Of a stretch of 64,000 nucleotides of DNA, positions 1 through 64,000 are shown one piece after another (position 1 is the stretch's first letter; each line of letters opens with the position of its first letter). The DNA lies in contig CAMBMM010000001.1 of assembly GCA_945868825.1 (NCBI GenBank), positions 620,001-684,000 of the forward strand. The letters run 5' to 3'. A program made the translations under genes and the position numbers. Under the pieces are notes generated by a model, which was not told the origin of the DNA, did no database searches, and was given only the letters and a program-made list of their open reading frames with translations. The stretch comes from Sphingobacterium thalpophilum. GTDB taxonomy: Bacteria; Bacteroidota; Bacteroidia; Sphingobacteriales; Sphingobacteriaceae.

Positions 1-185
1 CCACTCACCCCAATGCTGGATTTTTAGGCTACGGCCAAAGTCTTTCTAATTGTGTACAGGTAGATTTAGCTTGCCGCCCCTGCTCTGTTTATGGCAATAT
101 TCCCTGCTATCGAGGAGATTTTGCTTGCATGAACCAACTCAGCGAATCACGCATCATCCAAAAAATAAGCGAAGCTATTTCTTAA
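1..185 (+). CDS. C-terminal fragment of a glycosyltransferase family 9 (heptosyltransferase-like) protein, 5' truncated by window edge
   Basis: Frame 3 reads THPNAGFLGYGQSLSNCVQVDLACRPCSVYGNIPCYRGDFACMNQLSESRIIQKISEAIS*; the CRPCS.YG..PC...DFACM pattern resembles GT9 C-termini. Absent from ORF track. Confidence 0.65.
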   Translation, partial: THPNAGFLGYGQSLSNCVQVDLACRPCSVYGNIPCYRGDFACMNQLSESRIIQKISEAIS

Positions 186-235
186 AAAATGTAATAATGT
201 AACTTTTTTAAACGTTTAGATTCAAAAAACGCAAC

Positions 236-856
236 ATGAAAAAGTTAATTGTAGTATGTGGCTTAATTGCCTCAATGGTTGGTATGGCAAATGCACAAAT
301 TAGAGTAGGTGCAAAAGCAGGAGTTAATTTTTCTAAAATAGATTATCAAGATCAAACTTTAGGAGATGTTCTAAATTCATCGAGTACGAGTTATTTTTTT
401 GGAGGAGTACTAGAATTTCCGTTTTTGGGTAAGTTACACTTGCAGCCAGGCTTAATATTAAACGGGCAAGCCGGAAATATAGGCTCTGGAGTAGATAAAG
501 TAACCCTAAATATGATGTATGCTGAAGTTCCTTTAAATATTTTAGGCCGTGCAGATTTAGGTATTGGGTCGTTTTATTTGGGTGGTGGCCCCTACGCCGC
601 CTATGCCATTTCAGGTAAGATAAAAACGAGCGGTATTAGCGAAAAAATAAAATTTGGCAATACAGTTGATGATATCATGAAGCCTACCGATTACGGAATA
701 AACGTATTAACTGGATTAGATTTGAGAGGTGGTTTAAGTTTGGGTTTGGGCTATAAATTAGGTTTGAGTGATAATGCACCAAAAACCTTAACCGAAGCAC
801 TGAATAGTAAAAACAGTAGTTTTAGTGTTTCTTTAGGCTATATGTTAAAACTATAA
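236..856 (+). CDS. Outer membrane beta-barrel (porin-like) protein with signal peptide
   Basis: Signal peptide MKKLIVVCGLIASMVGMANAQ, glycine-rich amphipathic barrel strands, short hydrophobic C-terminal strand. Confidence 0.8.
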   Translation: MKKLIVVCGLIASMVGMANAQIRVGAKAGVNFSKIDYQDQTLGDVLNSSSTSYFFGGVLEFPFLGKLHLQPGLILNGQAGNIGSGVDKVTLNMMYAEVPLNILGRADLGIGSFYLGGGPYAAYAISGKIKTSGISEKIKFGNTVDDIMKPTDYGINVLTGLDLRGGLSLGLGYKLGLSDNAPKTLTEALNSKNSSFSVSLGYMLKL

Positions 857-878
857 AATCAGTATATTTTACTTCAGT

Positions 879-912
879 AAAAGCGAAAATCTATAAAGAT
901 CTTCGCTTTTTT
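879..912. terminator. Bidirectional intrinsic terminator between convergent barrel gene and dprA
   Basis: aaaagcgaaaatct / agatcttcgctttt inverted repeat with A/T tracts on both sides. Confidence 0.75.
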
Positions 913-2006
913 TATAACATAATACTCCTATTTCCAGGTAATATCTTAACAATGCCAGCTAACTGTAAATCTAAAAGCACTAGAGAAAGTTTACTTTGTG
1001 AAAAGCCCGTGGAGAGGACCAATTCATCTAGCTGAATTGCTGCATTTTCTGCTAAAATGGCTAAAATACGTTGTTCATCGGCAGTCCTATCAGCCCAATT
1101 AATACGGGATAGCCGTTTTTGAGTTGGGCTAGTTATATCCCAAGCCAATAAGGATGCAATGTCTGCTGCGTGTGTAATTAAATGTGCTCTATTTGTTTTG
1201 ATAAGTTCATTGCAGCCAAGGCTGTATTCATCCGTAGCTCTTCCAGGGAATGCACACACTTCTCTGTCGTAAGAATTGGCTAAATCTGCCGTAATAAGGG
1301 CACCGCCTTTTATATTGGCCTCCACCACAATGGTGGCATCGGCCAAGCCGGCAATAATGCGGTTGCGCTTCGGGAAATTCTCTCTATCGGGATTGCTTTT
1401 TGAAGGAAATTCCGTTAATAAACCCCCATTTTCTAGCATTTCTGTTGCTAATTTTCGGTGTGCATAGGGGTACATTCGATCTAGACCATGCGCCAAAATG
1501 CCAAGGGTAGGCAAGCCATTTTTTACACAAGCTTTATGCACAGCAGCATCTATACCATATGCCAAGCCACTCACTACCAATGCCCCGTATTCGGCTAACC
1601 CTTTTACCAATTCGTCGCAAATCAGTTTTCCATGGGCTGTAGCATTTCGGGTACCTACCACACTCACTATTTTTTGTACATTTAAATTGGCCTTACCCTT
1701 ATAAAAAAGTACAATGGGCGCATCGTAACAGTGCAAAAGTCGTTTTGGGTACTTGTCATCGCCCAAAACCAGCATTTGAATGCCGTGAGCATTCACAAAA
1801 TTCAATTCCGCAGTACTGGTATCAAAGTCATCAAAGTGACGAATATTACGAGCCAACTGGGGGCCAATACCCTCTACTTGGAGCAATTGCTTGTAGGAAG
1901 CATTGAAAATTGATTCAGCAGCTCCAAAATGGCTAAGGAGTGCACGAGCCAAAATAGCTCCTACACCCGGAATACGGGTTAAGGCTAATAAATATACAGT
2001 TGACAC
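912..2006 (-). CDS. dprA: DNA-processing protein DprA
   Basis: VSGLAYGIDAAVHKACV, LAHGLDRMYPYAHRKLA, EFPSKSNPDRENFPKRNRIIAGL motifs; N-terminal HhH and C-terminal winged-helix-like region. Confidence 0.95.
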   Translation of the reverse strand: MSTVYLLALTRIPGVGAILARALLSHFGAAESIFNASYKQLLQVEGIGPQLARNIRHFDDFDTSTAELNFVNAHGIQMLVLGDDKYPKRLLHCYDAPIVLFYKGKANLNVQKIVSVVGTRNATAHGKLICDELVKGLAEYGALVVSGLAYGIDAAVHKACVKNGLPTLGILAHGLDRMYPYAHRKLATEMLENGGLLTEFPSKSNPDRENFPKRNRIIAGLADATIVVEANIKGGALITADLANSYDREVCAFPGRATDEYSLGCNELIKTNRAHLITHAADIASLLAWDITSPTQKRLSRINWADRTADEQRILAILAENAAIQLDELVLSTGFSQSKLSLVLLDLQLAGIVKILPGNRSIML

Positions 2007-2012
2007 GCTACG

Positions 2013-2651
2013 TTATTGTGCTTCGAAGTACACAACGTATTTTGTAGCAAAAAAATCTTCGCCGAAGTAGTTTTTGATAGGATATTTTTGAATGCCTTTC
2101 AGTTTAGCTGCTAAAATCTCCTCAGTTAAATCACCACCTTTAAGATATAAAACTCCATTAGCTAGGGTATTTTTGCCCCCTTTTCTAATTTTGGCTCGTA
2201 CCCAAGGATAAAATTCTTTTAACTGTGTAACGGCTCTTGAAATAACAAAATCAACGGTTCCCTTTACCTCTTCGGCACGCATGTGGCTAGCTTGTACATT
2301 TTTTAAACCAAGGGCTTGGGCTACTTCTTGCACCACTTTTATCTTTTTACCTATAGAATCTACCAAATGGAAAGACGTTTCGGGGAACAAAATCGCTAAA
2401 GGAATACCCGGGAAGCCCCCTCCTGTTCCAACATCGAGCACCGTTTCTCCAGGTAAAAATTCTAGTACTTTGGCAATACTCAACGAATGGAGCACATGGT
2501 GCTCATACAGCATATCAATATCTTTTCTAGACACCACGTTTATTTGAGCATTCCAAAAACGATATAACTCATCTAGGGCTTCAAACTGTTTCTTTTGCTC
2601 TTCGGTGAGGTTCGGGAAATAACGAAATATGTCCTGTACGTTGGGTTTCAC
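2013..2651 (-). CDS. rsmG: 16S rRNA (guanine527-N7)-methyltransferase
   Basis: VLDVGTGGGFPGIPLAILFP SAM motif, VISRAVTQL; ~212 aa. Confidence 0.95.
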   Translation of the reverse strand: MKPNVQDIFRYFPNLTEEQKKQFEALDELYRFWNAQINVVSRKDIDMLYEHHVLHSLSIAKVLEFLPGETVLDVGTGGGFPGIPLAILFPETSFHLVDSIGKKIKVVQEVAQALGLKNVQASHMRAEEVKGTVDFVISRAVTQLKEFYPWVRAKIRKGGKNTLANGVLYLKGGDLTEEILAAKLKGIQKYPIKNYFGEDFFATKYVVYFEAQ

Positions 2652-3787
2652 TAGCTATTGTTTTTAATAAGGTATACTACTCTAAGTAACATGTTTTGAA
2701 GCAAATAAATGGGTTCTAAAACAGGCATCGCCCATTGTATATAAGGGTGTTTTAAGCGTTTTGCTATTTTAAAATACACCGCATATTGTAGGAATAAACG
2801 AAACAAATAGGTACCAAGTACTATTGGCCAGCTGAAGCCAATAATAAGCAAGCTTATACTCACTATATAAAAAATCACGGCAGTACATACTCCTACTTGT
2901 AAGCGCAATCTATTGCCCAGTGTAAATAGCTTCTGTGTATCCATACGGGTAAATTTATCTTTTACAAACTGAGCATAACTGTATTTTATATCCGTAAGCA
3001 CATGACTAGCAGGGTTTATTTCTACCCTAGTATTTTTACGGTTGGCATGTTGATTGATAAAAAAATCAGTTTCTCCGTAGGCTAAATGCATGTGTGAAGC
3101 ATAGCCTTTACCCGCAAAGAAAATTGTTTTAGTAAAGGCTATATTCTGCCCATAGCCACTAAACGCTTTTCCTTTAATGGCAAAAGAAAGACTGTATAAA
3201 GCCGTCATAAAATGATCGAAACGGGTAAGTAAAGTACTAAAACTAGCATCCACAGGAAAGGGTACATAGCCTAATACCAGCTCTGTATTTTCTGTGAAAT
3301 TAGCTTGCATATGCGCAATCCATTTCTTGGAACGTGGCAAATAATCCGCCTCAATAAATAAAATGTGTTCGTATTGCGCTGCTTTAATACCAAGCGTTAG
3401 AGCATACTTTTTTGTGCGTCTAAATCGATCGTCGATAGGCACATTCACTATTTTTACCTGCGGATAGGTAACGGCAAGGGTCCTTAAAAGGTCTTCTGTA
3501 TCGTCCCAAGAGCAATCATTTACCAATACCAACTCAAATGTTGCATCTTCTTGGCTCAGCCAATCAGGTATGTTTTTTTCTAGGTATGCAGCATGATTTC
3601 GGGCATATACAATTACCGAAATGGGATTTTTAGCACCACTTTCTTCCTTCTTAATGGGATACCTTGCTAAACGCAATTGTACAAAAATAAGCTGATAGAG
3701 CTGTATTAATGTTACAACAATTAATACGCTGAAAAGTACCAATGAAGGCACAGAAAAATCTGCTAGTTGCTGAGTAATAAAATCCAT
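2651..3787 (-). CDS. Membrane-associated family 2 glycosyltransferase
   Basis: PISVIVYARNHAAYLEKNIPDWLSQ...LVLVNDCSWDDTEDLL GT-A fold, C-terminal TM helices. ATG at 3787 preferred over the track start at 3814. Confidence 0.85.
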   Translation of the reverse strand: MDFITQQLADFSVPSLVLFSVLIVVTLIQLYQLIFVQLRLARYPIKKEESGAKNPISVIVYARNHAAYLEKNIPDWLSQEDATFELVLVNDCSWDDTEDLLRTLAVTYPQVKIVNVPIDDRFRRTKKYALTLGIKAAQYEHILFIEADYLPRSKKWIAHMQANFTENTELVLGYVPFPVDASFSTLLTRFDHFMTALYSLSFAIKGKAFSGYGQNIAFTKTIFFAGKGYASHMHLAYGETDFFINQHANRKNTRVEINPASHVLTDIKYSYAQFVKDKFTRMDTQKLFTLGNRLRLQVGVCTAVIFYIVSISLLIIGFSWPIVLGTYLFRLFLQYAVYFKIAKRLKHPYIQWAMPVLEPIYLLQNMLLRVVYLIKNNS

Positions 3788-3910
3788 AATTAGTTTGCTG
3801 TGTTGGGCCTGCAAATTTGTTATTTTTTTAACACAATTTGGGGGTAAAATGAAAATTAAAAGCCTTAGATACAGGTATTTTTTTGCTATTTTGCAGGCTC
3901 TATCCTATTC

Positions 3911-5041
3911 ATGAAGTTTACATTAGCAGCTACAGACGCTCATTCTAAGGCCCGGGCGGGCGAAATTGAAACGGCTCACGGAACCATCCAAACGCCAATT
4001 TTTATGCCCGTTGGTACCGCCGGTACAGTAAAAGCCGTTCATCAACGAGAACTTAAAGACGATATAAAAGCCCAAATTATTCTAGGCAATACCTATCATT
4101 TATACCTACGCCCTGGGCTAGATACGATTGAAAAAGCAGGCGGGTTGCACAAATTTAACGGTTGGGATGGCCCCATTTTAACCGATAGTGGTGGTTACCA
4201 AGTGTATTCGCTTTCTGGTGTACGTAAAATTAAAGAAGAGGGCGTTACGTTTTGCTCACATATTGATGGATCCAAGCATTTATTCACCCCAGAGGGGGTA
4301 ATGGATATTCAGCGGACAATTGGTGCTGATATCATCATGGCTTTTGATGAGTGCACGCCCTACCCTTGCGACTTTACGTATGCACGTCAATCGATGGAAA
4401 TGACGCATCGGTGGTTAAAACGTTGTTGCGATCGTTTTGATAGCACAGAATCGAAATATGGCTACGATCAAACCTTATTTCCCATTGTACAGGGTTCTAC
4501 TTACAAAGATTTACGGATAAAATCGGCAGAAACCATTGCCAGCTTTAACCGCGAAGGAAATGCCATTGGTGGCCTTTCTGTAGGCGAACCTGCCGAAGAA
4601 ATGTACGAAATGACCGATATTGTTTGCAAAATTCTGCCAACAGATAAGCCACGCTACTTAATGGGCGTAGGTACGCCGGTAAATTTGCTCGAAAACATAG
4701 CCCTTGGCATAGATATGTTCGATTGTGTAATGCCTACCCGCAATGCCCGCAATGGCATGCTTTTTACCAGCAATGGCATTATCAATATTCAAAATGAAAA
4801 ATGGAAAAACAACTTTTCGCCTTTAGAAGCAGATAGCGAATTGTTTGCCGATACGCAGTATACGAAGGCTTATTTACGTCATTTAATGCAATCTAAAGAA
4901 ATTTTAGCTGCACAAATAGCTTCTTTGCATAACTTGCATTTTTATTTGTGGTTGATGAAAGAAGCTCGGAACCAAATTATTGCGGGTACTTTTTACGACT
5001 GGAAAAACAAAATGGTTAAACAATTGGCACAACGTTTATAA
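3911..5041 (+). CDS. tgt: Queuine tRNA-ribosyltransferase
   Basis: ILGNTYHLYLRPG, LTDSGGYQVYSL, YLMGVGTP, DMFDCVMPTRNARNG motifs. Confidence 0.96.
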   Translation: MKFTLAATDAHSKARAGEIETAHGTIQTPIFMPVGTAGTVKAVHQRELKDDIKAQIILGNTYHLYLRPGLDTIEKAGGLHKFNGWDGPILTDSGGYQVYSLSGVRKIKEEGVTFCSHIDGSKHLFTPEGVMDIQRTIGADIIMAFDECTPYPCDFTYARQSMEMTHRWLKRCCDRFDSTESKYGYDQTLFPIVQGSTYKDLRIKSAETIASFNREGNAIGGLSVGEPAEEMYEMTDIVCKILPTDKPRYLMGVGTPVNLLENIALGIDMFDCVMPTRNARNGMLFTSNGIINIQNEKWKNNFSPLEADSELFADTQYTKAYLRHLMQSKEILAAQIASLHNLHFYLWLMKEARNQIIAGTFYDWKNKMVKQLAQRL

Positions 5042-6126
5042 TGGATCGGATCAAAATTATTGATTGGTATATTATTAAAAAGTACCTCGGTACTTTTGTG
5101 TTTACCATGGCTATTTTTAGCGTGGTGATTGTTATTTTCGATATTTCTGAGAAGCTAGACAACTTTTTAGAGTACCACGCCCCACTCAGCAAAATTGTTT
5201 TTCAGTATTATGTTGGCTTGGTACCTTTTTACCTAAACATGCTATTGCCGCTCATTAATTTTATTGCGGTAATCTTTTTTACGGCAAAAATGGCCGACCA
5301 AACCGAAATCGTCCCAATTTTAAGTGGTGGAGCTAGTTTTATGCGTTTTTTACGCCCTTATTTTATTGCATCTTCAATTATTTTCTTCTTCTCACTCATT
5401 TTCAATTTATTTATCATCCCAGAAACCAATCAACTTAAAATTGATTTTGAAAATACCTATATAGAACCGGTATCATTTAACTCTAAAATGTACACCAATA
5501 TGCGTTTGGATAAGAATACTTACGTATACATTGAGAATTTTGACAATGTAAATAAAATTGGTTACCGCTTTACGCTAGATAAGTTTAAGGGGCAAAAATT
5601 AGAACAAAAATGGGTAGCCGACCGCATTGTATGGGATTCGGTAAAAAACTCTTGGAGCATTGATAACTATTCGATACGCAGAATTAATGGCTTGAAGGAA
5701 AAAATGGACTATGGTCAGAAGAAAGACACCATTTTAGATATGAATCCGAGTGATTTTAAGGTATACGATAATGTGTATCAAGCCATGAATATGGGAGAAT
5801 TAAACGAACGCATTCGGAAAGAAGATATGAGAGGAACCGGAGTTATGGATAATTTACTCATAGAAAAATACAAACGTTTTGTGTACCCATTTTCGGCCTT
5901 CGTGCTTACGCTTATGGGGGTTTCATTATCTTCTAGAAAAGTACGGGGTGGCGTTGGAATTTCTTTAGGTATAGGCATATTTCTCAGTTTTGCTTTTATT
6001 TTATTCATGCAATTTTCTACCATGTTTGCGCTAAAGGGTGCATTATACCCCTTTATTGCCGTTTGCATACCTAATATTATTTTCGGATGCCTTGGTTTGT
6101 ATTTATTAAAACGAGCCCCAAAATAA
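5041..6126 (+). CDS. LptF/LptG family permease
   Basis: YIIKKYLGTFVFTMAIFSVVIVIFDISEKLDNFL, four TM regions flanking a soluble domain; start overlaps tgt stop (TAATG). Confidence 0.9.
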   Translation: MDRIKIIDWYIIKKYLGTFVFTMAIFSVVIVIFDISEKLDNFLEYHAPLSKIVFQYYVGLVPFYLNMLLPLINFIAVIFFTAKMADQTEIVPILSGGASFMRFLRPYFIASSIIFFFSLIFNLFIIPETNQLKIDFENTYIEPVSFNSKMYTNMRLDKNTYVYIENFDNVNKIGYRFTLDKFKGQKLEQKWVADRIVWDSVKNSWSIDNYSIRRINGLKEKMDYGQKKDTILDMNPSDFKVYDNVYQAMNMGELNERIRKEDMRGTGVMDNLLIEKYKRFVYPFSAFVLTLMGVSLSSRKVRGGVGISLGIGIFLSFAFILFMQFSTMFALKGALYPFIAVCIPNIIFGCLGLYLLKRAPK

Positions 6127-6130
6127 GCGG

Positions 6131-7048
6131 ATGAGCCAGCATAAACTATCTGCACTAAATCGGAACTTACTAATTTTACACCTCACCGTGGTGGTTTGGG
6201 GCTTTACCGGAATTTTAGGGGCCCTCATTTCCACTCCTGCCATTCCACTGGTATGGTACCGCGTACTTATTGCCTTTATTACGCTAGGCATCTATTTTAA
6301 ATTCACCAATACCTCTATTTGGGTATCAAAAACTACATTTTTGAAATTATTTTTTACCGGAGCCATTGTTGCTGGTCATTGGGTACTCTTCTTCTTGTCC
6401 ATTAAAATAGCCACCGTCTCAGTAGCCTTGGTTTGCCTGTCGGCACTAACACTGTTTACAGCCATTTTAGAACCTATAATTGAACGTAAAAAAATATCAA
6501 AGCTTGAAATCGTAACCGGATTATTCATTATTAGCGGCATTTATCTCATATTCAAGTTTGAAACAAATTATACCTGGGGAATTATTTGTGGATTAGCCAG
6601 TGCGCTATTGGCAAGCATATTTTCTATCATAAATGGCAAACAAGTAAAAAACCGTCCGGCGCCAATTATAGCGTTCTATGAACTCATTGGAGCTTGGTTT
6701 TGGGTTTCTCTATACATGCTATGTACACATGGCTTTACAACCGAGTTGTTACTAAGCACTAGCGATTGGATTTATTTACTCATTTTGGGCACCATTTGCA
6801 CTTCTGGGGCTTATGTAGCAGGTGTTTCGGTAATGAAAGAACTTACAGCATTTAAAGTTGCCCTGATAACCAATTTAGAACCAATTTACGGCATTCTATT
6901 GGCCTTCATCGTATTTGGTAAGCGGGAGCAAATGACCATTGGGTTTTATGCCGGTGCCTGCATTGTGTTGAGCACTATCTTTCTTTTTCCGATTGTGAAA
7001 AATAAGATCGAAAACCGAAGATTGCGTAAACAAGCCCATCATATCTAA
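6131..7048 (+). CDS. EamA/DMT superfamily transporter
   Basis: About ten TM helices, two repeated EamA-like halves. Confidence 0.88.
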   Translation: MSQHKLSALNRNLLILHLTVVVWGFTGILGALISTPAIPLVWYRVLIAFITLGIYFKFTNTSIWVSKTTFLKLFFTGAIVAGHWVLFFLSIKIATVSVALVCLSALTLFTAILEPIIERKKISKLEIVTGLFIISGIYLIFKFETNYTWGIICGLASALLASIFSIINGKQVKNRPAPIIAFYELIGAWFWVSLYMLCTHGFTTELLLSTSDWIYLLILGTICTSGAYVAGVSVMKELTAFKVALITNLEPIYGILLAFIVFGKREQMTIGFYAGACIVLSTIFLFPIVKNKIENRRLRKQAHHI

Positions 7049-7174
7049 TAAAAAATAATATGAAGGCCCTTAGCCATAGGGTGGGGGTAGGGTTTTGAGA
7101 AGTAATTTTCAATTTTAATAACTTGAGTTTACCCCCTCTTTTCCGACCAAGTAGTTGGGTGTGATTAGCTAAAA

Positions 7175-7212
7175 TTTACAGGCAAATTAGTGGGCAATAA
7201 TTTGCCTGTAAA
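7175..7212. repeat. Perfect 15-bp inverted repeat with 8-nt loop (intergenic)
   Basis: tttacaggcaaatta-gtgggcaa-taatttgcctgtaaa. Confidence 0.85.
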
Positions 7213-7341
7213 AGAGTTTAATTGGTATGGAATTCGCTCATGATTATAGCCTATTTGTGAAAATATTAGCACCTTTGTAAAATACGCTTTTTAGTAAAAA
7301 TGATATAAAATTGACTTAATATTTTACAAAAAAAATTTATT

Positions 7342-7370
7342 TTTAATAAACTGAAAATCAGTTTATTAAA
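7342..7370. repeat. Perfect 13-bp inverted repeat, 3-nt loop, in leader of the 7430 gene
   Basis: tttaataaactga-aaa-tcagtttattaaa. Confidence 0.85.
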
Positions 7371-7382
7371 TCATTATAAAAA

Positions 7383-7415
7383 AGTAAAGATTTAATTATA
7401 ATAAAATCTTTTACT
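7383..7415. repeat. Imperfect inverted repeat immediately upstream of the 7430 start
   Basis: agtaaagattt ... aaatcttttact (one bulged base). Confidence 0.6.
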
Positions 7416-7429
7416 AAAATATATAGTAA

Positions 7430-10276
7430 ATGTACAAATTGAGAAAATATAAAATATTTAATATACATATAATCAGTATTTTAACTTTATTTATATTAAG
7501 TATAAATTTATATACTGCAAAAGCTCAACTTTTCGACACGGGACAGAATCCCCCGGGGTTAAAATGGAGGCAAATAAATACCAAACATTTTCAGCTTTTA
7601 TACCCCGCCCTACTCGAGCTTGAAGCACAACGAATGGCCAACAGTTTAGACCATATAATTGGTCGTGTTAGTAGATCGATAAACAAAGACCCAAAGCGCA
7701 TTACAGTGATTCTTCAAAACCAAACTGTGGAATCGAATGGATTTGTACAACTGGCGCCACGACATTCAGAATTTTACACCACTCCGAGCCAAGAGTTCGA
7801 TTCGCAAGATTGGCTGAACAGCTTAGCCGTACACGAACTTAGGCACGTGGTGCAAATAGACAAGCTAACAGGCAGCATTCAGGCTCCAGGTTTCGAGTCT
7901 TTAGCCTTTGCTTTCTTTGGCGTGAGCCTTCCAGCATGGTTTTTTGAGGGTGATGCCGTACTTAGCGAAACGCTGTTAACAGAAGCCGGCAGAGGGCGCC
8001 AGCCAAGCTTTAATTTATATTTGAGAGCCAATTTACTCAGCAACAAGCACTACAGTTATGGCAAAAACTACTTGGGATCGCTCAAAGACCTCACTTCTGG
8101 TTATTATCCCTTAGGCTTTTTTATGGTTACTAAACTCCATAGAGATTATGGCGATTTTATTTTAGACACCCTTCTTCGCCAAATGGCTAATCATCCATTC
8201 CGTTTATACAATTTGAGTAAAACCAGCCAAAAACTTACCGGCTTAACTACAGAAATGTGGTACAAAGCCACCAACAACGAACTCACCCAACTATGGAGGG
8301 ATCAATTAAACAGTATTAAATATACTGAATATAGCCCATTAAACAAGCGAAACGCTGATTTTGCCGAAGATTATTTATTACCCCAACGGAGTTACGACAG
8401 AACCATTATCGCATTAAAACATAGTAAAGCCCGTACCAGCCAGCTAGTACAAATCGATGAAAACGGCAAAGAAAAGTCGCTGCTAGCTATTGGCATACAG
8501 CAAGAGCCCAATATGCAGGTAATGAATACTAAAGTGGTTTGGGATGAGCTAAGGGTGGATGAACGCTATTCTAAGCGATCGTATAATGTAATTTGCGTTT
8601 TTGACTTAAAAACGCATAAATACATTCAAATTACGCATAAAACGAGGCTATTCTCTCCTACTTTGTCTACAAATGGCGAAAAAATTGTCGCTATCCAGGT
8701 TGATTTTAGTAATAAAATGACTTTGGTAGAATTGGATGCTAAAACCGGAAAAATACTCAAGCAATTTACTAATTCCGACTTCAGTATCCTGCAAAGTCCA
8801 AAATACCACGCCTCAGGAAACAAAATTGTGTATTTAAAAGTAAACCAACAGGGTACAGCTATCGAGGAGCTTGACTTAAACACCCAAGCTGTACGTAAAA
8901 AATTAGCGCATGAAGTTTCCTTTATAGCTAGGCCCACCTATGCCGGGGATAGCATTTTGTTTAAAGCCCATTACAATGGCATCGATAATATTTATCAGCT
9001 ATCCGCAAACGGGGTTAGTCAAATAAGCACTGCCAAATTTGGTGCCTATTACCCCTATTTCGACGAAAAAAATAAAAAGGTACTTTTTAGCAATTTTGGA
9101 CCACAAGGACACGATATTGCTGAAATTGCGCTAGATACGGTAAAAACACAAGCCATCAGCACCATTAAAAATACCTTTGTTGAATACGCTGCTCCCCTAA
9201 AATCACAAGATGGCGCCCCAATTGATTTCAAACAGGTACCTCAAAACGTATTTACATCTGAAAGGTATAGCCAGGTGACGCATGCCTTTAATTTCCACAG
9301 TTTTGTACCCATTATAGCCAACAACGAATTTACCGACGAATTGAATTTGGGCATAAAAGCCGTATCGAACAATTTGATGAATACCGTAGATTTTTACGCA
9401 GGATACGTATACAACCAAGGTTTAGGGAAAAGTGAATACCAGGCAGGAATCGCCTATAAGGCCCTCTACCCTATTTTAAAACTCGATTTTAAGGATAGAG
9501 CCCGAAGGACTGTTTACAACAATGCTCCCATTACTTGGAGAGAACAAGTGAGCGAATTCAGCATAAGCTTACCATTTGCATTCAATCACCTTGATAAACA
9601 CGGAAATGTAGGTATTGAACTAGCTACAAGCTATACAGCAAGAAATCATATTACCGGGTTACCAGCAGGTGTAACGCTATCTAATTCACTAGCATTCCCC
9701 ATGCAGTACAGTATTTATCTAAATCAAAATACGAGGCGAAGTACACGAGATTTGGCACCTAGATGGGGTCAGAATTTTTTAATAGCATACGAGCACTTAC
9801 CTTTTGATAAGAACTTAGAGGGTAAACTAATAAGCACACAAAGCTTGTTCTTTACTCCCGGATTAGGACTTAATCATAGTTTTTCGGCAAGTTTTAACAC
9901 TCAAAGTATAAGTGGAACAGCTTATGATTACGCTCTAAATATCCCAACCATAAGTGGTTACAACAACCTCATCAATACAGAAATTTTAAAGAATACACTG
10001 CTATTAGATTACCGTTTTCCCATTGCCTATCCCGATTGGGAAATTGGTAGTTTGGCCTATATCAAACGAATTAGAGCGGCTCTTTTTGCCGATTATGAAA
10101 ATATAGCTGCAAACAAAGCCTTCGTTCCACGTAGCTATGGCTTTGAATTACGGGCCGACGTAAATTTACTACGCTTCTACCTACCCAACTTTAATGTGGG
10201 CGGAAAGATGATTTTCACAAACGAAATATCGGTTAAAAAACCGATATTCGAATTTGGTATAAATTATTCGTACTAA
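7430..10276 (+). CDS. Exported protein: peptidase-MA-like (HExxH) domain, TolB-like beta-propeller, C-terminal outer membrane barrel
   Basis: Signal peptide; LAVHELRHVVQ (HExxH) followed by WFFEGDAVLSE; propeller-type repeats; C-terminal barrel strands ending FEFGINYSY. Confidence 0.75.
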   Translation: MYKLRKYKIFNIHIISILTLFILSINLYTAKAQLFDTGQNPPGLKWRQINTKHFQLLYPALLELEAQRMANSLDHIIGRVSRSINKDPKRITVILQNQTVESNGFVQLAPRHSEFYTTPSQEFDSQDWLNSLAVHELRHVVQIDKLTGSIQAPGFESLAFAFFGVSLPAWFFEGDAVLSETLLTEAGRGRQPSFNLYLRANLLSNKHYSYGKNYLGSLKDLTSGYYPLGFFMVTKLHRDYGDFILDTLLRQMANHPFRLYNLSKTSQKLTGLTTEMWYKATNNELTQLWRDQLNSIKYTEYSPLNKRNADFAEDYLLPQRSYDRTIIALKHSKARTSQLVQIDENGKEKSLLAIGIQQEPNMQVMNTKVVWDELRVDERYSKRSYNVICVFDLKTHKYIQITHKTRLFSPTLSTNGEKIVAIQVDFSNKMTLVELDAKTGKILKQFTNSDFSILQSPKYHASGNKIVYLKVNQQGTAIEELDLNTQAVRKKLAHEVSFIARPTYAGDSILFKAHYNGIDNIYQLSANGVSQISTAKFGAYYPYFDEKNKKVLFSNFGPQGHDIAEIALDTVKTQAISTIKNTFVEYAAPLKSQDGAPIDFKQVPQNVFTSERYSQVTHAFNFHSFVPIIANNEFTDELNLGIKAVSNNLMNTVDFYAGYVYNQGLGKSEYQAGIAYKALYPILKLDFKDRARRTVYNNAPITWREQVSEFSISLPFAFNHLDKHGNVGIELATSYTARNHITGLPAGVTLSNSLAFPMQYSIYLNQNTRRSTRDLAPRWGQNFLIAYEHLPFDKNLEGKLISTQSLFFTPGLGLNHSFSASFNTQSISGTAYDYALNIPTISGYNNLINTEILKNTLLLDYRFPIAYPDWEIGSLAYIKRIRAALFADYENIAANKAFVPRSYGFELRADVNLLRFYLPNFNVGGKMIFTNEISVKKPIFEFGINYSY

Positions 10277-10277
10277 C

Positions 10278-10544
10278 ATGAGTGCAAAAAGTATTTTTAT
10301 CATTTTGATTAGCATAATGGTAACCATTGTGGCTATGAACAATACAGAAGAAGTGAATTTTTGGTTTTTCGGAGACACCAAGATTTCGAAACTGGTAATT
10401 TTAGGCACGATGTTTTTTTCAGGATGGCTAATTGGTTTTTTAATGGGAAAATTGGGCAAAAAACCGAAAGAAACGAACGAATTTGAGGAATATGAAAAAG
10501 AGGAATCGGATATAAGCCACGAGGATAGAGAATATATTAACTAA
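10278..10544 (+). CDS. LapA-domain (DUF1049-like) small membrane protein
   Basis: Two TM helices, MNNTEEVNFWFFGDTKISKLVILGTMFFSGWLIGFLMG. Confidence 0.8.
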   Translation: MSAKSIFIILISIMVTIVAMNNTEEVNFWFFGDTKISKLVILGTMFFSGWLIGFLMGKLGKKPKETNEFEEYEKEESDISHEDREYIN

Positions 10545-11344
10545 ACACCATAGTACACCTGAGCCTTTTTCTCCAAGGTGGTTAACACTACAGGTTTTTC
10601 AAAAATTCCAACTACCGACGAACCGCTACCTGTCATAGCCGCATACACCGCTCCGGCTTCGTACAAAGACGATTTAAGCGCTCGTATTTGCGGATAAGCT
10701 TCAAATAAGTGTTTCTCAAAATCGTTTGCGATAAAATTTTTCCACACCGAAACGGGTTTTTGAATGCTTTCAAGCAAACTATAAACTGGAGTAGCTGGAT
10801 TTACGCCTCTATAAGCCTCAGCCGTAGAAATATGCACATCGGGAGTGACCAAAACCAAGTAATAGGAACTTAAATCTAACGTAATACCTTGAAGCTGATT
10901 GCCTATACCGGTAGCAAATGCCGGCTTATTTTTAATAAAAAATGGGCAATCTGCACCTAAGCGACTTGCATAGGCTTCTAATTGCTCAACAGATAAACTC
11001 AATTTGAACTTATCATTCATTAGTTTTAAAAAAAATGCCGCATCAGCAGAACCACCACCCAAACCCGCACCAATTGGTACATGCTTATACAAATGAATAT
11101 GTACGGGCGGTATGGAAAAATCGGCAGCAAGCAAATGATAGGCCTTTACACATAAATTACTATCGGCATTACCGGGGATAGCCAAGCCAGAAGAAGTAAA
11201 ACTTAATTCGTCGCTTTCAACAACCTCTAAGGCATCGTGTAACTGAATAGGATAAAGTACGCTTTCTAGGTTGTGATAACCATCAGCACGACGATCGGTA
11301 ATAGTTAAACCGAGATTAATTTTAGCGTTTGGGAAACAAATCAT
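10541..11344 (-). CDS. ispE: 4-diphosphocytidyl-2-C-methyl-D-erythritol kinase
   Basis: PNAKINLGL, HVPIGAGLGGGSADAAFFL, AAMTGSGSSVVGIF GHMP kinase motifs. Confidence 0.95.
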   Translation of the reverse strand: MICFPNAKINLGLTITDRRADGYHNLESVLYPIQLHDALEVVESDELSFTSSGLAIPGNADSNLCVKAYHLLAADFSIPPVHIHLYKHVPIGAGLGGGSADAAFFLKLMNDKFKLSLSVEQLEAYASRLGADCPFFIKNKPAFATGIGNQLQGITLDLSSYYLVLVTPDVHISTAEAYRGVNPATPVYSLLESIQKPVSVWKNFIANDFEKHLFEAYPQIRALKSSLYEAGAVYAAMTGSGSSVVGIFEKPVVLTTLEKKAQVYYGV

Positions 11345-11425
11345 TTTCTAAACATCGGTGTTTATTTATAAACAATGTTAGGATGCCAAAAATACATTTA
11401 TTTTATTTGCATAGAACTAGAAAAA

Positions 11426-12220
11426 ATGAAAGCATATTTAGACTTGATGCAGCATGTGCTTAACGAGGGCACACAAAAACACGACAGAACGGGAACGGGT
11501 ACCATTAGCGTATTCGGCTACCAAATGCGCTTTAATTTACAAGAAGGTTTTCCATTGGTAACTACCAAAAAATGTCACTTACGTTCTATCATACACGAGC
11601 TTATTTGGTTTTTAAAGGGCAATACCAATATTGCCTATTTAAAAGAAAATGGCGTAAGCATTTGGGACGAATGGGCCGACGAAAATGGCAATTTAGGTCC
11701 TGTATACGGATCTCAATGGCGTTCTTGGCCTACAGCCAATGGCCAGCATATCGATCAAATTAAGCAGGTAATAAACCAAATAAAAAACAACCCCGATTCT
11801 CGTAGATTGATTGTTTCGGCCTGGAATGTAGGCGAAATTGAAAATATGGCGCTCCCACCCTGCCACGCTTTCTTTCAGTTTTACGTGGCCGATGGCAAAT
11901 TGAGCTGCCAACTATACCAGCGTAGTGCCGATATATTTTTAGGAGTACCTTTTAATATTGCATCCTATGCTTTATTAACCATGATGGTGGCACAAGTATG
12001 TGGCCTGCAAGCTGGTGATTTTGTACATACTTTAGGCGATGCACATCTCTACAACAACCACTTAGAACAAACAAGTTTACAATTAAGTAGAGAGATCCGT
12101 CCACTACCTAGTATGAAACTTAATCCGAAAGTAATGGACATCTTCGACTTTAAGTTTGAAGATTTCACACTTGAAAATTACGATCCACATCCACACATTA
12201 AAGCTCCGGTAGCAATTTAA
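11426..12220 (+). CDS. thyA: Thymidylate synthase
   Basis: [63 protein letters not shown] at 11426 preferred over 11375. Confidence 0.97.
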
Positions 12221-12221
12221 T

Positions 12222-12713
12222 ATGGCAGCTATACTAGAACTTGTTGTGGCGGTTGATGAACAGGGTGGGATTGGTAAAAACAACCAATTACTTTGGCACT
12301 TACCAGCCGATTTAAAGCGTTTTAAAGAAATTACCACCGGCCATCCCATTATTATGGGGCGTAAAACCTACGATTCTATTGGAAGAGCACTTCCAAACAG
12401 ACGAAATATGGTAATTAGCAGGCAAGCAGACTTGTGCATTGAAGGCGTAGAAATAGCAAATAGTCTAACCGATGCCATCGATTTAGTAGCCAATGAAAAT
12501 AAGGCATTTATTATTGGTGGTGCCGAAATTTTTAAACAAGCCATGCCTTTCATCAGCACCATATACTTCACCATTGTACACCATAGTTTCGAAGCCGATA
12601 CTTTTTTTGAAAGCCCATCTCTGAGCACTTGGGAAGCTATTGAAACCGAAACCCACCAGGCAGACGATAAAAACGCCTATTCATACACTTTTATCACCTA
12701 TAAAAAGCGATAA
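12222..12713 (+). CDS. folA: Dihydrofolate reductase
   Basis: GIGKNNQLLWHLPADLKRFKEITTGHPIIMGRKTYDSIG...IIGGAEIFKQ. Confidence 0.96.
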   Translation: MAAILELVVAVDEQGGIGKNNQLLWHLPADLKRFKEITTGHPIIMGRKTYDSIGRALPNRRNMVISRQADLCIEGVEIANSLTDAIDLVANENKAFIIGGAEIFKQAMPFISTIYFTIVHHSFEADTFFESPSLSTWEAIETETHQADDKNAYSYTFITYKKR

Positions 12714-12779
12714 TTTAAGATTCTGACAAAAACCACGATGCTTTCTAAAAAACGGCTACCTAGCTAAGAAAAAAATAGT

Positions 12780-12787
12780 TAGATTTG
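12780..12787 (+). promoter_or_regulatory. Putative Bacteroidota -7 box for secDF
   Basis: TAGATTTG matches TAnnTTTG; no clear -33 element identified. Confidence 0.4.
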
Positions 12788-12838
12788 CCGTCTTATTAAA
12801 AATAGCTAAACGCACACTACAATACAATTTAGAACAAA

Positions 12839-15778
12839 ATGCAAGGAAAAGGACTAGTAAAATTTGTAACCATCGCATTAACCATTGCGTGTTTGTATTC
12901 GCTATCTTTCACATGGATTGCCCAAAAAGTTGAGAAAGACGCAAAAGCCTATGCCAAAGGCGACGGTACCAAAGAAAAAACATATTTAGACTCTGTAGCC
13001 AATACGCCGGTTTTCAGTGCTGTTAAATACATTACCTATCAGTATGCCAAACAACGCGAAATTCCATTGGGATTGGACTTAAAAGGTGGTATGAACGTAA
13101 CCATGGAAATTTCGTTAACCGAATTGGTACGTAACTTAGCAAATAACCCAGCCGATGTAAATTTCAATACCGCTTTACGCAATGCAGAAAGTCGTTTAAA
13201 AGAAAGTCGCCAAGATTTTATTAGCCTATTTGGTGAAGAATTTGAGAAAGTAAGTCCTGGTGCGCCACTTGCCCCTTTCTTTGCAACCAAAGAAAATTCA
13301 CAAAATATTAAAATAAACGCCTCCAATGCCGATGTATTGGCATTCTTAACTAAAGAATCTAATAGTGCCATTGAGCGTTCATTCAATATTCTTCGTACCC
13401 GTATCGATAAATTTGGGGTTACCTCTCCAAATATTCAATTGCAAGAAGGTTCTAACCGTATTTTAATTGAGCTGCCAGGTGTTTCCGATCCGGTTCGTGT
13501 ACGTAAACTTTTACAAGGTTCGGCTAAATTGGAGTTCTGGGAAACCTATGATAACACCGAAATTTATCCACTTTTAGAAAATGCTAATAAATTGGCCGCT
13601 AGTACCATTAAACCAATTGCTACCGCCGATACTACCAAAGTAGCTCCAGAAAGCAGCAAATTAGCCGCATTGGGTAAAACAGATACCACGAAGAAAGATG
13701 CAAAATTAGCGCAAGACCAAGCAGCATTAACGAAACAAAATCCATTATTTGCGTTATTAAGTCCAGCTACATACCAAGGCGAAGATGGCCAAACAGCCTT
13801 GCGTCCAGGTCCGGTAGTTGGTTTTGTTGCTCAAAAAGATACCGCTAAAGTAAATGCCTTATTAAGCAGCCCAGCAATTAAATCAATTATCCCTGCTAGT
13901 ATTAAATTATTATGGGGAGTAAAACCAATATCAGAAGAAAGTAAAGTATTTGAACTGTATGCCATCAAAGTAAGTAAAGTGGACGGAACACCCGCTTTAG
14001 GTGGCGATGTAATTTCTGATGCCCGTGACGATTTCGATCAACGTGGTAATCCGGAAGTAGTTATGGTTATGAACTCCGAAGGTGCTCGTGAATGGAAAAG
14101 CATTACGGCCTTAGCATCTTCCGATCCCAATAATAAAAAAAGCGTTGCTATTGTTTTAGATAACAATGTATACTCTGCTCCTACGGTCCAGGGTGAAATT
14201 CCAAATGGTGTTTCGTCCATTTCAGGAAGCTTTAAAGTAGAAGACACCAAAGATTTAGCCAACGTATTAAAAGCAGGTCGTTTACCTGCCCCAGCAAAAA
14301 TTGTGAGTGAATATATTGTAGGTCCTTCATTAGGTGCCGAATCAATTAATAGTGGGTTAATTTCTACCTTGGCTGGCATTGCGGCCATCCTATTATTTAT
14401 GGCCCTTTACTACAACAAGGCAGGGTGGGTAGCCAATGTTTCTTTATTAATCAACTTATTCTTCTTAATGGGTGTATTAGCATCATTAGGCGCTGTATTA
14501 ACTTTACCTGGCATTGCAGGTATCGTATTATCCCTAGGTATGTCGGTAGATGCAAACGTGCTCATTTATGAAAGGGTGCGTGAAGAAATGGCCACCGGGA
14601 AAAGCCTGAGATTAGCTATTGCCGAAGGATTCAAAAAAGCGATGTCATCTATTTTAGATTCAAACATCACCACGTTCTTAACCGGTTTAATTTTATACAT
14701 TTTTGGTAGCGGTCCAATTTTAGGATTTGCCACTACCCTAATGATCGGTATTATCACCTCTCTTTTCGCCGCCATTTTTATTACTCGATTAATTTTCGAA
14801 TGGATGTTGAGCAAGAACCAAAACATCAGCTTTTCTATTAAAGCCACTCAAAACTTATTTAAAGATTCAAAATTTGATTTTATTACTGGCCGTAGAAAAT
14901 TCTATGTTTTCTCAAGTGTAATTATTATAGCCGGAATAATTTCCATGTTTACCCGTGGATTTAGCTTAGGTGTTGATTTCAAAGGTGGTCGCTCCTATTT
15001 TGTAGAATTTAAAGAAGAAGTGAAAACTACCGATGTTCGTAAAGTATTAACAGAAGAATTTGGTACGGCCCCAGAAGTAAAAACCTTTGGATCGAGCAAT
15101 GAGGTTAAAATTACCACTTCGTACTTGGTAGACGATAATTCGGAAAATGCAGATGCTACTGCTAACGAAAAATTAACTGCCGGATTAAAGAAAATTAGCT
15201 CTGAATTTGAAATTAAAGATTCACAAAAAGTAGGACCAACTATTGCAAATGACATTAAAGTCTCGGCTATTTATGCCGTATTATTTGCCATCTTAGTGGT
15301 ATTCCTATACATTTTAATTCGTTTCAGAAAGTGGCAATTTGGTTTAGCGGCCATTGTAGCTTTGGCGCATGATGTGCTTATTTTATTGGCTTTATTCTCT
15401 TTGTTAAACGGCGTATTGCCATTTTCATTAGATATCGATCAAGCCTTTATTGCAGCAATCTTAACCGTTATGGGTTATTCTATTAACGATACCGTTGTAG
15501 TATTCGACCGTGTGAGAGAATACATCAACCAACACCACACCAAAAACGAAAACCTACCATCGGTAATTAACAATGCTCTAAACAGCACGCTAAGTCGCAC
15601 CGTAGTAACTGGTTTATGTACCATGTTGGTATTAATTATAATCTTCATTTTTGGTGGAGAGATATTAAGAGGATTCTCCTTTGCCATGTTAATTGGTGTT
15701 ATTTTCGGAACATATTCATCGCTATTCGTAGCCACTCCATTTGTGGTTGAGTTTATCCGCGAAAAAACAGAAAACTAA
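12839..15778 (+). CDS. secDF: Fused protein translocase subunit SecDF
   Basis: SecD (IPLGLDLKGGMNVTMEI, SVDANVLIYERVREE) and SecF (SLGVDFKGGRSYFVEF, INDTVVVFDRVREY) halves in one 979-aa ORF. Confidence 0.97.
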   Translation: MQGKGLVKFVTIALTIACLYSLSFTWIAQKVEKDAKAYAKGDGTKEKTYLDSVANTPVFSAVKYITYQYAKQREIPLGLDLKGGMNVTMEISLTELVRNLANNPADVNFNTALRNAESRLKESRQDFISLFGEEFEKVSPGAPLAPFFATKENSQNIKINASNADVLAFLTKESNSAIERSFNILRTRIDKFGVTSPNIQLQEGSNRILIELPGVSDPVRVRKLLQGSAKLEFWETYDNTEIYPLLENANKLAASTIKPIATADTTKVAPESSKLAALGKTDTTKKDAKLAQDQAALTKQNPLFALLSPATYQGEDGQTALRPGPVVGFVAQKDTAKVNALLSSPAIKSIIPASIKLLWGVKPISEESKVFELYAIKVSKVDGTPALGGDVISDARDDFDQRGNPEVVMVMNSEGAREWKSITALASSDPNNKKSVAIVLDNNVYSAPTVQGEIPNGVSSISGSFKVEDTKDLANVLKAGRLPAPAKIVSEYIVGPSLGAESINSGLISTLAGIAAILLFMALYYNKAGWVANVSLLINLFFLMGVLASLGAVLTLPGIAGIVLSLGMSVDANVLIYERVREEMATGKSLRLAIAEGFKKAMSSILDSNITTFLTGLILYIFGSGPILGFATTLMIGIITSLFAAIFITRLIFEWMLSKNQNISFSIKATQNLFKDSKFDFITGRRKFYVFSSVIIIAGIISMFTRGFSLGVDFKGGRSYFVEFKEEVKTTDVRKVLTEEFGTAPEVKTFGSSNEVKITTSYLVDDNSENADATANEKLTAGLKKISSEFEIKDSQKVGPTIANDIKVSAIYAVLFAILVVFLYILIRFRKWQFGLAAIVALAHDVLILLALFSLLNGVLPFSLDIDQAFIAAILTVMGYSINDTVVVFDRVREYINQHHTKNENLPSVINNALNSTLSRTVVTGLCTMLVLIIIFIFGGEILRGFSFAMLIGVIFGTYSSLFVATPFVVEFIREKTEN

Positions 15779-15796
15779 TTTTTACAAAATCTAAAT

Positions 15797-15829
15797 AAAA
15801 AAGCCCCCGGCAATGTCGGGGCTTTTTTA
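15797..15829 (+). terminator. Intrinsic terminator downstream of secDF
   Basis: aaaaaagccccc-ggcaatgtc-ggggctttttt GC stem and T tract. Confidence 0.85.
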
Positions 15830-15832
15830 TTT

Positions 15833-15856
15833 CAACAATAATTAAGATATTTGTTG
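15833..15856. promoter_or_regulatory. Candidate operator dyad upstream of MarR gene
   Basis: caacaa-n12-ttgttg dyad 15 nt upstream of the MarR ATG. Confidence 0.35.
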
Positions 15857-15870
15857 TACTAATAATTGCT

Positions 15871-16314
15871 ATGTCAACAGATCCGTTTTACGCCTATTCA
15901 CATTTACTCGACCGAACGGCACGAAAGGTAAAGCAATATGCCCAACGTGAATTCAATACCCAACAATTTGATATTACAGTAGACCAGTGGCTGGTACTCA
16001 AAAACTTAAAAGAACAAGAGCACCTCAACCAAAGTGAATTGGCCGACCTTTTAGGAAAAGATCATCCTACACTTACCCGAATTATCGATTTATTGTGCAA
16101 AAAAGACCTAGTTGAGCGTCGTATAAATCCGACTGATCGTCGTAGCTTTACCGTGCATTTAACAAGCATCGGAAAAAATAAAGCGGCCGAATGGAGCCCA
16201 AAAATGGGTGAAATACGTATGAAGGCCTGGGAAAATTTGAGTGAAAAAGATTATACAGACTTGAAACGAATTTTAAACACCATTTATACTAATTTAGATA
16301 CGAACACCCTATAA
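15871..16314 (+). CDS. MarR family transcriptional regulator
   Basis: LNQSELADLLGKDHPTLTRIIDLLCKKDLVERRINPTDRRSFTVHLT wHTH with DRRSF wing. Confidence 0.92.
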   Translation: MSTDPFYAYSHLLDRTARKVKQYAQREFNTQQFDITVDQWLVLKNLKEQEHLNQSELADLLGKDHPTLTRIIDLLCKKDLVERRINPTDRRSFTVHLTSIGKNKAAEWSPKMGEIRMKAWENLSEKDYTDLKRILNTIYTNLDTNTL

Positions 16315-16316
16315 AA

Positions 16317-17321
16317 ATGATTACAACAGATATTTGCATTATTGGAGCCGGTCCGGTTGGCTTATTCACCGTTTTCGAAGCTGGATTATTAAAAATGCGT
16401 TGCCATTTAATTGATGCATTACCGCAAATTGGCGGTCAACTATCCGAAATTTATCCTCAAAAACCCATTTACGATATTCCGGGTTATCCTGAAATTAAAG
16501 CCCAAGAACTTATCGATAGGTTGATAGAGCAAATTGATCCGTTTGAGCCAGGCTTTACCCTGGGCGAACGGGTAGAAGAATTAGAAAAACAAGCCGATGG
16601 CTCGTATATTGTACGCACCAACGAAGGAACAGCGGTGCATTGCCAAGTGGTAGCCATTGCGGGCGGATTAGGCTGTTTTGAGCCCCGTAAACCCGAAATT
16701 ACAGGTTTAGAAGATTTTGAAGGCAAAGGAGTAGCCTACATGGTAAAACAACCCGAACAATTTCGCGATAAAAACATTGTATTAGCAGGCGGTGGCGACT
16801 CTGCGTTAGATTGGACGATTTACCTAGCCGATGTAGCCAAAAAAGTAACCTTAGTACACCGTGGCGATACCTTCCGTGGTGCGCCCGATTCGGCAGAAAA
16901 AGTATTTGACTTAGCCAAAGAAGGCAAAATCAATTTGGTATTGCAATCGAACGTATTAAGCATTTCCGGAAACAAGCATATCGAATCGATTACCCTGGTT
17001 GGAAAAGATAAAGAAGAGAAAATCTTAGAAACCGACTACTTAATTCCGCTCTTCGGTTTAAGCCCTAAATTAGGCCCGCTAGCGAACTGGGGTTTAAACA
17101 TTGATAAATCAGCCATTGAGGTTAATACCTTTGATTATTCGACTAATGTAGAGCGTATTTTCGCTATTGGCGACATCAATACCTATCCTGGAAAATTGAA
17201 ATTGATTTTGTGTGGTTTCCACGAAGCGGCATTAATGGTACAAAGTGCCTTTAAATTTGTATACCCCGATCAAAAATTAAGTTTTAAATACACCACCGTT
17301 TACGGCGTAAATGCATTCTAA
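16317..17321 (+). CDS. Thioredoxin reductase-like ferredoxin--NADP(+) reductase
   Basis: CIIGAGPVGLFTVFEAG FAD motif, GGGDSALDWTIYLAD NAD(P) motif, FAIGDINTYPGKLKLILCGFHEAALM; no CxxC redox motif of true TrxB. Confidence 0.88.
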   Translation: MITTDICIIGAGPVGLFTVFEAGLLKMRCHLIDALPQIGGQLSEIYPQKPIYDIPGYPEIKAQELIDRLIEQIDPFEPGFTLGERVEELEKQADGSYIVRTNEGTAVHCQVVAIAGGLGCFEPRKPEITGLEDFEGKGVAYMVKQPEQFRDKNIVLAGGGDSALDWTIYLADVAKKVTLVHRGDTFRGAPDSAEKVFDLAKEGKINLVLQSNVLSISGNKHIESITLVGKDKEEKILETDYLIPLFGLSPKLGPLANWGLNIDKSAIEVNTFDYSTNVERIFAIGDINTYPGKLKLILCGFHEAALMVQSAFKFVYPDQKLSFKYTTVYGVNAF

Positions 17322-17322
17322 T

Positions 17323-17646
17323 ATGATGATTAATGTAACTATTGAAGATCGAGATGGCGCTACCCAAGTAATTGAATTACCTACGGATATCAATTTAAAC
17401 CTCATGGAAGCCCTTAAAGCTTCGGGATATCACATTTTGGCTACTTGCGGCGGTATGGCGCTTTGTGCCACCTGCCACGTACAAGTACTAGAAGGTTTAG
17501 AGCAATTACCCGAGGCACAAGATGCTGAATTGGACATGCTAGATACCTTACCCGATGCCGGCTTTGATAGCCGCCTTGCCTGTCAATTGCGAATAAACGA
17601 AAGTTTAGACGGGGTAAAAGTGAAAATAAGGGGCGACGAACAATAA
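17323..17646 (+). CDS. 2Fe-2S ferredoxin (adrenodoxin-like)
   Basis: TCGGMALCATCHV...SRLACQL cysteine pattern. ATG at 17323. Confidence 0.9.
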   Translation: MMINVTIEDRDGATQVIELPTDINLNLMEALKASGYHILATCGGMALCATCHVQVLEGLEQLPEAQDAELDMLDTLPDAGFDSRLACQLRINESLDGVKVKIRGDEQ

Positions 17647-17657
17647 AAAAATCGGAT

Positions 17658-18080
17658 TTAGCCTTTTAACACCATTTTAAAATGCTGAATTCCGGCTTCC
17701 TCAAACTGTGGGCCTTCGGCAATAAAGCCAAATTTGGTATATAAACCCATAGCCTTTACTTGTGCATGGAGGTAAACGTAGGTTGCCTCTTTTGGCAAAT
17801 CGGCTAATACCGCGGTTACCAAAGCTTGTCCAACGCCCTTGCCTCTATAAGCCATGGCCACTGCAAAGCGCTCCAATTTATATCCCTTATCAGTTTTGCG
17901 CCAACGGGCTGCTCCCACGGGCAATTCGTCTAATCTGGCTAAAAAGTGGGTAGATTCTTCTTCAAACTCCCACTCCAATTCGGGTGGACAGTCTTGCTCG
18001 TCTACAAAAACCTCTCTACGAATTTCGAAGACATGGGCTAATTCAAGTTTAGAATCTACTTTATTTACGAGTATAGACAT
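17658..18080 (-). CDS. GNAT family N-acetyltransferase
   Basis: LERFAVAMAYRGKGVGQALV acetyl-CoA loop; IRREVFVDEQDCPPELEWE start typical of this GNAT subgroup. Confidence 0.88.
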   Translation of the reverse strand: MSILVNKVDSKLELAHVFEIRREVFVDEQDCPPELEWEFEEESTHFLARLDELPVGAARWRKTDKGYKLERFAVAMAYRGKGVGQALVTAVLADLPKEATYVYLHAQVKAMGLYTKFGFIAEGPQFEEAGIQHFKMVLKG

Positions 18081-19159
18081 TACAGTTTATCGTTTACGTT
18101 TAGGCAATTTAAATCTTCAAAAGCTTGCGTTAAACGTGTTACAAATTGCTCTTCGCCTTTACGCAACCACACACGTGGATCGTAAAATTTCTTGTTTGGC
18201 ACATCATCACCTTCGGGATTGCCTATTTGAGCTTGTAAATAGGCTTCTTTTGCTTTGTAGAAGTCAAGCACACCCTCCCAATAGGCCCACTGCATATCGG
18301 TATCTATATTCATTTTAATGGCACCGTAGGAAATGGCTTCTCTAATTTCTTCTTGAGAGGAACCAGAACCACCGTGGAATACAAAATTTATAGGTTTTTC
18401 TGGACTTAAGGAAAATTCTTGACGGATAAATTCTTGCGAATTTTTAAGAATTACGGGTTGTAGTTTTACATTTCCGGGCTTGTATACCCCGTGCACATTT
18501 CCAAAAGCAGCAGCAATAGTAAATTTATTGCTTACACTGCTCAACTCTTTGTAGGCATAAGCTACTTCAGAAGGTTGTGTATATAATCTTGCGCTATCAA
18601 CATCTGTGTTATCTACTCCATCTTCTTCGCCACCAGTTACGCCCAATTCAATTTCTAAGGTCATTCCCATTTTGGCCATACGGGCTAAATAGGTTTTACA
18701 TATTTCTATATTTTCTTCTAATGATTCTTCAGATAAATCAATCATATGTGATGAAAACAAAGGTTTACCATGACGGGCGAAGAATTTTTCGCCATAATCT
18801 AACAAACCATCAATCCAAGGTAATAATTTCTTAGCCGCATGATCGGTATGTAAAATTACCGCAATACCGTAATGTTCGGCTAATAAATGCACATGCTCGG
18901 CAGCAGAAATTGCGCCCAATATGCAAGCTTGTTGATTTTCGTTGCTTAATGTTTTACCGGCATAAAATTGAGCCCCACCGTTTGATAGCTGGATAATAAC
19001 TGGCGATTTTACCGCTTTGGCAGTTTCCATGACTGCATTGATAGAATTGGTTCCAATTACGTTTACAGCCGGCAGGGCAAATTGATGTTTTTTGGCAACT
19101 TCAAATAGTTCTTGAATGGCATCGCCTACTAACACTCCGGTAAAATTTTTTAAGCTCAT
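18080..19159 (-). CDS. fbaA: Class II fructose-bisphosphate aldolase
   Basis: VILHTDHAAKKLLPWIDGLL, FVFHGGSGSSQEEI, YGAIKMNIDTDMQWAYW. ATG 19159 (MSLKNFTG) preferred over 19204. Confidence 0.95.
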   Translation of the reverse strand: MSLKNFTGVLVGDAIQELFEVAKKHQFALPAVNVIGTNSINAVMETAKAVKSPVIIQLSNGGAQFYAGKTLSNENQQACILGAISAAEHVHLLAEHYGIAVILHTDHAAKKLLPWIDGLLDYGEKFFARHGKPLFSSHMIDLSEESLEENIEICKTYLARMAKMGMTLEIELGVTGGEEDGVDNTDVDSARLYTQPSEVAYAYKELSSVSNKFTIAAAFGNVHGVYKPGNVKLQPVILKNSQEFIRQEFSLSPEKPINFVFHGGSGSSQEEIREAISYGAIKMNIDTDMQWAYWEGVLDFYKAKEAYLQAQIGNPEGDDVPNKKFYDPRVWLRKGEEQFVTRLTQAFEDLNCLNVNDKL

Positions 19160-19312
19160 ATGGTTTTTTATTAAGGGAAAATTATATCGCCCAAAAATAC
19201 GCATTTTGGCTATATAACGGATAAAAATGGCGATTAATATTGCAGCATTTAGAAATTTAAAGCGGTATGATTTCTTATTTTTTTGTTACTTTGTAGCTCA
19301 ATTAATCGGAAT

Positions 19313-20158
19313 ATGGCTTGGTTTAAAAGAGATAAAAAGGGTATTCATACGTCTACAGAAGATAAATTAGAAGCTCCTGACGGTATTTGGGAAAAATGTC
19401 CATCCTGTAAAAAAGCGCTTCACTATCAAGAGCAAGTAGATAATTTACACGTTTGTCAGTATTGCAATCACCATTTACGTATTGGGTCTAGAGAATATTT
19501 TGAACTATTGTTTGACCACAATGATTTTAAAGAATTGTTTGGTAATTTAACCTCTGGAGACCCCCTAGATTTTACGGATAGTAAAAAGTATACCGATCGC
19601 ATTGCCGAAACCACCAAAAGAACAGGCTTAAAAGATGCTATTAGAGCTGCTCATGGAAAAATTGATGGGCAAGATTTAGTGATAGCTTGTATGGATTTTG
19701 CCTTTATTGGCGGTTCTATGGGATCGGTAGTGGGCGAAAAAATTGCTCGTTCTATTGATTATTGCATTAAAAATAAGATTCCGTTTTTATTAATTTCTAA
19801 ATCGGGTGGAGCCCGCATGATGGAAGCGGCTTTTTCGTTAATGCAAATGGCCAAAACATCGGCTAAATTGGCTTTGTTAAGCAGAGCTAAAATTCCCTAT
19901 ATCTCTTTATTAACCGACCCAACCACGGGTGGGGTAACCGCTTCTTATGCCATGCTCGGCGATATTAATATAGCTGAACCTGGGGCCTTAATTGGGTTTG
20001 CTGGCCCAAGAGTTATTAAAGAAACTATTAAACGAGATTTGCCTAAGGGATTCCAGACATCGGAGTTTGTGCTAGAGCACGGCTTTCTAGATTTTATTGT
20101 AAATCGTGGCGAAATGAAGGCGAAAATAGCTTCTTTTATTCGCATGATGGGAAACTAA
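19313..20158 (+). CDS. accD: Acetyl-CoA carboxylase carboxyltransferase subunit beta
   Basis: Zinc finger [67 protein letters not shown] 19313. Confidence 0.97.
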
Positions 20159-20159
20159 A

Positions 20160-20762
20160 ATGAATTTGTTTGGCCTAGATACTGAGCAAAATCTATTACC
20201 CAATGACGGCACCGTTAATTATTTTGGCCCAGTGCTTTCATCTAAACTTGCCGATCAATTTTACCACCAATTAGTAAACACTATTGACTGGAAAAATGAT
20301 AAGGTTCGTATTTTTGGCAAGCAATACATTACCAAACGAAAAGTTGCTTGGTATGGCGATTTAGGCTATTCATATGCCTATTCCAATGTTAGCAAAGTGG
20401 CTTTGCCCTGGACTCAAGACTTGCTTGAATTGAAAAAAGTAGTGGAAGATACAAGTGGTTTTAGCTACAATTCATGCTTACTTAATTTGTATCATTCTGG
20501 TGATGAGGCCATGGGCTGGCACAGCGATGACGAAAAATCTTTGGGTAAAAAAAGCTGTATTGCTTCACTTAGTTTAGGTGCAGAACGAAAATTTAGCTTT
20601 AAACACAAAAATAGTGGTCAAATGGTATCTCTAAATTTAGAAAACGGGAGTTTGTTGCTAATGAAAAACGAGACTCAAACCTATTGGTTGCACAGACTAA
20701 ATAAAAGCACAAAAATTAAACAGCCAAGAATTAACCTCACCTTTCGGACCTTTGTAGGCTAA
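20160..20762 (+). CDS. AlkB-like alpha-ketoglutarate-dependent dioxygenase
   Basis: NSCLLNLYHSGDEAMGWHSDDE (HxD), ASLSLGAERKFSFKHK, HRLNKSTKIKQPRINLTFR. Confidence 0.92.
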   Translation: MNLFGLDTEQNLLPNDGTVNYFGPVLSSKLADQFYHQLVNTIDWKNDKVRIFGKQYITKRKVAWYGDLGYSYAYSNVSKVALPWTQDLLELKKVVEDTSGFSYNSCLLNLYHSGDEAMGWHSDDEKSLGKKSCIASLSLGAERKFSFKHKNSGQMVSLNLENGSLLLMKNETQTYWLHRLNKSTKIKQPRINLTFRTFVG

Positions 20763-20972
20763 TTACTTTTTCTTCAAATAACAGGTTTTTATTACAATAA
20801 CCGACCCTTCTACTTTACCTTCAATGGAATCTTCGTCGTCGGTTAAACGTATATTTTTTACCACGGTGCCCCGTTTAATACCACTCGAAAAGCCTTTCAC
20901 CTTGAGGGTTTGTGTCACCACTACCGAATCGCCGGCTTGTAGGATATTTCCGTTGCTATCTTTTGGTTCCAT
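20763..20972 (-). CDS. Short PhnA/YjdM C-terminal-domain protein (69 aa)
   Basis: DSNGNILQAGDSVVVTQTLKVKGFSSGIKRGTVVKNIRLTDDEDSIEGKVEG; the 107-aa ORF in the track starts inside the tRNA, so the ATG at 20972 is preferred. Confidence 0.8.
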   Translation of the reverse strand: MEPKDSNGNILQAGDSVVVTQTLKVKGFSSGIKRGTVVKNIRLTDDEDSIEGKVEGSVIVIKTCYLKKK

Positions 20973-20986
20973 GATATGTGTTTTTG

Positions 20987-21058
20987 TGTACCCAGAGGGA
21001 TTCGAACCCCCATCTGCAGAACCGGAATCTGCAATTCTATCCATTGAACTATGGGTAC
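20987..21058 (-). tRNA. tRNA-Arg (anticodon CCG)
   Basis: GTACCCA/TGGGTAC acceptor, GCAGA-TTCCGGT-TCTGC anticodon arm, GGGGGTTCGAATCCCTC T arm; CCA not encoded. Confidence 0.95.
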
Positions 21059-21086
21059 AGGTTAAAAGGTTTAGATAAAGGTACAA

Positions 21087-22187
21087 TTAAACATTAAAGC
21101 GGAAATGCATCACATCACCATCGGCCACGAGGTAACTTTTACCTTCTACGTTTAATTTTCCTGCTTCTTTACAGGCATTTTCAGATCCTAGTGCGATATA
21201 ATCAGTGTATTTTATGACTTCGGCACGTATAAAACCTTTTTCAAAATCGGTATGAATAACACCAGCAGCCTGTGGGGCTGTCCATCCTTTTTCAATGGTC
21301 CATGCTCTTACCTCTTGCACCCCAGCTGTAAAATAAGTGGCAAGGTTTAGCAAAGAATAGGCCGCTTTTATAAGTTTGGCTACGCCCGATTCGGTTAAAC
21401 CTAAATCTTCTAAAAATAGTTGACGCTCTTCGTAGCTTTCTAATTCGGCAATTTCCGATTCTATTTTGGCCGAAATAATTAACACTCCGGCATTTTCTTC
21501 TTTTACCGCTTGTTTTACACGCTCTACGTAGGCATTGCCCTTAGTTACCGAGCCTTCATCTACATTACAAACGTATAATACGGGCTTAGCGGTTAGCAAA
21601 AAGCAATCGGCTAAGTAGTCCATATCTTCCACACTAATAGGTGCGGTACGCACCGATTTGCCCGATTCTAAATGACTTTTCGCTATTAGAGCTATTTCAT
21701 AGGCTTTTTTAGCATCTTTATCGTTGCCCGTTTTAGCTTGCTTTTCTACTTTTTGTATTTTTTTAAGTACTGTATCTAAATCTTTCAATTGCAATTCAGT
21801 ATCAATAATTTCTTTATCACGAATGGGATCAACAGAGCCATCAACGTGAATTACATTTCCATCATCAAAGCAACGTAAAACGTGTATAATAGCGTCTGTA
21901 GCACGAATATTTCCCAAAAATTGGTTACCTAAACCCTCCCCTTTGCTGGCTCCTTTTACCAAACCAGCAATGTCTACAATTTCTATGGTGTTGGGTAAAA
22001 TACGATGTGGCTTTACCAATTCAGCTAATTTAGTTAGACGTTCATCGGGCACAGTAATAACCCCCACGTTGGGCTCTATGGTACAAAACGGAAAGTTTGC
22101 CGCTTGTGCTTTTGCGTTAGATAAACAATTAAATAAAGTCGATTTTCCGACGTTGGGCAAGCCAACAATTCCGCATTGTAATGCCAT
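21087..22187 (-). CDS. ychF: Redox-regulated ATPase/GTPase YchF
   Basis: GIVGLPNVGKSTLFNCLS, NFPFCTIEPNVGVI, DIAGLVKGASKGEGLGNQFL, TGS domain C-terminus. Confidence 0.97.
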   Translation of the reverse strand: MALQCGIVGLPNVGKSTLFNCLSNAKAQAANFPFCTIEPNVGVITVPDERLTKLAELVKPHRILPNTIEIVDIAGLVKGASKGEGLGNQFLGNIRATDAIIHVLRCFDDGNVIHVDGSVDPIRDKEIIDTELQLKDLDTVLKKIQKVEKQAKTGNDKDAKKAYEIALIAKSHLESGKSVRTAPISVEDMDYLADCFLLTAKPVLYVCNVDEGSVTKGNAYVERVKQAVKEENAGVLIISAKIESEIAELESYEERQLFLEDLGLTESGVAKLIKAAYSLLNLATYFTAGVQEVRAWTIEKGWTAPQAAGVIHTDFEKGFIRAEVIKYTDYIALGSENACKEAGKLNVEGKSYLVADGDVMHFRFNV

Positions 22188-22253
22188 GTGTGTTATAAAA
22201 TTTGGGGCAATTTAGCAAATAATGCCCGTTTTATAAAGCTTAGAAACAGAAAA

Positions 22254-22277
22254 AGGCCGTTCTTTGGGGAACAGCCT
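22254..22277 (-). terminator. Intrinsic terminator downstream of the DUF3276 gene
   Basis: Minus-strand aggctgttc-cccaaa-gaacggcct followed by ttttt. Confidence 0.7.
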
Positions 22278-22297
22278 CTGTGAATAATTAAGGTTGA

Positions 22298-22630
22298 TTA
22301 AATTTCGAAGTTAAAATCGTCGTCGCTTACTTTGGTAGCTTCAACTGCATTTTCGTTGTATTCATAGCGTTTTTCTACCACTTCTTGATTTGCTTTCACA
22401 TAATCAATTGTTTCTTTGAAGCCTTCGGCAAATTTTTCAAAATCTTCTTTGTACAAAAAGATTTTGTGTTTAATAAACACGCCATCTTCTAATCTTTTTT
22501 TGCTCTCTGTTACGGTCACGTAATAATCGTTAGAACGTGTGGCTTTTACATCGAAAAAATAGGTGCGTTTGCCCGCTCTTACTTTTTTTGAAAAAACTTC
22601 TTCCCGTTCTCTGTTGTCAAAATCTCCCAT
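22298..22630 (-). CDS. PUR-like DUF3276 family protein (putative ssDNA/RNA-binding)
   Basis: KVRAGKRTYFFDVKATRSNDYYVTVTESKKR...FLYKEDFEKFAEGF; ATG at 22630 preferred over 22702. Confidence 0.82.
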   Translation of the reverse strand: MGDFDNREREEVFSKKVRAGKRTYFFDVKATRSNDYYVTVTESKKRLEDGVFIKHKIFLYKEDFEKFAEGFKETIDYVKANQEVVEKRYEYNENAVEATKVSDDDFNFEI

Positions 22631-22709
22631 TGGTAGTATGTTCTTATTGCTTAACGTAAATATAAAGTATAAATATAGAAATTTCCAAAAAAAGAAAAAC
22701 ACAATTTAA

Positions 22710-24494
22710 TTAGTGTTCTGCTATTTCTTCTTCCAACAATTGCTTTTGGTAAAGTTCGTAATAAAACCCTTTTTGAGAGAGTAACTGATCGTGGTTACCC
22801 GATTCAATAATTTCGCCGACATCTAATACCAAAATTTGGTTTGCTTGCTTAATACTAGAAATTCGGTGTGCAATAATAAGCGTAGTACTGTGCTTGTTAA
22901 AGTGATTCAAATTTTTCAAAATTTGCTCTTCAGTTCGGGTATCTACGGCTGATAAAGAATCGTCTAAAATTAATAATGAAGGTTTTTTAACCAAGGCCCT
23001 AGCAATAGAAACTCGTTGTTTTTGTCCACCCGATAAAGTAATACCACGCTCTCCCAATTGCGTTTGGTACCCTTTATCAAAATTACTTATATTTTCGTGT
23101 ACGGCGGCTTGCTTGGCGGCTGTTTCTATTTCGGGCAAGGTGGCACTGCAGCCAAATGCAATATTATTGGCAATGGTATCAGAAAATAAAAACACCTCCT
23201 GAGGTACAAAACCTAATTGGCTGCGGTATTGAACCAGATTAAGCATTTGAATGGGCTGTTCTTCTACCCATATTTCTCCAGCATCTACATCGTACATACG
23301 CATCAATAAATTAGCTAAGGTCGATTTACCAGAGCCCGTTTTGCCTATAATAGCTAATAATTCTCCTTGCTTAAGTTCAAAATTCAGGTTTTTAAGTGCC
23401 TGTATTCCGGTATCTGGATAGGTAAAACTTACGTTTTCGAAGCGAATATTGCCCTTCAAATTAATATTGATATGTCCGGTCTTAATCTCTGGCTCGGTGT
23501 GTAAAAATTGATTGATGCGCTTTTGGGAAGCTGCTGCCCGTTGAATGAGGGAAGTTACCCAACCTAACGACATTACTGGGAAAGTAAGTTGAGTGACATA
23601 CACTACAAACTCTGCAATATTACCAGCGGTGATGTTTCCATTTATGACTTCAAAACCGCCGACGTAAACCGTAATGATGGTACTTAAACCTACTAGTAGC
23701 AACATAATGGGGTAAAAAAAGGCTTGCACTTTTACCAAATCCATAGAATTGCGTTGGTAGTTTAAACTCGATTCGGTAAACCGACCTGCTACTTCTTTTT
23801 CTCTCACATAGGCTTTAATTAAGCGAATGCCCGAAAAGGTTTCTTGTACAAAGGAGGATAAGTTGGAGAGTTGCGCTTGTATGCGTTCGCTACGGCTATT
23901 GATGATGTTGTTTACCAAATAAATGGTTAATGCTAAAAATGGCAAAGGTAAAAGGCTTAAAATGGCCAATTTTAAATTTACCGTAACCATGGCATAAATA
24001 ACTAAAAGGAATAACACAGCAGTATTGATGGAATACATAATAGCTGGGCCTAAATACATACGCACACGGCTCACATCTTCGGTCACCCTATTCATTAAAT
24101 CGCCAGTTGTATTTTTTCTGAAAAAAGCTAAGGACAAGGACTGGTAATGACTATAAATCTCATTCTTTAAATCATACTCTATATGTCGCGACATGAGAAT
24201 AATGGTTTGACGCATAAAGAATAAAAAAAGTCCTCTAATTAGCGCCAAAAGCAATACTACCACCCCAAAAAAGAGTACGCTATAACCGAAAAGCTGCAGC
24301 ACAATGGTTTGCCGCTCGAAACCTGAAAAAAGTCGATAAATGGCAATATTATCACTTACCAAATTAAAAGTAGTTCTAATAACTTGTGCGGGCAAAACAG
24401 CAAAAAGGTTGGCAATTATTACAAAAATAATTCCTGGTATAAGCCTCCATTTGTATTTTAAGAAGAACTTGTTGAGATAGGCTAGGTCTTTCAT
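22710..24494 (-). CDS. ABC transporter, fused permease/ATPase (MsbA-like exporter)
   Basis: GKTGSGKSTLANLLMRMYD Walker A, LSGGQKQRVSIARAL signature, LLILDDSLSAVD Walker B, six TM helices. Confidence 0.93.
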   Translation of the reverse strand: MKDLAYLNKFFLKYKWRLIPGIIFVIIANLFAVLPAQVIRTTFNLVSDNIAIYRLFSGFERQTIVLQLFGYSVLFFGVVVLLLALIRGLFLFFMRQTIILMSRHIEYDLKNEIYSHYQSLSLAFFRKNTTGDLMNRVTEDVSRVRMYLGPAIMYSINTAVLFLLVIYAMVTVNLKLAILSLLPLPFLALTIYLVNNIINSRSERIQAQLSNLSSFVQETFSGIRLIKAYVREKEVAGRFTESSLNYQRNSMDLVKVQAFFYPIMLLLVGLSTIITVYVGGFEVINGNITAGNIAEFVVYVTQLTFPVMSLGWVTSLIQRAAASQKRINQFLHTEPEIKTGHININLKGNIRFENVSFTYPDTGIQALKNLNFELKQGELLAIIGKTGSGKSTLANLLMRMYDVDAGEIWVEEQPIQMLNLVQYRSQLGFVPQEVFLFSDTIANNIAFGCSATLPEIETAAKQAAVHENISNFDKGYQTQLGERGITLSGGQKQRVSIARALVKKPSLLILDDSLSAVDTRTEEQILKNLNHFNKHSTTLIIAHRISSIKQANQILVLDVGEIIESGNHDQLLSQKGFYYELYQKQLLEEEIAEH

Positions 24495-24596
24495 ACGGCA
24501 TAAAAGTACAGATTTTTCTACAGCTATAAAGTCCTGTATTAAACCGAAATCTTGTTTAAATTTTACTACTTTTACCGAACGATATCATTCGAACAC

Positions 24597-25685
24597 ATGT
24601 CATCAAACACCAAAAATACGCTTTCCATTTTTGAACAAATGAGCCAATTTGGGCACCAAAATGTTGTTTTTTGCAACGATGCCGAAACTGGGCTTAAAGC
24701 TATTATTGCCATACACGATACTACCTTAGGCCCGGCATTAGGCGGTACCCGAATGTGGAACTACGCAAATGAGCAAGATGCATTACACGATGTATTGCGC
24801 CTATCGAGAAGTATGACCTACAAAGCAGCCATTACTGGCTTAAATTTAGGTGGTGGTAAAGCGGTAATTATTGGCGATAGCAGGGCCGATAAAAGCGAAG
24901 CTATGATGCGTAGATACGGTAAATTCATAAAAAATTTAAACGGCTCTTTTATTACCGCCGAAGATATGGGCACCAACCCTAAGGATATGGAGTACATTCG
25001 CATGGAAACTGAACATGTTACCGGCGTTCCAGAATCATTAGGGGGTAGTGGAGACCCCTCACCTGTTACCGCAAAAGGCGTTTTTATGGGCATTAAAGCT
25101 TGTGTAAAAGAGCAGTTCGGTAACGATAGTTTAGCTGGAAAATCTATAGCCGTACAAGGCATTGGCCATGTGGGCGAAAATTTGGTACAGCTACTTCGCG
25201 AAGAAAATGCTAAGGTTTATGTAAGTGATATTGACGAAGATCGATTACAACAAGTAGCTAAAAAATATGGCGCCGAAGCTGTGGCCAATAATTCTGTTTT
25301 TGATTTAGACATTGATATTTATGCACCTTGTGCTTTGGGTGCTACCGTAAATACCGAAACTATTGAGCGCTTAAACTGCTCTATTATTGCTGGAGCGGCA
25401 AACAATCAATTGGCCGACGAATCAGTACACGGAAAACTCCTATTGGCCAAAGGCATCTTATATGCCCCCGATTATTTAATTAATGCAGGTGGCTTAATTA
25501 ATTGTTATTCAGAAATTGCCGGTTATAGCAAAAAGAGAACCATGCAATTGGCCGAAAACATTTACGATGCCACCCGTAACGTATTAAAAAAATCGAAAAT
25601 AGAAAATATACCAACTAACGAAGCGGCCAATAAAATTGCCGAAAAACGCATTGAAGATATCAAGAAGATAAAAGCAAGTTTCTAA
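24597..25685 (+). CDS. Glu/Leu/Phe/Val dehydrogenase (leucine dehydrogenase-like)
   Basis: ALGGTRMWNYANEQDAL, MTYKAAITGLNLGGGKAVI, VQGIGHVGENLVQLL. ATG 24597 preferred over 24552. Confidence 0.9.
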   Translation: MSSNTKNTLSIFEQMSQFGHQNVVFCNDAETGLKAIIAIHDTTLGPALGGTRMWNYANEQDALHDVLRLSRSMTYKAAITGLNLGGGKAVIIGDSRADKSEAMMRRYGKFIKNLNGSFITAEDMGTNPKDMEYIRMETEHVTGVPESLGGSGDPSPVTAKGVFMGIKACVKEQFGNDSLAGKSIAVQGIGHVGENLVQLLREENAKVYVSDIDEDRLQQVAKKYGAEAVANNSVFDLDIDIYAPCALGATVNTETIERLNCSIIAGAANNQLADESVHGKLLLAKGILYAPDYLINAGGLINCYSEIAGYSKKRTMQLAENIYDATRNVLKKSKIENIPTNEAANKIAEKRIEDIKKIKASF

Positions 25686-25725
25686 AAATTACACCCGGTT
25701 AATTTTAACCAAATCGTTCTTTATT

Positions 25726-26673
25726 ATGTTAAACAGAAGGCAACTGAGAGTAAAAGTATTACAAACCCTATATGCGTACCACCAGGCCGAAAACAAAGAA
25801 TTAAAATCTTTCGAAAAAGCCTTGATAAACCTTATAGAATCGGTAAATGAAATGTATTTCTACACCCTATCTTTACTCATTTCGGTGGCCGATTATAGTA
25901 GCACAGATGCCGAAGATAGAGCAAATAAATACCTCCCAAGTGCCGAAGATTTAGATGCTCCTACAAAATTGAATCAGAACTTATTTATAAGTGCCCTACG
26001 CAATCACCCTGCTTACTTACAAGGCATAAAAGACCACAAGGTAAATTGGAGTTTTGAGCCAAGTATTGATAAAACCATATTTTCTCTGTTAAAATCTGCA
26101 CCCGAATATGCCTCTTTTTTGCAACTAAGCGAACACAGTATTGCTACCGATAAAGACGTAATGAACCATATTTTCAGAAAAATTATTCTTAAAACACCTG
26201 CTATCGAACAAATTTTCGAAGAAAAATTCATCAATTGGTCTGTAGATAAAGAAGTGCTTAAAGGCATGATGGCTAAAACCTTAAAGAACTTTACAGGTAG
26301 TAGCCCTCTGGAAAATTCCTTGGCTCCATTGCTACAAGATGAACAAGAAGATCGGTATTTTGTGTTGGATTTATTGCAAAAAACCATCAATCATCAAGAC
26401 GAGTATTTACAATTGATAGATAAAAAAACAACCAATTGGGATTCTGAACGGATTGCCCTGATGGATGTATTGCTAATGCAAATGGCTATTACAGAATTGG
26501 TGCACTTTAAAGAAATTCCAGTGAAAGTAACTATAAACGAGTACATAGAAATATCTAAAGATTACAGTACACCAAAAAGTAATTCGTTTATAAACGGTAT
26601 TTTAGATAAAATTTTAGACGACTTAAAAAAGAGCAAACAAGTGCTAAAAGTAGGCCGAGGCTTATTAAATTAA
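25726..26673 (+). CDS. nusB: Transcription antitermination factor NusB (long form)
   Basis: MLNRRQLRVKVLQTLYAYHQ N-terminus and LMDVLLMQMAITELVHFKEIPVKVTINEYIEISKDYSTPKSNSFINGILD C-terminus. Confidence 0.92.
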   Translation: MLNRRQLRVKVLQTLYAYHQAENKELKSFEKALINLIESVNEMYFYTLSLLISVADYSSTDAEDRANKYLPSAEDLDAPTKLNQNLFISALRNHPAYLQGIKDHKVNWSFEPSIDKTIFSLLKSAPEYASFLQLSEHSIATDKDVMNHIFRKIILKTPAIEQIFEEKFINWSVDKEVLKGMMAKTLKNFTGSSPLENSLAPLLQDEQEDRYFVLDLLQKTINHQDEYLQLIDKKTTNWDSERIALMDVLLMQMAITELVHFKEIPVKVTINEYIEISKDYSTPKSNSFINGILDKILDDLKKSKQVLKVGRGLLN

Positions 26674-26676
26674 GAT

Positions 26677-27096
26677 ATGAAACAGTTTACCCTAATCCTA
26701 TTTATTGCCGTATTGACTAGCGCATGCTCGTCATCTAACAGCACCGAGGGCAAATCTACAATAGATAAGGCTACGGCACCTGTTATGACTTTTGCGAAAG
26801 AATCTCACGATTTTGGCCAAGTGAATGAAGGCGATAAGGTGGTGTACGACTTTTTCTTCACCAATACAGGCAGAACGGCTTTAATAATTAGCAGTGCCGC
26901 CGCTACCTGCGGTTGCACCGTGCCCGAATATCCCAAAAAACCCCTTGCTCCGGGCAAAACAGGCATCATTCATGTGGTGTTTAACAGCACCGGAAAATCG
27001 GGCATGCAAAACAAAACCATAACCTTAACAACCAATACCTTTAAAGGCAACGAAGAGTTGCACTTAGTGGGTAATGTAAAACCTAAAAACAAGTAA
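26677..27096 (+). CDS. DUF1573 domain lipoprotein
   Basis: Lipobox LTSAC; FGQVNEGDKVVYDFFFTNTGRTALIISSAAATCGCTVPEYPKKPLAPGKTGIIHVVFNSTGKSG. Confidence 0.9.
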   Translation: MKQFTLILFIAVLTSACSSSNSTEGKSTIDKATAPVMTFAKESHDFGQVNEGDKVVYDFFFTNTGRTALIISSAAATCGCTVPEYPKKPLAPGKTGIIHVVFNSTGKSGMQNKTITLTTNTFKGNEELHLVGNVKPKNK

Positions 27097-27098
27097 AC

Positions 27099-27407
27099 AT
27101 GATGCTAAACTCAATTTTATTACAAGCTACAGCAGCTAACCCCATTATGCAATTTTTACCAATTGTATTAATTATTGTGGTATTTTATTTTTTCATGATT
27201 AGACCGCAAATGAAAAAAGCAAAAGATCACAAAAAGTTTATAGAAGAACTTAAAAAAGCTGATAAAGTGGTAACAAGCGCCGGAATTCACGGTAAAATTG
27301 TTGATATGAACGAGACTACTTTTGTAATTGAAGTGGAAGGTGGCACTAAAATTCGTTTCGACAAATCGGCTGTTTCATTAGATGCCTCAAAAGCAATCGG
27401 TAAATAA
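27099..27407 (+). CDS. yajC: Preprotein translocase subunit YajC
   Basis: Single TM then RPQMKKAKDHKKFIEELKKADKVVTSAGIHGKIV. Confidence 0.95.
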   Translation: MMLNSILLQATAANPIMQFLPIVLIIVVFYFFMIRPQMKKAKDHKKFIEELKKADKVVTSAGIHGKIVDMNETTFVIEVEGGTKIRFDKSAVSLDASKAIGK

Positions 27408-27426
27408 TTTACAACACCAATCTATG

Positions 27427-27460
27427 AAAAAGCCACACCAACACATCGGAGTGGCTTTTT
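27427..27460 (+). terminator. Intrinsic terminator after yajC
   Basis: aaaaagccac-n14-gtggcttttt. Confidence 0.7.
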
Positions 27461-27494
27461 TAATGCCCCAGTTTCGGGGTACAAATATGTTTCT

Positions 27495-27502
27495 TACTTT
27501 TG
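27495..27502 (+). promoter_or_regulatory. Putative -7 box immediately upstream of the YbbR-like gene
   Basis: TACTTTTG matches TAnnTTTG; ATG at 27506; no clear -33 element. Confidence 0.35.
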
Positions 27503-27505
27503 AGC

Positions 27506-28432
27506 ATGCCCTGGAATCTAATAACCAAAGTCCAAAAAAGAAAATTCAACATTTTCTTAAGCTCTTTGCTTGTGGCGTTGTGCTTATGGGTTTTCATTTC
27601 GCTATCTAAACCTTACGCATACCAGAGTAGCATTGCCCTTCGATTTAGCCGTTCAATTTCTACTAAAAGTTTCCGAACCGATACGTTTAGCGTAAAAGTG
27701 CTAGGCACTGGCTGGGATTATTTATTTCACGCACTAAAACCTACCCCGGTACTAACAGTAAAACTTAGTACTATACAAGCCGATATTGAGCTAGATACCC
27801 TATTAGATAGATTCAACAAACAATTTGGTAAAAATCTTCGCATCCTATCTATTTTTCCATCTAAAATTTCGTTTAGAACAAAAAATATCGAAACAAAAGT
27901 AGTTCCTGTTTTATTTCGCTCCAAGATTGCTTTTGAGCGATTTTATGGATTTTCGGCAAGCATTAAACTTCAACCTAATACCGTTACACTTAGCGGACCG
28001 GCAGCGAAACTAAGCAAGATTAAAGCAGTATATACCAATTTGCTCGAACAAAGAAATGTAAATACGCCCATTGCTCAATGGGTAAGCTTAGAAGACATAG
28101 ACTCGGATGTTAGTTTGTATCCGAAACAAGTATTGGCTACTATTCCGATAAGTAGATTTACAGAAAAAGATCTCAACTTACCCGTTCGCATTAAAAACAA
28201 TAGCAAACACCCCAACGTTGCCCTAATACCTGCAAAAGTACATACACAAGTATTGGTAGCACTAACCAACTACAGCAAAATTAGCACTGCCGATTTTGAA
28301 GTTTACATAGACTTGGAAAACTGGAATCCTGAAAAAAATACTGCTTTACCCATAAAATTTGGAAAAATACCAAACTTTGTACGCATCATTCGAACAGAAC
28401 CTCAAACCGTTGATTTACTAATTTATCGCTGA
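27506..28432 (+). CDS. YbbR-like domain protein
   Basis: Single N-terminal TM, YbbR-like repeats (TVTLSGPAAKLSKIKAV), position before coaE. ATG 27506 preferred over TTG 27500. Confidence 0.75.
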   Translation: MPWNLITKVQKRKFNIFLSSLLVALCLWVFISLSKPYAYQSSIALRFSRSISTKSFRTDTFSVKVLGTGWDYLFHALKPTPVLTVKLSTIQADIELDTLLDRFNKQFGKNLRILSIFPSKISFRTKNIETKVVPVLFRSKIAFERFYGFSASIKLQPNTVTLSGPAAKLSKIKAVYTNLLEQRNVNTPIAQWVSLEDIDSDVSLYPKQVLATIPISRFTEKDLNLPVRIKNNSKHPNVALIPAKVHTQVLVALTNYSKISTADFEVYIDLENWNPEKNTALPIKFGKIPNFVRIIRTEPQTVDLLIYR

Positions 28433-29028
28433 TGTTAAAAATTGGAATAACCGGCGGAATTGGAACAGGGAAAAGCACCATTTGTGAGATATTTGCCCTC
28501 TTGGGAGTACCTGTATATTATGCCGACCAAGCGGCAAAAACGCTAATGGCCACTAATTCAGATTTAAAACAGCAATTAATAACCACTTTTGGTACCGCTA
28601 CATTTACAAGCAAAGGCGAACTTGATACCAAGTATGTAGCTAATAAAGTTTTTAATGATGAAAATGCCTTACAGCAATTAAATGCGCTCGTGCATCCGGT
28701 AGTTTTAGCCGATTTTGAGAAATGGTGTAGTCGACAACATACACCCTATATACTTAAGGAAGCCGCCCTGCTTATAGAAAGTGGTTCGTATAAACAATGT
28801 GATTACACAATTTTAGTAGAATCGCCCATAGCATTGAGAATAAACCGCCTATTAAACAGAGATAAAAGCAGTGAAGCGCAAATTAGGGCACGCATAGCCA
28901 ATCAATTGCCCGATGAGGAGAAGGTCAAATTAGCTAATTTCCTAATTTTAAACGACGAAAAACACCTACTCATTCCGCAAATTATAGCGCTTCATACTCA
29001 ATTTTTAATAGGCAGTAGCGGAGTATGA
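28432..29028 (+). CDS. coaE: Dephospho-CoA kinase
   Basis: KIGITGGIGTGKSTICEIF, VYYADQAAK, ALLIESGSYKQCD. Confidence 0.96.
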   Translation: MLKIGITGGIGTGKSTICEIFALLGVPVYYADQAAKTLMATNSDLKQQLITTFGTATFTSKGELDTKYVANKVFNDENALQQLNALVHPVVLADFEKWCSRQHTPYILKEAALLIESGSYKQCDYTILVESPIALRINRLLNRDKSSEAQIRARIANQLPDEEKVKLANFLILNDEKHLLIPQIIALHTQFLIGSSGV

Positions 29029-29963
29029 TATTAGCTGATTTTATTATACGCACAGAGCACGGTTTATACTGTCCATATGGATTGTTTTACCTCGACCCGA
29101 GCAGTGCTGTAGATCAAGCCCTTATTTCACATGCCCATGGCGACCATGCTTGCAGAGATAATAAACACGTGTTTTGTACTCCAGAAACAGCCGATATTAT
29201 GCGTTTACGCTACAAAAAATCGGCAGGAGGTGCATTTACATTAAAAACCTATGGTGAATCTTTTGAACTAAATGGCGTCAACGTTTCTTTTCACTCAGCA
29301 GGACATATTTTAGGCTCTGCACAAATTCTTTTGGAGTATAAAAATACACGCTACCTCTATACCGGCGATTATAAATTGCAAGGTGATGCCACCTGCACAG
29401 CAATAGAATTTATTAAAGCCGATGTATTGATTACCGAAACAACCTTTGCACATCCGGATACCCAACACCCCAACCCCATTGAAGAAATAAAAAAACTAAA
29501 TGAACATACAGAAAACGTACTTCTAGGCACTTATTCTTTAGGCAAAGCCCAGCGTTTAACCCGTTTAATAAACGACCATTGTCCCGACCGAAAAGTGGCC
29601 GTTCATTTCCAAATACTACCTTTGCACCAATTACACGAAAAATGGAACATATACCTCGGCAAATACCAGCTATATACCCGTAAAATGATGAAGGAGGTAG
29701 AAAAAAACTATGTATACTTAGTTCCCCCAATTACCTTTAAAAGCTATGCCAGGGCCACCAATGTGTGTAGAGCATTTGCATCGGGCTGGAAAAACTTACA
29801 AAATCAGAACGATTTGCAACTTCTTATTTCCGACCATGTAGACTGGAACGATATACTAAAAATGATTGACCTAGTAAAACCCACTGAAGTGTGGACTGTT
29901 CATGGTGATGGAGTACATTTAAAAGCTCATTTTAAGGGTAAAATACCCATCAAAAGCTTATAA
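29025..29963 (+). CDS. MBL-fold exonuclease/mRNA 3'-end-processing-like protein
   Basis: ALISHAHGDHACRDN (HxHxDH), SAGHILGSAQILLEY, YTGDYKLQGDATC; resembles ligase-associated exonuclease family. Confidence 0.75.
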   Translation: MILADFIIRTEHGLYCPYGLFYLDPSSAVDQALISHAHGDHACRDNKHVFCTPETADIMRLRYKKSAGGAFTLKTYGESFELNGVNVSFHSAGHILGSAQILLEYKNTRYLYTGDYKLQGDATCTAIEFIKADVLITETTFAHPDTQHPNPIEEIKKLNEHTENVLLGTYSLGKAQRLTRLINDHCPDRKVAVHFQILPLHQLHEKWNIYLGKYQLYTRKMMKEVEKNYVYLVPPITFKSYARATNVCRAFASGWKNLQNQNDLQLLISDHVDWNDILKMIDLVKPTEVWTVHGDGVHLKAHFKGKIPIKSL

Positions 29964-29965
29964 AA

Positions 29966-30005
29966 ATGAAGTCAATCTTACTTCATCGAAGTAAAAAATT
30001 ACTTC
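29966..30005. promoter_or_regulatory. Tandem operator-like dyads upstream of MarR gene
   Basis: atgaagt-n7-acttcat (29966-29986) and gaagtaa-aaaa-ttacttc (29988-30005). Confidence 0.45.
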
Positions 30006-30071
30006 TTATTTTCTAAAAAATTTATTAAATTATCTTTTTAATTAAATTTTTTATTAAAATTGCATAACATT

Positions 30072-30521
30072 ATGAAATTAGAAGACGAAATATCCTCAAG
30101 CAAATTTACTAGCAACTACCATAAAGCTATTGTAGATATATTGTATACCTATGGTTGGATTACTAATTTATTAAAAGAGCGTTTAGACGATCAAGATATC
30201 ACACTCCAACAATACAATATTTTACGCATTCTTAGAGGGCAATTCCCTAACCCAGCTACAGTAAATTTATTGCGTGATCGCATGTTAGACAAAATGTCTG
30301 ACGCCTCTAGAATTGTAGAACGCTTACACAAAAAAGGCTTACTAAGCCGAATGGCGAACGAAAAAGATCGCCGAGCAGTAGATATACTTATTTCTAAACA
30401 AGGCTTAGCTATTTTACAAGAATTAGATGTAGCTATGGATATGGATGAACTATTAAAAGAAAATTTAACAGTAGATGAAGCAGCTAAACTCTGCGATTTA
30501 CTAGATAAATTTAGAGGCTAA
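30072..30521 (+). CDS. MarR family transcriptional regulator
   Basis: TLQQYNILRILRG...LRDRMLDKMSDASRIVERLHKKGLLSRMANEKDRRAVDILISKQG. Confidence 0.9.
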   Translation: MKLEDEISSSKFTSNYHKAIVDILYTYGWITNLLKERLDDQDITLQQYNILRILRGQFPNPATVNLLRDRMLDKMSDASRIVERLHKKGLLSRMANEKDRRAVDILISKQGLAILQELDVAMDMDELLKENLTVDEAAKLCDLLDKFRG

Positions 30522-31218
30522 AGCTAAAACCCAAAATGGCTCCTGCCAAACCCAATAGTACCGCTAACATTTTCTTAAAATTAAATCGATGATCTACACT
30601 CGATTCGAATAAAATGGTGGTGGAAATATGTAAAAACATGCCTATTACAATAGCCATAATGGGGCGTATCCAAGCGCTAATACTACCGGCTTGTGCTTGT
30701 GCCCCTACTAAATAACCTAATGGCGACATAAGGGCAAATAAAATTAAATAAGCCAATAAGAGGTAGCCCGATATTTTGTGATGTAATAATACCGTACCCA
30801 AAGCAAAAGCGGCTGGTAAATGGTGCAAAGCTATACCAAATACCAATTCATTACCTCCACCACTTACTAAAGGAATACCTTCAAAAAATGCGTGAATACA
30901 CAAACTCAACATTACACCAATAGGAAAAGTATTCTGAGCGTGCTTGTGTATATGTATATGTCCGTGTTCAATGCCCTCAGAAAATTGTTCTAAAATAATT
31001 TGAAACACAAATCCACCTAAAATATATAAGCCAATACTAGCTGTACCACCTATGTATACCTCCGGAATTAAATGTAAAACAGTAATTGCAAATAAATAGG
31101 CTCCGCTAAAAGATAAAATAAGTTTAAGCCCATTGGCACTAATTTGTTTCGAAAGAAAAACGGTTAAACCGCCCAATAAGGCACTACTAAATAGCAATAC
31201 TACTTTCCAGATTTCCAT
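30511..31218 (-). CDS. ZIP family metal transporter
   Basis: Eight-TM-like profile; His-rich loop HGHIHIHKH; HAFFEGIPLVSG and HHLPAAFALG TM motifs. Confidence 0.9.
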   Translation of the reverse strand: MEIWKVVLLFSSALLGGLTVFLSKQISANGLKLILSFSGAYLFAITVLHLIPEVYIGGTASIGLYILGGFVFQIILEQFSEGIEHGHIHIHKHAQNTFPIGVMLSLCIHAFFEGIPLVSGGGNELVFGIALHHLPAAFALGTVLLHHKISGYLLLAYLILFALMSPLGYLVGAQAQAGSISAWIRPIMAIVIGMFLHISTTILFESSVDHRFNFKKMLAVLLGLAGAILGFSFSL

Positions 31219-31775
31219 AACTCAGTTGAAAAAAAGTGTTTAAAAATATAGCTCAAAGCTATGCCTATGAGAGACCCTATACAGGCTCCGCTAATTACAT
31301 CAATGGGGAAGTGTACGCCCACATATACCTGTGCAAAGGCAATAGAAAAAGCCCAAAATAAAGGCCATACAATAGCCCATTTAAAATACCTACCGAACAA
31401 CATTGCAAAAAAAACTGCCAATGCAAAGTGGTTAGCCGCATGCGATGAAGGAAAACTATAACCTGTACCACAAGCTATTAACGTACGTACACTCAATCCG
31501 GGTGTGTTGCAGGGCCTCAACCGAGCTACCCAAGGTTTAAGTATACTAGCCGATGAATAATCGGCTATTGCAAAACATAAAATACCAAACAACAGCATAA
31601 AGCCACCAACCCGACCAAATTTTTTGATGGCAAAATAAGTAAGCAATAGGTATAATGGTAGCCAGGTTATGCGGTTTCTAAGAATGGGCATAAGCACATC
31701 AAATACCGGATTGGCTAGACCTTGATTGATGGCAGTAAACCAGAGTTGATCTAGCTGAAGAAGTTGATTTATCAT
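31200..31775 (-). CDS. PAP2 superfamily membrane phosphatase
   Basis: KPWVARLRPC, YSFPSSHAANHFALA, QVYVGVHFPIDVISGA. Confidence 0.93.
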   Translation of the reverse strand: MINQLLQLDQLWFTAINQGLANPVFDVLMPILRNRITWLPLYLLLTYFAIKKFGRVGGFMLLFGILCFAIADYSSASILKPWVARLRPCNTPGLSVRTLIACGTGYSFPSSHAANHFALAVFFAMLFGRYFKWAIVWPLFWAFSIAFAQVYVGVHFPIDVISGACIGSLIGIALSYIFKHFFSTELWKSGK

Positions 31776-32506
31776 AGGGCTTTTTTACAAATAAATATCA
31801 AGCGGTCTGAACGCTCTTCGTCAAAGGGATTCAACTCATAATCTCCAAAACAATCTTCTATAATCCATCCACTTTGTGCAAATAATTTCTCAAAATCAGC
31901 TATAAGAAAAGCTTTTACTTGTTCTTTAAAGGAATAATTTATGTCCTTATCACTAAACGCAATGGTCTTTACAATCTGATTATTAAGTACTTCTTTAGAA
32001 ATACTGAAATCAATTTCTTGAATAGTTTTAAAAGCTGTGGGAGCCAAATGCTTCATTATTTTGGTCGTATTAAAATAATCTAATACCAACGTTCCATTGG
32101 GCTTTGCAGACCGATTAAACTGCTTCAATGCAAGCAAATGATCGTCAAAAGTATCGAAGTAACCAAAACTAGTAAACAGATTAAAAATGGTATTGAAAGA
32201 TTCTCCAGTGAGGGCATTACGCATATCGTGCACAAAAAAATGGAGATTTTTTTGTTGAAATTCTTGTGCAAATAAAATGTTCGATTCAGACAAATCGACG
32301 CCAGTAACCGAAAACCCTTTTTTGTTTAAATAGATGGCATGTCTGCCTCTTCCGCAAGCAATATCAAGGAAACTAGCCTCTGGTTCTGGTTGCAAATAGG
32401 CCAATAAATTATCTATAAATAACTCTGCCTCGGCATCGTTACGCTGATGATAAAGTATATGATAATAGGGCGAATCGAACCAATTTTTAAACCACTCCTT
32501 AATCAT
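31772..32506 (-). CDS. Class I SAM-dependent methyltransferase
   Basis: FLDIACGRGRHAIYLNKKGFSVTGVDLSESNI. Confidence 0.9.
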   Translation of the reverse strand: MIKEWFKNWFDSPYYHILYHQRNDAEAELFIDNLLAYLQPEPEASFLDIACGRGRHAIYLNKKGFSVTGVDLSESNILFAQEFQQKNLHFFVHDMRNALTGESFNTIFNLFTSFGYFDTFDDHLLALKQFNRSAKPNGTLVLDYFNTTKIMKHLAPTAFKTIQEIDFSISKEVLNNQIVKTIAFSDKDINYSFKEQVKAFLIADFEKLFAQSGWIIEDCFGDYELNPFDEERSDRLIFICKKAL

Positions 32507-32594
32507 CTCTTAGCTTTTGTTTAGGTCACAAATATATCGAATAAATTTTGGCAGATTAGGCGTAAAATCTACTGCTCATTTAAGCCGAAAAGTG

Positions 32595-32602
32595 TATTTT
32601 TG
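32595..32602 (+). promoter_or_regulatory. Putative -7 box for glmM-like gene
   Basis: TATTTTTG 20 nt upstream of the TTG start; no clear -33 element. Confidence 0.4.
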
Positions 32603-32622
32603 AGATATAAAGAAAATTTAAG

Positions 32623-34011
32623 TTGAGTTTAATAAAATCCATTTCGGGCATACGAGGAACTATTGGGGGCAAACCAGGAGAAGGGCTTACCCCACTAGAT
32701 ATTGTGAAATTTACTGCGGCTTACGGTACTTGGGTAATACAACAAACCAATAACCGCAAAATTGTGGTAGGCAGAGATGCCCGCATTTCTGGCGATATGG
32801 TGCGTAATTTAGTAATTGGCACCCTACAAGGTTTAGGTATTGATGTGATTGACTTGGGCCTATCTACCACTCCTACGGTAGAATTAGCCGTACCCATGGA
32901 ACAAGCTGGCGGAGGTATTATTTTAACAGCTAGCCACAACCCAAAACAATGGAATGCCCTAAAACTGTTAAACCATACTGGCGAATTTATTAGCGAAGAA
33001 GATGGTAAAGCAGTATTAAATTTAGCTGAAAGCGGGGAATTAACATTTTGCGATGTAGATAATTTGGGCAAAGTAAGCACCAACGACAGCTACCTACAAA
33101 AACACATAGACCACGTATTAGCACTAGATTTAGTAGATATTGCGGCCATTAAAGCTGCTAAATTTAAAGTGGCTGTAGACAGCGTAAATTCTAGTGGAGG
33201 TATTTTTGTGCCGGCACTTCTGAAAGCATTGGGTATAGAAACTATTTATTCTATACACGATACGCCTAATGGTCAATTTCCGCATAATCCGGAACCATTA
33301 CCCGAAAATTTAAAAGATTTATCAAACGAAGTTATTAAGCAAAAAGCCGATTTAGGCATTGCTGTAGATCCAGATGTAGATCGTTTATGTTTTGTTTGCC
33401 AAGATGGATCTATGTTTGGTGAAGAATACACCTTGGTAGCGGTAGCCGATTACGTACTTAGCCATACTCCGGGGAACACGGTTTCTAACCTCTCCTCTAC
33501 TCGAGCATTACGAGATGTAACTGAACAAAAAGGTCAAAAGTACCATGCTGCAGCCGTTGGCGAAGTAAATGTAGTTACCCTAATGAAAGCTAGCCATGCC
33601 GTTATTGGCGGCGAAGGTAACGGTGGAGTAATTTATCCAGCTTCGCATTATGGACGTGATGCCTTGGTTGGCATTGCCTTATTTTTAACCCATTTAGCCA
33701 AAAGTGGAAAAGATATTTTTAGCCTAAGAAAAAGTTATCCGAGCTATTTTATCTCTAAAAATAAAATCGATTTAACACCCGATTTAAACATTGATAATTT
33801 ACTTAAACAAGTAGCAGAAAAATATAAAAATCAGCCTATAAGCACTATAGATGGCGTAAAAATAGAGTTTGATAAACAATGGGTGCATTTACGAAAATCT
33901 AATACCGAGCCTATTATTCGTATTTATTCGGAAAGCAATACAGCAGCCGAAGCCGATGCATTGGCTCAACGTATTCTTTCAGATATTAAAACCATAGCGA
34001 ACCTCCACTAA
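32623..34011 (+). CDS. glmM: Phosphoglucosamine mutase-like phosphohexomutase
   Basis: SISGIRGTIGG, GIILTASHNPKQWNALKLL, DPDVDRLCFV, GGEGNGGVIYP. TTG start codon. Confidence 0.9.
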   Translation: MSLIKSISGIRGTIGGKPGEGLTPLDIVKFTAAYGTWVIQQTNNRKIVVGRDARISGDMVRNLVIGTLQGLGIDVIDLGLSTTPTVELAVPMEQAGGGIILTASHNPKQWNALKLLNHTGEFISEEDGKAVLNLAESGELTFCDVDNLGKVSTNDSYLQKHIDHVLALDLVDIAAIKAAKFKVAVDSVNSSGGIFVPALLKALGIETIYSIHDTPNGQFPHNPEPLPENLKDLSNEVIKQKADLGIAVDPDVDRLCFVCQDGSMFGEEYTLVAVADYVLSHTPGNTVSNLSSTRALRDVTEQKGQKYHAAAVGEVNVVTLMKASHAVIGGEGNGGVIYPASHYGRDALVGIALFLTHLAKSGKDIFSLRKSYPSYFISKNKIDLTPDLNIDNLLKQVAEKYKNQPISTIDGVKIEFDKQWVHLRKSNTEPIIRIYSESNTAAEADALAQRILSDIKTIANLH

Positions 34012-34015
34012 AAAC

Positions 34016-35146
34016 ATGAGAGTCTATTTAGATAATGCCGCCACTACCCCTCTAGATAAAGAGGTAATAAAGGAAATGTGTAACGTTATGGAAAACCAAT
34101 TTGGTAACCCCTCGTCTATACATGCACATGGTCGTGAAGTACGATCGGTGGTGGAAAAAGCCCGTAAAAGTATAGCAAGCCTTCTAAATACCTCACCGGC
34201 TGAGATATTTTTCACCTCAGGAGGCACAGAGGCAGATAATACAGCCATTCGCTGTGGCATTATAGATCATGGCATAACACATGCCATTACCTCTAAAATT
34301 GAGCACCATGCCGTTCTACACACCTTAGAGGCTTTGGCTTATGAAGGTATTATAAAACTAAGCCTAGTAAACATAAACGAGCAAGGAAGTATTGATTTAG
34401 CGCATTTAGAAGAATTACTTAAAACCCATCCCAAAACATTTGTATCGCTGATGCATGCCAATAACGAAATTGGTACCCTTACCAATATTGAGCACGTTGG
34501 TGAAATGTGTGAACAATACGAGGCGCTTTTCCATAGCGATACGGTTCAAACCATGGGGCATTATCGCTACGATTTAAGCAAACTAAAGGTTCATTTTTTA
34601 GTGTGTGCAGCGCACAAAATACACGGACCAAAAGGTGTTGGATTCTTATACATCAACCATAAAATAAAAATAAAACCGTTTATATATGGTGGCGCACAAG
34701 AGCGCAACATGCGGGGTGGCACAGAAAATGTATATGGCATTATAGGCTTAGCCAAAGCATTGGAATTAGCTTACGCAGATATGGAAAAACATCATGCTCA
34801 TATACAAGAAATAAAATCATACATGATGGTTGAGTTGAAAAGAGCTATTCCCGGCATTGGTTTTAATGGAAAAACGTCAGCAGATGAAAGCTTATATACC
34901 GTACTCAATGTATCTTTTCCAAAAATGGAAATGCCCGATATGTTACTCTTTAATTTAGATATTTCCGGCATTTCTGCTTCTGGAGGTAGTGCATGTAGTT
35001 CTGGAAGTAACATTGGCTCCCATGTATTAAGTGGTATTGGTGCCGATAGTTCAAGCCCTGCAGTACGTTTCTCTTTTAGTAAGTATACTACCAAAGAAGA
35101 GATTGATTTTGTTATCAACAAAATCAAAGAATTGAATTTATTTTAG
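34016..35146 (+). CDS. Cysteine desulfurase (NifS/IscS-like)
   Basis: YLDNAATTPLDKEV, FTSGGTEADNTAI, HKIHGPKGVGFLYI, SGGSACSSGSN. Confidence 0.94.
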   Translation: MRVYLDNAATTPLDKEVIKEMCNVMENQFGNPSSIHAHGREVRSVVEKARKSIASLLNTSPAEIFFTSGGTEADNTAIRCGIIDHGITHAITSKIEHHAVLHTLEALAYEGIIKLSLVNINEQGSIDLAHLEELLKTHPKTFVSLMHANNEIGTLTNIEHVGEMCEQYEALFHSDTVQTMGHYRYDLSKLKVHFLVCAAHKIHGPKGVGFLYINHKIKIKPFIYGGAQERNMRGGTENVYGIIGLAKALELAYADMEKHHAHIQEIKSYMMVELKRAIPGIGFNGKTSADESLYTVLNVSFPKMEMPDMLLFNLDISGISASGGSACSSGSNIGSHVLSGIGADSSSPAVRFSFSKYTTKEEIDFVINKIKELNLF

Positions 35147-35206
35147 ACCCATTTTTTCGGCAAAAGCTGAATATAAGGCCGCTACACATACAAAAGAACA
35201 ATACCT

Positions 35207-37516
35207 ATGAAAAAATTTGTTCTATTCAGTATCATGCTAATTGTACTAAACCAAGTAAAAGCGCAAAAAGTGGGCTTGGTATTGAGTGGTGGTGGGGCAA
35301 AAGGCTTGGCTCACATTGGCGTTTTAAAAGCGTTAGAAGAAAATCACATTCCTATTGATTATATAACCGGAACCTCAATGGGCGGAATTGTGGGTGCCTT
35401 ATATGCTGCTGGCTATTCTCCCTCCGAAATCGAATATATTGCAGAAAGCGATGATTTTCAAGAATGGGTAAACGGACGTTTTAAAAGTGATTTCAGGTAC
35501 TATTTTAAGAAGAAACCTGATAATCCTGCCTTTTTAAATGCCAAGCTAGAAATAGATACCAGTTTTAATGCCAGTTTTAGAGCCAATTTAGTAAACGATA
35601 TTCCTCTAAACTTTGCTTTGTTGCAATTATTAGGACAAGCCTCGGCTACGGCTCAAAACAATTTTGACAACCTGTTTGTACCCTATCGGTGTATTGTATC
35701 CGATATTTTTGATAAAAAAATGGTTCCCATTGGTAGCGGTAGTTTGGTAGAAGCCGTACGAGGCACTATGGCCGTTCCGCTTGTTTATCGGCCGGTAAAA
35801 GTGGGCAATAGGTATGTATTTGATGGGGGTATTTACAACAACTTCCCGGTAGATGTGATGAAAAGCAATTTTAAACCCGATTATATTATTGGGGTAAATG
35901 TATCCTCAAAAACCTACAATGAATATCCAACAGAGAATGATGATCGGGTTGTAAACCGCTTTTTGATGTATATGTTTTTAGCCAATTCGGATACTGCAAG
36001 CGTAGGTAAAAACGGGACAGTGATACAGCCCAACATAAGCTCCTTTTCGGCTACTAATTTTAGCGATGTTACTGCCATTATAAAAAGTGGATATGAGGCC
36101 GCAATGGCCGATATGTCAACCATCTTAAACGCTCTAAAACAACGGAGTGACGCTTACAAATTAAAAGAAGAGCGAATTGCCTTTAAAAATAAAAATGCCA
36201 ATCTTGTTTTCGACCAAGTTCTTATAAATGGCATTAACTCTAAACAAAGAGAGTATGTACAACATGTTTTTTGGCCAAAAAAACAAAAATTAAACTTACT
36301 AGGTATAAAAGATGGATACTATAAACTAGCAGCCGATGAGAATTTTGAAACCATTTATCCACGTATTTACCAAGATTCTTTGGCCCAGCACACTACCTTT
36401 GAGCTACAAGTAAAACCACAAAAAAACTTTAGGATAGATTTTGGTGGGAGTATTTCTACACGGCCAGTAAGTAATGTGTTTTTAGGCCTGCAATACAATT
36501 TACTTGATAAACAATCTTACACTTTTGGAGCGAACCTATATTCAGGTAGGTTTTATGAATCGGTACAAACTACAATTAGGATGGATGTACCCACAACCAG
36601 ACCATATTATCTAGAAACCGAGTTTACGTACAACCATTGGAATTTTTACAGCACTAGCCAAATTATTGTAGATAAAGTAAAACCAACCTATGTTGATCAA
36701 TCGGACAGGCAATGGGTAGCCAAACTAGGTACCCCATTTGGCCGTAATGGAAAGTTGGAATTCACTGCGGGATATTTTGATTTTAATGACGGTTTTAGTC
36801 CTAATAACAATTATGTATATGGCGATATTTTTGATGAAAGTACCTTCTCAGGTTTTAAGGCCGCTATCGATTTAACCAAGAACACGCTAAACAAAAAACA
36901 ATATGCAACCAAAGGTTTGTTTTTCCAATTGCAAACGGCATTTTTTGGAGGTACAGAAAACTACGTGCCTGGTAATGTATTGCGCAACGAAGTCATTTAC
37001 GCCCAGTTACACCCCATTGAAAAAGATCGCCAATGGCTACGAATAAAAACGAGCATAGAGCATTACCCATTGAGCAGTAAACACTTTACATTTGGCTATT
37101 CGTTTGAATCAATTTTAAGCAACAAACCTCTCTTTAGCACGTATAAATCTACCTTATTAAGTGCCCCTACATTTTATCCATTACAAGATTCAAAATCGAT
37201 ATTTTTCGAAGGATTTAGAGCTAATTCTTATGTAGCTGGGGGAGTAAAAAATATCATTTCGCTGCGCAAAAATATTGATTTACGATTGGAAGCTTACTTA
37301 TTTAAATCCATTAAAGGATATGAACTTGTTGGTTTACAAGATGTATCGTGGAAACAATCTTCTAAAGCTCGGTATGTGGCTACTGCAGGATTGGTCTATC
37401 AGAGCCCAATTGGACCCATTAGCTTCAGTGTAAATAGATACGATGATCCGCAGAAGCCCATCGGGGTAATGTTTCATGCAGGCTTTTTGCTTTACAACAA
37501 ACGCAGTTTAGATTAA
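35207..37516 (+). CDS. Patatin-like phospholipase with C-terminal outer membrane barrel (type Vd/PlpD-like architecture)
   Basis: Signal peptide; GLVLSGGGAKGLAHIGVLKALEE, GTSMGGIVGALYAAG (GxSxG), VFDGGIYNNFPVDVM; C-terminal Omp85-like barrel strands. Confidence 0.85.
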   Translation: MKKFVLFSIMLIVLNQVKAQKVGLVLSGGGAKGLAHIGVLKALEENHIPIDYITGTSMGGIVGALYAAGYSPSEIEYIAESDDFQEWVNGRFKSDFRYYFKKKPDNPAFLNAKLEIDTSFNASFRANLVNDIPLNFALLQLLGQASATAQNNFDNLFVPYRCIVSDIFDKKMVPIGSGSLVEAVRGTMAVPLVYRPVKVGNRYVFDGGIYNNFPVDVMKSNFKPDYIIGVNVSSKTYNEYPTENDDRVVNRFLMYMFLANSDTASVGKNGTVIQPNISSFSATNFSDVTAIIKSGYEAAMADMSTILNALKQRSDAYKLKEERIAFKNKNANLVFDQVLINGINSKQREYVQHVFWPKKQKLNLLGIKDGYYKLAADENFETIYPRIYQDSLAQHTTFELQVKPQKNFRIDFGGSISTRPVSNVFLGLQYNLLDKQSYTFGANLYSGRFYESVQTTIRMDVPTTRPYYLETEFTYNHWNFYSTSQIIVDKVKPTYVDQSDRQWVAKLGTPFGRNGKLEFTAGYFDFNDGFSPNNNYVYGDIFDESTFSGFKAAIDLTKNTLNKKQYATKGLFFQLQTAFFGGTENYVPGNVLRNEVIYAQLHPIEKDRQWLRIKTSIEHYPLSSKHFTFGYSFESILSNKPLFSTYKSTLLSAPTFYPLQDSKSIFFEGFRANSYVAGGVKNIISLRKNIDLRLEAYLFKSIKGYELVGLQDVSWKQSSKARYVATAGLVYQSPIGPISFSVNRYDDPQKPIGVMFHAGFLLYNKRSLD

Positions 37517-39870
37517 AATGGCATGCCTATACCAAAGTTATATTGCACAAAGCGATATACATCTGGATAGTGTGTGGTGGCATAGATTTGTTTAAACTCT
37601 TTATTAAACATATTTTTAATAACCCACTGATCAGAGCCCGTAAACTGCGGATCGCGAATTTTAACCGCAGCATCTAATCGGAATATAAAATAATCCATAT
37701 CGAAACGTAAGCCAGCACCAGCACCTATGGCAAATTGCTTTAAGAATTTAGAAGAAATGAATTCTCCTCCGGGATTTTCGGCCACAGCACGTATACGCCA
37801 AATATTTCCAAAATCGGTAAAGGTTGCACCTTTTACTTTGGCGCCAAATAAGTTATTGAGTATTTTAAAGCGATATTCTAAGTTACCCTCAAATTTAATC
37901 TCCCCCAACTGATCTAAATTACGCAAGTTTTGTCTAATCTGCGGATCAATATCTGCTCTATTATAGTTACCTGGCCCTAGTGTTCTTGCTTGCCAAGCTC
38001 TAATTCCGTTGGTTCCACCTGCATAAAAATTCTTCTCAATAGGTAAAGCAGTATTGTTACCATACGGAATACCAAACCCTGGATTCAATCTAAAAACCAA
38101 TTGCTTATCACCACCAAAGTGTTTATACCAACGTAAATCTAATTCTGCCTTGGCGTATTGCAAATAAGGCAAGCCAAACACTGTTCTATAACCTTTCGCA
38201 TCTATTTTTAAATTTAAAGCTTTACTCAACAAGCCCAAGGTATTGCCACTTAAATCTGCAGAGGCTTTTAAATAAAAGAAATTGCTTTTGGTGCTTAATA
38301 ATATATTATTGAGCGTAAACGCATACTGACTACCAAAGTTTACAAATTGCCTATCGTTGGTTTTTACATACAATGAAAAACCATTTGCATTTAAATAATC
38401 TCTAAAATCGACATCTAATTGGCCATTCCTATACTCTAAATTAAAGGGCGTAAAAGTGTGTTTTTTAAACTTGGTTTCCATCCAATCGTATGAAATTGCA
38501 TTTATGAAGGTTCGATTTTCAAAGGCACTTTTTTGGCGAAAATATTGGAAACTCGTAGAAAAAGTTGTGTGAGGTAAGCCATTTTTGCTTGAAACGGTAT
38601 TCTTAAATGGAATAATTATACGAGGGATTATTAAATTGGCTCCGAGTTCAAACTCTCGGTTAAATGCCCTATCAGTAAGTTGGCTTAAAGATTTTGATTC
38701 GAACAATACACCGTATCTGAACTTAAGGTCAAACTGCTCGGCGCCACCAAATAAATTACGATTGGTATAGGTATTACCAATATTAAAACCATTTCTTGCA
38801 CCATTTAAGGTGTATTCGCCCTCTAGTCTGTTAGACATTTTTTTGAGTGGCGTAAAATCATAAATGGCATCTAACACATGTGAGCTATCGGATTGTTTTT
38901 GATAACTAATTTTTATATTTCTAAATACGTTTAAATCATATAAGCGGTCGTAAGTTAAGTTTTCGGCCTCTAAATTATAATTAGTACCATTTTTAGAAAA
39001 TATATACCGTGTAATGGGCTTCAATTTAAACCTACCTGAATAATCTTTCAGATAATACTGATTGTCTAATACTGCAGAATCTACTTTAGTGGAACTTAGC
39101 AAACCAGTACTGGTACGAATAGCCAAATAACTATTCCCAATGGTATACTTTTCATGGTTAAGTTTCCCGGCAGGATTGGCGATAAACAAATTTAAATTGG
39201 TTTTATGTTGCATACCGTTCGTATCTACCTCAAATCGTAAATACTGACGTAAATACTCATAATATCCGCTTTTACGCATCAATTGGTAAACTTGTTCTCT
39301 CTCGGCGTTCAAGGTATCGGCATCGTAGCGTTTATCCTTCGCAACACTTGAAACAGAAGCTTGATTTTTTAAATATAAACTCCGAACCGATGTATCCGGA
39401 ATAGAATAACTCAACTTATTTATGGTGAATTCTGCACCGGCATTTGCAGTAAAGGTAATTCGGGCTGTTTGTTTTTCTATAGCTATGTTACTTTGAACTT
39501 TTGCACGTAAAAAGCCTTTAGTATGTAAAAATTTCTCTATTTGTGTTCTAGATATTTCTACCAAGGAGCTATCAAGTAAAGCGGGTGCCTCACCTATTTT
39601 TTTAATATTTTCAGTACGGTAGCGACCTTTTTTAACATTTACTAGATTGTATAAACGCAAATTTAACCATGATGGTTTACGCAAATCTCTTTGCACATAT
39701 TCGCGGGCTTGTTCTTCAAAACGAGGGTCTACATTTTTTAAATCAACCTTTCTAACCAGTACCTGCTCTTTTTCTAAAAACCTAATGGGCGAACAGCCAA
39801 TCACAGAAATGAACAGAAAAAGCAGTATTATTGTACGAACAAAAAATGGCTTAGTGGCGTATGCTTTCAA
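37513..39870 (-). CDS. TamL-like BamA/TamA family outer membrane lipoprotein
   Basis: TTG start, signal peptide ending in lipobox FISVIGC; POTRA-like N-terminus; barrel motifs FYAGGTNGIRAWQARTLGPG and GAGLRFDMDYFIFRLD. Confidence 0.85.
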   Translation of the reverse strand: MKAYATKPFFVRTIILLFLFISVIGCSPIRFLEKEQVLVRKVDLKNVDPRFEEQAREYVQRDLRKPSWLNLRLYNLVNVKKGRYRTENIKKIGEAPALLDSSLVEISRTQIEKFLHTKGFLRAKVQSNIAIEKQTARITFTANAGAEFTINKLSYSIPDTSVRSLYLKNQASVSSVAKDKRYDADTLNAEREQVYQLMRKSGYYEYLRQYLRFEVDTNGMQHKTNLNLFIANPAGKLNHEKYTIGNSYLAIRTSTGLLSSTKVDSAVLDNQYYLKDYSGRFKLKPITRYIFSKNGTNYNLEAENLTYDRLYDLNVFRNIKISYQKQSDSSHVLDAIYDFTPLKKMSNRLEGEYTLNGARNGFNIGNTYTNRNLFGGAEQFDLKFRYGVLFESKSLSQLTDRAFNREFELGANLIIPRIIIPFKNTVSSKNGLPHTTFSTSFQYFRQKSAFENRTFINAISYDWMETKFKKHTFTPFNLEYRNGQLDVDFRDYLNANGFSLYVKTNDRQFVNFGSQYAFTLNNILLSTKSNFFYLKASADLSGNTLGLLSKALNLKIDAKGYRTVFGLPYLQYAKAELDLRWYKHFGGDKQLVFRLNPGFGIPYGNNTALPIEKNFYAGGTNGIRAWQARTLGPGNYNRADIDPQIRQNLRNLDQLGEIKFEGNLEYRFKILNNLFGAKVKGATFTDFGNIWRIRAVAENPGGEFISSKFLKQFAIGAGAGLRFDMDYFIFRLDAAVKIRDPQFTGSDQWVIKNMFNKEFKQIYATTHYPDVYRFVQYNFGIGMPF

Positions 39871-40604
39871 AATCAGAGATCGGTTTTATAAAATCATTGC
39901 AGCAAAAAAAATGCCGTAAAGAGCAGGCTCTTTTTGTGGTGGAGGGGCTAAAATCTGTTCTCGAATTTCTTCAATCGGGATATCGTATACACTCCGTGTA
40001 TGGCACTTCTACTGTTTTTCCAAAATTGGGCAAAATCTCCCAAAATATAAAGTTATTCGAGGTTAAAGCTGATGAAATTGCTAAAATATCGGGTTTAACT
40101 ACACCTCAAGACGTATTGGCGGTGGTTTATATTCCACAAAAAGACGAAAACGATCTTATAATTGAAGCAAATACCTTCCATTTACTCCTCGATGGCGTTC
40201 AAGATCCGGGGAATTTTGGCACCATTATTCGTACCGCCGACTGGTTTGGATTTAAAGAACTCATTTGCTCTACCGATACGGTAGAAGCTTACAACCCTAA
40301 AGTGGTACAAGCCAGCATGGGCTCTTTAGCCAGAATAAAGATTATTTACACCGAGTTAGAGGACGTAATACGTAGCAGTAGTTTACCCACTTTTGGAGCT
40401 ACTTTAGGCGGAACCTCCATTTTTGAAACCAGTTTTGGCCATGAAGGCTTACTTATTTTAGGCAACGAAGGCAATGGTATCCGACCCGAAATTTTAGAAA
40501 AAGTAAGCAATCAGGTAACTATACCTCTATTTGGTGCTGCCGAATCGTTAAATGTGGCGGTAAGTGCCGGTATTTTTTGTGCCGAAGTACGCAGAAATAC
40601 TTAG
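39861..40604 (+). CDS. TrmH/SpoU family RNA 2'-O-methyltransferase
   Basis: FHLLLDGVQDPGNFGTIIRTADWFG, LILGNEGNGIRPEI, IPLFGAAESLNVAVSAGI. Confidence 0.94.
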   Translation: MLSKSEIGFIKSLQQKKCRKEQALFVVEGLKSVLEFLQSGYRIHSVYGTSTVFPKLGKISQNIKLFEVKADEIAKISGLTTPQDVLAVVYIPQKDENDLIIEANTFHLLLDGVQDPGNFGTIIRTADWFGFKELICSTDTVEAYNPKVVQASMGSLARIKIIYTELEDVIRSSSLPTFGATLGGTSIFETSFGHEGLLILGNEGNGIRPEILEKVSNQVTIPLFGAAESLNVAVSAGIFCAEVRRNT

Positions 40605-42490
40605 CCTTGTTTTTCGCTCAATTCTAACCAACGCAATTCTTTTTCATCTACCAAGTTCACCAATTCAAGTACTCTTTCAGCGGCTTTTTGCAAATCATCA
40701 TAGTCCATGGTGCCGGCATTCATGGCGGTTTCAAGTTCGGCTTTCTCTTCACCAAATTGGGCTATTTCTTTTTCTAACTCTTCAAACTCTCGTTTTTCTT
40801 TAAAAGAGAGTTGCACTTTTTCTTTTGTATTGGTTTTAGGCTGGCTTTTGTCTACCATAATTTGGTGTGCTGCTTTTTCATCCTGAATTAAACCATTGAG
40901 CAAAGCCTCCCGGTATTGGGTATAATTGCCCGGATAATCACGTACTGCGCCATTTCCTTCAAAAGCAAAGAGGTGATCAACCATTCTATCCATAAAATAC
41001 CTATCGTGACTTACAATGAGTATACAGCCCGGATATTCTAACAAAAATTCCTCCAGAGTACGTAGGGTTTGTAAATCTAAATCGTTGGTAGGCTCATCGA
41101 GAACCAAAAAGTTAGGGTTGCGAAACAATACGCTCAACAATTGTAAGCGGCGTTTCTCACCGCCACTCAGCTTACTTAATGGCGTATATTGCTGTTGCGC
41201 ACTAAAGCCAAATTTTTCCATAAACTGGCTAGCGCCAATTTTAGAGCCATCGGCCATCGGGAAATATTCGCCCATGGTTTTTACGTATTCAATGGCTCGT
41301 ACATCTTCTTCATAGCTCAGCCCATCTTGGCCAAAATTGCCAAAAACTACAGTTCCACCATGATCAATGGTGCCACTATCGGGCTGTTCTAGCTGCAGGG
41401 CTATTTTAAGAAAAGTAGATTTACCAACGCCATTTTTACCCACTACCCCAATGCGTTCGCCACGTTGGAAAGTATATTCAAAATCGTTTAAAATGCATAA
41501 ATCACCAAAACTCTTCGATACTTTTTTCAACTCCAAAATTTTTCCACCCAATCGGGTCATTTTTATTTGCAGAGATACTTCACTTACTTCATTTTTCTTT
41601 TTAACCCGATCTTCTACACCAGCAAACGCATCTTGCCGGCTTTTACTTTTGGTAGTTCTGGCTTTGGGTTGTCTACGCATCCACTCCAACTCTCTGCGGT
41701 AGGTATTTTTATCTTTTTCGAGTTCGCTTTGCTCCATTTCTTGGCGCAAGCTCTTTTGCTCTAAAAAATAATCGTAGGTGCCTTTGTATACAAAAACCTT
41801 CTCTTCATCAATCTCCACAATCTCATTGCACACGGCATCTAAAAAATAACGATCGTGGGTAACCAACAACAACGTAAGTTTTTGGGCACTTAAATAATCT
41901 TCTAGCCACTCTATCATGCTTACATCGAGGTGGTTGGTTGGCTCATCTAAAATAAGCAAACACTTACCCTCGTGCAGTTGAGCTTCAATAAGAGCTTGTG
42001 CAAGCGCTACACGCTTCTTTTGTCCACCACTTAAGGTTGCCATGGGTTCGTTGAGATGATGGAGATTTAATTTTCCTAAAATCTGTTTTAAATCGCTTTC
42101 AAAAGTCCAGGCATTCAACTCATCCAAATCGCCCATTAGTTTGGCCAATTTATCGTGATCGTCAGATCCTTCTTCTAAAAACAATTCATACTCTTTTACC
42201 ACCTGTACAACGGAATTTTCTAAACGAAGTACATTATCCCAGATAGATTTAGTGCCATCAAAATCGTTATCCTGCTGCAACATCACGGTTTTAATATCTT
42301 TATGCACCCAAACGGTACCGCTATCGGGCGTATCTAACCCAGCTAAGATTTTCATCAGCGTACTTTTTCCACTCCCATTACGGGCCACCAAGGCAATTTT
42401 ATCGCCCTCATCTATATTAATCGTAATATTTTTAAAGAGGGTGCGTATTCCAAACGACTTGCTAACATTTTCTACCGAAGCATAATTCAT
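40601..42490 (-). CDS. ABC-F family ATPase (Uup-like)
   Basis: Two ABC domains (NGSGKSTLMKILAGL, NGVGKSTFLKIALQL), two LSGG signatures, C-terminal coiled coil. Confidence 0.93.
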   Translation of the reverse strand: MNYASVENVSKSFGIRTLFKNITINIDEGDKIALVARNGSGKSTLMKILAGLDTPDSGTVWVHKDIKTVMLQQDNDFDGTKSIWDNVLRLENSVVQVVKEYELFLEEGSDDHDKLAKLMGDLDELNAWTFESDLKQILGKLNLHHLNEPMATLSGGQKKRVALAQALIEAQLHEGKCLLILDEPTNHLDVSMIEWLEDYLSAQKLTLLLVTHDRYFLDAVCNEIVEIDEEKVFVYKGTYDYFLEQKSLRQEMEQSELEKDKNTYRRELEWMRRQPKARTTKSKSRQDAFAGVEDRVKKKNEVSEVSLQIKMTRLGGKILELKKVSKSFGDLCILNDFEYTFQRGERIGVVGKNGVGKSTFLKIALQLEQPDSGTIDHGGTVVFGNFGQDGLSYEEDVRAIEYVKTMGEYFPMADGSKIGASQFMEKFGFSAQQQYTPLSKLSGGEKRRLQLLSVLFRNPNFLVLDEPTNDLDLQTLRTLEEFLLEYPGCILIVSHDRYFMDRMVDHLFAFEGNGAVRDYPGNYTQYREALLNGLIQDEKAAHQIMVDKSQPKTNTKEKVQLSFKEKREFEELEKEIAQFGEEKAELETAMNAGTMDYDDLQKAAERVLELVNLVDEKELRWLELSEKQG

Positions 42491-42615
42491 GCCGCAAAGG
42501 TAACATTGGCAAGGTTAATACAGCGTTAAAGCCTAAATTTTGCTGCATATATTTTCAACAACTAGTTTCAACAAAGAAAAGCTGAGTATTTATGGATATA
42601 AAAATAATATTTTAC

Positions 42616-42623
42616 TATTTTTG
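42616..42623 (+). promoter_or_regulatory. Putative -7 box for tRNA-Cys / small-ORF unit
   Basis: TATTTTTG, 16 nt before the tRNA 5' end; no clear -33 element. Confidence 0.45.
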
Positions 42624-42639
42624 CAGTCCTTGAATAAAG

Positions 42640-42710
42640 GGTCGGATGGCCGAGTGGCTAGGCTCAGCTCTGCAAAAGCTGCTACAGCGGTTCGAATCCG
42701 CTTCCGACCT
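42640..42710 (+). tRNA. tRNA-Cys (anticodon GCA)
   Basis: GGTCGGA/TCCGACC acceptor, CAGCT-CTGCAAA-AGCTG anticodon arm, GCGGTTCGAATCCGC T arm, U discriminator; CCA not encoded. Confidence 0.96.
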
Positions 42711-42738
42711 CAAGAAAAAAACTTAAAAAAGAAAGACC

Positions 42739-42918
42739 ATGGGAGTAACTCGTTTAAAAAGAAAAGACAGAAGAAACAAAACTGTTTCTCGTTTAGAAGT
42801 ACAATTTTTGAAAATGGCTCACAACATTGAAGTGGGTAGCCGTTCAAAAGAGAAAGCTAGCAGCCAAGTTTCTAAAAACAATGCTGTTTTGGCTCAAATT
42901 GTAGCTAAAGCGAAATAA
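42739..42918 (+). CDS. Small basic protein (59 aa), ribosomal-protein-like
   Basis: ATG...TAA reads MGVTRLKRKDRRNKTVSRLEVQFLKMAHNIEVGSRSKEKASSQVSKNNAVLAQIVAKAK; 28 nt after tRNA-Cys, followed by a terminator. Missing from ORF track, whose shortest entries are 60 aa. Confidence 0.82.
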   Translation: MGVTRLKRKDRRNKTVSRLEVQFLKMAHNIEVGSRSKEKASSQVSKNNAVLAQIVAKAK

Positions 42919-42963
42919 GTTTCATTGCACCGGCATTTTTGCCGAGAACAATATATAAATCAC

Positions 42964-42991
42964 CCGATTAAGCAATTAATCGGTTTTTTTT
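42964..42991 (+). terminator. Intrinsic terminator after small ORF
   Basis: ccgattaa-gcaa-ttaatcgg-tttttttt. Confidence 0.85.
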
Positions 42992-43012
42992 GTTTAGAAC
43001 AATCAAAGGGAA

Positions 43013-44038
43013 TTAATTTTGGGATATGCCTTTATTAATGGCTTTAATTAAACCCGGGCCTTCGTAAATAAAGCCGGTATACACCTGAACCAGACTGGCA
43101 CCTGCCTTTAGCTTTTCGAGTGCATCTTTGGCAGAGTGAATACCTCCCACCCCAATAATTGGAAAAGTATTTTTAGATTTTTTACTCAGGTAGGTAATTA
43201 CATCGGTAGCACGTTGGCTTAGTGGCTTTCCACTGAGGCCTCCGGCTTCATCTGTTAGTGTTTTAGCAGAAACTAAGCCCTCTCGATTTAAGGTAGTGTT
43301 GCTGGCTATCACACCGGCAATTTTGCTTTCTAATACAATTTCTACAATATCATCTAATTGAGCATCGCTTAAATCGGGGGCAATTTTTAGCAAGATAGGT
43401 TTAGATAGGCCTCCTTTGCTATTGCGCATTTGCAAGGTTTTGAGAATATGTGTTAAGGGCTCTTTCTCTTGCAATTCACGCAAACCGGGCGTATTGGGCG
43501 AACTCACATTCACCACAAAATAATCCACCACATCAAACAAACGATCAAAACAAATCACATAATCGTCTACCGCCTTATCGTTTGGCGTGGCTTTATTCTT
43601 ACCAATATTTCCACCAATAATCAATCCGTTACGTTCTACACGGCTTAGTCGATCGGCTACCACGTCAACCCCTTGGTTGTTAAAACCCATACGATTGATT
43701 AAGCCTTCATCGGCAGGCAAGCGGAACATACGAGGTTTAGGATTTCCGGGCTGAGGCAAAGGCGTTACGGTTCCTATTTCGATAAAACCGAAACCGAAAC
43801 TGGCTAAATCTTCTATATACTCTGCATTTTTATCGAAACCTGCGGCTAGGCCAACCGGATTTTTAAAGGATAAGCCAAACACTTCTTTTGCCAATTTGGG
43901 GTCATTTAGCGTGTAAATCGATTGTATTGCTTTTCTAAAAACACCAATCGAGCACGTTGCTTTTAACCCTGCCATTACCCAATGGTGAACTCGTTCTGGA
44001 GAAATTAAAAAAAGAAAGTATTTAACTATGCCGTACAT
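43013..44038 (-). CDS. pyrD: Quinone-dependent dihydroorotate dehydrogenase
   Basis: [81 protein letters not shown]. Confidence 0.96.
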
Positions 44039-44111
44039 GCTGTAAAAATAGGGTTTTAGATTGAATAGACAATAAATGCGAATCAGATACGTATATTGTG
44101 TCAGAATATTT

Positions 44112-44714
44112 ATGAAAGTTCTTAAAAATAGTCTTTGCTTTTTTCTTTTAGTATTGAGTTTATCCTCTCATGCCCAAAATTGGGATATTCGCCTATTAGA
44201 AAAACTGAATGGTGCTCCCCAATCACAAGACAAAACCTGGCAATTTATTTCTAACAGCTCGGGCACAATAGATTTAGCCTTACCAATAGGGCTTTTTATT
44301 GCAGGATCTCTAAAACACGATGCAACTATTAAAAATTATGGAGCAAGCATGGGCGTTTCGTTTTTAGCCAATGAAGTGATGACAATTTTACTCAAAAGAA
44401 CCTTCCAGCGGACCAGACCATTTGAAGCTTATCCAGAATTAATTTTCAAAAAAGGTACTGGTGGAAGTTATTCCATGCCATCGGGGCATACATCATCGGC
44501 ATTTTCTACAGCTACTTCACTTAGCTTAAACTTTCGCAAATGGTATGTAGTTGCACCCGCCTATACCTATGCAGCAGCCGTGGGTTACTCACGCATGTAT
44601 TTGGGTGTACATTACCCGAGCGATGTACTTGTAGGTGCACTACTCGGTTCTGGCACCGCTTATCTTACTTGGAAAATAAATAAAAAACTACAAAATAAAC
44701 GAAAAAACAGGTAA
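44112..44714 (+). CDS. PAP2 superfamily phosphatase with signal peptide
   Basis: [45 protein letters not shown] 44112 preferred over 44076. Confidence 0.92.
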
Positions 44715-44745
44715 TTAAGCTCGTTTTTCGTATTTTCGCGGCTTC

Positions 44746-46659
44746 ATGATCGCAATAAACAACTTAACCTTCGAGATTGGCGCTAGAGCCTTATACGACG
44801 ATGCCAACTGGCACATTAAACCAGGCGAAAAAATTGGACTTATTGGCGCCAATGGAACCGGTAAAACTACTCTTCTTAAAATTATTGTAGGCGATTATAC
44901 TCCTACCAGCGGAACCATTTCTATGGCAAAGGACCTTAAAATGGGATACCTGAACCAAGATTTACTTTCCTCACAAGTAGATAACACTATTTTACATGTA
45001 GCCATGGAGGCGTTTGAACGCCAAAACCAATTACACGATGAAATTGAAAGTTTATTAAAAAAACTAGAAACCGATTATTCGGAAGACCTACTGCATAAAC
45101 TAAGCGATAAACAACACGAATTTGAAGCCCTAGATGGTTACAATATTGAATACCGGGCACACGAAATTTTAGCGGGTTTAGGTTTTTCTGATGCCGATAC
45201 CCGTCGTCAGCTTTCTGAATTTTCTGGAGGTTGGCGCATGCGGGTTATTCTTGCCAAAATACTCTTACAAACACCAGATATTTTATTACTCGATGAGCCA
45301 ACCAATCACTTGGATTTACCATCCATTAAATGGCTAGAAGGCTATTTGCAAGCTTTTGAGGGAGCCATCGTTATTGTATCTCACGATAGGTATTTCTTAG
45401 ATCGTGTGGTGAATAAAATTGTAGAATCTCGTAAAGGAAAATTAACCCCTTATGCCGGGAATTATTCTTTTTATGTAGAAGAAAAAGGACTTAGAGAAGA
45501 AATTCAAAGCGGACAATATAAAAATCAACAAGCAAAAATTAAGCAAGAAGAAAAACTTATTGAACGTTTTAGAGCCAAAGCCAGCAAAGCTAAAATGGCC
45601 CAATCGCGAATTAAGGCTTTGGAACGTATGGAACGTGTAGATGATGTAGATGACGATAACCCTAGTGTAAATTTCAGTTTTAAATTCAGCAAGCAATCGG
45701 GCCGCCATGTTATTCGTATGGAACACGTTTCTAAATCGTACCCCAACCTGCCCATCTTAACAAACACAACCGCCACCATTGAAAAGGGCGATAAAATTGC
45801 CCTTATTGGCGCCAATGGGCGTGGTAAATCGACCTTGCTGCGAATTATTGCCGGTGCAGACAAAAAATTTGAGGGCACCTGCGAAACCGGGCATAACGTT
45901 ACTCAAACCTTTTTTGCGCAACATCAACTAGAAGCACTCCACCTAGATAATACAATTTTAAACGAATTACAGACCTTTGCGCCCAAACATACCGAAACGG
46001 AATTACGCTCTATTCTGGGTTGTTTCTTATTCACCGGCGATGATGTATTTAAACGGATAAAAGTACTTTCAGGTGGCGAAAAATCGAGAGTTGCCTTAGC
46101 AAAAGCCCTTACAGCCGATGCCAACTTTTTAATTCTCGATGAGCCTACCAATCACTTAGATATTCAATCAGTAAACATCCTAATACAAGCCTTAAAGCAA
46201 TACAAAGGCACCTTTATTCTGGTTTCCCACGACCGTTATTTATTAGATAATGTGGCTAATAAAATTTGGTATATTGAAGATCAACAAATTAAAGAGTACC
46301 CAGGCACCTACGCCGAGTACGAAGAATGGCTAGCTAAGCGTCCGAACAAACCAGCAAATTTGGCGCCTTCACCACTAAAAGAAACTAAAAAAGTAGAAAA
46401 TACCGCTGTACAAGAAGACAGTAGCAAGGCACTTAAAAAATTGAATCAAGAAATAAGTACCTTGGAGCAAAGTCTGGCTAGCTTAAAACAAGATTTAAGT
46501 GAAATTGAAAATTCGCTTGCCAAGCCCGAAATTTATGGTGATGTTTCAAAACTTTCGGAGCATACCACACGTTACGAAGAAGTAAAAAGTACGCTTAACC
46601 AAACACAAGTAGCATGGGAAGCATTGGCCGAACAAATTCTGGAATTAGAATCTTGTTAA
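44746..46659 (+). CDS. ABC-F family ATPase (second paralog)
   Basis: [63 protein letters not shown]. Confidence 0.94.
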
Positions 46660-47957
46660 AAACCGGATTAACCTTACTTTTTATAACGCTATGCAGCTTT
46701 GCTTGGGCGCAAAAAAAGGCAAAAGTAATGCCATTGAGCGCTCCAGAGCAATCCTATAGCTACGAAAACGCAACCTATATTCCAGAAATACGTACGGTAG
46801 AATTTTACAACCGAAATAAGGAGCAATCTTTTCCAATTTACACCTTAAATTCTTCCGAAGAACTACTATTAGGCTTTGATGATCTACGCCCTGGTATCCG
46901 ATCTTTATATTACAGCGTAGAACACTGCGATGCCGAGTGGAATAGCAGTCGCCTCTCACCTATTGAGTATTTAGAAAGTTTTCCCGAAGAGCGTATTACC
47001 AACTACCGTTCTTCTTTTAATACCCTGCAAAAATACACCCATTACGAAGTCATTCTGCCAAATTTTAGTATCAAACCGAAACTATCTGGTAATTACTTAC
47101 TTAAGGTATACGAAGATGCTAACCCTCGTAAAATACTGCTAAGTAGGCAATTTTATGTAGAAAGCAAGCGTGTTAGTGTTCAGGCTGAACTGGTACGTTC
47201 TGCAAACGTATCGGCAAGAAATGAAAATCAAAAAATCAATTTCAGCATTCAACCCTCGAGCCTAAGTATACAAAACCCCTACCTTGATGTGTGGGCCAAG
47301 GTTTTTCAAAATGGCCGAGTAGCGGGTGCTCAAAAAATAACAAAACCAACCTTCGTGCGTGGCGATGCGCTTATTTATAACGATCTAAACACGCTCGATT
47401 TTACCGGCGGGAATGAGTTTCGGCATTTCGATTTGCGAAGTTTGCGTTACCAATCGGAACGTGTTAGTGCCATTAGTAGAGATTCGGCCAATTGGGTAAC
47501 ACTAACGCCCGAACCTGCTTACGCAACAGCGGCATATAGTTTTGTATTTGATGCAAATGGCACATTTTTTATCAGAAACCAAGAAGGCCGAATCGCTACT
47601 ACTGATGCCGATTACGCTACCGTTCAGTTCCGGTTAAATGCCTCAAAACCCAAAGAAGATGGTGCTGCGTATATCATAGGGGCTTTCAATAATTTTCAAT
47701 TAAAAGAAGAAAATAAACTTACTTATCTAGAATCGAGCCGAAAATTTGTGGGAAATGTATTTTTGAAACAAGGCGTGTACGATTACCAATACGTATGGCT
47801 AGCTGCTGATGGTGTATTAAATGGCACCTATTTTGAAGGTTCACACGTAGAAACGGAAAATAATTACCAAATTTTAGTGTATTACCGCAAACCTGGGGGC
47901 CGCTGGGATGAGTTGGTTGGCTTTACGCAACTCAACTCCGCCAATCGATTAAACTAG
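46653..47957 (+). CDS. DUF5103 / type IX secretion plug-like protein
   Basis: Signal peptide [20 protein letters not shown] if initiated at TTG 46653; [55 protein letters not shown] typical of the family. Confidence 0.85.
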
Positions 47958-48626
47958 CTTCACGGCTCTAAGCATCTCCCGCTTTCCGGGTGCACCAGGG
48001 GCTTTCTCAATAGAAAAACCTAAAGCTTTCATGCTACGTTTTAAATTTCCGGTAATAGCATACGTTACAAAAACCCCACCTGGTTTTAAATACCTGCAAA
48101 CTTTTTCTAAAGCTTCGGTCGTCCACATTTCGGGTTGATGGATGGCTGCAAAGGCATCAAAATAAATCACATCTAGTTGGCCTTCCATAGTAAAATCGGC
48201 TAATAAACACTTTCCCACTTTCAGGTTAATGCCGGAACAAATTACGATAGGTGCCGAAAATGCTTGTTGATAGTTAGCCAAAAATCCCTGCCAAATATCC
48301 TTCTCCACAAACTGATTATAACCCGTTTGTGCAAGTAAGGTTTCGGATAAGGGATAAGCTTCTATAGCTGTATATTCCAGTTGTACTGAATGTTTTGCAG
48401 CATAATCTGCCGTCAATAAAAAGTTTAAGCCCGTGCCTAAGCCTACTTCAAGTATATGGACTGAGGGCTGTGGGTTTTTAGCCAAAAAGTACCCCAAACC
48501 CGATTCTATAAATACGTGCCTACTCTCTTGTAAAGCACCATGTTTAGAATGGTAGTGTTCCCCTACATCGGGTTGAAACAGAGTTAATGAGCCATCGGCA
48601 GTGGGGACTAAATAAGGCGTTTCCAT
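47949..48626 (-). CDS. mnmD: MnmD-like tRNA (5-methylaminomethyl-2-thiouridylate)-methyltransferase
   Basis: [58 protein letters not shown]; standalone methyltransferase without MnmC oxidase half. Confidence 0.88.
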
Positions 48627-48663
48627 AGCCCCAAAGATAATAAGAGGAAGCAGCGCTGCCTAA

Positions 48664-48933
48664 TTATTTAAAATCGGGCTTAAGTATGATAAACAAAAGC
48701 ACAAAAAATAAGTAAAGCAGTACCGGTAGCGTAGGAATAGCCAATACACAAATAGCTGCCATCAATTGATTGAAATACGTTTGCAGGAGAATACCGAGTA
48801 ACAATAGAAAAACCGTTACCAATAAAATACTTATCAAAAATCCAAAATCTTTGTTCGCACCTTTTAGATTAAAAACGATGAAAACAATCGTACAAAATGT
48901 TATGAATAGCTCAATGCGGTATATCCAAATCAT
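48664..48933 (-). CDS. Small hypothetical membrane protein
   Basis: 89 aa, predominantly hydrophobic, about three TM helices; no family recognised. Confidence 0.6.
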   Translation of the reverse strand: MIWIYRIELFITFCTIVFIVFNLKGANKDFGFLISILLVTVFLLLLGILLQTYFNQLMAAICVLAIPTLPVLLYLFFVLLFIILKPDFK

Positions 48934-48977
48934 AAGCTATTAACTCAGAGCCCTAGCACTTTAGTATGTACGCATAA

Positions 48978-49005
48978 AAAAAGCCCCTGCTAGCAGGGGC
49001 TTTTT
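48978..49005 (-). terminator. Intrinsic terminator downstream of M13 peptidase gene
   Basis: aaaaagcccctgc-ta-gcaggggcttttt. Confidence 0.85.
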
Positions 49006-49011
49006 AATTGG

Positions 49012-51057
49012 TTACCAAATTTTAATTCGATCTTCAGGTTTTTTATACAATTTATCGCCCGGTTGTATGTTGAAGGCTTTATACCAAGCATCCATATTTA
49101 CAGGAGCTCCAATGGTACGGTATTCACCTGGTGAATGTGAATCGGTTACAATTAACTGAGCAGCAGTTTCGGGTAAAATGGTGGTACGCCAAACTTGTGC
49201 CCAAGCCAGAAAGAAACGTTGATCGGGTGTAAAGCCGTCTTCCACTTTTCCAGCCTTCCATTCGTTTGTCATTTTGTAAGCTTCATAAGCGGCATTTAAA
49301 CCGCCCAAATCACCAATATTTTCGCCCATGGTTAATTTACCATTTACGTGAATGGTATCTAACACGGTGTAGGCATCAAACTGTGCTTGTAAAGCCTTAG
49401 ATTTTTCTTTGAATTTGGCTAAATCTTCTGCAGTCCACCAATTTTTAAGGTTGCCATCTTTATCGTATTGGCTACCAGAATCGTCAAAACCATGAGAAAT
49501 TTCGTGACCAATAACGGCACCAATTCCACCATAATTTACGGCATCATCGGCATTCACATCAAAGAATGGGAATTGCAAAATACCTGCAGGAAACACGATC
49601 TCATTTAATACCGGATTGTAGTAAGCATTTACTGTTGGTGTACTCATACCCCATCGGGTTTTATCAACCGGCTTTCCCAATTGGCTCACCATATCAGTAT
49701 AACCCCAAACGGCGGCACTACGAAGATTTTGCAAGAAATTGGTTTTAGTAACCGTTAAGCCATCGTAATTTTTAAACTTATCTGGATAGGCAATTTTAGG
49801 CGTAAATGCATATAATTTACCCAATGCTTTCACTTTGGTTTCGGCACTCATCCAATCTAAATTTTTAATTCGTATTTCGTAGGCTTTAATCAAATTAGCA
49901 ACCATTTCTTCCATACGGACTTTGGCTTCTGGTTTAAAATGTTTTTCTACATACAATTGGCCTAACAATTCACCTAAGGTACCATCGGTTAATTGCGACA
50001 TGCGTTGCCAACGTGGAGTTTGTACTTTTTGTCCGGAGAGCACTTGTGTAAAGGCAAAATTAGCATTCACAAAAGCAGAACTTAAATAAGGTGCAGATGT
50101 TTTTAGTACATTCCACTGTAAATACGTTTTCCAATCGCTTACCGGTGTAGCTACTAAAAGCGCATTTAAATCGGTAAAAAACTTAGGAGCACCTACCAAA
50201 ATTGTATCCTGACCATTTACCTTCATTTTAGGCAATAAGGCGGCCCAATTCATGTTCGGTGTGGTTTTAGCAAAATCGGCAACAGAAAATTTATTGTAGG
50301 TTTTATACGGATCACGCATTTCTACTCGACTCATTTGTGAATTCGCCAACGATTTTTCTATGGTGAAAATAGTTTCGGCATTTTTCTTAGCTAACTCTTC
50401 AGAAGAACCACTCAACACAAACAATTGAGTAATATATTTTTTGTACGCTTCCTGAATTTTCAAGCTTCGTGCATCCGCTTTTAAATAATAATCGCGATCG
50501 GGTAAAGTAGTTCCACCCTGCCCAAGCTGGGCTATCAATTTAGTAGCTTCTTTACGATCTTGTCCTACATAAAAGTTAAATAGCGGAGAACCTAAACCTT
50601 GTGTACGCATCAAGGCTGCTTCACTAATAATATCATCTAAAGTTGTACCCGATGCTACTTTTGCTAATTCGGGTAAAATAGGACTAGCACCTAATTTTTC
50701 GATGCTCATGCTATCCATACCGGCTGCATAAAATTCGCCTATACGACGTTTTACTGAACCCGGCTTAGCTGTTTTATCATTTTCAGCTTCTATTAAAATA
50801 TTTTTAACGGCATTGATATTAAAATCACGCAATACGTTAAAACTACCCCAACGGGTTTCTTTGGCAGGCACCGGATTGTTCTTAATCCACGTACCACTAG
50901 CATACAAGTTAAAATCATTACCTGGCTTATAATTCAGGTCCATGTTACTTGCATCAATAAATTTTTTCTTTGGAATTTTAGGCGAATCGTGTTGCGCAGA
51001 GGCCGATAATCCACAAAGCAAAGCTGCACTTAGCAGCCAATAGGATGAATATTTCAT
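49012..51057 (-). CDS. M13 family metallopeptidase (neprilysin/PepO-like)
   Basis: Signal peptide; VIGHEISHGFDDSGSQYD (HExxH), ENIGDLGGLNAAYEAY. Confidence 0.95.
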   Translation of the reverse strand: MKYSSYWLLSAALLCGLSASAQHDSPKIPKKKFIDASNMDLNYKPGNDFNLYASGTWIKNNPVPAKETRWGSFNVLRDFNINAVKNILIEAENDKTAKPGSVKRRIGEFYAAGMDSMSIEKLGASPILPELAKVASGTTLDDIISEAALMRTQGLGSPLFNFYVGQDRKEATKLIAQLGQGGTTLPDRDYYLKADARSLKIQEAYKKYITQLFVLSGSSEELAKKNAETIFTIEKSLANSQMSRVEMRDPYKTYNKFSVADFAKTTPNMNWAALLPKMKVNGQDTILVGAPKFFTDLNALLVATPVSDWKTYLQWNVLKTSAPYLSSAFVNANFAFTQVLSGQKVQTPRWQRMSQLTDGTLGELLGQLYVEKHFKPEAKVRMEEMVANLIKAYEIRIKNLDWMSAETKVKALGKLYAFTPKIAYPDKFKNYDGLTVTKTNFLQNLRSAAVWGYTDMVSQLGKPVDKTRWGMSTPTVNAYYNPVLNEIVFPAGILQFPFFDVNADDAVNYGGIGAVIGHEISHGFDDSGSQYDKDGNLKNWWTAEDLAKFKEKSKALQAQFDAYTVLDTIHVNGKLTMGENIGDLGGLNAAYEAYKMTNEWKAGKVEDGFTPDQRFFLAWAQVWRTTILPETAAQLIVTDSHSPGEYRTIGAPVNMDAWYKAFNIQPGDKLYKKPEDRIKIW

Positions 51058-51165
51058 ATCTTAATTTGTGCTTTTTATACTATGAAGATAAGAGTAAAAT
51101 AAAGTGAAATGAAATTTTTCTCCTAAAAAGGCTACAAAATCCGTCGAAATTGTTTCCTTAAATGC

Positions 51166-51173
51166 TATTTTTG
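51166..51173 (+). promoter_or_regulatory. Putative -7 box for valS
   Basis: TATTTTTG 17 nt before the ATG; no clear -33 element. Confidence 0.45.
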
Positions 51174-51190
51174 CAGCCATACAACCTAAA

Positions 51191-53812
51191 ATGAGTATAT
51201 CTAAAACATATAACCCAAAAGAAGCAGAAGCAAAATGGTACAGCTATTGGCTTGAAAAGAAATTTTTTCGTTCCCTACCCGATGAGCGTGAGCCATATAC
51301 CATCGTTATTCCGCCACCCAATGTAACAGGTGTATTGCATATGGGGCATATGTTAAACAATACCATTCAGGATGTATTAATTCGTAGAGCCCGTATGCAA
51401 GGCAAAAATGCGTGTTGGATACCCGGTACCGACCACGCTTCTATTGCTACCGAAGCCAAGGTGGTGGCCATGCTCAAAGAAAAAGAGATCGAGAAAAAAG
51501 ACTTAAGTCGGCAAGAATTTTTAGGATATGCCTACGAATGGAAAGATAAATACGGGGGTATCATCCTCAAACAATTAGAAAAGCTAGGTGCTTCTTGCGA
51601 TTGGGATCGCACCCGTTTCACGATGGAAGAATCACTTTCAGAAGCGGTTATTGATACCTTTATACACTTGTACAAAAAGGGCTGGATTTACCGTGGAGTA
51701 CGCATGGTAAACTGGGATCCGAAAGGAAAAACCGCCGTTTCTGACGAAGAAGTTATTCGAAAAGAAGTAAACCAAAAACTATATTACATTAAATACGCCA
51801 TTAGCGGAGAGGCAGGCAACTATTTAACCATTGCCACTACCCGACCAGAAACCATCATGGCTGATGCGGCCATTTGCGTAAACCCGAACGACGAACGTTA
51901 TGTTCACTTAAAGGGCAAAAAAGTATTCATTCCTTTACTCAATCGTGAAATACCGGTAATTCAGGATGAATATGTGACCATGGATTTTGGAACCGGCTGC
52001 CTAAAAGTAACCCCGGCCCACGATTTAAACGATTACGAATTGGGCATTAAACACAAACTGCCCGTAATTGATATTTTGAGTGATGATGGAACTTTAAACG
52101 AAAAAGCGGAAATATTAGTCGGCGAAGATCGTTTTGCAGCCCGTAAAAAAATTGCGGTACTTTTAGAAGAAGCTGGCCATTTAGAAAAAGTAGAAGACAA
52201 TAAATCGCAATTAGGCTATTCTGAACGTACCGATGCGGTAATTGAGCCCAAACTATCTTTGCAATGGTTTTGCAAGATGGATGAAATGGCCAAACCTGCA
52301 TTAGATTATGTTTTGGATGGCGAAGTAAAACTCATCCCCGAGAAATTCACCAATACCTATAAACATTGGATGGAAAATGTGAAAGATTGGTGCATTAGCC
52401 GCCAATTGTGGTGGGGACAACAAATTCCGGCCTGGTATTTGCCAAACGGGGAGTTTATAATCGCAAAAAACAAAGAAGAAGCTTTTATTGAGGCACAAAA
52501 ACTGAACAGCACGATTCAATTAGCAGATTTAAAACAAGACGAAGACGTGGTAGATACCTGGTTTTCTTCTTGGTTGTGGCCAATATCAGTTTTCGATGGC
52601 TTTAAAGACCCCGATAACAAAGAAATTAACTACTACTACCCTACCAACGATTTGGTAACTGCTCCCGAAATTTTATTCTTTTGGGTAGCTCGTATGATTA
52701 TGGCCGGACATGAATTTCGTGGTAAAGCGCCATTTAAAAATGTGTATTTAACCGGTATTGTACGTGATAAATTAGGCCGTAAAATGTCTAAATCTTTAGG
52801 CAATTCGCCCGACCCTATTGACTTAATTGAGAAATACGGTGCCGATGGCGTTCGAGTGGGCATGCTTTTATGTTCTCCGGCAGGCAACGATTTAATGTTT
52901 GATGAAAGTTATTGCGAACAAGGCCGAAATTTCTCTAACAAAATTTGGAATGCCTTCCGCCTAGTAAAAGGTTGGGAAGTAGATGCCAACTTGGCTTGCC
53001 CCAACGAGCATAGTATTGCCTGGTTCGAAAGCAATTTCAACCAAGCCTTACAACAAATTGAGGAGGACTTTAACAATTACCGCCTTTCTGAAGCCCTAAT
53101 GGGTATTTATAAATTGGTTTGGGATGATTTTTGTGCCTGGTACCTAGAAATGGTAAAACCGGCCTATCAACAGCCTATAGATACAATTAGCTACCAAGCT
53201 TCGCTGAACTTTTTTGAAAATATTTTAAAACTCATCCATCCGTTTATGCCCTTTTTATCAGAAGAATTGTGGCACGATGAGGTGTTTGAAAAACGAGGGG
53301 AATTGGATTGCTGTATTGTTGCCACCTATCCTAAAGTAGGTGCAATTGACTTAGCCATTACCAAAGATTTCGAAAGCATTAAACAAGTAATTTCTGAAAT
53401 AAGAAACATTCGCAATACCAAAAAACTCTCACCAAAAGATGCACTTGATTTACAAATCAAGGCCAATTCTAGCATCGATTACCAAAGCTATACACCAATT
53501 ATTAGCAAATTGGCCAACATTACCACCATTAGTTTTGTAAGCGATAAACCAGCAGGAGCCGCAGCCTTTATGGCAGGTACCGACGAGTTCTTTGTTCCGT
53601 TAAGTGAGAACATTGATGCCGAAGCCGAAAAAGAGCGCATTGAAAAAGAATTGGACTATTTACAGGGATTCCTAAAATCGGTAGATGCCAAATTGAGTAA
53701 CGAACGTTTTGTGCAAAATGCCAAACCAGAAGTGCTAGCCAACGAACAGCAGAAAAAAGCGGACGCCGAGGCAAAAATTGTATTGCTAAAAGAGAATTTA
53801 GCCGCTTTATAA
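51191..53812 (+). CDS. valS: Valine--tRNA ligase
   Basis: PPPNVTGVLHMGHML, PGTDHASIATEAKV, TTRPETIMADAAI, GRKMSKSLGNSPDP; C-terminal coiled coil. Confidence 0.97.
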   Translation: MSISKTYNPKEAEAKWYSYWLEKKFFRSLPDEREPYTIVIPPPNVTGVLHMGHMLNNTIQDVLIRRARMQGKNACWIPGTDHASIATEAKVVAMLKEKEIEKKDLSRQEFLGYAYEWKDKYGGIILKQLEKLGASCDWDRTRFTMEESLSEAVIDTFIHLYKKGWIYRGVRMVNWDPKGKTAVSDEEVIRKEVNQKLYYIKYAISGEAGNYLTIATTRPETIMADAAICVNPNDERYVHLKGKKVFIPLLNREIPVIQDEYVTMDFGTGCLKVTPAHDLNDYELGIKHKLPVIDILSDDGTLNEKAEILVGEDRFAARKKIAVLLEEAGHLEKVEDNKSQLGYSERTDAVIEPKLSLQWFCKMDEMAKPALDYVLDGEVKLIPEKFTNTYKHWMENVKDWCISRQLWWGQQIPAWYLPNGEFIIAKNKEEAFIEAQKLNSTIQLADLKQDEDVVDTWFSSWLWPISVFDGFKDPDNKEINYYYPTNDLVTAPEILFFWVARMIMAGHEFRGKAPFKNVYLTGIVRDKLGRKMSKSLGNSPDPIDLIEKYGADGVRVGMLLCSPAGNDLMFDESYCEQGRNFSNKIWNAFRLVKGWEVDANLACPNEHSIAWFESNFNQALQQIEEDFNNYRLSEALMGIYKLVWDDFCAWYLEMVKPAYQQPIDTISYQASLNFFENILKLIHPFMPFLSEELWHDEVFEKRGELDCCIVATYPKVGAIDLAITKDFESIKQVISEIRNIRNTKKLSPKDALDLQIKANSSIDYQSYTPIISKLANITTISFVSDKPAGAAAFMAGTDEFFVPLSENIDAEAEKERIEKELDYLQGFLKSVDAKLSNERFVQNAKPEVLANEQQKKADAEAKIVLLKENLAAL

Positions 53813-54271
53813 ATCAGCGTACAAGGGCAATGCGGACACAAATTGGTAGCTATTTTGCTCCCAATTAAGCAAAGAACAATAATGGGCTAAGCCATTGCTT
53901 ACCAACAGCCAAGGCACTCGGTGTACAAAATTATAACGGGCAATTTGGTCGAAGGTATCTTGGCTAATTTTTACGCTGGGCGCTTTGCATTCTACCAATA
54001 ATATCTTTTGGCCGGTCGAGTTAAACACCAGCACATCGCTGCGTTTTTGCAGGCCATTATAGGTAAGTCCTCCCTCTAACTGAATAAGACCTTTGGGCAC
54101 TTTCTTTTCTTGAATAAGAAATTGTACCACATGCTGCCGCACCCACTCTTCGGGCGTAAGCACCAAAAACTTCTTTCTCACTTCATCGAAAATGAACAAT
54201 GAATCTCCTTCTTCCTTCAATTTAAAGGAATAAGGCTGAAAAGCTAAAGGCGTTTGTTGGTACGGGAACAC
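53807..54271 (-). CDS. HsdR N-terminal-like PD-(D/E)xK domain protein
   Basis: RKKFLVLTPEEWVRQHVVQFLI, KRSDVLVFNSTGQKILLVECKAPS (D...ExK). GTG start at 54271 suggested; the track uses ATG 54337. Confidence 0.8.
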   Translation of the reverse strand: MFPYQQTPLAFQPYSFKLKEEGDSLFIFDEVRKKFLVLTPEEWVRQHVVQFLIQEKKVPKGLIQLEGGLTYNGLQKRSDVLVFNSTGQKILLVECKAPSVKISQDTFDQIARYNFVHRVPWLLVSNGLAHYCSLLNWEQNSYQFVSALPLYADL

Positions 54272-54335
54272 AGCGGCTAATTTCAGAAAAAAATGGTAGA
54301 AATGGGCCCAAATAATTTGTAATTTGGCAGCAGCC

Positions 54336-55364
54336 ATGACACTTGCCGAAATTGTTAGAGATATAAAAGCCCGCAGTTTAAAACCCGTGTATTTATTACA
54401 TGGCGAAGAACCGTATTATATCGATAAAATAAGCGATTTACTAGAAAATACCGTATTAAGCGATGCCGAAAAGGGCTTTAACCAAACGGTATTGTATGGC
54501 AAAGAAACTGATATTGCTACGCTCCTAAATACCGTAAAACGCTACCCCATGATGAGTGATTACCAAGTGGTAGTGGTAAAAGAAGCCCAAGAAGTAAAAT
54601 GGGGTAAAGACGATGACGATAAAAAAGGAAGCGACCCCTGGTTGGCTTATTTAGAAAATCCACTACCAAGCACCATTTTAGTACTTTGCTACAAATACGG
54701 CAAGTTCGATAAACGCAAAAAAACCTATAAAGCCATAGAAAAAAATGGGGTGGTATTTGAATCTACGCCACTTTACGACAATAAAATTCCGGCATGGATT
54801 GAAGACTACATTCGCGAAAAAGGATTTGGTATGCATGCCCGTGGGGCAGCCTTAATGGCCGAATACCTAGGCAACGATCTTTCTAAAATTGCGAATGAGC
54901 TAGACAAATTATTGCTGAATTTGGCAAAAGGCCACGAAATTACGCCCGAACAAATTCAAGATAATATTGGCATTAGCAAAGAATATAATGTGTTTGAACT
55001 GCAAGATGCATTGGCAAAACGAAACGTAGTGAAGGCCAATCAAATTATTGATTATTTTGGCGCAAACCCTAAAGCAAACCCTATACAAATGGTTTTGGGT
55101 GTACTAAATACCTATTTTAGCAAGGTGTTAAAGTACCACTATGCCATAGATAAATCGCCACAAGGTTTGGCAAGAGAATTGGGCGTAAATCCATTTTTTG
55201 TGAAAGATTATGAAATGGCAGGCCGCAGCTATAACAAAGCCAAATTATTTCAAATTATTGGCTATTTGCGCAATTACGATTTAAAATCTAAAGGTGTAGA
55301 TGCCAGCGGCAATACCACCGACGGCGAATTATTAAAAGAACTTATTTTTAAAATTATTCATTAA
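54336..55364 (+). CDS. holA: DNA polymerase III subunit delta
   Basis: KPVYLLHGEEPYYIDKISDLL, ELDKLLLNLAKGHEITPEQIQDNIGISKEYNVFELQDALAKRN. ATG 54336 preferred over TTG 54324. Confidence 0.93.
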   Translation: MTLAEIVRDIKARSLKPVYLLHGEEPYYIDKISDLLENTVLSDAEKGFNQTVLYGKETDIATLLNTVKRYPMMSDYQVVVVKEAQEVKWGKDDDDKKGSDPWLAYLENPLPSTILVLCYKYGKFDKRKKTYKAIEKNGVVFESTPLYDNKIPAWIEDYIREKGFGMHARGAALMAEYLGNDLSKIANELDKLLLNLAKGHEITPEQIQDNIGISKEYNVFELQDALAKRNVVKANQIIDYFGANPKANPIQMVLGVLNTYFSKVLKYHYAIDKSPQGLARELGVNPFFVKDYEMAGRSYNKAKLFQIIGYLRNYDLKSKGVDASGNTTDGELLKELIFKIIH

Positions 55365-55365
55365 T

Positions 55366-55770
55366 ATGAACTATTGGTTAGTAAAATCAGAGCCCTTTAA
55401 ATATAGCTGGGCAAAGTTTAACGAAGATAAACGCACCTTTTGGGATGGTGTTCGTAATTATCAGGCCCGAAACAATTTGAAAGGCATGAAAGAAGGTGAT
55501 TTGGTATTGTTTTACCACAGCAACGAAGGCATGTGCGTAGTAGGAATTGCCAAAGTGCTTCGTGAATTTTATCAAGATCCAACAACAGAAGATACCAATT
55601 GGGTGGTGGTAGATTTGGCACCGGTAGAAACATTAAAAAATGTAGTTACTTTAAGCCAAATTAAGGGCGACGAATACCTGAAAGATATTTCTTTAGTACG
55701 CCAAGGGCGCTTATCGGTAATGCCTCTAAAAGCAGCCGAATTCGATCGAATTTTAGAATTAGGTAGCTAA
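55366..55770 (+). CDS. EVE domain protein
   Basis: NYWLVKSEPFKYSWAKF...WDGVRNYQARNNLKGMKEGDLVLFYHSNEGMCVVGIAKV. Confidence 0.94.
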   Translation: MNYWLVKSEPFKYSWAKFNEDKRTFWDGVRNYQARNNLKGMKEGDLVLFYHSNEGMCVVGIAKVLREFYQDPTTEDTNWVVVDLAPVETLKNVVTLSQIKGDEYLKDISLVRQGRLSVMPLKAAEFDRILELGS

Positions 55771-56295
55771 TTACTCTTTCGTAAACAGCGCTTTCAATTC
55801 GGTTGCATCGTCGGCTTTCATTTTGCCAGCCAACACCAAACGCAGTTGTCGGCGACGCAGTGCCCCGTCAAACAACTTTTGCTCCTCTGCAGTTTCTACC
55901 AAAATTGTAGGAACCGGAACGGTTTTGCCCAATTCATCTAAAGCCACAAAAGTATAATACGCCTCATTCGATTTAAACTTCGTACCCGATGGAATGTTTT
56001 GTGCCCAAACATCCAAACGAACTTCAACCGAGGTGTTAAATGCACGAGTAATTTTCGATTCAATGGTTACCACATCGCCCAATTTAATAGGCTGATGGAA
56101 AGACACATTATCTACCGAAGCCGTTACCACAATGCGGTTACAGTGCTTTTGCGCCGAAATAGCAGCTGCAATATCCATCCAATGCAATAAACGGCCTCCC
56201 ATTAAATTATTTAAGGTATTGGTATCGTTGGGCAATACTAACTCATTCATTACAACAAATGAAGACGATGCTGGTTTCGCAGATTTGGTTTCCAT
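55771..56295 (-). CDS. Hotdog-fold acyl-CoA thioesterase
   Basis: NTLNNLMGGRLLHWMDIAAAISAQKHCNRIVVTASVDNVSFHQPIKLGDVV. ATG 56295. Confidence 0.9.
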   Translation of the reverse strand: METKSAKPASSSFVVMNELVLPNDTNTLNNLMGGRLLHWMDIAAAISAQKHCNRIVVTASVDNVSFHQPIKLGDVVTIESKITRAFNTSVEVRLDVWAQNIPSGTKFKSNEAYYTFVALDELGKTVPVPTILVETAEEQKLFDGALRRRQLRLVLAGKMKADDATELKALFTKE

Positions 56296-56385
56296 AGCTA
56301 CAAAAATACACATTTTGATTGATTGCTTGTTTTTGACATTAAAATAGAAAATTAAGCCTTACATTAGATTTAAAATTAAACGTAC

Positions 56386-56961
56386 ATGAAAATACTCCTA
56401 AGCTTTGCCGTGCTAGCACTAAGTGGTGCCGCCGCCCTATATTACCTCAACTTTTTCAAAAAAGGAAACGAAATAAATACAGTTTCTGGAAAATCGTTTT
56501 ACGATTTATCTATAACAACCTTAGATGGAAAAACTAAAATCAACTTTAAAGATTTTAAAGGGAAGAAAGTGTTGTGCGTAAATACTGCTTCTAAATGTGG
56601 TTTTACGCCACAATATGAAGGATTGCAGCAACTACAAGAACGTTATAAAGACAAATTAATCATTGTGGGCTTTCCCTGCAACCAATTTTTAGGTCAAGAA
56701 TCGGGCTCTGCAACTGAAATAGCAGAATTTTGCTCTAAAAACTATGGTGTTACTTTCCAAATGACTGAAAAGATAAATGTTAAAGGAAAAGAACAACACC
56801 CCGTATATCAATGGCTTTGCCAAAAAGTAAATAACGGAAAAGAAGATGTTACCGTGGGCTGGAATTTTGGTAAGTTCTTAATTGATGAGAATGGAAATTA
56901 TGTAGCCTATTTCCCATCGAAAGTTACCCCCTTAAGCACAGAGATTACGTCAAAACTATAA
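56386..56961 (+). CDS. Glutathione peroxidase-like protein with N-terminal membrane anchor
   Basis: VLCVNTASKCGFTPQYEGLQ, IIVGFPCNQFLGQE, VGWNFGKFLID. Confidence 0.92.
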   Translation: MKILLSFAVLALSGAAALYYLNFFKKGNEINTVSGKSFYDLSITTLDGKTKINFKDFKGKKVLCVNTASKCGFTPQYEGLQQLQERYKDKLIIVGFPCNQFLGQESGSATEIAEFCSKNYGVTFQMTEKINVKGKEQHPVYQWLCQKVNNGKEDVTVGWNFGKFLIDENGNYVAYFPSKVTPLSTEITSKL

Positions 56962-57770
56962 TGCCCGCCAATATTCCGCCGGCTTCAGCAGCTAGTCCAG
57001 CGCCAGCTTTTGAACGCCTATTAACTATTATGGATACCTTAAGGGAGCAATGCCCTTGGGACCAAAAGCAAACTATGGAAAGTTTGCGGCACCTTACTAT
57101 TGAGGAAACCTACGAATTGTCGGATGCTATTTTAGATGGCGATGTACTAGAAATTCGCAAAGAATTAGGCGATCTCATGCTACATCTGGTGTTTTATGCA
57201 CGCATTGCTTCAGAAACACAGCAATTCACCATTACCGAAGTGCTTAATGGTATTTGCGATAAATTGATTTCACGCCATCCACACATTTACGGAGATATTA
57301 CGGTAAAAGATGAAGCCGAAGTAAAACGAAATTGGGAACAATTGAAACTTAAAGAAGGCAACAAATCGGTTTTAGGTGGTGTGCCCAGTTCTCTACCGGC
57401 TCTCATTAAATCATCACGTATTCAAGAAAAAGCACGTGGTGTAGGCTTTGATTGGGAAGAAAAAAGCCAGGTTTGGAAAAAGGTAGAAGAAGAAATGCAA
57501 GAATTTAAAAACGAATTTAATGCTACTTCTACCGAAAAAATTGATCTCGAAAAAGCCGAAGGCGAATTTGGCGATCTACTTTTCTCTCTCATTAATTACG
57601 CACGCTTCATAAATATTAACCCCGAAGATGCGCTCGAAAAAACCAATAAAAAATTCATTAAACGCTTTCAATATTTAGAAAGCAAAGCGCAAGAATTAGG
57701 TAAAAACCTTAAAGAAATGAGCTTAGAAGAAATGGATGTGTTTTGGAATGAAGCCAAGAAATTAAGCTAA
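56961..57770 (+). CDS. mazG: Nucleoside triphosphate pyrophosphohydrolase
   Basis: LREQCPWDQKQTMESLRHLTIEETYELSDAI, EFGDLLFSLINYARF duplicate MazG domains. Confidence 0.95.
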   Translation: MPANIPPASAASPAPAFERLLTIMDTLREQCPWDQKQTMESLRHLTIEETYELSDAILDGDVLEIRKELGDLMLHLVFYARIASETQQFTITEVLNGICDKLISRHPHIYGDITVKDEAEVKRNWEQLKLKEGNKSVLGGVPSSLPALIKSSRIQEKARGVGFDWEEKSQVWKKVEEEMQEFKNEFNATSTEKIDLEKAEGEFGDLLFSLINYARFININPEDALEKTNKKFIKRFQYLESKAQELGKNLKEMSLEEMDVFWNEAKKLS

Positions 57771-58991
57771 TTACGAAAAACGCAAGGCTTTTACAGGTAG
57801 TATACGACTGATGAGCAAACTTGGCAACAATAGTACGATTAAGCAAACAAAAAGCGTTCCCAGGTTAATGCCAATTACATCCATCCATTCTAATTGAATA
57901 GGCACAAAACTCATGTAGTACGAAGCCTCATCTAAAGGCAATACGTGGGTATACTGCTGAACGAGGCCAAAACCAAGCCCTAAAACATTGCCCAAGGCCA
58001 AGCCTAAACCAATAATGTACACGGCTTGGTACAAAAATATTTTTCGGATAGCCCAGTTTGTACTTCCCAATGCTTTTAACAAGCCAATAAATGTGGTACG
58101 CTCTAAAATCATAATTAGCAATGCCGATACCATATTGATGAGCGCCACAGCCAACATTAAAGCAAAAACCACCTGTGTATTAATATCCAAAAGAGATAAC
58201 CACTGAAAGATAGTAGGGTACAATTCTTTTACTGTATACGCCTTTTCTTCAATAGGTAAACCTTGGTGAATGGCCGCTGCCCGATCTTCCAAAGTATTAA
58301 AATCCTTTAAGCGAATTTCATAGCCGCCTACTTGACCATCGGTCCAATTATTTAGCCGGCGTATAAGCGATAAACTACCTATTACATACGAATTATCCAC
58401 TTCTTCTACCCCTAAATTATACATGCCCACTACGGTAAATTTCCGTTTTCTGAGCGGCTCTTGCACAAAATACATCACCAATCCATCGCCCACTTTCAAA
58501 TGCAATAACCTGGCTGTATGCGTAGAAACCAAAATTTCTTTCTGTGCTTGCAGCGTATCGGCAAAGTTGATGGACCTGCCCGAAACCAATATAGACTGCA
58601 TACTTTTCGCCGAATAGCTTGCGTCTATCCCTTTAAGCACTACCCCTTCAATTTCATTATTCACTTTAATAATACCGGGCTTAGTGGCAAATGCTTCTAC
58701 AGAAAGTAGCGTTGTATCACTCTTAAGTTGTGCTAAAACTGTCTCGGGTAGCCTAAAACTCGAATTTTCGAGCGAAAAATTTAAATCATTTTTAAGCACC
58801 TGCACATCGCCCGAAAAGGCTCGTACCTTTTCTCTAATTTCCTGCTTAAAGCCTTTTACAATAGCTAAAGAAAGAATCATCACCGCTACGCCGAGTGCGA
58901 TAGCCAATACCGACATCCGCACGATTAACTTCGAAAAGGTTCGTTTAGATTTTAGGGTAAGACGCTGGGCTAGATAAAAGCTAAAATTCAA
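57771..58991 (-). CDS. LolE/FtsX-like ABC transporter permease
   Basis: N-terminal TM + MacB-like periplasmic domain + three C-terminal TMs; MILERTTFIGLLKALGSTNWAIRKIFLYQA. Confidence 0.9.
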   Translation of the reverse strand: MNFSFYLAQRLTLKSKRTFSKLIVRMSVLAIALGVAVMILSLAIVKGFKQEIREKVRAFSGDVQVLKNDLNFSLENSSFRLPETVLAQLKSDTTLLSVEAFATKPGIIKVNNEIEGVVLKGIDASYSAKSMQSILVSGRSINFADTLQAQKEILVSTHTARLLHLKVGDGLVMYFVQEPLRKRKFTVVGMYNLGVEEVDNSYVIGSLSLIRRLNNWTDGQVGGYEIRLKDFNTLEDRAAAIHQGLPIEEKAYTVKELYPTIFQWLSLLDINTQVVFALMLAVALINMVSALLIMILERTTFIGLLKALGSTNWAIRKIFLYQAVYIIGLGLALGNVLGLGFGLVQQYTHVLPLDEASYYMSFVPIQLEWMDVIGINLGTLFVCLIVLLLPSLLISRILPVKALRFS

Positions 58992-59056
58992 GGAAATAGT
59001 ATTTTTTGTAACTTAGCAAAGGTGCAAATTTTTCTGATAAGACCTTTACAGACGTA

Positions 59057-60244
59057 ATGATAAAACAACTTGCTATAGCTTTTTTTCTTCTCCAATGCGC
59101 TTATTTGGCAGCACAAGCACAAGTAGCTACTTCCAGCATAAGCCCTGGAGCCAACCAAACAGCAGCCTATTTTTCAGGCTTAAAAAATAAAAAAATTGGG
59201 ATGGTGGTCAATCATACCTCCACCATTGGACAAAAACTTAGTGTAGATAGCTTGGTTGCGGCTGGTTTTTCACCTAATAAAATTTTTGCCCCCGAGCATG
59301 GATTTAGAGGAGAAAGTAGCAATGGAGCAAGCATTGAGAATAACATAGATGAAAAAACGGGCATCCCCATAATTTCATTATACGGCAAATATTTAAAACC
59401 TAGTGCCGCAGATTTAAAAGATTTAGACCTCGTGATTTTCGATATTCAAGATGTAGGCGCTCGTTTTTACACCTACATTTCTACCCTACACTACGTTATG
59501 GAGGCGTGTGCCGAAAACAACGTCCCCTTACTCGTTTTAGACCGACCCAATCCGAATGGCTTTTTTATAGATGGGCCCGTACTCGAACCATCCTTTAAAT
59601 CTTTTATTGGTATGCACCCAGTACCCATTGTGTATGGCATGACCATTGGCGAATACGCACAAATGATTAATGGCGAAAAATGGCTGAAAGATGGTATGCA
59701 GTGTAATTTAAACGTAATTCCAGTGGCTAATTATACCCACAAAGATCGATACACCTTACCTATTAAACCATCGCCTAACCTAAATACACAACAAGCCATT
59801 TTACTATACCCCAGTTTATGTTTATTTGAAGGAACTATCATTAGTCAAGGAAGAGGTACCTACCATCCATTTCAAGTACTTGGAGCTCCGGCTCTATTGG
59901 ATAAATTTTCGTATTCATTTATGCCTAAATCTATTCCAGGCATGAGCGAAAATCCCCTACACCTAGGCCAAAATTGTTTTGGTTTAGATTTAAGCAAAGA
60001 ACAAACCGGTGAACAACTTAATTTAGATTGGTTACTTATATTTTACAAGGCCTATCCAAATAAAAAAACATTTTTTGATAACAAAAACTATCCGCAAATG
60101 GGTAATTTTGACAAATTAGCTGGCACAGTTAGTTTAAAACAACAAATCATACAAGGCAAAAGTGTCCGGGCCATTCGCAAAAGTTGGGAGCCTGCACTCA
60201 GTCGTTTTAAATTGATTCGAAAAAAATATTTGATATACCCCTGA
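59057..60244 (+). CDS. DUF1343 / NamZ-like exported protein
   Basis: Signal peptide; KIFAPEHGFRGESSNGA, DLVIFDIQDVGARFYTYISTL, LDRPNPNG, LYPSLCLFEGTIISQGRGT. Confidence 0.9.
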   Translation: MIKQLAIAFFLLQCAYLAAQAQVATSSISPGANQTAAYFSGLKNKKIGMVVNHTSTIGQKLSVDSLVAAGFSPNKIFAPEHGFRGESSNGASIENNIDEKTGIPIISLYGKYLKPSAADLKDLDLVIFDIQDVGARFYTYISTLHYVMEACAENNVPLLVLDRPNPNGFFIDGPVLEPSFKSFIGMHPVPIVYGMTIGEYAQMINGEKWLKDGMQCNLNVIPVANYTHKDRYTLPIKPSPNLNTQQAILLYPSLCLFEGTIISQGRGTYHPFQVLGAPALLDKFSYSFMPKSIPGMSENPLHLGQNCFGLDLSKEQTGEQLNLDWLLIFYKAYPNKKTFFDNKNYPQMGNFDKLAGTVSLKQQIIQGKSVRAIRKSWEPALSRFKLIRKKYLIYP

Positions 60245-61161
60245 TGAGTAGCTGGAGAATTGTTTTTATGGGTACGCCCGATTTTGCTGTGGAATCGCTA
60301 AAGGCCTTAATTGATGCGGGGCATGAGGTAGTGGGCGTAGTTACCGCTCCCGACAAACCTGCCGGTAGGGGGCAAAAGTTGAGTGAATCGGCGGTAAAAG
60401 AATATGCTCAAGCCCAAGGCTTACCTATACTGCAGCCTCTTAAATTAAAAGATTCCGAATTTATTGCGCAATTAAGTGCACTTAAACCCGATTTACAGGT
60501 AGTAGTAGCCTTCCGCATGCTACCCGAAGTGGTATGGAATCTTCCTCCTCAGGGAACGGTAAATGTACACGGTTCCTTACTTCCTAATTACAGAGGAGCT
60601 GCTCCAATTAATTGGGCCATTTTAAATGGAGAAAAAGAAACTGGCGTTAGCATCTTTAAACTACAACATGAAATAGATACGGGCGATATTCTGCTGCAAG
60701 AAAAAATGCCCATTGGCCCCAATGAAACCGCCGGCGAACTACACGATCGCATGAAAGTAATTGGAGCTCAACTCCTAGTTAAAACACTCCGAGATTTAGC
60801 CAATGGAACACTTAAAGCTAGCCCACAACAGCTTAATGCAGATACGAAACATGCACCCAAGTTATTTAAAGCCGATTGCGAAATAAATTGGAATAATACT
60901 GCGGAACAGATTCACAACCAAATTCGTGGCTTAAGCCCTTACCCTACTGCCTATACAGTTTTGAGTGGTAAAACACTAAAAATATTTAATGCCGAGATTA
61001 AACCAGGTAAACCCGAAATTCCTGCAGGAACTTTCAGCACCGACCACAAAAGCTACCTAAAATTTGTAGCAACAGACGGGTATCTTTCGTTGAAAGAAGT
61101 GCGATTAGAGGGCAAGAAAAAAATGGGAATAGACGAATTTCTTAGGGGTGTTCGCTTATAA
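60244..61161 (+). CDS. fmt: Methionyl-tRNA formyltransferase
   Basis: IVFMGTPDFAVESLKAL, VNVHGSLLPNYRGAAPINWAI, GDILLQEKMPI. Confidence 0.97.
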   Translation: MSSWRIVFMGTPDFAVESLKALIDAGHEVVGVVTAPDKPAGRGQKLSESAVKEYAQAQGLPILQPLKLKDSEFIAQLSALKPDLQVVVAFRMLPEVVWNLPPQGTVNVHGSLLPNYRGAAPINWAILNGEKETGVSIFKLQHEIDTGDILLQEKMPIGPNETAGELHDRMKVIGAQLLVKTLRDLANGTLKASPQQLNADTKHAPKLFKADCEINWNNTAEQIHNQIRGLSPYPTAYTVLSGKTLKIFNAEIKPGKPEIPAGTFSTDHKSYLKFVATDGYLSLKEVRLEGKKKMGIDEFLRGVRL

Positions 61162-62001
61162 TTTAGTCAACTCTTCGCTTAAAAATTTAGAAACGTTATT
61201 GAAATAACGCTTGTTATCGTAACCCAATACCCATTGGATACCTTTGCTGGCATTGGTTAAAAACACCTCATCTGCTTTCGCTAAAATAGCCGGATTCAGT
61301 TGTGCTTCCAACATTTCGAACCCGTGTTTTTTTGCCAAACTAATTACTACTTGGCGCATTACTCCTGCAATACAGCCATCTTGTAAAGAGGGCGTATATA
61401 TTTTCTTATCGTACACTACAAAAACATTGCTGCTATTGGCTTCACACAAAAATCCTGCTTGATTGAGAATAAATACTTCATCTAAACGATGTTGACTCTT
61501 ATAAATACCCGCCAACACATATACCAAAGCATTTCCCGATTTAATAGCTGATAAAGCTCCCGTCGGCTTTGTTACTTCCGAAAATACTTCAACTAACAAA
61601 CCTTTCGCATTCAGTTCATAGTTTGGCGTATCGGTATTCGCTACTTCTAAAATCCAAGCCATTTGGTTGGTTTCTGGTACGTACAAACCTTGGCCATCTC
61701 GGTATGCGGTTAATCGAGCACGAACATGAGGTCCGAGCTTATTTCTTCGGGCCAAATCTTGTACTTTATCTTGTAAAAAAGCAGCATCTAATTGTGTATA
61801 GCCTTCCATTTTAAGTATTTTCATACCTCTTCGCAACCTATCGGCATGTAAATCAGCAAACTTAAGTATACCGTTTACCATACGCATCGATTCAAACAAA
61901 CTATCTCCATAACGCCATGCACGGTGTGTAGCCGCAAATATGGGATGTATAGTTGGCACCAACTCATTATTTAAATAGATAAACTGCGTACTTATGCTCA
62001 T
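61156..62001 (-). CDS. Class IV aminotransferase (BCAT/ADC-lyase family)
   Basis: YGDSLFESMRMVNG, GFLCEANSSNVFVVYD, DEVFLTNASKGIQWV. Confidence 0.9.
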   Translation of the reverse strand: MSISTQFIYLNNELVPTIHPIFAATHRAWRYGDSLFESMRMVNGILKFADLHADRLRRGMKILKMEGYTQLDAAFLQDKVQDLARRNKLGPHVRARLTAYRDGQGLYVPETNQMAWILEVANTDTPNYELNAKGLLVEVFSEVTKPTGALSAIKSGNALVYVLAGIYKSQHRLDEVFILNQAGFLCEANSSNVFVVYDKKIYTPSLQDGCIAGVMRQVVISLAKKHGFEMLEAQLNPAILAKADEVFLTNASKGIQWVLGYDNKRYFNNVSKFLSEELTKL

Positions 62002-62004
62002 TAA

Positions 62005-63042
62005 TTATACAGATTGATTATAGTGAATATAATGTCTCCACTTCTCTAACACAGCAATAAAATCTGCAGGCATTTTCGTTTCAAAATGAATAAACTCTTT
62101 GGTTCCTGGGTGAATAAAGCCTAAGCTTTTCGCATGTAAGGCCTGCCTTGGAATGAGCTCAAAACAGTTCTGTACAAACTGTTTATATTTTGCATTCACA
62201 GTACCTTTTAAAATTCGATCGCCACCATAGCTTGCATCACTAAACAACGGATGACCAATGTGTTGCATATGCGCCCTAATTTGATGCGTACGCCCTGTTT
62301 CTAATTGGCACTCTATAAGCGTAACGTAACCAAAACGCTCCAAAACTTTATAATGTGTTACCGACCATTTCCCCTTCGTTTCATCGGCATAAATATCCAT
62401 CGTTCGTCTATCTTTTACACTGCGGCCTATGTATCCGGTAACTGTGCCATCTTCGGAAATATCGCCCCATACCAAGGCAATGTATTTACGAGCAATACTA
62501 TGATCAAAAAATTGACGAGCCAACTGGGTTAAAGAGGCCTCATTTTTACTTATTAGCAATAATCCTGAAGTATCTTTATCAATTCGGTGCACTAAGCCCG
62601 GCCTCCCTTCATTACCAGGCAATTGCGGCAATTGCTTAATATGAAAAGCCAAGGCATTAACCAATGTTCCTTTATAATTGTTAAAGCCAGGATGTACTAC
62701 CATACCCGCAGATTTGTTTACAAGAATTACATCGTCGTCTTCGTATAAAATATCTAATGGAATATCTTCCGGATACACCTCTGTATCTCGAGGTGGATGT
62801 GGCAAGACCACCGAAATAACATCTAAAGGTTTTACTTTGTAGCTGGCCTTAATTGCTTTATCGTTTACTAAAACGTTTCCAGCGTCTATGGCATTTTGTA
62901 TGCGGTTTCTAGTAGCATTTTCGATGCGATGCATCAAGAATTTATCAATGCGCAATAAAGATTGGCCTTTATCTACCACCAATCGGAGGTGTTCGTACAA
63001 ATCTTGTTCGTCTTGTTCTACTGCATCGAGCAATTCATCCAT
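62005..63042 (-). CDS. RluA family pseudouridine synthase
   Basis: S4-like RIDKFLMHRI, GLVHRIDKDTSGLLLISKNEAS, GRTHQIRAHMQHIGHPLFSDASYGG. ATG 63042 plausible; track start is 63117. Confidence 0.94.
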   Translation of the reverse strand: MDELLDAVEQDEQDLYEHLRLVVDKGQSLLRIDKFLMHRIENATRNRIQNAIDAGNVLVNDKAIKASYKVKPLDVISVVLPHPPRDTEVYPEDIPLDILYEDDDVILVNKSAGMVVHPGFNNYKGTLVNALAFHIKQLPQLPGNEGRPGLVHRIDKDTSGLLLISKNEASLTQLARQFFDHSIARKYIALVWGDISEDGTVTGYIGRSVKDRRTMDIYADETKGKWSVTHYKVLERFGYVTLIECQLETGRTHQIRAHMQHIGHPLFSDASYGGDRILKGTVNAKYKQFVQNCFELIPRQALHAKSLGFIHPGTKEFIHFETKMPADFIAVLEKWRHYIHYNQSV

Positions 63043-63193
63043 GTCCAAAAATAAGGCTATTTCTGATTGGGAACGAATAAGATTGGCATAATAGTTGCCA
63101 TTACATTTTACGAACAAGCGCTAAGAATATTTTATATCGATGCGTTATAGTTCAAAAACTGTAAATTTAGATACACACCAAACCAATTTCATT

Positions 63194-64000
63194 ATGAAAA
63201 CAACCCTATTTTCTAAAAAAGGCATTGTATTAACAATGTTATTTTCAGCGCTTTGCATACCAGGTTTTGCACAGTCTGATATTGAAGGATTATTTAAATC
63301 GAGTCAATCTGATGCTCAGAAACTCATTCAAGCATACATGAACCCTTTCTTTAAAGGAATGGGCACGGGCCTTAATTCGGGTTGGAATAATACTGCTGCT
63401 AGTAAAAAATTAGGCCGCTTTGAACTGCGTTTTGGCCTAACAGGAGCAATGATTCCGGAAAAGGACAAGACTTTTGACGTAACAAAATTGGGTTTATCCA
63501 GCAATTTAGAACCAAGCAATCCGACTTTGGTACTTAGTCCCACCATTGGGGGTACAAAAATAGCTGGACCATCTATGACTTTGAAAAACGGAGGTTCTAC
63601 GGTGGGGACATTTTTAATGCCTCAAGGCGCTGAACTCCCTTTTGTGCCTGCACCGCAATTACAAGCCAGCGTTGGACTTATAAAAGGTCTAGAGCTTACC
63701 TTACGTACCATGCCAACCATTAAACTTGGTGACAAAGCAGGTTCGATTGGTATGACAGGAGCTGGATTAAAAATAAACCTAGTACGCATGTTGGCTGGCA
63801 AAAAAACAGATAAAGTACTGCCATTTGATATAGCTGCTGCAATTGGCTATACCAAGCTTAGTTACAACCTGCCCCTAGATGTACAAACTAGCAATAGTAC
63901 CTACACCGACCAAGTGCTAAAAGCTAAATTCACTGGGGTAAACGTTGAAGCTATTATCTCTAAAAAATTAGCCTTCTTTACTCCTTTTGCAAGCATTGGT
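63194..64000 (+). CDS. DUF6588-like exported protein, truncated by window edge
   Basis: Open to the window end: MKTTLFSKKGIVLTMLFSALCIPGFAQSDIEGLFKSSQSDAQKLIQAYMNPFFKGMGTGLNSGWNNTA...; absent from the ORF track, presumably for lack of a stop. Confidence 0.75.
   Translation, partial: MKTTLFSKKGIVLTMLFSALCIPGFAQSDIEGLFKSSQSDAQKLIQAYMNPFFKGMGTGLNSGWNNTAASKKLGRFELRFGLTGAMIPEKDKTFDVTKLGLSSNLEPSNPTLVLSPTIGGTKIAGPSMTLKNGGSTVGTFLMPQGAELPFVPAPQLQASVGLIKGLELTLRTMPTIKLGDKAGSIGMTGAGLKINLVRMLAGKKTDKVLPFDIAAAIGYTKLSYNLPLDVQTSNSTYTDQVLKAKFTGVNVEAIISKKLAFFTPFASIG

Follow-up and report, generated by a model that had tools for sequence, protein, structure and literature searches.

What does the short, basic open reading frame (ORF) lying between a tRNA-Cys and a terminator in Sphingobacterium thalpophilum encode, and does its product belong to the ribosome? 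We analyzed the locus within a 64,000-nucleotide stretch of contig CAMBMM010000001.1, hereafter the window, in which an earlier note had described the tRNA-Cys, an ATG-initiated ORF and a terminator as one unit and had proposed that the ORF is bL38, a large-subunit protein reported from the Flavobacterium johnsoniae ribosome, or else another lineage-specific ribosomal factor. The unit was borne out, with the 59-aa sequence of the ORF as originally read, although the spacer between tRNA and ORF, given as 28 nt, measured 27 nt (Table 1). The terminator is formed by the hairpin CCGATTAA-gcaa-TTAATCGG followed by 8 T, with a folding energy of -8.9 kcal/mol, and the ORF occurs once in its own 1.66-Mb genome. 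The list of translation-related neighbors (TrmH, ABC-F, tRNA and a second ABC-F) was accurate in part but had left out two genes, named here from sequence, that separate the ORF from the second ABC-F: a PyrD-like gene at 43013-44038 (-) and a PAP2-type phosphatase-like gene at 44076-44714 (+).

Table 1. Features of the tRNA-Cys/ORF unit in the window
Feature	Position	Strand	Details
-7 promoter element TATTTTTG	42616..42623	+	upstream of tRNA-Cys/ORF unit; matches TAnnTTTG
tRNA-Cys, anticodon GCA	42640..42711	+	ARAGORN; Rfam RF00005, 59.4 bits
A-rich leader, 27 nt	42712..42738	+	A at -3, -6, -12, -13 from start codon
ORF, ATG start, 59-aa basic protein, N-terminus MGVTRLKRKDRRNK	42739..42918	+	
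Intrinsic terminator, 8-bp hairpin + T8	~42963..42991	+	

The ORF was present in 58 of 60 other Sphingobacteriaceae genomes, a sample whose named members include Mucilaginibacter, Pedobacter, Sphingobacterium and Olivibacter. The two genomes lacking it are 60% and 71% complete, and it was found in every one of the 60 that is at least 76% complete. All 81 ORF sequences compared begin with ATG and span 56-61 codons, with a median pairwise dN/dS of 0.16, so that the conserved homologs under purifying selection on which the earlier note had staked the ORF were indeed found. Constraint is uneven along the protein, dN/dS being 0.07 in codons 1-27 versus 0.23 in codons 28-48, and within the family the N-terminus is nearly invariant letter for letter. 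On this comparative evidence the ORF is a real gene, far from a chance reading frame; short, basic, single copy and carried by essentially all near-complete Sphingobacteriaceae genomes, it has the profile sought in a lineage-specific ribosomal protein.

Linkage to tRNA-Cys, which had been put forward as a check on the unit, held at every Sphingobacteriaceae locus inspected: a same-strand tRNA-Cys lay upstream of the ORF in 29/29, 13/13 (same family) and 76/76 loci, these sets partly overlapping, at a distance of 23-41 nt (median 29, 76 loci). The sequence TAnnTTTG, the Bacteroidota -7 promoter consensus (PMC7366714), occurred in the 45 nt preceding tRNA-Cys in 75/75 relatives, against an expectation of about 0.03 for a stretch of that length, and in none of these 75 did it occur in the leader between tRNA and ORF. 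A terminator-like site followed the stop codon within 160 nt in 68 of 74 relatives. With a promoter before tRNA-Cys, none in the leader and a terminator after the ORF, tRNA and ORF almost certainly share a single transcript, which is probably processed at the 3' end of the tRNA. Among relatives, 76% have A at -3 of the leader and 84% have it at -6; A at -3, -6, -12 and -13 is a positive determinant of initiation in F. johnsoniae (PMC6847099).

Profile searches extended the family beyond Sphingobacteriaceae. Iterated profiles matched 85/380 and 67/291 Bacteroidia genomes in two overlapping samples, nearly always in single copy and with relatives in about 12 further families, while the majority of sampled genomes gave no match, so the gene is not universal in the class. 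Members share the N-terminal core M[AGS]VTxLKRKxRxNK, and their C-termini differ by group, ending in ...KNNAVLA in Sphingobacteriaceae, in ...SPYKxESGVIxE-like sequences in f11, f39, f53 and f60, and in ...KNVDxExLKxxF in f16, f49 and f68. Homology to the distant families rests on a stretch of 25-50 residues, and the low E-values of the wide searches are partly circular, since those families themselves enter the profiles; the unbiased links are the first-round profile matches at E 1e-12 to 1e-3, and matches in f25, f27 and f10 near E 1e-3 are to be disregarded. Judged from sequence, the upstream neighbor is an arginine-decarboxylase-like gene (speA) in f11, f39 and f50 and a threonine-aldolase-like gene adjoins in f49, while hisS is divergent from the small gene in f16 and f68 (loci L151-L155 and L196-L201). 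Because neighbors vary among families, the gene is independent of the tRNA-Cys context. A YfcE-like phosphodiesterase gene often lies 3' of the small gene in f16 and also in f49, a context common to both.

The order TrmH/tRNA-Cys/ORF is nevertheless retained in G085, a genome from another family that comprises 490 kb in a single contig (L203:4903-5170). Its homolog is full-length and recognizable, with a profile E-value of 1.9e-4 before its sequence had joined any profile, and G085 is the one case of retention in a reduced genome that we found. In reduced genomes of this kind, mostly housekeeping genes survive. Conservation across many Bacteroidia together with retention at 490 kb argues that the gene probably encodes a lineage-specific ribosomal protein that has been missed. 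The G085 genome is AT-rich, and a phosphoglycerate-kinase-like gene lies downstream of its small ORF.

In two f53 genomes the homolog bears a C-terminal helix-hairpin-helix tail (L216 in G245 and L217 in G342) that the window ORF lacks. Across 83 aa, the tail of the one f53 member compared shares 58% identity with that of bL21 in f52 (L248), which is of the HHH_5-like type (PF14520) seen on bL21 in some Bacteroidia. The f53 bL21 examined, that of G245, is tailless, which suggests transfer of the tail between bL21 and the small protein. Confinement of the tail to ribosomal proteins was rejected: it also occurs on a membrane-anchored protein encoded in those genomes and was weakly matched in photosynthetic reaction-centre proteins, so that the tail alone is no proof of a ribosomal home. 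Its distribution suggests a module mobile between ribosomal and other proteins.

The ORF product has a computed pI of 11.4 and a net charge of +11, within the range computed for full-length family members (pI 10.3-11.4, net charge +9 to +13). AlphaFold predicted an all-helical protein with helices at residues 5-36 and 40-58 (mean pLDDT 84, and 90-97 across residues 1-30). Foldseek returned no structural match to this model, as expected for isolated helices, and no PDB chain was matched by the ORF sequence or by three progressively wider profiles. Pfam and NCBIfam scans of the ORF matched no family and revealed neither a known domain nor a catalytic motif, and scans of distant members gave chance matches below threshold only. 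Our literature search found no paper printing the N-terminal motif and no Bacteroidota ribosome paper naming the protein.

Small ribosomal proteins of other lineages offered points of comparison. Members of the bS22/mS38 family (COX24_C, PF08213) are often unannotated; like the ORF product they are very short, rich in arginine and lysine, and helical. However, neither the ORF nor its relatives matched PF08213, by which we rejected this identity, and a search for COX24_C in 15 Bacteroidia genomes gave none above the cut-off. In Borrelia, bS22 was revealed by cryo-EM density (PMC10618245). The protein bTHX (Thx, PF17070) is likewise small, basic and lineage-specific, but the ORF has no Pfam match, and identity with THX was rejected for want of one to PF17070; that model also found nothing in the ORF's own genome, a weak test for Bacteroidota given that among controls it matched only Thermus.

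The proposal that the ORF is bL38 (DUF4295, PF14128; F. johnsoniae 7JIL chain 4) had an evident appeal, both being small basic proteins of the same phylum and bL38 lying outside the classical ribosomal set, yet it is wrong. The genome encodes a separate DUF4295 protein well outside the window (G000:C1:34430-34567), which matched the 7jil_4 'L38' chain at 8e-8, whereas the ORF matched neither PF14128 nor that chain. Comparison of the ORF and DUF4295 family profiles gave a probability of 0.2%, which also disposed of a link through the 'SPxK' stretch. Folds differ as well, since bL38 contains beta strands (PMC10618245) and the ORF product is predicted to have helices only. The distributions differ too: F. 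johnsoniae has bL38, while its family is without the ORF. The gene was detected in 0/101 genomes of Flavobacteriaceae (f48), a search that had no in-family positive control but used the same profile that finds the gene in many families; genus g76 of f48 was recognized as Flavobacterium by its near-identical bL21. Absence from Flavobacteriaceae fits the absence of the protein from the F. johnsoniae structure, the single solved Bacteroidota ribosome of identifiable lineage.

We favor, with a probability of about 60%, the reading that in Bacteroidia the ORF product serves as a small, lineage-specific ribosomal protein or as a factor constitutively bound to the ribosome. This corresponds to the other half of the original suggestion and is the best supported reading, while binding to the ribosome itself is what we infer. 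Far stronger constraint on the N-terminal half, the basic helix, the single copy, retention at 490 kb and the bL21-like tail all speak for a ribosomal role. Against it, no solved chain matches by sequence or fold, and Flavobacteriaceae have no detectable homolog. Much of the same anatomy, namely a basic helix and a single-copy gene among translation-linked neighbors (TrmH, tRNA-Cys), could also belong to a factor for ribosome assembly, hibernation or rRNA/tRNA processing whose binding to ribosomes or their precursors is only transient. We hold this to be unlikely but worth keeping in mind: the constitutive-looking tRNA promoter and the 490-kb retention are more in keeping with a structural component than with a stress factor, and a catalytic motif or known domain is missing.

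Basic helices are also known in nucleoid and RNA-chaperone proteins, and a strongly basic helical N-terminus that matches no ribosomal family could accordingly point away from the ribosome, to a nucleic-acid-binding protein of one of these kinds. To us this is the more doubtful for an N-terminus that is close to invariant in one family and recognizable class-wide, which suggests a fixed binding site, and for the tail in common with bL21, which points to the ribosome. A leader peptide or spurious ORF, there only through its position behind tRNA-Cys, would account for the shortness of the ORF and its place within a tRNA transcript, but hardly deserves credence, since the amino-acid sequence is conserved at a dN/dS of 0.16 and across families with other neighbors (speA, hisS, the threonine-aldolase-like gene), and the terminator directly after the ORF leaves no downstream gene to regulate.

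Cleavage of the tRNA-ORF transcript at the tRNA 3' end would free an mRNA whose unstructured, A-rich leader is suited to initiation independent of the Shine-Dalgarno sequence. If the product is indeed ribosomal, residues 1-27, the conserved basic part at its N-terminus with a helix starting at residue 5, would insert into rRNA, with the divergent second half of the protein lying on the ribosome surface. Coupling to tRNA-Cys may be a local convenience that supplies a strong growth-linked promoter, as in other families the gene follows speA or is divergent from hisS.

Translation in Bacteroidia does without Shine-Dalgarno pairing, and their unusual ribosomes are known mainly from Flavobacterium, with F. 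johnsoniae serving as the structural model for the ribosome of the phylum. We put at roughly even odds that an undescribed ribosomal protein, present in between roughly a fifth and a quarter of the Bacteroidia genomes sampled and in about 12 families, has been overlooked until now, because annotation skips its gene and the model ribosome comes from a lineage without it. Should this be true, a conserved extra component is missing in Flavobacteriaceae, the reference structure does not represent the class as a whole, and Sphingobacteriaceae ribosomes are predicted to show extra helical density. The protein would also give annotation pipelines a new family to model, one for which neither Pfam nor NCBIfam has an entry. 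In PDB 9I5T, a second ribosome entry of Bacteroidota type, chain 15 is labeled only 'DUF4295 domain-containing protein' and belongs by sequence to the bL38 family.
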